Shown here: positions 1 through 33,247 of the stretch, in pieces | How the letters are laid out: each line of letters opens with the position of its first letter | Numbering within the stretch: the first letter of the stretch is position 1 | Source: Treponema sp. | GTDB lineage: Bacteria > Spirochaetota > Spirochaetia > Treponematales > Treponemataceae | Direction of reading: 5' to 3' | Assembly: GCA_024681195.1 (NCBI GenBank) | Contig: JAILBH010000094.1 | Span: forward strand, 1 to 33,247 | DNA: 33,247 nt | Translations under genes and position numbers: made by a program | The notes under the pieces: generated by a model | What the model was told of the DNA's origin: nothing | The model's input: the letters and a program-made list of their open reading frames with translations, nothing else | The model's database searches: none

Positions 1-2
1 AA

Positions 3-1151
3 AACGTTATCGCCTTTACAGGTGGAGGAACAGGAGGCCACATATATCCGGGTCTTGCTGTTGCAGACGAAATAAAGGCTCTGGCTAAAAAAGATAATAA
101 TCAGATTACTATAAATTGGATTGGCTGCTCAAAAGGAATGGACGGACAGCTTGTAAAAAAAGCAATTGGCCCGGATGGCTCACCAACTGCAGATTCCTTT
201 TACGGTATTCCTTCCGGCAAGCTGCGCCGCTATCTTTCTTGGCAGAATTTTACCGATCTTTTCCGAATTGTCGGCGGGTATTTTGCAGCCCGACGCATCC
301 TTAAAAAAATACGCCCTGCAATTTTATTTTCAAAAGGCGGCTTTGTAAGTGTACCTCCTGTTTTAGCTGCAAAGCATCTTGGGATTCCGGTTTTTACTCA
401 TGAATGTGATTTTACGTTAGGACTAGCTAACAGATTAAATTTTAAATCAGCAGATACAATGTTTGTTTCCTACGAAGAAACAAAAAAAAGACTGCCTCCT
501 GCAGACCAGAACCGCGTTGCTGTTACAGGTAATCCTGTGCGCCCGGTAATATACAATGCAGACAGCAAAAAGGGCAGGGAGTTTCTTCAAATCTCAGACA
601 CTCTGCCGGTTTTGCTTGTTCTTGGCGGTTCCTCCGGTGCTAAACAGATAAATGAGTTAGTTTGGACTAACTTAAACTGGCTTTGCGATCACTTTACAGT
701 AGTGCACCAGACAGGTTTACTCAATGCAGACAGCACAACCGAGCAGGAGCTTAAAGAAAAATACAAGGGCCGCTATAAGCCTTATCAATTTATTTATGAA
801 CAGATGCCGGACGTGCTTGCAGCTGCAGATGTTATTCTTTCCAGAGCAGGTGCAAATTCTATCTGGGAAGCAGCAGTTCTTGCAAAACCATTGGTACTCA
901 TTCCTCTTTGTGGCAGCGGTACCCGTGGCGACCAGGTAGACAATGCCGAATTTTTCCGCCAGCGTAATGCAGCACTTGTTCTTTTGGGAGACCAGGCTAC
1001 CGGCAGCAATCTTAAGTCAAATCTGCAGACTCTGCTGGATCCGACCACCCGCGCACAATATTCAGCCAACGTCAAAAAACTTACCGGAGATATAAAACCT
1101 GCTGAAAAAATAGCTCAAATATTGTATAATCAAATCAGAGGGGAAAAATAA
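3..1151 (+). CDS. murG: UDP-N-acetylglucosamine--N-acetylmuramyl-(pentapeptide) pyrophosphoryl-undecaprenol N-acetylglucosamine transferase, 5' end truncated by window
   Basis: Frame 3 is open from the window edge (NVIAFTGGGTGGHIYPGLAVADEI...), continuing into the listed ORF. MurG motifs: GGTGGHIYP, FSKGGFVSVP, LVLGGSSGA, SRAGANSIWE. Confidence 0.96.
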   Translation, partial: NVIAFTGGGTGGHIYPGLAVADEIKALAKKDNNQITINWIGCSKGMDGQLVKKAIGPDGSPTADSFYGIPSGKLRRYLSWQNFTDLFRIVGGYFAARRILKKIRPAILFSKGGFVSVPPVLAAKHLGIPVFTHECDFTLGLANRLNFKSADTMFVSYEETKKRLPPADQNRVAVTGNPVRPVIYNADSKKGREFLQISDTLPVLLVLGGSSGAKQINELVWTNLNWLCDHFTVVHQTGLLNADSTTEQELKEKYKGRYKPYQFIYEQMPDVLAAADVILSRAGANSIWEAAVLAKPLVLIPLCGSGTRGDQVDNAEFFRQRNAALVLLGDQATGSNLKSNLQTLLDPTTRAQYSANVKKLTGDIKPAEKIAQILYNQIRGEK

Positions 1152-1153
1152 AA

Positions 1154-1702
1154 ATGTCATTTACTTTACTTGATGTTATCATTCTTTTAGTTGTACTCAT
1201 TTTTGCAATAATTGGTGGAACCAAGGGTTTTATTAAAGCAATATTTGGAAAGCTTTGCTGGATTCTGGGACTTATAGGGGCGTTCTTTTTTCACAAGAAG
1301 CTTGTTGGCCACATGAACCAGCTTGTAAAAAATGAAACCATATCTCTTATCCTTTGCTTTTTACTCATTTTTGTTGTAATTTTCCTTATTGTAAAAATCA
1401 TTCAGACAATAATCGAACGCATTTTTGATGGCGAAATTATAAAAGGTCTTGACCGTTCTCTTGGATTTTTCTTTGGAATCCTCGAAGGATTTGTTATTAT
1501 CTTCTTTATAATTTTTATATTAATGAATCAACCATGGTTTGATTGTTCTAAGCTTTTTGAAGGCAGTGTAATAGTAAAACTGCTTACACCTATGCTTGAT
1601 TATTCAAATCAGAATCTTCAGGAATTCCAGGAACAGCAAAAACTTTCTGAACCTGGAAAAGCAACCGCAGTTTTAAATGTAATAAGATTCTGGCGGGGGT
1701 AA
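1154..1702 (+). CDS. cvpA: CvpA family membrane protein
   Basis: Multiple hydrophobic segments, N-terminal LLDVIILLVVLIFAIIGGTKGFIKAIFGKLCWILG typical of CvpA; directly follows murG. Confidence 0.8.
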   Translation: MSFTLLDVIILLVVLIFAIIGGTKGFIKAIFGKLCWILGLIGAFFFHKKLVGHMNQLVKNETISLILCFLLIFVVIFLIVKIIQTIIERIFDGEIIKGLDRSLGFFFGILEGFVIIFFIIFILMNQPWFDCSKLFEGSVIVKLLTPMLDYSNQNLQEFQEQQKLSEPGKATAVLNVIRFWRG

Positions 1703-1705
1703 AAA

Positions 1706-2929
1706 ATGCTTGAAAATCTGGTAGGGCAGGAAGCAGCAAAATCAATTATCAAAGATATTAATTCAAACACCTTTCCCGGTGCAGTACTTTTTTCTGGTGC
1801 CGAATGTACGGGAAAGCTTACTGCGGCTTTAGAGGTTGCACGTGTTCTTTCCTGCAATGCCGATGAAAGAGCACACTGGCTTTGTGAATGTCCTTCCTGT
1901 CTGCGGCATAAGGCTCTTAATTCTACAAACCTTCTGCTCATGGGCCCCAGGGACTGTTCTTTAGAAATTTCTGCTGCAAAAGATTCTTTTATAAAATCCT
2001 ATCGCGATAATGACAGTCACTTAAAAGCTACAAGATATTTATTCTTAAGAAGTATAAGAAAGTTGACACTCAGGTTCAGCGGAATCCTTTGGGAAGGTGA
2101 AACTAACTTATCTAAAATTGCAGTCCTTATGGAAAAAATAAATGAAAATCTTGAGCTGCTTGATTTTCCGCGAGAGCTGCCTCCGTTTGATGAAACTGTT
2201 AAAATCTGTGGAGAACTCGAAGCCGATTCCCTTAAGCTCGAAAGTGATTTTCTGTATGATTCCATTCCTGTAAATCAGGTTCGCAATATGGAAAAGTGGG
2301 CCTGCATAAGAAGTGATGAAGGTAAGAAAACTGTAATAATCGAAAATGCAGAAAGTATGCAGGTCAGCGTAAGAAATGCTCTTTTAAAGATTCTGGAAGA
2401 ACCGCCTACAGACTGTGTTTTCATTCTTTTAACAAGTCACCGAAGCGCAATTATGGAAACCATTCTTTCGCGAGTACGTACATATAATTTTAAGAACCGT
2501 TCACCCGAAGTTCAGCAGGATGTAATAAAACGTGTTTTTCATAACGAATATTTTCATGGCGAAATTAATGAATTCCTTTTAACATTCCTGCCGGTTCCTG
2601 CAGACAAGGTTCGGCTTCAGGCAAAGAACTTTTTTAATTCTGTAATTCACGGAAAAATTCCTGACTGCGCAGAAGTTGTAAAGGACTGTGCAGGCTTTGA
2701 ACCAAGAGTAGAATTCAAAATCTTTTTAAACGGAATTACAGATTGTGTTCGTCCTGTAATGTCTACAATGGCAGGCAGTGAAGCATGTGTTGAATTATCT
2801 AAGGTGCTTCGTCAATGTTATGAAAATGTAACTTTGTATAATCAAAAGGTAGATGCGGCTTTAGAAAGTCTTGTCCGAGATATAAATAAAATTAATGTTT
2901 TATACGGGAAGGTATTTGCCGGCGTATGA
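1706..2929 (+). CDS. DNA polymerase III subunit delta' (HolB-like, AAA+ clamp-loader family)
   Basis: LVGQEAAKSIIKDI...; Cys-rich C-x9-CECPSC zinc-like module; VIIENAESMQVSVRNALLKILEEPPTDCVFILLTS...ILSRVRTYNF. Confidence 0.85.
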   Translation: MLENLVGQEAAKSIIKDINSNTFPGAVLFSGAECTGKLTAALEVARVLSCNADERAHWLCECPSCLRHKALNSTNLLLMGPRDCSLEISAAKDSFIKSYRDNDSHLKATRYLFLRSIRKLTLRFSGILWEGETNLSKIAVLMEKINENLELLDFPRELPPFDETVKICGELEADSLKLESDFLYDSIPVNQVRNMEKWACIRSDEGKKTVIIENAESMQVSVRNALLKILEEPPTDCVFILLTSHRSAIMETILSRVRTYNFKNRSPEVQQDVIKRVFHNEYFHGEINEFLLTFLPVPADKVRLQAKNFFNSVIHGKIPDCAEVVKDCAGFEPRVEFKIFLNGITDCVRPVMSTMAGSEACVELSKVLRQCYENVTLYNQKVDAALESLVRDINKINVLYGKVFAGV

Positions 2930-4146
2930 GAGGATATGTAAAGCGGGTTTCGCAAAAAGTAGGAAAGCTTTCGAATGAACAACTCATTTCTCTTCTTGAC
3001 GATATGGTAGAGGAAAATGAAAACCTCTATTCCATTCTGGAATGTATTTCTGCAGGACTTCTTATTGTTGATAATGATTTTTATCTGCAGCAATCAAACA
3101 AAATTGTAGAGAGTCGTTTAAGTTTTTCTGTTTATCTTGATGACCCAAAAGCTTCTTCAAGTCCTATCTGGGAAATTATGGAAGATGAAGAAATTGGTGA
3201 CTACTTTAAAAAATGCTACGAAAAAGAAATTACCAATTCTTCAGAAGATTTTACTGTAATGACTCCCGGTGGTTCTGTCCGTTTTTTAAGTATTACAATG
3301 ACACCGCTGATGCATGATGGAAAAACAACCGGTAAAATTATTCTTGTCCGCGATGTTACCGAAAAGAAAAACCAGGAAGTGCTTTTACACCGCATGGAAA
3401 ATATGGCTAATCTTACTAATCTTGCGGCTGGAATGGCCCACGAAATAAAAAATCCTCTTGGTGCAATTTCGATTCATATACAGCTTATTCAAAAGGCATT
3501 GGAAAAAGCCCGAAAAAATGATGATATTCTTCCCGATAAAAAATTTGTTGAAGATCATATTGATGTTGTAAATGATGAAATTGAACATCTTAATAAGCTT
3601 ATTATGGATTTTCTTTTTGCTGTTCGTCCTGTTAATGCGCAGCTGCAGCTAAAAAAACCGTCGGCTCTAATACAAAATATTGTAGACTTTTTTACACCAG
3701 AGTTTCATGACAATGATATAAATGTTAAACTCATAATTAAAGATGCCGAATCACGCCTTATGCTTGATGAAAAGCTTTTGCGTGATGTAATAATCAATCT
3801 TGCACAAAATGCACTTGCTGCCATAAATCAGAAAAAAGAAAATCTTGGAGCTAAGGCTTCAAAATATACAGGCGAGTTTACTATTGAATGTGCCTCTGCC
3901 GACAACAAGTATTATATAATCATAAGTGATAACGGTTGTGGTATGAAAAATGAGACAGTTTCAAAAATATTCGAGCCTTATTTTACTACAAAAGCAAATG
4001 GAACCGGACTAGGAATGACAATGGTTTATAAAATTGTTAAAGAATTTTCCGGTGATATTTCGGTAGAATCAAAAGAAGGTAAAGGAACTGTCTTTACCAT
4101 GGTGTTCCCGCTGCAGCAGGATGGAAAGCTTGCTATTGAGTCGTAG
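2926..4146 (+). CDS. PAS-domain sensor histidine kinase (NtrB/AtoS-like)
   Basis: PAS-like N-terminus, LAAGMAHEIKNPLGAI H-box, N box NLAQNALAAI, G boxes DNGCGM and GTGLGMTMVYKIV. ATGA overlap with the upstream gene. Confidence 0.92.
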   Translation: MRGYVKRVSQKVGKLSNEQLISLLDDMVEENENLYSILECISAGLLIVDNDFYLQQSNKIVESRLSFSVYLDDPKASSSPIWEIMEDEEIGDYFKKCYEKEITNSSEDFTVMTPGGSVRFLSITMTPLMHDGKTTGKIILVRDVTEKKNQEVLLHRMENMANLTNLAAGMAHEIKNPLGAISIHIQLIQKALEKARKNDDILPDKKFVEDHIDVVNDEIEHLNKLIMDFLFAVRPVNAQLQLKKPSALIQNIVDFFTPEFHDNDINVKLIIKDAESRLMLDEKLLRDVIINLAQNALAAINQKKENLGAKASKYTGEFTIECASADNKYYIIISDNGCGMKNETVSKIFEPYFTTKANGTGLGMTMVYKIVKEFSGDISVESKEGKGTVFTMVFPLQQDGKLAIES

Positions 4147-4154
4147 GAGAAAAC

Positions 4155-5492
4155 ATGTTTACAATTCTTACAATTGATGATGAAGAAAACATCCGTAATG
4201 GACTTGCCGACAACTTTGAGCTGGAAGGTTATAATGTAGAAAAAGCTGCAAACGGTAAGGAAGGACTTGCAAAAATTGCAACCGGTGGAATAGACCTTGT
4301 AATTACAGACCTGCGTATGGATGGAATTCCTGGCGAAGAGGTTGTTCGTCGAGTTACTACCGAAAATCCTGGAATTCCCATTATTGTTCTTACAGGACAC
4401 GGTTCTATTGAAGATGCAACTGCCGCAATTAAAGCCGGTGCCTATGACTTTTTGACCAAGCCTCTGGATCTTGATCACCTTAATCTTATTGTAAAAAATG
4501 CCCTCAAAGGCCGCGAGCAGCAGCAGATAATCAACGAGCTGCAACAAAAGATTAAAACCGGCAGCACCACCGACGGAATGATTGGTAAGAGTGCCGAGCT
4601 TAACAGGGTTCGTGCTCTTATAGAAAAAGCCGCTCCTTCTAAAGCCAATGTCCTTATTACAGGAGAAAGCGGAGTTGGTAAAGAGCTTGTTGCAAAATCC
4701 ATTCATGATAAATCGCCAAGAAAAGATAAGCCTTTTGTAATTGTTCATTGTGCAGCCCTTAGTGAAACTCTTTTGGAAAGTGAGCTTTTTGGTTATGAAA
4801 AAGGTGCCTTTACAGGAGCCGATTCCCTTCACAAAGGCCGCTTTGAAGTAGCAAACGGTGGAACAATTTTCCTGGATGAAATTGGAGAAATAAATCCGTC
4901 TACTCAGGTAAAGCTTTTACGTGTAATTCAGGAAAAATCTTTTGAAAGAGTAGGTGGAACACAAAGCGTAAGTGTGGATGTAAGAATTGTAGCTGCTACA
5001 AACAGGAATCTTGAAGAAGAGGTTAAAGAGGGACGTTTTAGAGAAGATTTATTCTACCGCTTGAATGTTGTACGTATTCCTATGCCGTCTTTACGCGAAC
5101 GTAAGGATGATATTCCGCTTTTGCTTCATGCATTTTTACGTGAGTTTAATATCGAAAACCAGAAGAATATTGCAGGCTTTGATAATCGTGCCAAATCTGC
5201 AATTATGAAATATTCCTGGCCTGGAAATATCCGTGAACTCAGAAACTGTGTAGAAAGTGCAGTTGTAATGTGTACAGGCGAAGAAATTAAAATAGATGAC
5301 CTTCCTGCCAGTGTCCGCGAAAAGGATGAAGAAAAATCAATTTCAATTCCAATTGGAATGACTCTTGATGAAGCCGAAATGGTAATCATTCAGGAGAATC
5401 TTGCGTTCTGTAATGGAAATAAAACAAAATGTGCAGAGCTTTTGGGCATAGGCCGTAAAACTCTGCACAGAAAACTAGGTGAAGATGTGTAA
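4155..5492 (+). CDS. Sigma-54-dependent response regulator (NtrC/AtoC-like)
   Basis: Receiver DLVITDLRMDG; AAA+ with GESGVGKE, GAFTGA, GGTIFLDEI; C-terminal Fis-type HTH (NGNKTKCAELLGIGRKTLHRKL). Confidence 0.96.
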   Translation: MFTILTIDDEENIRNGLADNFELEGYNVEKAANGKEGLAKIATGGIDLVITDLRMDGIPGEEVVRRVTTENPGIPIIVLTGHGSIEDATAAIKAGAYDFLTKPLDLDHLNLIVKNALKGREQQQIINELQQKIKTGSTTDGMIGKSAELNRVRALIEKAAPSKANVLITGESGVGKELVAKSIHDKSPRKDKPFVIVHCAALSETLLESELFGYEKGAFTGADSLHKGRFEVANGGTIFLDEIGEINPSTQVKLLRVIQEKSFERVGGTQSVSVDVRIVAATNRNLEEEVKEGRFREDLFYRLNVVRIPMPSLRERKDDIPLLLHAFLREFNIENQKNIAGFDNRAKSAIMKYSWPGNIRELRNCVESAVVMCTGEEIKIDDLPASVREKDEEKSISIPIGMTLDEAEMVIIQENLAFCNGNKTKCAELLGIGRKTLHRKLGEDV

Positions 5493-5512
5493 GACCGCTG
5501 GAGGTCTGTGTT
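5485..5512 (+). repeat. Copy 1 of a ~28-bp hairpin-forming element (ATGTGTAAGACCGCTGGAGGTCTGTGTT)
   Basis: 24/28 identical to 6944-6971; AGACC/GGTCT stem around GCTGGA. Confidence 0.6.
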
Positions 5513-5517
5513 CGTAA

Positions 5518-5540
5518 CAGGAACTAAATTACAGTTCCTG
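5518..5540. other. Inverted repeat at the convergent atoC-like/glgC junction
   Basis: CAGGAACT-AAATTAC-AGTTCCTG, 8-bp perfect stem overlapping the glgC stop codon; no T-tract seen. Confidence 0.5.
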
Positions 5541-6819
5541 AAGGAATCACAGCCCCCTTACGTATAACGATTATTCCATCGGCACTGTAGAAAGAACCGT
5601 GGTCTCCGTCATCGTATTTTTTACCGCTTACACCGATCTGACAATTGTCACCAATGCGGGCATTTTTATCGATAATGGTATTTGCGATTTTGCAGTTCTT
5701 ACCAATGCCGGTAACAGGTTTTCCTGCGGCAATGTAATCTGCCTTTTCATCATCATCATCGTAATAGTCTGCACCCATCATGATAACACCATCTAACTCC
5801 GTTCCTTTCTCTATAATAGAGCGTACACCGATTACAGATTTGTTAAGTTTACATTCTGTAATGATACAACCCTCAGAAGTAAGGGAGCTTGTAATATCCG
5901 CCTTGTTAATTTTTGAAGGTGGAAGGTTACGCATGTGTGTATATATTGGTGAATTGTTTGAATAGAAATTGAATGCCGGGCATGGCTCTGTCAACTGAAT
6001 GTTTGCTTCGTAGAAGCTTCTGATTGTTCCGATATCCTCCCAGTATCCGTCAAAAACGTAAGAACAAATCTTTTTCTTACCAATTGCAAGTGGAAGGATT
6101 TCTTTACCAAAGTCCGTGTATTTTTCATTTTCGCCTAAAAGGCATTCTTCCATAGTATTTGCATTAAAGATGTAAATACCCATAGAAGCAAGATATTCTT
6201 TTTCTGGGGGGAGTGCTCCACGTGCTTCTGCAGGAATCTTCCAGGCATCAATATTCATGTCTGGTTTTGGTTTTTCCATAAACTCTTTAACACGGCTCTT
6301 TTCATCAATTTTCATGATTCCAAAGCCTGAAGCATCCTTTCTGTTTACAGCAGTTGTTGCAATAGTAATTTCGGCACCAGATTTAATGTGTGCGTCCATA
6401 AAGGCACGAAGATCCATCTTATAAAGCTGATCACCAGACAAAATTACATAATGAGTTGGTTTTTGTGTCTTAAAATGAATAAAATTCTTTCGTACAGCAT
6501 CTGCAGTTCCTTCATACCAGCCCGAATGCTCCAGAGTCTGTTCTGCAGCAAGAATTTCTACGAATCCGCCAGAGAAGCGGTCAAAATTGTAGGAATTTGT
6601 AATGTGAAGGTGAAGTGAAGCAGAGTTAAACTGTGTCAAAAGATATATTTTTTTGTAGCCTGAATTGATACAGTTAGAAAGTGGAATATCTACAATACGA
6701 TATTTACCACCAAAAGAAACAGCAGGTTTAGAGCGTTCTTTTGTAAGAGGGTAAAGTCTTGTACCTTTTCCTCCTCCTAAAATCAATGCCAGCACTCTTG
6801 GTTCATCATTTTTTGCCAT
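5524..6819 (-). CDS. glgC: Glucose-1-phosphate adenylyltransferase
   Basis: LALILGGGKGTRLYPLTKERSKPAVSFGGKYRIVDIPLSNCINSG; YWEDIGTIRSFYEAN; C-terminal left-handed beta-helix repeats. Confidence 0.97.
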   Translation of the reverse strand: MAKNDEPRVLALILGGGKGTRLYPLTKERSKPAVSFGGKYRIVDIPLSNCINSGYKKIYLLTQFNSASLHLHITNSYNFDRFSGGFVEILAAEQTLEHSGWYEGTADAVRKNFIHFKTQKPTHYVILSGDQLYKMDLRAFMDAHIKSGAEITIATTAVNRKDASGFGIMKIDEKSRVKEFMEKPKPDMNIDAWKIPAEARGALPPEKEYLASMGIYIFNANTMEECLLGENEKYTDFGKEILPLAIGKKKICSYVFDGYWEDIGTIRSFYEANIQLTEPCPAFNFYSNNSPIYTHMRNLPPSKINKADITSSLTSEGCIITECKLNKSVIGVRSIIEKGTELDGVIMMGADYYDDDDEKADYIAAGKPVTGIGKNCKIANTIIDKNARIGDNCQIGVSGKKYDDGDHGSFYSADGIIVIRKGAVIPSGTVI

Positions 6820-6943
6820 ATATTATCTCCATAGAATTTTCTGATGTAACTTTTATTATAAGTCTGAAAGCCGGAATTTGCAAACTAATTATTTATTCTA
6901 AACTTTTTTTTATAGATTCCGACATTAAGAGTAAGGATTAAAC

Positions 6944-6971
6944 ATGTGTAAGGCCGCTGGCGGCCGGTGTT
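6944..6971 (+). repeat. Copy 2 of the ~28-bp hairpin-forming element (ATGTGTAAGGCCGCTGGCGGCCGGTGTT)
   Basis: 24/28 identical to 5485-5512; GGCC/GGCC stem with the same GCTGG loop start. Confidence 0.6.
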
Positions 6972-6978
6972 AAATAGC

Positions 6979-7016
6979 AAAGCGTTAAAAAAAATGCGAA
7001 TGCATTTTTTAGCTTT
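6979..7016 (+). terminator. Terminator-like hairpin in the glgC-flgF divergent region
   Basis: AAAGC-gtt-AAAAAAAATGC-gaat-GCATTTTTT-a-GCTTT, A-tract and T-tract paired. Confidence 0.55.
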
Positions 7017-7067
7017 ACAACATTGAATGCTAGTAGTCTTCGAAAATTTCAGGGGGATAAATATTAT

Positions 7068-7868
7068 ATGATTCGTGGATGGTATACCGGAGCTTCCGGT
7101 ATGAATGCTCAGCAGAACAGGCTGGACGCAATATCCAATAATCTGGCTAATGTAGATACAGCCGGATATAAACGTGATATTACAGTTTCAAAATCGTTCC
7201 CAGAGCTTCTTTTACGCCGTACAAATGCAGACGGTGTATATCAGATTCCGAATGGAATGGGTAGTGCAGATGCCGCCCCTGTAATCGGAAAACTTGGACT
7301 TGGTGTAGAGACAAACGAAAACTACATTGACTTTACCCAGGGTTCTTTTAAGCTTACAAATACCAGTACAGACATTGCTCTTGGCGGACCTGGCTTTTAC
7401 GTTGTAGATACACCAGCCGGCGAACGCTACACACGTAATGGTGATTTTTTAATCGGTAAAGAAGGTATTCTCGAAACAAAAGATGGTTATCCGGTTCTTG
7501 GTGAAAATGGAATTATTCATGTAGAAAACAATAAGTTCACAGTAAATCAGGATGGTGTAATCATTAGTGAAGAAGGTGAAGAAATTGACCGCTTCCGTGT
7601 AGTTCGTTTTGATAATGAGCGTTATCTTAAAAAGATGGGCGAAAGCTTTTATTCAACAAATGATATTGCAGGCCCTGCTCATATTGCAGAAGGAAATGAA
7701 CGTCCACGTTTTGTTCAGAATTATTCCGAAACAAGTAATGTAAACGTTGTAAACGAAATGGTTCAGATGATAGAAGTAAACCGTGCATACGAGGCAAACC
7801 AGAAAGCTATCACTTCTGAAGATTCAATGATGGGAACACTGTGGCAGAAGGTTGCCGTGCTCCAGTAA
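7068..7868 (+). CDS. flgF: Flagellar basal-body rod protein (FlgF-like)
   Basis: MIRGWYTGASGMNAQQNRLDAISNNLANVDTAGYKRD and C-terminal SNVNVVNEMVQMIEVNRAYEANQKAI. ATG at 7068 preferred over 7023 (AGGGGGATAA upstream). Confidence 0.9.
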   Translation: MIRGWYTGASGMNAQQNRLDAISNNLANVDTAGYKRDITVSKSFPELLLRRTNADGVYQIPNGMGSADAAPVIGKLGLGVETNENYIDFTQGSFKLTNTSTDIALGGPGFYVVDTPAGERYTRNGDFLIGKEGILETKDGYPVLGENGIIHVENNKFTVNQDGVIISEEGEEIDRFRVVRFDNERYLKKMGESFYSTNDIAGPAHIAEGNERPRFVQNYSETSNVNVVNEMVQMIEVNRAYEANQKAITSEDSMMGTLWQKVAVLQ

Positions 7869-7888
7869 TTTGGCAGGAAGGTAGATAA

Positions 7889-8683
7889 ATGGTAAGAAGC
7901 TTATGGACAGCCGCAACCGGCATGAACGGACAGCAGTCAAATATTGATGCAATTTCAAACAATCTTTCTAACGTAAATACAACAGGTTATAAACAGCAGA
8001 GAGTAGAGTTTGAAGATCTGCTTTATCAGAATCTTAAGCTTGCAGGAACTCCGGCTACAGAAGATACTGTAACTCCAGTTGGAATTCAGCAGGGAACAGG
8101 TGTTAAAGTTGGAGCAACTCAGCGTATTATGAACCAGGGTTCTTTGCAGAACACAGGTGTTGATACAGACGTTGCAATCGTTGGTGAAGGATTCTTCCGC
8201 GTTCAGCAGTATGATGGTTCTTATGTTTATACCCGCGATGGTACATTTAAAGTAGATTCAAACGGTCAGTTAGTTACAAATAACGGACTCCGCGTAATGC
8301 CTGAAATCATCTTGCCTGAAGGTTATGATGTAAGCACACTCAATATTACTCAGACAGGTCTTGTTAGTGTAAAGGTTAACGGCGGAAATGATCCGATTGA
8401 AGTTGGACAGATTGAACTTTACCGCTTTCCAAACCCTGTAGGTTTACAGGCAGAAGGTGATAATCTTTTTAAGGTAACAAATGCTTCGGGAGAAGCAATT
8501 GAAGGTCGCCCTGGATATGACGGCTTTGGTGATGTACGCCACAAGTTCCTCGAAATGAGTAACGTAAGCGTTGTAAACGAAATGGTACAGATGATTGTTG
8601 CACAGCGTGCCTACGAATTTAATTCAAAGGCAATCCAGACAAGTGATAATATGTTGTCAACTGCTGTCAATTTGAAGAGGTAG
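7889..8683 (+). CDS. flgG: Flagellar basal-body distal rod protein FlgG
   Basis: MVRSLWTAATGMNGQQSNIDAISNNLSNVNTTGYKQQRVEFEDLLYQ; C-terminal SNVSVVNEMVQMIVAQRAYEFNSKAIQTSDNML. Confidence 0.95.
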   Translation: MVRSLWTAATGMNGQQSNIDAISNNLSNVNTTGYKQQRVEFEDLLYQNLKLAGTPATEDTVTPVGIQQGTGVKVGATQRIMNQGSLQNTGVDTDVAIVGEGFFRVQQYDGSYVYTRDGTFKVDSNGQLVTNNGLRVMPEIILPEGYDVSTLNITQTGLVSVKVNGGNDPIEVGQIELYRFPNPVGLQAEGDNLFKVTNASGEAIEGRPGYDGFGDVRHKFLEMSNVSVVNEMVQMIVAQRAYEFNSKAIQTSDNMLSTAVNLKR

Positions 8684-8688
8684 GCTGA

Positions 8689-9189
8689 ATGAACGTAGGA
8701 TTAGTTTCAAATACATATAGCGGAATTACTGGTGGTCAGGGTGCATTAAATACAGCACGTACCAACAGCGATAATGCAAAGTTTTCTGATCTTGTTGCAC
8801 GTTTACAGGCACAGGATGATGGACGGGGAACTTTGTCTTCTTCTCAGATTGTAAAGGCTGGTGAATTCAAGGGAGATTATACAACAGGATATGAAGGCAC
8901 TTATACTTTAGAATCAGACAAAACTGCAATTGCTGCTGGTGCAGCCCGTAATCAGGCTAATCCTCACGTTCAGGCAAAAACAATTGATAAAACAAGCACT
9001 CTTTATGAAAAATCCCTTGAACTTGAAGGCTTTTTTGTAAAGCAGATGCTTTCTTCTATGAGAAAGACAATAATGAAGGCAAACGAAAGCGATTTTGCCC
9101 AGAGCATGTATGAAGACATGCTTTTTGATGAATATGCAACTGCAATGACAAAAATGCAGGCTTTGGACTTGCCGATCAGATTTACTTGA
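8689..9189 (+). CDS. Flagellar rod-binding protein (FlgJ N-terminal domain type, no muramidase domain)
   Basis: LYEKSLELEGFFVKQMLSSMRKTIMKANESDFAQSMYEDMLFDEYATAM resembles the FlgJ rod-binding domain; follows flgG. Confidence 0.8.
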   Translation: MNVGLVSNTYSGITGGQGALNTARTNSDNAKFSDLVARLQAQDDGRGTLSSSQIVKAGEFKGDYTTGYEGTYTLESDKTAIAAGAARNQANPHVQAKTIDKTSTLYEKSLELEGFFVKQMLSSMRKTIMKANESDFAQSMYEDMLFDEYATAMTKMQALDLPIRFT

Positions 9190-9221
9190 GTTTACAGGCA
9201 TAAAAAATAATGAGGGTGGGA

Positions 9222-9764
9222 ATGAAAAAAACTTATAATTCAATAAAAAATCTTTTACTCACAATTCTTACCATTATGATTGGCACTTCATTTTTTACAG
9301 GCTGTAGAACTGTAAAAAGTGTGAGTCTTGCTTATTCAGCTAATGAAGATATTGATGTAGCATATATTTATTTTCAACTTTATAAGAAAAACGAACTTAG
9401 TGGTGCATTATATGTTACATATAATAATTTAGAAACACAAAAAGCCGAAAAATTAACTTACTGGTCTCCGGTAGAGCTTCCTGCAGGAGAACCTCTTAAG
9501 CTAACCCTTAGGCTTTTATATAAAGAGCCTCGCTCTGATTTTGGCGATGAAAATTGTATTACTTCATGCTGTACTACAACTTTCAATGCCTTTGAAGCAA
9601 CACGTGACGTTAATAAGGAAATTACTTTTAATGTTCCACCGCTTGAACCTTTTACTGATTATGTAATCAGTTATCGTAAAGGCCCTGGAATTCCTGGTAA
9701 CAGTTACGTAACTCTCACAAGAAAGGATACAAAAGAAGTTATTCTTGAGAGAGAATTTAATTAG
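9222..9764 (+). CDS. Hypothetical lipoprotein
   Basis: MKKTYNSIKNLLLTILTIMIGTSFFTGC signal peptide with lipobox-like FTGC; GGGTGGGA upstream of ATG 9222. Confidence 0.6.
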   Translation: MKKTYNSIKNLLLTILTIMIGTSFFTGCRTVKSVSLAYSANEDIDVAYIYFQLYKKNELSGALYVTYNNLETQKAEKLTYWSPVELPAGEPLKLTLRLLYKEPRSDFGDENCITSCCTTTFNAFEATRDVNKEITFNVPPLEPFTDYVISYRKGPGIPGNSYVTLTRKDTKEVILEREFN

Positions 9765-9806
9765 GTTATTTTTGGACTCGTTCCTGAAATTTTGTTTACA
9801 TCCTTA

Positions 9807-9844
9807 CCCTCATTTTGCGTTGCAAAATGAGGGTTCTTTTTTTA
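9807..9844 (+). terminator. Rho-independent terminator
   Basis: CCCTCATTTTGC-GTT-GCAAAATGAGGG, 12-bp perfect stem followed by TTCTTTTTTT. Confidence 0.93.
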
Positions 9845-9848
9845 TAAT
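9820..9848 (+). promoter_or_regulatory. Candidate sigma70-type promoter for murC
   Basis: TTGCAA (9820-9825), 17-nt spacer, TATAAT (9843-9848). Predicted start near 9855, the murC A of ATG. Confidence 0.5.
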
Positions 9849-9854
9849 AACAAT

Positions 9855-11405
9855 ATGTCACAAATAAATGAAAATCTTAAACTTCCGCAAAACCTTAATG
9901 GTATTCATATTCATTTTGTAGGAATTAAGGGAACCGGAATGGCTGCCCTTGTAGAAATCTTTTATCATAACGGAGCTGTTATTACCGGCAGCGACGTTTC
10001 AGAACATTTTTATACAGATGAAATAATCGAAAAACTAGGGCTCAAAGCTCTTCCTTTTGCCAAAGAAAACATTACAGATGATGTTCAATATGTAGTTTAT
10101 TCTGCTGCCTATAAACTGGACAAAAATCCGGATCTTATAGAAGCAGTAAAAAGAAATATTCCGTGTCTTTTGTATACACAAGCCCTTGGTTTTTATTCAA
10201 GCCTGGCTTATTCCTGTGGAGTCTGCGGAGTTCACGGAAAGACTAGTACAACCGGTCTTGTTGGAACAATCTTAAAGCATATAGACGATATTCCATCTCA
10301 GATTCTTGCAGGTTCCATGATTAATTCTTTTGGAAATACCTGTACCTATACTTCGCCGCTGATAGAAAAACTGGAACCACAGGATAAAAAATCAAAATCA
10401 ATTTTTGTTGCCGAAACCTGCGAATACCAGCGCCATTTTATGTCGTTTTTCCCAAAAAAAATAATTCTTACTTCGGTAGAACTTGATCACGAAGACTATT
10501 ATCCAACTTATGAAGATATAAGACAGGCCTTTGTTGATTATATATGCAGGCTTCCTATGTTCGGAGAACTCATTTATTGTGCAGATGATCCAGGAGCGGT
10601 TGAAACAGCTCTTATTGCCTATAACAAGCGCCCGGATATTCACATGGTCCCTTATGGAGTAAATGCCGGCGGAGATTATAAGCTTACATTCTGCAGTGTA
10701 GAAAATGAAAAAAACAACTTTAAGCTTGGTGCGTTTGAAAAAGAATTTGCAATTCAAATGCCTGGAAAACATGAAGTAATGGATGCTGCCGCAGCCGTAG
10801 CCCTTGTTTGCCAGATTCTCCGTTATTTTGGAAAACATCCTTCAGAATATGCAGACAAAATAGCAGAAGGACTTCTTGCTTTTACAGGTGGAAAACGCCG
10901 AAGCGAAGTTGTAAGAAAATTTAAGACACCTTCGGGTAATGATGTTATAGTTCTTGATGATTATGGTCATCATCCTACAGCAGTAAAAACAACACTGGAA
11001 GGCTATCGTGAATTTTATAAAGGCCGTAAAATTATTCTGGATTTTATGAGTCATACTTACAGTCGTACACAAGGGCTGCTTAAAGAATTTTCCGAAAGTA
11101 TGGACAGTGCAGATGTTGTAATTCTTCATAAGATTTATAGTTCTGCCCGCGAAAACCCTGCAGATTTTAATATAACAGGAAAAGATCTTTACGAAAAAAC
11201 CTTAGAACACCAGAATGAAAAAGGAACAACTGCTGCAAAAAATAATGCAATTTATTATAAAGAAGAAATTCTTGATGCAAAGGATATTGCTCAATCCGAG
11301 CTTGAAAAACCTCTTCCACCAGAATACCCGGATGGTTATCTTTTTATAACAATGGGTGCCGGTGATAACTGGAAGCTTGGAAAAGAGATTTTTAAAGAGG
11401 TATAA
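9855..11405 (+). CDS. murC: UDP-N-acetylmuramate--L-alanine ligase
   Basis: IHFVGIKGTGMAALVEI; GVHGKTSTTGLVGTIL; VAETCEYQRHFMSFFPKKIILTSVELDHEDYY; LDDYGHHPTAVKTTL. Confidence 0.93.
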   Translation: MSQINENLKLPQNLNGIHIHFVGIKGTGMAALVEIFYHNGAVITGSDVSEHFYTDEIIEKLGLKALPFAKENITDDVQYVVYSAAYKLDKNPDLIEAVKRNIPCLLYTQALGFYSSLAYSCGVCGVHGKTSTTGLVGTILKHIDDIPSQILAGSMINSFGNTCTYTSPLIEKLEPQDKKSKSIFVAETCEYQRHFMSFFPKKIILTSVELDHEDYYPTYEDIRQAFVDYICRLPMFGELIYCADDPGAVETALIAYNKRPDIHMVPYGVNAGGDYKLTFCSVENEKNNFKLGAFEKEFAIQMPGKHEVMDAAAAVALVCQILRYFGKHPSEYADKIAEGLLAFTGGKRRSEVVRKFKTPSGNDVIVLDDYGHHPTAVKTTLEGYREFYKGRKIILDFMSHTYSRTQGLLKEFSESMDSADVVILHKIYSSARENPADFNITGKDLYEKTLEHQNEKGTTAAKNNAIYYKEEILDAKDIAQSELEKPLPPEYPDGYLFITMGAGDNWKLGKEIFKEV

Positions 11406-11407
11406 AT

Positions 11408-12283
11408 ATGACATCGATGACCGGCTATGCTTATGAAGAAGTTACATCTGAACAAACTGTTGTTTCTGTAGAAATCAAATCGGTAAACTCACGCTTTCTG
11501 GATCTTACAATTAATCTGCCAACATACCTTAATCCAATTGAAAGCTATTTCCGCACAAAAATAAGCGAAAAAGTTACCCGCGGCAAGGTTGATGTTTATA
11601 TCCGTATTAAGGAAAATCATTCTGATGCACAGATAAGCGTAGATACCCAGCTTGCCAAAACTTATATGGAGGCTTACAGACAGATTGCAGCTGCAGCAGG
11701 AATTGCAGGCGTTCATCCGGCTGCAGCTATTTATGCTCTTATTAATCAGGATGGAGTTCTTAATTCAAATAAGGAATATGATGTAGAAAAATATAAGACT
11801 CTCATAGATCCGGTTTTTGATGCAGCATTTGACCGTTTTGTTTCTGACAGAGAAAGGGAAGGTGCAAATCTTAAAAAAGACCTTGAAGAAAAACTTACAG
11901 TCCTGGAAAACTGTGCCGGCTTCTTTAAAGATTGGCAGCCAAAGATGGAACAATATTTTAAAGAACAGATTACAAGCCGCTTTAATGAACTGCTTGGCGA
12001 AAACGCAGATCAGAACCGCATAATGACAGAGACAGCTGCAATGCTTGTTAAATATACTATTAATGAAGAAATTGTACGTTTATTCAGTCACATTAGCGCA
12101 ATGAAAAATGAAATTCAAAATAATCCTGTTCCTGGAAAGCGACTGGATTTTATCTGCCAGGAAATGAACAGAGAAATTAATACAATAGGCAGTAAAAATC
12201 AATTTTCAGAAGTTGGAGCAATGGTAATAAACGCAAAGGATGCTCTTGAAAATATTCGTGAACAGAGTAAGAATGTAGAGTAA
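11408..12283 (+). CDS. YicC family protein
   Basis: MTSMTGYAYEEV...VEIKSVNSRFLDLTINLP; C-terminal GKRLDFICQEMNREINTIGSKNQ. Confidence 0.95.
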   Translation: MTSMTGYAYEEVTSEQTVVSVEIKSVNSRFLDLTINLPTYLNPIESYFRTKISEKVTRGKVDVYIRIKENHSDAQISVDTQLAKTYMEAYRQIAAAAGIAGVHPAAAIYALINQDGVLNSNKEYDVEKYKTLIDPVFDAAFDRFVSDREREGANLKKDLEEKLTVLENCAGFFKDWQPKMEQYFKEQITSRFNELLGENADQNRIMTETAAMLVKYTINEEIVRLFSHISAMKNEIQNNPVPGKRLDFICQEMNREINTIGSKNQFSEVGAMVINAKDALENIREQSKNVE

Positions 12284-12284
12284 G

Positions 12285-12312
12285 CGCGGTCCCAAAGCTA
12301 GTCGAAGGGCAC
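12285..12312. repeat. GC-rich intergenic imperfect palindrome, candidate dispersed repeat
   Basis: gcgcggtcccaaagctagtcgaagggca; resembles the widespread CCCTGAGCTTGTCGAAGGG-type repeat. Confidence 0.35.
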
Positions 12313-12327
12313 ATACAGGAGGCATAT

Positions 12328-12861
12328 ATGAAACAAGATTTACGTATAGCAATAAGTGGAAAATCGGGCTGCGGAAACACAACCGTCAGCGGTTTACTGG
12401 CTCAGAAGCTTGGATTAAAACTGATTAATTATACTTTCCGCCAGCTTGCAGAAGAAAAGGGAATGACTTTAAAAGAAGTTATAGAAGCTGCAAAAAATGA
12501 TGACTCCTATGATAAATATGTAGATAAGCATCAGGTAGAGCTTGCACTTGCAGAGCCTTGTGTACTTGGAAGCCGTCTTGCAATATGGATGCTCAAGGAA
12601 GCAGACTTTAAGGTTTATCTTTATGCAAGTGACGAAACCCGCGCTCAGCGCATTTTTAATCGTGAAGGCGGGAATTTAGAGGCAATAAAAGAATTTACAG
12701 CAATGCGTGACAGGGAAGATACCGGCCGCTATAAGGAGTTTTACGGCATAGATAATAACGATTATGATTTTGTAGACCTTATTATAGATACGGTAAATTT
12801 TCTTCCGGATCAGATTGTTGAGATTATCTGTGAAAAGCTTAAGGAAAAAGGCTTAATTTAA
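12328..12861 (+). CDS. Cytidylate kinase-like P-loop protein
   Basis: RIAISGKSGCGNTTVSGLLAQKLGLKLINYTFRQLAEEKGMTLKE...RAQRIFNREG...MRDREDTGRYKEFYGID, archaeal-type CMP kinase architecture. Confidence 0.8.
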   Translation: MKQDLRIAISGKSGCGNTTVSGLLAQKLGLKLINYTFRQLAEEKGMTLKEVIEAAKNDDSYDKYVDKHQVELALAEPCVLGSRLAIWMLKEADFKVYLYASDETRAQRIFNREGGNLEAIKEFTAMRDREDTGRYKEFYGIDNNDYDFVDLIIDTVNFLPDQIVEIICEKLKEKGLI

Positions 12862-12864
12862 TTC

Positions 12865-13398
12865 CTAGAATTTGCTTTCTGCAAAGCCAAGCCAGTTATC
12901 GTTAGCTAATAATGCTTTTTCTGCATCATCAAGCTGGAATGGATAGCTTTTTGAAAGTGAGCCTGCAATGAGCTTTACCTTTGCTGTTCCATCGTCGTTA
13001 ATAACGATTTTACATTCAGTATCTTTGCTGGCAAAGGTTTTGAACATATCTGCAAGTGATTTTCTGTCAATTTCAATACCCATAAGGTTGCAGGCAAACA
13101 TATCCTGACGGAATGGTTTTGCATAGGTAGGGGCAACAACTGTAAAAATACCGTTTACCTCGAGTGCAGAAGCTGCGTGTTCTCTTGCTGCTCCGCATCC
13201 AAAGTTTTCCCTGGTAATAATTACTTTTGTTCCTACTACATCTGCTTTTGGATTAAAGCCTTCTATTTTAAGTTCTTCAAAAAGATGTGTTTTTAATTCC
13301 TGTTTAGGAAGCTCTTTTAAGTAATTTTCCAGAATAATTTCGTCAGTGTTGATGTCCGACCTGTCCAAAAAGAGGACTGGACCGCCAAAAGTTTTCAA
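12865..13398 (-). CDS. leuD: 3-isopropylmalate dehydratase small subunit (aconitase swivel domain)
   Basis: RSDINTDEII, VIITRENFGCGAAREHAASALEVNGI; TTG start preceded by GGGGG. Confidence 0.85.
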   Translation of the reverse strand: MKTFGGPVLFLDRSDINTDEIILENYLKELPKQELKTHLFEELKIEGFNPKADVVGTKVIITRENFGCGAAREHAASALEVNGIFTVVAPTYAKPFRQDMFACNLMGIEIDRKSLADMFKTFASKDTECKIVINDDGTAKVKLIAGSLSKSYPFQLDDAEKALLANDNWLGFAESKF

Positions 13399-13560
13399 TT
13401 TTTTCCCCCTGATATTTCCCGATGATAGGGAAATATATGTTATATATTTATTATAACATCAAAATGCTTAAAAGTGGAAAAAATATGTTGTTTTTATTGA
13501 AATTCAGGTTAAACCTTTAATATAAATAACAAATAATTACTAAGACATAGATATCAAAAA

Positions 13561-13590
13561 TTGACAATAAACTTCATCATAGAGTATAAT
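13561..13590 (+). promoter_or_regulatory. Consensus sigma70-type promoter
   Basis: TTGACA (13561-13566), 18-nt spacer, TATAAT (13585-13590), ahead of the TTG start at 13637. Confidence 0.75.
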
Positions 13591-13636
13591 TAAATAGTTA
13601 TATATATAGAAGATTAATAGCAATCGGAGTGAATAA

Positions 13637-15532
13637 TTGAAGCGTTTTTGCATTGCAGCAGGTATCTTATTTCTTTTTATTTTTAAATTACCTGCCGCAG
13701 ACTTTACTTTTACAGCAGCCCCAGCAGTAAATATCCAGTTAGATAAAAAAATGCCAATCGGTTTTTCTGGTTTTATTCAGGCCGATTTAAATCTTTTTAG
13801 TTTTTTAACCTTTGGTATTGAAGGAAACTATTCCATGTTTAAGCCGGATGGTTTTACAAAACCTATTCAGCTTTATGGAGGCGGTCTTGATTTAGGACTT
13901 TATTTTTTCCCGCTTTCACGTATTTATACAGGAATAGGCGGTGGTTTTGGTATTAATTCCGGTTATGTAAATGTACGGGAAGCAAATGCAGTTTATGCAA
14001 CCTACAATCCAAACGGACTATATTATCACGGTTATGCAGATTTAGGCTTCCGCTTTAATCCAAATTTTATTCTTACAATAAATGGTGGTTATTTATCTTA
14101 CATAAAGAAGGATTTTTCTAATTTTAACAATGGCTTTTATGCAGGAGTTGGAATTAAAATAAATAAAACTGTTGGAAGCAGTGCAAGAAAAGCAAAGGCT
14201 GTAACAGTCAGTCTTGAACAGTACGGAGATATCTATCCTTCATTCAGCAGAATTTACCGTGATAATGAATGCGGTATGCTTACAATTACAAATCATGAGT
14301 CTGCAGAAATTCGTAACGTTCATATTTATTTTGATGCAGACAAATATACCTCGAATGTAATTGAATGTGGTCATGTTTCCAGAATAAACCGCTATAAGAG
14401 TACACAGATTCCTTTGTATATTGATTTTTCGGATGCCATCATGAGCTTTAGTGAGAACGGACTCATTCCAGGAACCGTTACTATTGATTATGAAATCCTT
14501 GGTCAAAAAAGACAGATTAAACAAAGTGTAAACCTTTCTATACGAAACCGAAACGCTTTTGTATGGAGTGATAAGGCTGCATTAAGTTCCTTTGTTTCTT
14601 CAGAAACTCCGGAAATTCAGAACTTTGCAAAATCTGTAGCGGGGATTGCCCGAAACCAGCTTGCAACAGGTATGAACAGAAACATTCAGTTTGCTGCAGG
14701 TATGTTCCTTGCTCTTCGTTGTGCAAATATTACTTATTCAGAAGATACTCTTACACCTTTTATAAGCTATCATGCCACCGAAGAAGAAGATTCTATTCTT
14801 TATCCTTTGCAGACAATGGAATGTCTTAGCGGAGACTATGATGATATTGGTATTCTTCTTATGTCTTGTCTTGAATCCCAGGGTATAAGCTGTGCCTATA
14901 TGGTTACCGAAGATGATTTTATTGTATTTGTAGATTTAGCGCTTTCTCCTTCTGCTGCCACAAATCATTTTGTAGATTTGGAATCGGTTTTGATTGATGA
15001 AGAACAAAATAAAGTTTATCTTCCACTTTCTATGGCAGAATATGAACATGGATTTACAACAAGTAAAAACAAGGGTGCTTATGAACTTAAAAAGCTCCTG
15101 CTTGATGAAGAAGGAATCTATGAGTTTATTCTTGTAGAAGAAGCCTGGACCGTTTATAAGCCTGTTGTATTTAATGTTGCTTCTCAGAATCTTCCAAAGC
15201 CTTCAGATACATATCTTGTTGAACAGCTTGATACTGCCGTTAACAACTATATTTATACAGATTTGAATCCTATTGTAGAAAATCTTAAGAAAACCGGCGA
15301 TCATAATAAGATTGGTGTTGCTCTTGTTCGTGCAAAGCGCTATTCAGAAGCAAAGGCAGAATTCCAAAAGGCAGGAACTGCAGCTGCAATGAATAATATT
15401 GCAAACATCTGTACTATTGAACAAAATTATGACGAAGCCATGAAGATGTATCAGAAAGCTCTGGAAATGGATCCGGGAAATAAGACGGCTCAATCAGGAC
15501 TTGATAACTTAAAAAATAAGCTTGGATTATAG
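13637..15532 (+). CDS. Exported beta-barrel-like / transglutaminase-like-fold protein with C-terminal TPR; catalytic residues lost
   Basis: Signal peptide MKRFCIAAGILFLFIFKLPAA; alternating beta segments; paralogous to the next gene; GDYDD and EDDFIVFVD replace GDCDD and PGHIYIAFD; TPR motif near C-terminus. Confidence 0.75.
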   Translation: MKRFCIAAGILFLFIFKLPAADFTFTAAPAVNIQLDKKMPIGFSGFIQADLNLFSFLTFGIEGNYSMFKPDGFTKPIQLYGGGLDLGLYFFPLSRIYTGIGGGFGINSGYVNVREANAVYATYNPNGLYYHGYADLGFRFNPNFILTINGGYLSYIKKDFSNFNNGFYAGVGIKINKTVGSSARKAKAVTVSLEQYGDIYPSFSRIYRDNECGMLTITNHESAEIRNVHIYFDADKYTSNVIECGHVSRINRYKSTQIPLYIDFSDAIMSFSENGLIPGTVTIDYEILGQKRQIKQSVNLSIRNRNAFVWSDKAALSSFVSSETPEIQNFAKSVAGIARNQLATGMNRNIQFAAGMFLALRCANITYSEDTLTPFISYHATEEEDSILYPLQTMECLSGDYDDIGILLMSCLESQGISCAYMVTEDDFIVFVDLALSPSAATNHFVDLESVLIDEEQNKVYLPLSMAEYEHGFTTSKNKGAYELKKLLLDEEGIYEFILVEEAWTVYKPVVFNVASQNLPKPSDTYLVEQLDTAVNNYIYTDLNPIVENLKKTGDHNKIGVALVRAKRYSEAKAEFQKAGTAAAMNNIANICTIEQNYDEAMKMYQKALEMDPGNKTAQSGLDNLKNKLGL

Positions 15533-15545
15533 AGCGGAGAAAGGA

Positions 15546-17156
15546 ATGAAGCTCGTAAGCAAAAAATCAGTTTTTTGTGCAGTTCTTTTATATGTTTTCT
15601 CCTTCTGCGGAATTTTACCGCTGGCTCAGGCAAAAGCAGCAGAATTTTCTATAAGGGCTTTTCCAATATATACTTATTTTAGTAATGATCTTTGTAAGCT
15701 TGGACTTGGTGGAACTGCAGCTTTTGATTTTTCTCCTGCTACATTCCGTGCAAATGACAAGCTGCTTTTTTCTGTACAGGGTTCTTATGTAAATATGATT
15801 GAAGACGGAATTAATGCCGAAAACTATATTGATTATGGTATTGGAGCCGGCTATTCCTTTAGATTAAGCGACCGCTTTTATATGTATCCGGAACTCTTAG
15901 GTGGAATCTGGACAATTATTCAAAACAAAAAAAACAAGCTTCCTTCAGAAAGAGGCTTTTTATACGGAGCAAGACTTTCGTTTGAATTTCACATTCTTCC
16001 GGAGTTATATGCTTCTCTAAATGCAGGCTATAAATCACTTAATCTTTTAGATGGAATTCTTTCGCATAGTATTCATGCAGGAATTGGAATTACCTATAAT
16101 TTTTCTAAGGGCCTGCGTTATTCTTCTAATATTAGTATTCCAGAGGTAGATTTAAGTCCGCTTTTTCCGGTTTTTTATGCGCATTATATTGATAATCCTT
16201 TTGGAACAATTACTCTTGCAAATAATGAAGAAGCCGCAATTACCGATGTCCATGTGTATTTTTACAATGAACAGTATATGCTTGCCAGAACTCTTGTGGG
16301 CTCCTTTGATAAAATCAAACAGGGAGAACAGGTTAAGATTCAGATTACGGCTCTCTTAAACGAAAGCATCCTTTCACAGCTTTCCGAATCAATGACAACA
16401 GCTCAGGTTACAGTTGAATATAAGCTTTTAAATAAAGCAAAGGATTATTCACAGACTCTTTCATTTACAACCTTAAGCCGTAACTCTATGACCTGGGAAG
16501 ATGACAGACAGGCTGCAGCTTTTGCTTCTCCAAGAGATTCCTGTGCTCAAAAATTTGCCAGGCAGGTTAAATCAATTGTAAAATCTTCGGTTCGTAAAGA
16601 TATTCCTTTGAATATTCAGTATGCAGGTGCGCTTTTCTGTGCTCTCAAAGAATATGGAATTAACTATGTAATAGACCCGAGTTCTGCATATTCAGATAAT
16701 ACTGGTGGACTTACAATAGACTTCCTTCAGTTTCCTTATCAGACCCTCTCTTATCACGGTGGAGACTGTGATGACCTTTCTATTATGAATTGTTCGCTGC
16801 TTGAAGCAATTGGAATTAAAACTGCGTTTGTAACAATTCCTGGTCATATTTATATTGCATTTGATTCCGGGGTTTCTGAAGAAGAGGCAAAAACTCAAAT
16901 TCCAAACGGGCACTATGTTGTAAAAGATGGGGTTGTATGGATTCCTTATGAAATTACACTTTGCACCGATACCTTTGATCTGGCGCTTAGAACCGGATAC
17001 AGCCAGTGGGAAAAAGCAGGGGAGGCTGCAGCTTTAATTCCTTTAAAGGATGCGTGGGCTGCATTTAAAGCAGTAAGCGTGCCCGAATCAGATACTTCCA
17101 TTCAGTTCCCGGAACACGAAAGAATTCTAAAATCTTTTGCTAATTTAACCTATTAA
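15546..17156 (+). CDS. Exported beta-barrel-like / transglutaminase-like cysteine-protease-fold protein
   Basis: Signal peptide MKLVSKKSVFCAVLLYVFSFCGILPLAQAKA; barrel-like N-terminal region; HGGDCDDLSIMNCSLLEAIGIKTAFVTIPGHIYIAFD; VVWIPYEIT. Confidence 0.75.
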   Translation: MKLVSKKSVFCAVLLYVFSFCGILPLAQAKAAEFSIRAFPIYTYFSNDLCKLGLGGTAAFDFSPATFRANDKLLFSVQGSYVNMIEDGINAENYIDYGIGAGYSFRLSDRFYMYPELLGGIWTIIQNKKNKLPSERGFLYGARLSFEFHILPELYASLNAGYKSLNLLDGILSHSIHAGIGITYNFSKGLRYSSNISIPEVDLSPLFPVFYAHYIDNPFGTITLANNEEAAITDVHVYFYNEQYMLARTLVGSFDKIKQGEQVKIQITALLNESILSQLSESMTTAQVTVEYKLLNKAKDYSQTLSFTTLSRNSMTWEDDRQAAAFASPRDSCAQKFARQVKSIVKSSVRKDIPLNIQYAGALFCALKEYGINYVIDPSSAYSDNTGGLTIDFLQFPYQTLSYHGGDCDDLSIMNCSLLEAIGIKTAFVTIPGHIYIAFDSGVSEEEAKTQIPNGHYVVKDGVVWIPYEITLCTDTFDLALRTGYSQWEKAGEAAALIPLKDAWAAFKAVSVPESDTSIQFPEHERILKSFANLTY

Positions 17157-17212
17157 AATCAAACTTATATGATATAATATCTCATAATTTATTTTCTAAT
17201 AAGGATTATTCT

Positions 17213-19201
17213 ATGTTTTACGAAGCCAAAAACACACTTGTATTCAAAAAAGGAAACGAAACTCTTATGATTGAGCCATGGGGAAAAGATTCACTAAGAA
17301 TCCGTTCAACACTTGAGCGCAATTTTGAAGACAATGACTGGGGATTAACACAAAAAATTAATAAAGGAACTGCTGTTATTTGTGTAAGCAAAGATGGAGC
17401 AGAAATTACAAACGGAAGACTTAAAGCATGCCTTAACAATAACGGTGTGCTCAGTTTTTATAAGGATGATAAAAGAATTATCCATGAATATTTCCGTTCT
17501 TATGATCCACAGGCTACAAAGCATTCTAACTGTACAAAGGTTGTCGCCCGCGACTGGCGTGGAATTATAGGTGGTGACTACAAGCTTACAGTCCGCTTTG
17601 AACCAAACGATCAGGAAAAAATCTTTGGAATGGGGCAGTATCCTGTTCCTTATCTTGATATGAAAGGCTGTAGTCTTGAGCTTGCTCAGCGCAACAGTCA
17701 GATTTCCATTCCTTTTGCATTATCTTCCCTGGGCTATGGCTTTTTGTGGAATAATCCTGCAGTAGGCCGCGCAAACTTTGCAAAGAATATTACAGAATGG
17801 ACTAGTGAATGTACAAAGGTTATGGATTACTGGATTACAGTTGCAGACACTCCTGCACAGATTATGGAAAATTTTACGGCCGCTGTTGGTCGTGCTCCTG
17901 TTATGCCAAAAGAATACCTTGGTTTCTGGCAGTGTAAGCTTCGTTATCGTACTCAGGAAGAAGTGCTTACTGTTGCACGCAAATACAAAGAAATGGGAAT
18001 CCATCTTGATGTTATGGTAATTGACTTTTTCCATTGGCCACGTCAGGGAGACTGGTGTTTTGATAAGGAATACTGGCCGGATCCAAAAGCAATGTGTGAT
18101 GAACTTCATGCAATGGGAACAAAGGTAATGGTAAGCGTCTGGCCAAGCGTAGACAAGAAATGTTCACATTTTTATGAGATGCAGGAAAAAGGTTATCTTG
18201 TCAGAACAGAACGTGGTTCTAATCAGACCTACGACTTTAACGGCGACTGTCTTACTTTTGATGCAACAAATCCGGAGGCTCGGGAATATCTTTGGGAAAT
18301 CTGTAAGAAAAATTATGCAGATTATGGAATTGATATGTTCTGGCTTGATAATGCTGAGCCAGATTACAATGTTTATGATTATGGAAACTATCGCTACCAG
18401 CTTGGAAGTGCTCTTTCCTGTTCAAATATTTATCCAAAAATGTACAGTCAGGCCTTTTATGATGGAATGAAAAAAGCAGGTTACAAGGACTTTGTAAATC
18501 TTGAACGCTGTGCCTGGGTAGGAAGCCAGACATTAAGCCAGGTTTTGTGGAATGGAGACGTGCAGTCATCTTGGGAATGCTTGCAGGACTCAATTGTTGA
18601 AGGCTTGAATATCGGTTTAGCCGGAATTCCATGGTGGACTACAGATATCGGCGGCTTTATGTATGGAAATCCTTCTGATAAAGGCTTTGTTGAACTACTT
18701 TTACGCTGGTTTGAGTTTGCGGTATTCAGTCCAATTCTTCGTTTGCATGGAGACCGCGATCCTCATGATATTCCACCACTGGATAAAGATCCTGAGCGTG
18801 GCTACGGTGGAGGCTATTTGTTTACCGGCCAGCCAAACGAGATCTGGTCTTATGGAGAAGAAGCCCAGAAAATTATGGAAGCTCAGATTAAGCTCAGGGA
18901 AAGTTTTAAGCCTTATGTAGAAACTCTTATGCAGCAGGCAAGTAAGAATGGAAGCCCTGTTATGAGAACTATGTTCTATGAGTTCCCTGATGATGAACGC
19001 TGTTGGGAGCTTAAAGATCAGTATATGTTTGGAAGCCGCTATCTTGTTGCTCCTGTTTTGAATGCAGGCCAAACAAGCCGCAGCGTATATCTGCCTGCCG
19101 GTAAGTGGAAGCATATTTTTACAGGACAGGAATACGAAGGCGGGCAGACCATTACAGTCCAAACACCTATAGAAAATATCCCTGTTTTTGAAAGAAAATA
19201 G
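17213..19201 (+). CDS. Glycoside hydrolase family 31 (alpha-xylosidase/alpha-glucosidase type)
   Basis: EKIFGMGQYP; PKEYLGFWQCKLRYRTQEEVL; DVMVIDFFHW; GIDMFWLDNAEPD; GIPWWTTDIGGF; SPILRLHGDRDP. No signal peptide. Confidence 0.92.
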   Translation: MFYEAKNTLVFKKGNETLMIEPWGKDSLRIRSTLERNFEDNDWGLTQKINKGTAVICVSKDGAEITNGRLKACLNNNGVLSFYKDDKRIIHEYFRSYDPQATKHSNCTKVVARDWRGIIGGDYKLTVRFEPNDQEKIFGMGQYPVPYLDMKGCSLELAQRNSQISIPFALSSLGYGFLWNNPAVGRANFAKNITEWTSECTKVMDYWITVADTPAQIMENFTAAVGRAPVMPKEYLGFWQCKLRYRTQEEVLTVARKYKEMGIHLDVMVIDFFHWPRQGDWCFDKEYWPDPKAMCDELHAMGTKVMVSVWPSVDKKCSHFYEMQEKGYLVRTERGSNQTYDFNGDCLTFDATNPEAREYLWEICKKNYADYGIDMFWLDNAEPDYNVYDYGNYRYQLGSALSCSNIYPKMYSQAFYDGMKKAGYKDFVNLERCAWVGSQTLSQVLWNGDVQSSWECLQDSIVEGLNIGLAGIPWWTTDIGGFMYGNPSDKGFVELLLRWFEFAVFSPILRLHGDRDPHDIPPLDKDPERGYGGGYLFTGQPNEIWSYGEEAQKIMEAQIKLRESFKPYVETLMQQASKNGSPVMRTMFYEFPDDERCWELKDQYMFGSRYLVAPVLNAGQTSRSVYLPAGKWKHIFTGQEYEGGQTITVQTPIENIPVFERK

Positions 19202-19229
19202 CTTAGCGGGCTTGACCCTACAAGTTCAC

Positions 19230-20177
19230 TTAAGAAACAACATTTACAGGCTTTCCGTCAAGCCAGGCTTTAAGGTTTTGCTCTGCAATACCCTGGAGGC
19301 GTTTTCGTGTCTCATATGGTGCCCATGCAATGTGTGGAGTTATGAGGCAGTTTCTGGCATTAAGGAATGGAGAATCCTTGTCCATTGGTTCATGTAAAAG
19401 AACATCAGCTGCATAACCTGCAATACCACCTGCATTAAGACAATCTGCAAGTTCTTTTTCTACAACAAAACCACCACGGGCTGTATTTATAAGATAAGCT
19501 GTGCTCTTCATGAGAGAAAGGCTTTTTTTATTGATAATATTCGTTGTCTGTTCTGTAAGAGGTGCGTGAAGTGTCAAAAAATCTGAACACTTTAACAATT
19601 CTTCAAAGCTTACTGCAGTCGGCATATCAGGTTTAGGAGTACGTGTACAACAGATAACATTCATGCCAAAAGCTTTTCCAATCTGGGCAACCCGGCTTCC
19701 GATGTGTCCGTAGCCAAAAATCCCAAGTGTTTTTCCTGTGAGTTCTGTAAGGCTTCCATTCCAGTAACAAAAATCAGGACATTTTACCCAGTCTCCGTTC
19801 ATTACAGACTGGCTGTGTTGTGCAGCCTGATTTGTAAAATAAAGAATGAAAGAAAAGACATGTTGGGCTACAGAATCTGTTGAATAGGCAGGAATATTTG
19901 TGACCGTAATGTTATGGCGTTTTGCAGCTTGTATGTCAATAACATTATAACCTGTTGCAAGAACACCAATATATTTAAGATTTGGACAGGCGGATAATAT
20001 TTCTTCTGTGATTTGAATTTTATTCAGAAAAACTGCGTCACTGTTTCCAATACGCTCTTTTACAAGATTTTGCGGTGTTCTTTCATAAACAGTTATATCT
20101 GCATATTGATTTAAAAAATCCCATGGAAGATCACCAGGGTTTACTGCATGACCGTCTAAAATTGTGAGCTTAATCAT
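19230..20177 (-). CDS. D-2-hydroxyacid dehydrogenase (NAD-binding)
   Basis: GKTLGIFGYGHIGSRVAQIGKAFGMNVI; LINTARGGFVVEKELADCLNAGGIAGYAADVL; ITPHIAWA. Start set at the internal Met (MIKLTILDG). Confidence 0.92.
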   Translation of the reverse strand: MIKLTILDGHAVNPGDLPWDFLNQYADITVYERTPQNLVKERIGNSDAVFLNKIQITEEILSACPNLKYIGVLATGYNVIDIQAAKRHNITVTNIPAYSTDSVAQHVFSFILYFTNQAAQHSQSVMNGDWVKCPDFCYWNGSLTELTGKTLGIFGYGHIGSRVAQIGKAFGMNVICCTRTPKPDMPTAVSFEELLKCSDFLTLHAPLTEQTTNIINKKSLSLMKSTAYLINTARGGFVVEKELADCLNAGGIAGYAADVLLHEPMDKDSPFLNARNCLITPHIAWAPYETRKRLQGIAEQNLKAWLDGKPVNVVS

Positions 20178-20182
20178 TTTAT

Positions 20183-20386
20183 TTAGCCAATAACATCGAC
20201 ACCGCATGAGGTGATTGCAGCATTTATGGCATCTTCCTGACTGGCATCGCCATAATCTACAAGAACCTGAGATTTTTCGCAGTTGGCAACCGCATTAGTT
20301 ACCCCTGCTACTGCAGCAACTGCTGCCTGAACCTTTGATGCTGTTCCATCGTCAAACATGCCGACTACATATATTTTCTTTTGCAT
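20183..20386 (-). CDS. Small heavy-metal-associated (HMA)-fold-like protein lacking the CxxC motif
   Basis: MQKKIYVVGMFDDGTASKVQAAVAAVAGVTNAVANCEKSQVLVDYGDASQEDAINAAITSCGVDVIG follows the HMA pattern, but GMTCxxC is replaced by GMFDDGT. Confidence 0.7.
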   Translation of the reverse strand: MQKKIYVVGMFDDGTASKVQAAVAAVAGVTNAVANCEKSQVLVDYGDASQEDAINAAITSCGVDVIG

Positions 20387-20485
20387 TTAAGTACTCCAGG
20401 TTTTCCCCGATCCAAAAATAATTATAAACTAAATATATTTTTTTTTCAAATGAAAATATAGTACATATCAAGGTATTTATTGTAA

Positions 20486-21394
20486 TTATTCTATATGAGT
20501 GCCTTTGAGTGTATTAAAAACATAATTTATAATTGCCATTCCAATAATGATTATATATCCAATTATACTCATAAAATCAGGAATCTGTGCAAAGAAAATA
20601 AAGCCGAATAATGTAGAAAATAAAACCTGCGAATAATCATAAATAGAAATTTTATTTGCTGGAGCGTGATAATAAGCTGCTGTTACCGAAAACTGACCTC
20701 CCGCAGCACAAGCTCCGGCTCCGCAAAGAAGGGCTGTCTGCTGCCAGGTCATAGGATTAAAGCTTGTAATAAGATATGGCACCGAAAGCAGCATAGAAAA
20801 TGCAGAAAAGAACAGAATTATGATTTTTCCATTACATTTTAAGTAACTTAGCTTTCGGATAGAAGCATAAGCAAGTCCGGCTCCAACTCCGCCCATAAAT
20901 GCTGTAAGGGTTGGCAGCATCTGTGTAAAGTTAAAAGAAGGTTTTACAATGAGGATTGAGCCCAAAAATGCAATTATAATGCATATGAGTGGAACAGGCC
21001 TTATCTTTTCTTTTATGATAAAATAACTGAATAAGATTGTAAAAAATGGAGCCATTTTATTTAAAATTGCTGCGTCCGATAAAAGAATTCTGTCTATTGC
21101 GTAAAAGTTTCCAAAAACTCCTATTGAACCTGCAATGGCACGAAGAAACAAAAAGAGAAGTGCTCCTTTAGGAATCTGGATGGCTTCTTTCCCATTAAGG
21201 CGTACATCCTTGATTGTACCACCGAGTGCTATAATAAATGCAACTGCGTTACGGAAAAATGCTTTTTGAACAAAATGAATGTCACCTGCAAGCCGTACAA
21301 ATACAGCCATCAGTGCAAAGAAAAAAGCAGAGCAGATTATAAAGAAAACACCTTTTTTGGTATTAATTGTTTCGCTTTGTTCTAGTTCTTCCAT
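20486..21394 (-). CDS. EamA/DMT-family transporter
   Basis: About ten hydrophobic segments with internal duplication; overlaps the rlmN 3' end by 13 nt. Confidence 0.88.
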   Translation of the reverse strand: MEELEQSETINTKKGVFFIICSAFFFALMAVFVRLAGDIHFVQKAFFRNAVAFIIALGGTIKDVRLNGKEAIQIPKGALLFLFLRAIAGSIGVFGNFYAIDRILLSDAAILNKMAPFFTILFSYFIIKEKIRPVPLICIIIAFLGSILIVKPSFNFTQMLPTLTAFMGGVGAGLAYASIRKLSYLKCNGKIIILFFSAFSMLLSVPYLITSFNPMTWQQTALLCGAGACAAGGQFSVTAAYYHAPANKISIYDYSQVLFSTLFGFIFFAQIPDFMSIIGYIIIIGMAIINYVFNTLKGTHIE

Positions 21395-22404
21395 TTTCCT
21401 AATTGCCCGCAGGCACCACCTATTTTTCTTCCACGTCTGGTTCTAAGAGTTACATTAAGTCCGGCATTTTCCAGATATTCTGTAAAGGTTCTAACTTCTT
21501 CCCAGTCCGGTTCTTTAAAATCAAGCTGAGGAACAGGATTCCACGGAATAAGATTTACATTTACATCAAGACCACGTGCAAAATCAACCAAATTTTTTGC
21601 AGACTGAATTGTAGTATTTTTTTGATGAAGAAGGGCTGCTTCAAGTGTAACACGGCGTCCACTTTTTTGAGCATAATAATCAATTGCTTTGCGAAGTTCT
21701 TCCAAAGAATTTTCTTTAATTGCTGCAACCGGCATAAGTTCTTTGCGTAAGTCTTCATCTGCTGTTGTAAGAGAAACTGCAAGTCTTATAGAAGGTCCGT
21801 TGTCGGCAAGATCATAAATACCTTTTACAATTCCGCAGGTAGAAAGTGTAATGCGTTTAGAAGAAAGGGCTCTTCCGTCTTTATTACACAAGATTTGTAT
21901 TGTCTTACGGATTGCTTCCAGGTTTTGCATAGGCTCTCCCATACCCATAAAAACAATATTATCAAGCTTGCCGGCTTCATGTTCCATATATAAAAACTGT
22001 TCAACAATTTCGCCTGCAGTAAGATTACGGGCAAGCCCAAGAGTTCCAGTCATACAAAAAGCACAGCGCATGGCACAACCAGCCTGGCAGGATACACAGG
22101 CAGTTTTTCTTCCTTCTTTATCTGTAAGTAGAACGGTTTCTACACTGTGTCCGTCATTTAAAGTAATTACGATTTTAATTGTTCCGTCCGGATCTTTAAG
22201 AACCTGTTCTATAACAGTAGATCTGAGTACAGCTTTTTGCTTAAGCTCATTCCTTAAATCAAGGCTTAGGTTTGTCATTGAGTCAAAATCGTTTGTACCG
22301 GTGCTTACCCATTTGAATATCTGTTTCCCTCTGAAGGCCTGGGACAAGCCAAGCTTTTCAGAAATTTCAGAAGGAAGACATTCGGTAAGGATTATTTTTT
22401 CCAC
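21382..22404 (-). CDS. rlmN: 23S rRNA/tRNA adenine-C2 methyltransferase (radical SAM)
   Basis: CQAGCAMRCAFCMTG radical-SAM motif; FMGMGEPMQNL; GRRVTLEAALL; RTRRGRKIGGACGQL. Confidence 0.96.
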   Translation of the reverse strand: MEKIILTECLPSEISEKLGLSQAFRGKQIFKWVSTGTNDFDSMTNLSLDLRNELKQKAVLRSTVIEQVLKDPDGTIKIVITLNDGHSVETVLLTDKEGRKTACVSCQAGCAMRCAFCMTGTLGLARNLTAGEIVEQFLYMEHEAGKLDNIVFMGMGEPMQNLEAIRKTIQILCNKDGRALSSKRITLSTCGIVKGIYDLADNGPSIRLAVSLTTADEDLRKELMPVAAIKENSLEELRKAIDYYAQKSGRRVTLEAALLHQKNTTIQSAKNLVDFARGLDVNVNLIPWNPVPQLDFKEPDWEEVRTFTEYLENAGLNVTLRTRRGRKIGGACGQLGKWKN

Positions 22405-22405
22405 G

Positions 22406-23557
22406 TTATTTTCTGAGCCGTTCCAGAAGATTTCTTATCTGAATATTCTTTCCGTCGTTGCGCAGATAATCTTCAAGCAGCTTAATTGCTTCATCCTTTC
22501 GGTTCATGAGGGAATAGCATTCTGCAAGATCAACATAAAGTCGGGAATTGCGTGGATCGTTACGGATAAGATTTTTAAAGCGGTCTACAGCCTCTTCAAA
22601 TTTACCCTGACATTTACAGATAAGTGCAAGACCAATTGCTGCGTAAATGTCAAAGTCAATTTCAAGAGCCTTTGTATAATATTTTACAGCTTCATCATAG
22701 TTACCTGTTGTTCTGTAAGCATCTCCTGCACGCGTTAAAATAACCTTATTGCATGGATCAATTTCAAGAATCTTGTTCCAGTATTCAATTGATTTAATCT
22801 GCTGATTCATACCGCGGTAACAGTCTGCAAGTCCAAAAAGTGCATAAAAGTTTTTGGAATCACGCTGAAGAGCCTTGTCAAAAAAGAAAGTTCCCTTTTC
22901 AAAAGTCTTAAGCTTGCGGTGACAGTTTCCGATTGCAGTAAGAACACGGATATCTACGTTATCAAGATTTAAATCATAAATACGGGTCCAGTAGGTGAGG
23001 GCATCCTTGTATTCCTTAAAGTCGTAGCTTAAGTGACCAAGACCAATAAGGGCATATGGATTATCCTTTTCCATCTCAAGAACTTTAAGATAAAGCTCTT
23101 TTGATTTTTTGAATTCATGAATTTTACGATATGCATCTGCAACTCGTGTAATAACTGTGATGTTTTTATCATCGTGAACAAGGTACTGCTGCCAGATATC
23201 AATTGCTTTAGAATATTGATTCAAAGCCTTGTAGCAATCTGCAAGTCCAAAAAGAGCGTAGTTATTTGAAGGATAGAAAGAAAGACATTTATTATAAAAT
23301 GTAATTGCTTCGTTAAATTTGTTTTCCTTGCGGGAAGTATCACCAAGTCCAACGAGTGCATAATTATTATTATCTTCAATATCTAGAATCTGAAAGAAGG
23401 CCTCTCTTGCCTGTTCAAACTCACTTTCTTTTAATAACTGATAACCTTTTTTTGAAAGTTCTGCAATTTTATCATTACTCTCTTTAATTGCATCCCCCGA
23501 CATTTCTGGAAGCATTGGTTCAAAAATGTCTTTTTCTGTTGAAGCCATGTTGTCCAT
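22406..23557 (-). CDS. Tetratricopeptide repeat protein
   Basis: About ten regular ~34-aa TPR units, e.g. NNYALFGLADCYKALNQYSKAIDIWQQYL, NFYALFGLADCYRGMNQQIKSIEYWNKIL. Confidence 0.92.
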   Translation of the reverse strand: MDNMASTEKDIFEPMLPEMSGDAIKESNDKIAELSKKGYQLLKESEFEQAREAFFQILDIEDNNNYALVGLGDTSRKENKFNEAITFYNKCLSFYPSNNYALFGLADCYKALNQYSKAIDIWQQYLVHDDKNITVITRVADAYRKIHEFKKSKELYLKVLEMEKDNPYALIGLGHLSYDFKEYKDALTYWTRIYDLNLDNVDIRVLTAIGNCHRKLKTFEKGTFFFDKALQRDSKNFYALFGLADCYRGMNQQIKSIEYWNKILEIDPCNKVILTRAGDAYRTTGNYDEAVKYYTKALEIDFDIYAAIGLALICKCQGKFEEAVDRFKNLIRNDPRNSRLYVDLAECYSLMNRKDEAIKLLEDYLRNDGKNIQIRNLLERLRK

Positions 23558-23601
23558 GTTTTTAAATTCTCCTTATTATTTTTAAATCTTTTTTAAATAA
23601 A

Positions 23602-23961
23602 TTAATCATTTTTTATAAGAGTCGAAATTACCTGAGCAATAGACTCATATATTGGTTCTGCATCTCTTTTATTATGGGCAAGATAGTAAGCTTTAAGTGC
23701 TTTAAGACCTTCATTTTTTTCCATATAGTAGTTTCCTACTCGAGTGAGACCATCCGAATAACCTGTTGTGATATAGATTCTACGGGCATCTTCAATGTTA
23801 CCGGCATTAAACATTGCATTTGCCTTGCGATTTAGAATAACCTTTTGTTCGGAGCTTAAGCCATCAACCGGATTATCAGTTACCTTGATAAAACCGTCGG
23901 GAATTTTCTTTTCCCTGATTGCTGAGTCAAAATTTTCCTGAACTTTTTCCCTCTTACTCAT
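23602..23961 (-). CDS. Conserved hypothetical small protein, possibly a helical repeat
   Basis: Open 119-aa frame, helical composition (AMFNAGNIEDARRIYITTGYSDGLTRVGNYYMEKNEGLKALKAYYLAH), in a same-strand run. Confidence 0.65.
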   Translation of the reverse strand: MSKREKVQENFDSAIREKKIPDGFIKVTDNPVDGLSSEQKVILNRKANAMFNAGNIEDARRIYITTGYSDGLTRVGNYYMEKNEGLKALKAYYLAHNKRDAEPIYESIAQVISTLIKND

Positions 23962-24047
23962 TTTTCCATATTTCCAAATAATTATTCAACTTATATAATA
24001 CCATATTTTTTAAAATAGTCAAAATTTTTTAATAACGTTTAACTTTT

Positions 24048-24587
24048 TTAATGGCGGTAAAAATCGACGATAGAACGGCCATAAATTCGCTGATCTGTAC
24101 GTTTTAATGAGCCGATTGTATCAGGCATAAAATGCTCTTCCGGTCTGTGAACCATAATTATACCATCAGGTGAAAGCATTCCGTTTTTGTCGGCCTGTTC
24201 TACAAGCTGTTCGTGAAATTTATAAGGGAAGGGTGGATCAAAAAAAATATAATCAAAAGATTTCTTACAACGTTTAATAAAATATTCTACAGGCATAAAA
24301 TGACATTGAATTTTTATGCCCAATTCTTTTTCTGTAATTTTTACATTATTTAAAAGTGTGGAAGTTTTGATTTTGTCTTTTTCGCAAAGTTCAATATGGG
24401 TTGCTCCGCGGGATGCTGCTTCAATTGCAATTGTTCCCGAACCCGAAAAAAGATCAAGCCAGGATTTTCCGGTAAGGTCACCAAGTATAGAAAAAACAGA
24501 TTCACGCATTCTGTCCATGGCCGGTCTGATTATTCCGTCAGGGCATTCGATGATTCTTCCTTTTAATGTTCCGCCAGTTATTCTCAT
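24048..24587 (-). CDS. rsmD: 16S rRNA (guanine(966)-N(2))-methyltransferase
   Basis: MRITGGTLKGRIIECP...RPAMDRMRESVFSIL; WLDLFSGSGTIAIEAASRGA; FDYIFFDPPFPY. Confidence 0.95.
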   Translation of the reverse strand: MRITGGTLKGRIIECPDGIIRPAMDRMRESVFSILGDLTGKSWLDLFSGSGTIAIEAASRGATHIELCEKDKIKTSTLLNNVKITEKELGIKIQCHFMPVEYFIKRCKKSFDYIFFDPPFPYKFHEQLVEQADKNGMLSPDGIIMVHRPEEHFMPDTIGSLKRTDQRIYGRSIVDFYRH

Positions 24588-26671
24588 TTTTTATTTAAAG
24601 CCCAGTAAGTGTCATCATGTGGTAAAGAGGAATTCTGTTTTGCAAAATCAAAAGCAGTTTTACCATCGGAAGTACGAAGTGAAGTTGAAGCACCGTATTC
24701 AAGCAGCTTTTTAATGATTGCAGTGGAAGATGAATATTGTGCAGCATACATAAGAGGACTCTTTCCATTGTAGAATGTATTTAGAGGAATTGCTTTTTGA
24801 AGGAATAGTTCTGTTTTGGCAAGCTTTGAAGAATCACTTACAGAATTATCAGAAAGCATAAGGATAAATGCCTGCATGACGTCTTTTTCCAAAGCTGTGT
24901 AATATGAAAGAAGCTTTTTAATTACAGCAGGATTTGAATTATAAGTCGCAGCAAGCGAAAGAGCCGAAACATTAAAACGGTTTTTATTTTTAATATCTGC
25001 GCCCTGTCCAATAAGCTGCTCAATTATTATAAGATTTTCCTGATAGCGAACTGCATACATAAGGGCTGTCCAGCCGTCATTATCTTTTAGATTTACGTTT
25101 GCACCCGAAGTAATAAGTTTTTTTAATTCCTTATCATTTCCAGTTTTTGCAGCATTCATTAAGAGTGTAACACCTTTTGAATCTGCCTCGTCAGGATTAA
25201 GAATTATATTTTCATCTTCGTCCTCATCATCAGACGGAAGAGCAATTGTCTTTTTGGGTGCGTAATCAAGAAGGTTTTCTCTCTGATAACGGTTTACGTT
25301 TGTTGTGGCTTCGGTGCTTATAGGAAGCTCGAATGTGCTTTCGGGTTCGGTTGCAGCTGGTGTGGCAGTTTCAACAGGGGCTTGGGCTTCAGTTGGTGCA
25401 GGTGTTGGTTCGGGTTCTGGTGCGGCAGCGGCTTCTTGTGTTTCAGTTGCTGCTGGCAGAGGTGCTGGTTCTGGTATTGCAGCTTGTGTCGGAACCGGAA
25501 CAGGGGCAGGAGTTACAACAGGAGCCGGGGTTGGAGCCGGTACTGGTGCAGGTGCTGGCGTTGCAGCGGGAGCCGGTATTGACGGTGTTTGTGCAACAGA
25601 AGGTGAAGGAATTGGCTGTACCTGGCTTGGTGGATTTAAGAATTCTGTATATTCAGCATTGTTTTTTTCTGGATGTAGAATATCCGGCTCAGAAAAACGT
25701 GAGGCAGTCTTTGGCTCAGATGTGGTTGTGGCTTCTACAGGGGTAGAGGTTACGACTTGGGCTTGAGTTGCAGCTGGAGTTTGGGTTGCTGCTGGAGTTT
25801 GGGTTGCTGCTGGGGCCGGAGTTTCGGTTTGTGCGGTGGCTGCTGCTGGAGTTGTTGTTTCAGCTTGAGCTGGGGCCGGAGTTTCGGCTTGTGCGGGGGC
25901 TTCAGCTACGTCAGTGGATTCAACCGGTGCGGGGGCTTCAGCTACGTCAGTGGATTCAACCGGTGCGAGGGCTGCAGCTTCTTCAGCAGCTTGATCCGGC
26001 TGGGCTGTGGCTGCGACCTGTGCTGTGGCTGCGACCTGGGCTGTGGCTTCAACCGGTTCGGCGGCTGCAACAGCTTCTCTTGATTCAAACGGCGCAGCAG
26101 CTGCAGCTTCTTCAGCAGCTTTTTCTTCCGGAGCTGTAGCTGCAACTTCTTCAACAGATTCCGGCTCTGCTTCCGGTGCCGGGGCTACTTCAGTTTCGGC
26201 TTCTGCAACAGAAGCTTCTGGAGTTTCTTCAGGTGTTGTAATTTCAAGTTTTGTAGGTTGGGTAAGATAATTAGTAAAAAAATATTTTTCGTAAGTATCT
26301 GCAACGCCAAACGCAGAAATATCTTCCTTTACCTTTTTGAATTCATCGGCAAAGAATTTTTCGGGATTTTTGGTAATATAAGTTTTGTTTTTGGCAATAC
26401 AATAATCTTTATCAGGTTTAAGAGAATTTGCAATCCAGATAAGAACAATTTGTTCACGACTGTCTACAGGCCCGCAGACAACGTTTCCTGCTTTTGTTTT
26501 ATTTTTGAGTTCACAAATGTACCAGCTTTTTGGAGTTTCTTCAGTTTCGTTTATTTTTGACAGAACATTAGAAGGTATATTAGAAAGCTCTTTCTTTTTT
26601 GCAGAAAAAGCCTGGGAACTTATTAAAGACAGGAACAGAAAAACTAAAACAATTCTTCTCTTAAAATTCAT
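24584..26671 (-). CDS. Exported ankyrin-repeat protein with long Pro/Ala/Glu/Thr low-complexity linker
   Basis: Signal peptide MNFKRRIVLVFLFLSLISSQAFSA; low-complexity VAATAQ, ESTDVAEAPAPV and TPAATQ repeats; C-terminal ankyrin repeats (KGVTLLMNAAKTGNDKELKKLITSGANVNLKDNDGWTALMYAV). Confidence 0.88.
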   Translation of the reverse strand: MNFKRRIVLVFLFLSLISSQAFSAKKKELSNIPSNVLSKINETEETPKSWYICELKNKTKAGNVVCGPVDSREQIVLIWIANSLKPDKDYCIAKNKTYITKNPEKFFADEFKKVKEDISAFGVADTYEKYFFTNYLTQPTKLEITTPEETPEASVAEAETEVAPAPEAEPESVEEVAATAPEEKAAEEAAAAAPFESREAVAAAEPVEATAQVAATAQVAATAQPDQAAEEAAALAPVESTDVAEAPAPVESTDVAEAPAQAETPAPAQAETTTPAAATAQTETPAPAATQTPAATQTPAATQAQVVTSTPVEATTTSEPKTASRFSEPDILHPEKNNAEYTEFLNPPSQVQPIPSPSVAQTPSIPAPAATPAPAPVPAPTPAPVVTPAPVPVPTQAAIPEPAPLPAATETQEAAAAPEPEPTPAPTEAQAPVETATPAATEPESTFELPISTEATTNVNRYQRENLLDYAPKKTIALPSDDEDEDENIILNPDEADSKGVTLLMNAAKTGNDKELKKLITSGANVNLKDNDGWTALMYAVRYQENLIIIEQLIGQGADIKNKNRFNVSALSLAATYNSNPAVIKKLLSYYTALEKDVMQAFILMLSDNSVSDSSKLAKTELFLQKAIPLNTFYNGKSPLMYAAQYSSSTAIIKKLLEYGASTSLRTSDGKTAFDFAKQNSSLPHDDTYWALNKK
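25767..25820. repeat. 18-bp in-frame tandem repeat, about 3 units
   Basis: gttgcagctggagtttgg / gttgctgctggagtttgg / gttgctgctggggccgga; encodes (TPAATQ)n on the minus strand. Confidence 0.85.
25895..25966. repeat. 36-bp in-frame perfect tandem duplication
   Basis: gggggcttcagctacgtcagtggattcaaccggtgc twice, at 25895-25930 and 25931-25966; 12-aa unit VESTDVAEAPAP. Confidence 0.92.
26004..26039. repeat. 18-bp in-frame tandem duplication
   Basis: gctgtggctgcgacctgt / gctgtggctgcgacctgg; encodes (VAATAQ)2 on the minus strand. Confidence 0.85.
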
Positions 26672-26724
26672 TTCTATATTATACTCCATATTATAATTTT
26701 TTACAATGATAGCCTATATCCTTA

Positions 26725-26753
26725 TTGACGGACAAAAGCGGTTTCAATATAAT
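26725..26753 (+). promoter_or_regulatory. Consensus sigma70-type promoter of the S6 operon
   Basis: TTGACG (26725-26730), 17-nt spacer, TATAAT (26748-26753). Confidence 0.85.
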
Positions 26754-26809
26754 AATAAAACATCCTTGGAAGCCTTAAATGTGGCTTTCCTTTGTCCATA
26801 AGGAGGAAT

Positions 26810-26836
26810 AGGAATTCTGCTTATATGCAAATTCCT
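26810..26836 (+). promoter_or_regulatory. Hairpin in the rpsF leader
   Basis: AGGAATT-c-TGC-TTATAT-GCA-AATTCCT: 10 bp with a single bulged C. Confidence 0.6.
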
Positions 26837-26879
26837 GTTTTACATTTCAATAATCGTCGATTGATGGAGTGTATTACTG

Positions 26880-26921
26880 TCCTCCGAAATGTTCTGCTCT
26901 GGCAGGATGAAAATTTCAGGA
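26880..26921 (+). promoter_or_regulatory. Putative S6:S18-binding autoregulatory leader motif overlapping the rpsF SD
   Basis: UCCU-[CCG]-AAAU-guu-CUGC-ucug-GCAG-gaugaaa-AUUU-[C]-AGGA; CCG internal loop; 3' AGGA is part of the SD AGGAGA before ATG 26929. Confidence 0.7.
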
Positions 26922-26928
26922 GATACTT

Positions 26929-27213
26929 ATGAAAAAGTATGAACTTATGGCTATTTTTCCACTTGAGGAAGAAAAGTCAAAAAAAGGTGCTGAAGACGTA
27001 AAAAGCACTCTCGCCAAATTCGGTGCGGAAATTGAAGAAGAAAAACCTTTCGGTGACCGCGATCTTACCTACGAAATCAAAAAACAGAAACGTGGACGCT
27101 TCGTTCTTTATACAATGAAGCTTAATCCTGGCAAAATTGCTGAAATTGATAAAGATTTCAAGATTAATATGAATCTTTTGAAGTATCAGTTTGTTCGTAT
27201 TGACGAAAAATAA
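26929..27213 (+). CDS. rpsF: 30S ribosomal protein S6
   Basis: MKKYELMAIFPLEEEKSKKG...FGDRDLTYEIKKQKRGRFVLYTM; first gene of the S6 operon. Confidence 0.95.
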   Translation: MKKYELMAIFPLEEEKSKKGAEDVKSTLAKFGAEIEEEKPFGDRDLTYEIKKQKRGRFVLYTMKLNPGKIAEIDKDFKINMNLLKYQFVRIDEK

Positions 27214-27251
27214 TCAATATCGCCAAACAATAAATCATTAAGGAGCTTTAT

Positions 27252-27731
27252 ATGACAGATTTAAATCATGTTGTTCTTATTGGACGTCTTACAAAAGACT
27301 TGGGAACTGACGAAAGAAGTTTCGGTTATATTGCTAACGGCCAGGCAAGGGCAAATGTGAGCATAGCTGTCAATAGAAGCAAGAAAACTGGTGATCAGTG
27401 GGGCGATGAAGTAAATTATTTTGACGTTACAATCTGGGGAAAAACTGCCGAAAACCTTAAACCATATCTTACTAAAGGCAAGCAGATTGCTGTAGATGGA
27501 TATCTTAAGCAGGACCGTTGGGAAAAAGACGGACAGAAGATGAGTAAGGTTACTATTGTAGCTAACAATGTTCAGCTTTTGGGCGGAAGAAACGATGGAG
27601 CACCAGCTTCATCAGGAGCTCCAAAGTTCCAGCCTAACACAGCATCTTCTGGCGAAGGTTTTTCAGGTGGATATCAGTCTGAGTCATTTGGCGAAACTGG
27701 AAGTGACTTCCCAGAGGATATACCGTTCTAA
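27252..27731 (+). CDS. ssb: Single-stranded DNA-binding protein
   Basis: LNHVVLIGRLTKDLGTDE...FDVTIWGKTAENLKPYLTKGKQIAVDGYL; acidic tail ending DFPEDIPF. Confidence 0.97.
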   Translation: MTDLNHVVLIGRLTKDLGTDERSFGYIANGQARANVSIAVNRSKKTGDQWGDEVNYFDVTIWGKTAENLKPYLTKGKQIAVDGYLKQDRWEKDGQKMSKVTIVANNVQLLGGRNDGAPASSGAPKFQPNTASSGEGFSGGYQSESFGETGSDFPEDIPF

Positions 27732-27780
27732 TTGTTTAGATTTAATGGACCGTTAATGGTCTTACACTAAGGAGATTTAT

Positions 27781-28116
27781 ATGTCTGAAGAAAATAAGGA
27801 AATGGAAGAAAAACAGGAAATCTTGTCACAGGAAGTACAGATGAGCGAAGTTGCACCAGAGAATGAAGGCCGCGAAGATGATCGCGATGGTCGTTCTAAG
27901 GGAAAGACATATTTCCGCAAGAAGGTTTGCCGTTTCTGTGCAAACAAAACAAAGATTGATTACAAGGATGCAGATGTATTGCGCCGTTATATGACAGAAA
28001 GAGGAAAGATTCTTCCTCGCCGCATTACCGGTACTTGTGCAAAGCACCAGCGCGAAGTTGCTAAGGCAATCAAACGTGCCCGCTCAATCAGTCTGCTTCC
28101 ATTCGTTGCAGATTAA
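27781..28116 (+). CDS. rpsR: 30S ribosomal protein S18 with acidic N-terminal extension
   Basis: [63 protein letters not shown]. Confidence 0.97.
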
Positions 28117-28125
28117 AATTAATTC

Positions 28126-28152
28126 GAAAAGCCTCATACTCCGAGGTTTTTC
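28126..28152 (+). terminator. Terminator- or attenuator-like hairpin between rpsR and rplI
   Basis: GAAAAGCCTC-ATACTCC-GAGGTTTTTC, 10 bp including one G-U. Confidence 0.5.
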
Positions 28153-28180
28153 AAAAAATAAATAATTCAGGAGCTTGAAA

Positions 28181-28765
28181 ATGAAAGTAATTCTTAACGT
28201 AGACGTTAAATCACTGGGAGAAGAAGGAGACGTAAAAAACGTTGCTAACGGATATGCACGTAATTTCCTTCTTCCACGTAATCTTGCTGTACCTTACAAT
28301 GAGGCAACAGTATTGATGTTTGAAGCACGCAAGGCCGAAATTGAGGCTCGCAAGGAACTTAAGAGAAAGGATTCTGCAAGTCTTAAAGAAAAGCTCGAAG
28401 CTGCTAATGTAGAAGTAATAATGCCAGCTGGAGCAAACGGTAAGCTTTATGGTGCCGTTTCTGCAAACGTTGTTGCAGAAGCTCTTACAAAACTTGGATT
28501 TGAAATTGAACGCAAACGCATTGAACTTCCTGGAGCTGCAATCAAGTCTGTTGGTACATACAAAATCATCATTAAGCTTTACGAAGCACAGACAGCAGAG
28601 ATTCATGTTGTTGTAAAGGCACAGAATATCGAAGCACCTGCTGAAGAAAAACCAGCTAAGGGAAAGAAAGAAGCTAAGACAGAAAAACCTGCTGAAGCAC
28701 CTGCTGCTGAACCACAGGCCGAAACTCCTGCTGAACCAGCTGCAGAAGAAGCAAAAACAGAGTAG
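28181..28765 (+). CDS. rplI: 50S ribosomal protein L9 with Ala/Glu/Pro/Lys-rich C-terminal tail
   Basis: MKVILNVDVKSLGEEGDVKNVANGYARNFLLPRNLAVPYNEA; ATG 28181 after GGAGCTTGAAA. Confidence 0.95.
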   Translation: MKVILNVDVKSLGEEGDVKNVANGYARNFLLPRNLAVPYNEATVLMFEARKAEIEARKELKRKDSASLKEKLEAANVEVIMPAGANGKLYGAVSANVVAEALTKLGFEIERKRIELPGAAIKSVGTYKIIIKLYEAQTAEIHVVVKAQNIEAPAEEKPAKGKKEAKTEKPAEAPAAEPQAETPAEPAAEEAKTE

Positions 28766-28794
28766 TTTTTTTAAGCATTCTGTTTTATACTAAT

Positions 28795-28829
28795 AAGGGT
28801 TGTCTTTTAATTAAAGACAGCCCTTTTTT
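28795..28829 (+). terminator. Rho-independent terminator between rplI and dnaB
   Basis: AAGGGTTGTCTTT-TAATT-AAAGACAGCCCTT (13 bp with one G-U), then T-run. Confidence 0.88.
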
Positions 28830-28850
28830 GTCGTCTAATGGGAGTAGAAT

Positions 28851-30182
28851 ATGGATATATCAAGAAGTGAATTAGAAAAAAGAACACCACCACATAATAT
28901 TGAAGCAGAACAGGCTGTACTTGGCGGACTTTTATTTGACTGGAATGCAATGGCAGATGTTGTTTCTTCATTGCGACCTGAACGTTTTTATTCAATTCAA
29001 AATCAGATAATTTATGAAGCACTTTTAAAGCTTTATACCAAAGGTATTAAAGCTGATACAATCTCCCTTGTAGACGAATTAACTAAAGAAGGAAAAATTG
29101 AACAGGCAGGTGGGCCTGCTTATGTAGCCTCTCTTACTCAGATGGTTCCGTCTGCTGCAAATATAGAAAACTATTCAAACATTGTTCTGGATTGTGCTAC
29201 AAGACGCGATCTTATGAAGATTGCAACAGAATTACGCGAACAGGCAGCAAGTCAAACTGGTCACGATTCAAGTGCTCTGCTTGATATGGCCGAACAAAAG
29301 ATTTTCTCTCTTTCTGAACGGAATGAGACAACAAAAGTTAAAGAAATGAGAGATATCATCATCGAAGATATTGAAATTATTGAAGCCAGATTTAAAAGTA
29401 AGAGTGAATTTACAGGTGTACCAAGTGGAATTATCACTCTTGATATGATGACTTCGGGCTTTCAGAATTCTGAACTTATCATTATTGGTGCGCGACCTTC
29501 TATTGGTAAGACTGCGCTTGCGCTTTCTATGATGCAGCATATTGCTCTGGAACGTAAAATTCCTTGCGGATTCTTTTCTCTTGAAATGCCTTACCAGTCA
29601 ATCGGTATGCGTCTTTTGTCTATGTCTTCACATGTAGATATGAGCCGTATGAGGTCTGGTATGTTAAAAACTAAAGACTTTCAGCAGATTCAAGATTCTG
29701 CAGCCCGCTGGTTTAATGCTCCTTTATATACAGTAGATACACCTAACATGAGGCTTTTGGATCTTAGAGCCATGGCAAGACGTATGGTTGTAAATCATCA
29801 GGTAAAAATCATTTTTATTGACTATATTGGTTTGATAACTACCGAAAATAGCAGTGCACCTGTTTATGAGCAGGTTTCAGAAATTTCTAAATCCTTAAAG
29901 GCACTTGCCCGCGAACTTGAAATTCCGATTGTAGCGCTTTGTCAGGTTGCCCGTGATGCAGAAGGTAAGGAACCAAATCTTGCGCAGTTACGTGGTTCTG
30001 GTTCTATTGAACAGGATGCCGATGTTGTAATGTTTATTGACCGTGAACGACCTAAAGATGATTCTACTGCTGTCCAGGATGCAAAGATTATTCTTGCAAA
30101 ACAGCGTAACGGTCCAACAGGTAATATTGATATTATGTTTATTCCTGCTTACTCAACGTTTGCAAATAAGAAAAAGGAATAA
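28851..30182 (+). CDS. dnaB: Replicative DNA helicase
   Basis: PPHNIEAEQAVLGGLLFD; LIIIGARPSIGKTALALSM; KIIFIDYIGLI; QLRGSGSIEQDADVVMFIDR. No intein. Confidence 0.97.
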   Translation: MDISRSELEKRTPPHNIEAEQAVLGGLLFDWNAMADVVSSLRPERFYSIQNQIIYEALLKLYTKGIKADTISLVDELTKEGKIEQAGGPAYVASLTQMVPSAANIENYSNIVLDCATRRDLMKIATELREQAASQTGHDSSALLDMAEQKIFSLSERNETTKVKEMRDIIIEDIEIIEARFKSKSEFTGVPSGIITLDMMTSGFQNSELIIIGARPSIGKTALALSMMQHIALERKIPCGFFSLEMPYQSIGMRLLSMSSHVDMSRMRSGMLKTKDFQQIQDSAARWFNAPLYTVDTPNMRLLDLRAMARRMVVNHQVKIIFIDYIGLITTENSSAPVYEQVSEISKSLKALARELEIPIVALCQVARDAEGKEPNLAQLRGSGSIEQDADVVMFIDRERPKDDSTAVQDAKIILAKQRNGPTGNIDIMFIPAYSTFANKKKE

Positions 30183-30186
30183 AAAA

Positions 30187-30220
30187 AAGCCCGGCATTTT
30201 AAGACCGGGCTTCATTTTTA
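30187..30220. terminator. Bidirectional terminator between convergent dnaB and the transporter gene
   Basis: AAGCCCGG-cattttaaga-CCGGGCTT flanked by an A-run and a T-rich tail. Confidence 0.88.
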
Positions 30221-30230
30221 TATTGGATTA

Positions 30231-31466
30231 TTATCTAAAGAATATAATCAGAAGCTGAGAAACAATTACTACTGCAACAAGTGCAATAGGGTAAGTAGAA
30301 GCATATGCACCTGCTACCTTTTCTGTTTTGGCAGTTCCAATCAAAGTTCCGAGAGCTGGAGTAGATGTCATACCACCACAGATTGAACCAAGGTTATTGA
30401 GAAGGTTGAGCTTGAGTACATACTTTGCAAAGATAAATCCGATTATCATTGGAAGAAGTGTCATGATAATTCCATAGATAAAGTATACCCATTCAAAGTA
30501 CTTAACGAAGCTTGCACCACCGGCAACACCGGCACCAATCAAAAAGAGCATAAGACCAAGTTCACGGAAAACCTTGAGGGTTGCTTCTTCAGGCATAATC
30601 TTGATTTTTCCGATTTTCTGGAAGTGTCCAAAGATGAGGGCCAGGATAAGGCAGCCGCCTGTTGTTGTAAGAGAGAAGTTTCCGAACTTGAAGGAACCAA
30701 CTAAGATACCAAGAAGTGCTACAACAGAGAAAGGACAGAATCCAAGAGGATCAAGTTCGAGTTCTGAACCTGTGAGCTTGCCTGGAGCTTCTGGAGCCGA
30801 TTCGCTAAGCTTTGTGCGTTCTGCATCCATGTCTGCTCTTTCGAACTTTGGAACAAGCTGTACAAAAAGAACAACTCCAATTACACCAAAGAGGTATGCA
30901 ATTCCATGTCCTACAGCTACAATATCTTCGAGCTGGTTTGCAGTAAAGAGAGCTGAGTCTGTTACAGTAGCTTTTGCCGCAGAGAAGGCTGGAGTAGAAG
31001 TAAGAGAACCAGAAAGAAGTCCAACGAGCATAGCGCTTACTTCTTCGAGCGGACGATCAAAAATCTTAAAGTCAAACCAGATACAGGCTGCACAGCTAAG
31101 ACCACCGATTACAATAATGATAAGTCCAAGAAGAATGTAAGATTTAAAGTTCTTCTTAAGATCTCCAAAGAAGCTTGGGCCTGCAATAAAACCTACAGAG
31201 GTTACGAAAAGGATGAGACCAAGATTTTCTACAATCTTGAGTGCATTAGAAACATAAGTTGTTCCGCCAACCTTAAGTTGTTCTGAAAGAGGGTTGTAAA
31301 GGAAAGCTCCGAACAAAAGTGCAACAATGAATACACCTGCAGTTCCCAAAGAAACACCTTTAATAGTGATTCTACCAAGAAGGTATCCTAATCCGGCGAT
31401 TAAGAATACACAAAAAGTTAAAAATGTAATTGTTTTGATTGATAAGATTCCACCAAAAAGAACCAT
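30231..31466 (-). CDS. AspT/YidE/YbjL-type putative transporter without regulatory TrkA-C domains
   Basis: Two hydrophobic halves carrying GLLSGSLTSTPAFSAA and GSICGGMTSTPALGTLI; 411 aa. Confidence 0.8.
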   Translation of the reverse strand: MVLFGGILSIKTITFLTFCVFLIAGLGYLLGRITIKGVSLGTAGVFIVALLFGAFLYNPLSEQLKVGGTTYVSNALKIVENLGLILFVTSVGFIAGPSFFGDLKKNFKSYILLGLIIIVIGGLSCAACIWFDFKIFDRPLEEVSAMLVGLLSGSLTSTPAFSAAKATVTDSALFTANQLEDIVAVGHGIAYLFGVIGVVLFVQLVPKFERADMDAERTKLSESAPEAPGKLTGSELELDPLGFCPFSVVALLGILVGSFKFGNFSLTTTGGCLILALIFGHFQKIGKIKIMPEEATLKVFRELGLMLFLIGAGVAGGASFVKYFEWVYFIYGIIMTLLPMIIGFIFAKYVLKLNLLNNLGSICGGMTSTPALGTLIGTAKTEKVAGAYASTYPIALVAVVIVSQLLIIFFR

Positions 31467-31607
31467 GATATGACCTCAAAAATATGAAAAATAATTAAAA
31501 TATTATATATAAAATCATAGTTTTCTTCAATATATGGATAATGTCTTGTAAAACTTCACTATTTGAATTAATATATTAAAAAAAGAGAAGAGAGAGAGAA
31601 ATAAAAA

Positions 31608-32822
31608 ATGGCATATTCAAGCATTTCTATTCTGGCATTGCTTGTTCTCCTGATAATTAACTATGATCTGCTTAAAAGAAATGATGATGAATTAAAAGAA
31701 AGATATCACAAGCTTTACAAATACTTTCTTTTAGGCGTAATAATCTACTTTATAACCGACGCATTATGGGGTTTTTTATACGATGCCCGTCTTATAAGAG
31801 CAGTGTATATAGATACTGTTTTATATTCACTTGCAATGACTGCAACGGTTTTTTTATGGACGCGCTACGTAATCAATTATCTTGGTAAAAGAACTATTTA
31901 TATAAAAGCATTTTCGTGCTTTGGTTGGCTTTATCTTATCTTTGACTCTACGGCACTTATAATAAATTTCTTTATTCCAATAAAATTTTATTTTGATGAA
32001 CAAGGTGTGTATCATGCAAATTTGATCAGATACATAGCACTTTTCCTGCAGATATTAATGTTCTTTATCACATCAATTTATGGTTTTATTAATGCTGCAA
32101 AAACTTCCGGTTCAGAAAGATTAAGATATGTAACAATTGGAACCTTTGGAATTGCATTAACTCTCTTTATTGTGGCACAATCCTTCTATCCGCTTTTGCC
32201 GCTTTATTCAATCGGTTATCTTTTAGGAACCTGCCTGGTTCATACTTTTGTACTTGAAGATGAAAAGGAAGATTACAGACGTGAACTTGAATTCTTTATA
32301 AACAGGGAACAGTTACAGAAGAAGGAGCTTGGTTCTACCCGAAAGCTTGCATATACAGATTCTCTTACAGGTGTAAAAAATAAACGCGCCTTTACCGAAG
32401 CCGAAAAAGAAATTCAGGAAGCTGTAAACTGTGGCCTTATTAATGAGTTTGGAGTTATTGTGTTTGATTTGAACGGGTTAAAGATGATAAATGACACTAG
32501 AGGTCATGATGCCGGAGATAAATATATTCAAGATTCTTCTCAGATTATCTGTAATGTATTTAAACATAGTCCGGTTTATAGAATTGGTGGAGATGAATTT
32601 GTTGTTTACCTTCGTGGTGAAGATTATAATAATAGAGAAGATTTGATTAATTTGTTTGATAATATGATGGATGAAAATCTTCTTAAAAATGATATTGTAA
32701 TTGCAAGTGGAATTGATGTTTTTTGTTCTGCAAAGGGAGATTCCTTTATAAGTGTATTTGAACGTGCAGATAAAAAAATGTATGAAAGAAAAAAGAATCT
32801 AAAGCAAAAGCTTAAGGAATAA
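31608..32822 (+). CDS. Membrane-anchored diguanylate cyclase (GGDEF)
   Basis: Six to seven hydrophobic segments, then YTDSLTGVKNKRAF...VIVFDLNGLKMINDTRGHDAGDKYI...VYRIGGDEFVVYL. Confidence 0.95.
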   Translation: MAYSSISILALLVLLIINYDLLKRNDDELKERYHKLYKYFLLGVIIYFITDALWGFLYDARLIRAVYIDTVLYSLAMTATVFLWTRYVINYLGKRTIYIKAFSCFGWLYLIFDSTALIINFFIPIKFYFDEQGVYHANLIRYIALFLQILMFFITSIYGFINAAKTSGSERLRYVTIGTFGIALTLFIVAQSFYPLLPLYSIGYLLGTCLVHTFVLEDEKEDYRRELEFFINREQLQKKELGSTRKLAYTDSLTGVKNKRAFTEAEKEIQEAVNCGLINEFGVIVFDLNGLKMINDTRGHDAGDKYIQDSSQIICNVFKHSPVYRIGGDEFVVYLRGEDYNNREDLINLFDNMMDENLLKNDIVIASGIDVFCSAKGDSFISVFERADKKMYERKKNLKQKLKE

Positions 32823-32829
32823 AAAAAAA

Positions 32830-32861
32830 CCGCAGCTTTAATAAAGGCTGCGGCTTTTTTT
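32830..32861 (+). terminator. Rho-independent terminator, probably bidirectional
   Basis: CCGCAGC-tttaataaag-GCTGCGG with A-run upstream and TTTTTTT downstream. Confidence 0.9.
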
Positions 32862-32872
32862 GTTACACTTAA

Positions 32873-33247
32873 TTAGAGTGTAGCACCTGGAATTTCTTTT
32901 TCAAATTCAGGATTTCCGTGTGTGTAGCGTGGAAGAACCTTTGGAGAAATTGCGTCGCCTTTGATTCCGGCAGCGTCGCGTTCTTTTTCAAAGTCTTTTA
33001 CATGCTGAAGGCTGAGTTTGTTGCTGAGCTTAATATCCTTGAACATCTTTCCAGCTTCAATTCCAGCTTCGCGTCCGAATACTACAACGTCGAGCAGAGA
33101 GTTTCCCATCAAGCGGTTTGTTCCGTGAACACCTCCCGATGCCTCTCCTGCTACGAGGAGGTTTGTAATATTTGTGTGGCAAGTCTTGTTAATTTCTACA
33201 CCACCGTTCTGATAGTGGAGAGTTGGGTAAACAAGAATTGGTTCCTT
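32873..33247 (-). CDS. Fumarate reductase/succinate dehydrogenase-type flavoprotein, C-terminal part (5' end outside window)
   Basis: Frame open to the window edge: KEPILVYPTLHYQNGGVEINKTCHTNITNLLVAGEASGGVHGTNRLMGNSLLDVVVFGREAG..., the FAD-binding 2 family C-terminal signature. Confidence 0.88.
   Translation of the reverse strand, partial: KEPILVYPTLHYQNGGVEINKTCHTNITNLLVAGEASGGVHGTNRLMGNSLLDVVVFGREAGIEAGKMFKDIKLSNKLSLQHVKDFEKERDAAGIKGDAISPKVLPRYTHGNPEFEKEIPGATL

Follow-up and report, generated by a model that had tools for sequence, protein, structure and literature searches.

A predicted barrel-anchored enzyme/pseudoenzyme pair of the transglutaminase fold in gut Treponema and its likely link to tagged giant lipoproteins

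Why would a gut Treponema encode, side by side, two exported proteins that join a barrel-like region to a transglutaminase (TG)-like domain, and on what might such a pair act? The question is raised by a 33,247-nucleotide stretch of Treponema DNA (hereafter the window), for which a preliminary description had proposed a pair of enzymes in envelope remodeling or protein maturation. We analyzed both proteins by structure prediction and profile searches, and compared the gene neighborhoods of their relatives.

Both ORFs lie on the forward strand, separated by 13 bases. ORF1 (positions 13637 to 15532) has a TTG start and encodes a protein of 631 amino acids (protein A), while ORF2 (15546 to 17156) has an ATG start and encodes a protein of 536 amino acids (protein B). 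Their coordinates agree with the adjacent exported ORFs first described, and inspection revealed a signal-peptide-like N-terminal helix on each. The two proteins share 24% identity over 522 amino acids (E = 3e-37) and are, by sequence comparison, paralogs. The consensus promoter reported upstream was recovered as a perfect sigma-70-type site (TTGACA-18 bp-TATAAT, 12/12 match) at 13561 to 13590 on the forward strand, the sole 12/12 site between 13400 and 17300. Elsewhere in the window, on the reverse strand (24584 to 26689), an exported-looking ORF shows by eye a long Pro/Ala/Glu-rich repeat stretch and terminal ankyrin-like repeats.

Predicted architecture of the two proteins

Structures were predicted with AlphaFold2 using alignments of 54 and 57 sequences (window protein plus relatives), with mean pLDDT values of 90.3 for ORF2 and 90.2 for ORF1, respectively. 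In both models, eight barrel strands are followed by a beta-sandwich and a TG core, to which ORF1 adds a TPR tail. The barrel comprises amino acids 21-179 of ORF1 (13697 to 14173, forward strand), where Foldseek matched NspA, OmpA and OprF, and amino acids 33-185 of ORF2 (15642 to 16100, forward strand), where it matched OmpA, Ail and OmpX; the ORF2 barrel also matches Pfam OMP_b-brl, under the cut-off (E = 1.2e-4). The nearest folds in the PDB were eight-stranded barrels (OmpA, Ail, NspA and OmpX; E down to 1e-6), followed by weaker matches (E about 1e-3) to factor XIIIa and TG2 and, for ORF2, to protein 4.2. Each predicted structure has the eight transmembrane beta strands of an OmpA/OmpX-like barrel, in agreement with the barrel-like region proposed for both N-termini, and these models make a barrel-anchored architecture highly probable. 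OmpA, OmpX and NspA share this barrel fold, but they carry a peptidoglycan-binding domain or none, and not a TG domain.

The linker of matching design that had been noted behind both barrels is present, but it corresponds to the start of the beta-sandwich domain, which AlphaFold2 places at amino acids 196-316 of ORF2 (16131 to 16493, forward strand). The TG core of ORF2 follows at amino acids 320-510 (16503 to 17075, forward strand; AlphaFold2, Foldseek). In this model, Cys408 starts a helix (408-421) and His434 lies on a strand (434-440), which is the Transglut_core-type layout of a Cys at a helix N-terminus and then a His on a strand. ORF1 ends, as first described, in TPR helices (amino acids 524-629; 15206 to 15523, forward strand), supported by both AlphaFold2 and Pfam TPR_1 (E = 7.6e-10).

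At the profile level, the catalytic core aligns with Transglut_core (PF01841), and one relative (L064) passes the Pfam cut-off (24.4 versus 23 bits), whereas ORF2 itself reaches only 12.4 bits and stays below it. Nothing that we found describes a barrel fusion or pairing for Transglut_core. The beta-sandwich and TG unit also aligns with the first ~300 of the 1903 positions of NF058533 (antiphage_ProA; E = 1.6e-12 with ORF2). This match amounts to 45.7 bits over 221-495, against a cut-off of 1500 bits, and the remaining 1600 positions are absent; sub-cut-off matches to the same profile occur in 7/14 control genomes, and PADLOC gave no defense-system match. A phage-defense protein is ruled out, as the ProA match is far under the cut-off and limited to a common domain unit.

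Active-site residues and history of the pair

ORF2 carries a complete triad on the forward strand, formed by the predicted nucleophile Cys408 (GGDCDD; 16767 to 16769), invariant in the B alignments, and by His434 (PGH; 16845 to 16847) and Glu469 (16950 to 16952; Asp in BTLCPs), both invariant among ORF2 relatives. By alignment, the equivalent positions of ORF1 hold Tyr401 (Cys position; 14837 to 14839, forward strand), Asp427 (His position; 14915 to 14917) and Ser465 (Glu position; 15029 to 15031). The TG-like core proposed for both proteins stood as a predicted fold in each, while its catalytic residues were found intact in ORF2 and missing from ORF1.

The same arrangement was seen in 95 distinct adjacent pairs from Treponema and relatives, sampled from the neighborhoods of relatives and from named genomes including T. 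bryantii, T. ruminis and T. zioleckii. In all 95, the first gene is without the full triad and the second encodes C-H-E, mostly with a spacing of no more than 36 bp. Among the A proteins, the residue at the Cys position varies, that at the His position is nearly always Asp (90/95) or Glu (4/95), and Ser (81/95) or Ala (11/95) mostly takes the place of Glu; the six that keep the Cys all lack the other two triad residues. The third residue is Glu in every one of 59 active sequences and in all 95 B proteins. Genes found singly also have C-H-E, except for L054 (Gln-His-Glu) and L043, an A protein whose partner is cut off where the contig ends. Since the replacements at the His and Glu positions of A are themselves conserved, they point to a kept function rather than to decay. 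ORF1 retains the fold, has lost the catalytic residues and shares that loss with its counterparts, and is by fold and residues a pseudoenzyme; that A and B constitute a pseudoenzyme/enzyme pair is, in our estimation, nearly certain. The absence of a full triad from all A proteins rules out two active enzymes, and the original idea of a pair of enzymes was abandoned in favor of one conserved pseudoenzyme placed before one likely active member. Acidic residues flank Cys408 of ORF2 (D407 and D409) and are retained in most A proteins; they might correspond to the acidic Ca2+-site residues beside the Cys of DvhG (D316/E318), but GDCDD is common in TG folds.

Inactive TG-fold proteins are known from protein 4.2 (EPB42) and menin, in which a fold with a lost active site serves as a scaffold (PMC10318531). 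Unlike ORF1, these proteins are eukaryotic, have no barrel anchor and show no fixed pairing with an active twin.

In a tree of 124 TG domains, the A proteins form one clade (SH-aLRT 100) and the B proteins one group (72), with unpaired barrel-TG-TPR proteins making up a third group. Distances among A proteins correlate with those among B proteins (r = 0.885; permuted maximum 0.15 in 2,000 permutations), and the A and B trees have 29/49 splits in common, compared with no more than 2 in 500 relabelings. This fits one old duplication and one active-site loss, after which the pair was duplicated as a unit. Three pairs are encoded in the genome of the window itself (in the window and on contigs C173 and C174).

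Tagged giant lipoproteins in the neighborhoods and genomes of the pairs

TG genes have as neighbors giant Ig-like lipoproteins (600 to more than 3,000 amino acids) with a common N-terminal module. Directly after the lipidated Cys, this module carries a tag (C-x-N-[FW]-[LM]...IE..[IV]..ANA), in which the spacing between the lipidated Cys and the final Ala of ANA equals 23 residues in 39 of the 43 strict-pattern lipoproteins, a lower bound because the strict pattern misses members with shifted spacing (for example, at L041 and L092). Away from N-termini, the strict pattern was absent from 549 ORFs. In the giants scanned, the tag module falls outside every Pfam and NCBIfam family, and no description of the pair, the tag or ProA was found in open-access papers. 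The N-terminal tag of the giants is previously uncatalogued.

In long-B pairs, B is mostly 700-2,000 amino acids long, many of these proteins have TPRs, and a giant Ig-like lipoprotein (Big_5 matches) lies 3' of the pair, usually overlapping it or no more than 30 bp away. Of the 31 Ig-linked B proteins, most terminate in a hydrophobic helix and a basic tail, a feature seen in 0/56 other complete B proteins. In short-B pairs, the class of the window, the genes 3' of B often encode a small secreted FecR-like protein and a CHASE2-cyclase, and a giant lies upstream of some of these pairs; at L037 and L137, the giant, A, B, FecR-like and cyclase genes all occur together. It should be noted that the FecR-like label of the ~137-amino-acid gene was given by eye and denotes a look-alike only, as Pfam gives no confirmation. 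A tagged lipoprotein is adjacent or near in 38/95 pairs, and nine unpaired TG genes have a large lipoprotein directly downstream. For 31/95 pairs, including that of the window, no giant was found within about 5 kb using a lipobox rule that overlooks broken or truncated giants.

The giants themselves show several further features. In the long-B class, those at L154, L158, L204 (all three complete or near-complete) and L207 (1131-8702) combine an N-terminal lipobox with a C-terminal hydrophobic helix and basic tail, and might span, or be sorted between, the two membranes. Many short-B-class giants have a common C-terminal motif resembling YTTI.HFADGT..M.DIKQK (C-termini compared at L084, L110, L122, L079, L037, L192, L195, L198 and L199), and a DUF6273-like GI.PALWI segment closes others (L186 matches DUF6273 with E = 2.9e-12). 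At L047 (1970-5926), a giant lipoprotein two genes 5' of the pair has a terminal FGE-sulfatase domain (E = 1.1e-35).

Close relatives of the window also have the pair; the closest of them (L095 and L096) show 72-77% identity and have the same downstream genes. A tagged lipoprotein of 1,632 amino acids lies upstream of the pair at L095, and a large upstream ORF at L096 extends beyond the start of the stretch compared. Unrelated ORFs, one of them transposase-like by eye, separate the upstream giant from the pair (L095, 5622-7423; L096, 5790-7799), which suggests an insertion or rearrangement at this position. In the genome of the window, contig C87 (L190) encodes a similar giant of 1,896 amino acids (CEGFFTNNDLDEKIRAAIDYAHA). 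Taking into account the giant upstream at L095 and the similar one on C87, the pair of the window is probably part of this tagged-giant system, though no giant is adjacent to it.

About 14 tagged giants are encoded on separate contigs of this genome, most of them with no linked TG gene. Of 196 Treponema genomes, 59 carry the tag together with the TG family, 4 the tag alone, 1 the TG family alone and 132 neither (Fisher p = 5e-44, although genomes of one genus are not independent and such p-values overstate independence). The exceptions are G342 and G411, with a tag and no TG gene, and G346, with a TG gene and no tag; of the other tag-only genomes, G008 has a typical long-B tail at a contig end just 5' of a giant, and the giant of G009 lies at a contig start. 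The position +4 of the tag is Trp in 21/27 giants beside long-B pairs and in 0/11 beside short-B pairs, and the unlinked giants of the window's genome are of the Phe type, in line with its two short-B pairs. Tag-module distances also follow B distances (Mantel r = 0.89, maximum permuted 0.41). We regard a functional link between the A/B pair and the tagged giants as likely.

Possible action of the pair

The reading that we favor, with a probability of roughly 0.55, is that A and B work as an enzyme/pseudoenzyme machine, anchored in the outer membrane and handling tagged giant lipoproteins on its periplasmic side. B would be an outer-membrane-anchored, periplasm-facing TG-fold cysteine enzyme, and A its obligate, catalytically dead partner carrying TPRs, both held in one complex with their TG domains toward the periplasm. 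The tag would be a short helix ending in Ala-Asn-Ala and spacing-locked just after the lipidated Cys; A would bind it without cutting, and B would cut or transfer at or near ANA, at a height from the membrane fixed by its own barrel. A constant distance between the ANA-ending helix and the lipid would be well matched to an enzyme kept at such a barrel-set height. The FecR-like protein and CHASE2-cyclase at many class-1 loci may provide signal input, and the clients of the window pair would be the giants scattered over the rest of its genome. That the whole amounts to a lipoprotein-sorting or release system of gut treponemes and relatives, in which B with its obligate A reads the tag and cuts or attaches the giants, has in our view somewhat less than an even chance, and cutting by B at or near ANA is a more tentative suggestion still. 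Envelope remodeling or protein maturation, as originally envisaged, is compatible with these results, but the evidence points more specifically to giant tagged lipoproteins. Against the favored reading, periplasmic cutting of an outer-membrane lipoprotein would by itself explain neither the surface display of such proteins (surface lipoproteins are reviewed in PMC7857515) nor their release.

A release protease of this fold is known in LapG, a periplasmic enzyme that releases the adhesin LapA and is restrained by LapD (PMC3032545); its relative DvhG cuts at [T/A/P]AAG, after docking of a helix on the protease (PMC13090378). B resembles both in its TG-type fold, a Cys in G-D-C-[DE], export and a genetic link to giant surface-type proteins, and in the giants, as in those systems, a helix near the anchored end precedes a small-residue motif that resembles a target site (PMC3032545, PMC13090378). 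In contrast to the soluble LapG and DvhG, B is predicted to be barrel-anchored, has C-H-E where they have C-H-D, and comes with an obligate pseudoenzyme partner; its clients would be lipoproteins, many per genome, and not T1SS adhesins. Pfam gave no LapG-family match and only weak ones to Transglut_core and DUF553, a PDB sequence search with the B alignments gave no significant TG relative, one separate PDB sequence match to a LapG-like periplasmic protein had E = 0.92, and no LapD/c-di-GMP receptor was seen in the pair neighborhoods. Membership of the LapG-type BTLCPs is ruled out by profile and triad (Glu, not Asp).

Alternatively, these barrel and TPR proteins could work as a Slam-like assembly that recognizes tagged lipoproteins and aids their surface transport or display, with the TG domain mainly binding the tag. 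We consider this unlikely, although it accounts for the retention of a dead TG domain, barrel and TPRs occur together in A and many B proteins, and the genes adjoin those of client lipoproteins, as in Slam systems. Slam has a wide C-terminal barrel after an N-terminal TPR region, whereas the barrel of ORF1 and ORF2 is N-terminal and eight-stranded, too narrow for exporting a folded giant; moreover, the invariant C-H-E of B argues for catalysis. Cross-linking is a rather improbable reading, in which B would be a transamidase joining tagged lipoproteins to peptidoglycan or envelope proteins, A a scaffold, and long B a bridge between membranes. It draws on the Foldseek matches to factor XIIIa and TG2, on the LysM-like tail of some B proteins (that of L045, which also has a generic weak TPR_Slam match) and on the C-terminal helix and basic tail of most Ig-linked B proteins, but neither Gln nor Lys is conserved in the tag, the window's short B lacks a tail, and the TG fold matches are weak and cannot tell a hydrolase from a transferase. 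Highly improbable is a signaling role, in which the pair would sense the envelope state and feed the FecR-like protein and CHASE2-cyclase, with the giants as neighbors for other reasons: these genes lie directly 3' of many class-1 pairs and FecR and CHASE2 genes share one biofilm operon elsewhere (PMC5192318), but no cyclase accompanies the pair of the window, the long-B pairs or the single-gene loci, the giant tag correlates more widely, and the by-eye FecR label lacks Pfam confirmation.

Pseudoenzyme partners are usually recognized one at a time. Here, a predicted enzyme and its apparently dead twin have remained side by side in the same order across duplications and speciation, so that a joint role can be tested. 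The link to the tagged giants identifies about a dozen likely clients per genome, unrecognized by current family databases, and would offer a way into the question of how surface proteins of very large size are displayed on, or shed from, the spirochaete envelope.

Follow-up and report, generated by a model that had tools for sequence, protein, structure and literature searches.

The window, that is, the whole 33,247-nucleotide stretch of a Treponema sp. contig that was analysed, contains a tandem pair of genes, here termed A and B, which encode proteins with a transglutaminase-like (TG) domain. The features of the pair are as follows.

13561..13590, plus strand: candidate promoter of the A-B operon, a perfect sigma-70 consensus (TTGACA-N18-TATAAT, 12/12 positions)
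13637..15532, plus strand: gene A, predicted pseudo-transglutaminase paralogue, 631 aa, with a TTG start and a GGAG ribosome site just 5'
13637..13699, plus strand: putative signal peptide of A, residues 1-21, by inspection of LKRFCIAAGILFLFIFKLPAA; helix 2-15 in the model
13697..14173, plus strand: predicted 8-stranded OmpA/NspA-like beta-barrel of A, residues 21-179 (AF2 model)
14201..14542, plus strand: predicted Ig-like beta-sandwich of A, residues 189-302 (AF2 model, profile-profile comparison)
14555..15148, plus strand: TG domain of A, triad lost, residues 307-504 (AF2, Foldseek)
14837..14839, plus strand: Tyr401 of A at the Cys position (codon context GGA GAC TAT GAT GAT)
14915..14917, plus strand: Asp427 of A at the His position (orthologue alignment)
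15029..15031, plus strand: Ser465 of A at the Glu position (orthologue alignment)
15206..15523, plus strand: C-terminal TPR repeats of A, residues 524-629 (Pfam TPR_1, E = 7.6e-10)
15546..17156, plus strand: gene B, predicted transglutaminase-like protein of the outer membrane, in an ORF that opens at 15522, with its probable start at the ATG of 15546
15642..16100, plus strand: predicted 8-stranded beta-barrel of B, ORF residues 41-193 (AF2, NspA structural match)
16131..16472, plus strand: predicted Ig-like beta-sandwich of B, ORF residues 204-317 (structural match)
16485..17066, plus strand: TG domain of B, triad intact, ORF residues 322-515 (PF01841, Foldseek)
16767..16769, plus strand: Cys416 of B, predicted nucleophile (102/102 B-type proteins)
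16845..16847, plus strand: His442 of B (102/102 B-type proteins)
16950..16952, plus strand: Glu477 of B (102/102 B-type proteins)

The consensus match lies 46 nt upstream of the start of A and, in a region without an overall excess of promoter-like sites, is suggestive of a promoter for the pair. The probable start codon of B is preceded by an AAAGG-type site and lies 13 nt from the stop codon of A, and with this short gap and the promoter match the two genes look like a single operon.

A and B were found to be full-length paralogues, each with a signal peptide, an 8-strand OmpA-like barrel, an Ig-like domain and a TG domain, to which A adds TPRs. BLASTP comparison of the two gave 24% identity over 522 aa (E = 3e-37), and profile-profile comparison of their orthologue sets gave a probability of 100 (E = 1.3e-98) over 555 columns with the triad sites in register. 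The initial annotation had set Tyr (14837-14839) of A opposite Cys (16767-16769) of B, and Asp (14915-14917) opposite His (16845-16847); these coordinates proved exact and the alignments agreed with the pairing, as they did with the proposed exchange of Glu for Ser, with Ser465 (15029-15031) facing Glu477 (16950-16952). In the MAFFT alignment, the Y/D/S of A and the C/H/E of B fell in identical columns. AF2 models built from the orthologue alignments had mean pLDDT values of 90.3 (A) and 90.4 (B), and in these models the helices and strands of both TG domains followed in the same order. A misalignment of the triad was considered and rejected on the basis of the profile-profile alignment and this equal order of secondary structure.

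Comparison of the models with VIA-align matched both barrels to NspA (1p4t), with a Z of 17.6 and 2.8 A over 151 residues for A, and a Z of 19.4 and 2.6 A over 152 residues for B; the B barrel was also matched by Pfam OMP_b-brl at 1.3e-4, below that family's cut-off. For the Ig-like sandwich of B, a match with a Z of about 10 was obtained to one beta-sandwich of TG2 and of protein 4.2. As the VIA-align lists were dominated by barrel and TPR matches, they were little informative on the A TG domain. Foldseek matched this domain to human TG3 (E = 6.3e-4) and that of B to FXIIIa (9.3e-4) and TG2 (1.4e-3), with protein 4.2 also among the PDB matches. Weak PF01841 matches at E <= 0.1 were obtained for 34 of 59 B orthologues (best 4.9e-5) and 5 of 69 A orthologues, with scores that mostly, including that of the window B, fell below the curated cut-off; the single-copy relative L080 scored 22.6 bits against a cut-off of 23. 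A sequence search of the PDB with the TG domain yielded nothing usable apart from a coiled-coil lobo-like protein, which matched a short part at the Cys helix (E = 0.27). TPR_1 was found in all 69 A orthologues and in L080, and the window B has no TPR. As modelled, A retains its fold, barrel and TPRs despite the loss of the active site, and the predicted fold of B is a transglutaminase fold. By analogy with the C-terminal domain of OmpA, the domains that follow the barrel would face the periplasm.

To follow the active site across orthologues, A was searched for in 59 relatives and the B alignment was searched against genome contigs, with 80 of 400 confirmed stretches kept. These 80 were all from Treponema or other Spirochaetales, including many rumen or herbivore-gut MAGs as well as T. 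bryantii, T. ruminis and T. zioleckii, and most of the sequences analysed are from MAGs. The Cys site in 96 distinct A proteins was occupied by Tyr (40), Lys (20), Leu (9), Val (8), Cys (7), Ala (4), Ser (4) and four single residues, the His site by Asp (91), Glu (4) and Thr (1), and the Glu site by Ser (82), Ala (11), Arg (2) and Lys (1). None of the 96 thus retained His or Glu, seven retained Cys alone, and no A orthologue that had kept Cys/His was encountered. All 102 distinct B-type proteins, which include four single-copy proteins without an A neighbour, carried Cys, His and Glu, in keeping with the earlier description of the second paralogue as an apparently active copy. Since His and Glu are absent from every A protein and C/H/E is present in every B-type protein, the contrast is not a matter of chance.

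Transglutaminase-like enzymes usually have a Cys-His-Asp triad, the third residue of which lies in a W-x-P-x-[DE] motif. The motifs of B are a Cys-helix (GGDCDDLS), PGH and W-x-P-x-E, so that its third triad residue is Glu at the position of Asp, and a Cys-His-Asp/Glu triad in motif order was present in all 102 B-type proteins. On the tree, a single change suffices for the His column, against 26 for the Cys column (all residues), a pattern in which the nucleophile position drifts and the Asp at the former His site is fixed. Lys or Tyr opposite this Asp could act as a structural lock in place of the Cys-His pair. Residues conserved specifically in A are Glu326, Gly336, Asn347, Tyr375, Phe428 and Met466. 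A is very probably catalytically dead by the thiol mechanism, and its status as a pseudoenzyme is well supported.

To root the phylogeny, more distantly related proteins that carry C/H/E and have a length of about 1000 aa (L169-L172 and L174) were used. In the rooted tree, single-copy C/H/E proteins branched first, followed by one duplication (bootstrap/SH-aLRT 100/92) that gave an A clade (100/100, stem 0.36) and a B clade (99/91, stem 0.098). Of the outgroup and single-copy proteins added, 16/17 carried C/H/E, and their position on the rooted tree means that A lost a site which its ancestor had; according to this reconstruction the loss occurred once, at the base of the A clade soon after the duplication, with a burst of change. 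The duplication is common to several families of the order. Distances among A and among B proteins at 94 loci were strongly correlated (Mantel r 0.84 for TG, 0.81 for Ig and 0.85 for the barrel, with 0 of 500 permutations as high), though operon linkage alone also gives mirrored trees and the result hence shows that the two are inherited together, not that they are in contact. The window pair is syntenic with those of L083 and L084, at 75-78% DNA identity over about 10 kb, and was therefore vertically inherited. The rooting proteins form a second family of about 1000-1090 aa from other spirochaete genomes, with a C-terminal Ig+TG region and intact Cys/His/Glu.

Between orthologues, the dN/dS of the A TG domain (Nei-Gojobori) was about 0.04-0.20, comparable to that of the other A domains, and the value for the window A against L083 was 0.16; for the B TG domain it was mostly lower, at about 0.01-0.11 (Nei-Gojobori). 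These ratios are approximate, as dS was near saturation in some pairs, but none approaches 1. From such values A is maintained by purifying selection and is not decaying, and the maintenance foreseen in the initial annotation is borne out. In one MAG, A is split into two adjoining ORFs of 353 and 295 aa (L144:2419-4361), through a frameshift or an assembly error.

Gene order was strongly conserved. A immediately preceded B, on the same strand, at 79/79 B-seeded contig loci that held both genes, and in the A-seeded set B was beside every A not at a contig end, except at G042/L073, where the order is A, a small secreted (FecR-like) protein, a CHASE2 cyclase and B. The FecR identity of this small neighbour, assigned by eye only, was discarded, as Pfam gave no FecR-family match at E <= 1 in the copies scanned and does not support the name. 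Among 114 pair loci, some of which were counted twice via two collections and many of which were cut by contig ends, a giant Ig-like lipoprotein was found near 55, and the small secreted protein together with a CHASE2-adenylate/guanylate cyclase at 24. All five genes stood in line at L058/L127 (T. zioleckii), L116, L123, L126, L142 and L118. The giant lipoprotein has an N-terminus such as C-DSWMQDDDFYSDIENDVKVANA, reaches about 2,100 aa and has Big_5 matches. It also lies 3' of the single-copy relatives L080, L081 and L177, so the link between lipoprotein and enzyme is older than the duplication.

The window's own genome holds three pairs: the window pair, a second with the CHASE2 operon (C173) and a third accompanied by the lipoprotein (C174). 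The cyclase of C173 matched PF05226 (5e-26) and PF00211 (5.7e-20). The window pair has neither recurring neighbour, being flanked by LeuD upstream on the other strand and by a GH31 gene downstream, and farther upstream of its orthologue at L084 the end of a protein of the lipoprotein family is present. Elsewhere in the window are a GGDEF diguanylate cyclase gene (31608-32822) and a gene for an ankyrin-repeat protein (24584-26689), for which no link to the pair was seen. Giant Ig-repeat lipoproteins (L044:3-3806, L162:10420-15612 and similar) share a conserved N-terminus, C-x-x-W-M-x-x-D-x-(F/Y), and their N-terminal part gave 15 matches in the window's own genome, most of them weak. At L145, an additional barrel-less A-like protein of 377 aa with its own signal peptide (5873-7003) lies between A and a B of 2006 aa that has TPRs and is greatly extended at its C-terminus (7007-13024). 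The CHASE2 cyclase 3' of the pair at L051 (G030:C28) is split into ORFs of 402 and 517 aa.

Our preferred reading, to which we assign a probability of about 0.6, is that A serves as the pseudoenzyme partner to B, an outer-membrane enzyme whose target is probably the giant lipoprotein or another envelope component. The ancestor would have been an outer-membrane-anchored transglutaminase-like enzyme with a signal peptide, an 8-strand barrel, Ig-like and TG domains and TPRs. One ancient tandem duplication would have given rise to A and to B, which kept Cys/His/Glu, and A would have swapped its active site for a fixed non-catalytic one, with Asp for His, Ser or Ala for Glu and, at the Cys position, a residue that varies but is usually Tyr or Lys. 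Both TG domains would hang into the periplasm from their barrels in the manner of the OmpA C-terminal domain, where A may bind B, the substrate of B or both through its pseudo-active-site face and TPRs, and so position the substrate or gate B. B would cleave, deamidate or cross-link a component of the envelope, for which the likeliest candidate is the giant Ig-repeat lipoprotein, found beside B more often than any other neighbour. At loci where the small secreted protein and the CHASE2 cyclase follow, the state of the envelope might be signalled inward as a cyclic nucleotide.

In the window subfamily, B has no TPRs and A no catalytic triad, and together they make up the domain set of the single-copy ancestor. 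This complementary content fits a two-protein complex, which is the simplest reading of the split of ancestral parts, the fixed order and the near-obligate co-occurrence. The tandem order, the mirrored trees and the complementary domains also make a regulatory or scaffold role for A, as suggested earlier, more likely. We consider it probable that A acts together with B, whilst single-copy relatives that occur without any A are a counterpoint. Both the physical partnership and the substrate of B are what we infer from these patterns. The proposal of the giant lipoprotein as the substrate, based on its ancestral linkage to the enzyme, is a guess that we think somewhat less than even. More tentative still, and on balance unlikely, is a five-gene spirochaete outer-membrane signalling and processing system in which the barrel-anchored enzyme, gated by its dead twin, acts on the giant lipoprotein, and the secreted protein and CHASE2 cyclase report this as a cyclic nucleotide; if true, it would resemble Lap-like adhesin release, but from unrelated parts.

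Another reading of the dead paralogue is that A has an independent role, as an outer-membrane TPR/Ig scaffold or binding protein that merely shares the operon of B. The possession by A of its own barrel, signal peptide and TPRs, the barrel-less A-like protein of 377 aa at L145, and a variability at the Cys site which suggests that the old site is not tightly used are all in its favour. Nonetheless, we regard it as unlikely, in view of the near-obligate adjacency and fixed order across deep divergence, the A-seeded set, in which no A clear of a contig end was seen to lack B, the arrangement at L073, where the two partner genes known from other loci are enclosed by A and B, and the fixation of Asp at the His site (91/96).

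That A is instead a neo-enzyme, with a new catalytic site built on the conserved Asp427 (kept in 91/96) and Ser465 (82/96), appears very unlikely. Catalytic-site migration is known in the superfamily (PMC10318531) and the A-specific conserved residues do show constraint on the remodelled domain, but Ser is replaced by Ala in 11 A proteins, among them the closest orthologues of the window A at L083 and L084 (YDA), and by Arg or Lys in the deepest branches, and with about ten residues at the Cys position there is no invariant nucleophile at the three positions. No more credible is a live Cys-Asp enzyme in some lineages, similar to the Streptomyces transglutaminase, with secondary losses elsewhere. 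Asp or Glu can substitute for His in some functional transglutaminases (PMC10318531), the Cys-Asp combination is carried by 7/96 A proteins, which by this analogy might have weak activity, and the Cys column changes often (26 changes on the tree); set against this, 89/96, including the window A, have no Cys, and the Cys cases are scattered within clades that have Lys, Ala, Val or Ser. That A is simply a decaying duplicate about to be lost, which could explain the disappearance of all three catalytic residues and the split A of the L144 MAG, is refuted by the orthologue triad pattern, dN/dS far below 1 in every domain, full-length ORFs at nearly all loci, the rooted tree and a duplication common to several families of the order, and can practically be discounted.

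No published description of the A-B pair was found in the open literature searched. B resembles the PF01841 Transglut_core superfamily in its Cys-helix, PGH and W-x-P-x-E motifs and its fold, but differs in the barrel anchor, the Ig-like domain in front, the Glu as third residue and the near-obligatory dead twin. Dead transglutaminase folds are kept as structural or adaptor parts in the eukaryotic protein 4.2 (EPB42) and FBXO21 (PMC10318531), which are like A in that the fold is maintained, yet these are distant in sequence, have neither barrel nor TPR and do not stand beside a live copy in an operon. The LapG-LapA-LapD system combines a BTLCP protease, a giant surface adhesin and a c-di-GMP receptor (PMC3032545), and thus likewise an envelope transglutaminase-like Cys protease, a giant surface protein and cyclic-nucleotide signalling. 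LapG, however, is soluble and periplasmic and has no dead partner, whereas B is barrel-anchored and, as its outer-membrane barrel (AF2, NspA match) shows, is not a soluble periplasmic BTLCP protease; here the large protein is a lipoprotein and CHASE2 precedes a cyclase of the adenylate/guanylate type. Neither a LapD-type receptor nor a type I secreted RTX adhesin recurs among the neighbours of the pair within up to 7 kb. In the BiofilmReg operon of Burkholderia, which contains a FecR/CHASE2 gene pair (PMC5192318), a small secreted protein similarly adjoins a CHASE2 sensor, but its CHASE2 is part of a histidine kinase, in contrast to the adenylate/guanylate cyclase of the loci described here.

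Pairs of an enzyme and a pseudoenzyme are not new in principle, but an old, order-wide bacterial outer-membrane pair with about a hundred natural sequences would provide a clean model for the fixation of a dead twin. The pair also suggests that gut Treponema, of which some are in cultivation, have a module for envelope processing that is as yet undescribed and may be connected with giant surface lipoproteins and with signalling by cyclic nucleotides.

The Ig+TG region of B also matched positions 14-296 of the 1903 in NF058533, 'anti-phage protein ProA' (E = 1.7e-12), but at 45.7 bits against a cut-off of 1500 and over 283/1903 positions, the remaining 1600 residues being absent from B. An anti-phage function was not adopted from this name, as the match covers the shared Ig+TG part only, PADLOC found nothing and the literature search gave no description. 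The matching segment of B (P0002) spans residues 229-503, and the Ig+TG pair thus seems to be used in a defence-annotated protein of 1900 aa as well.
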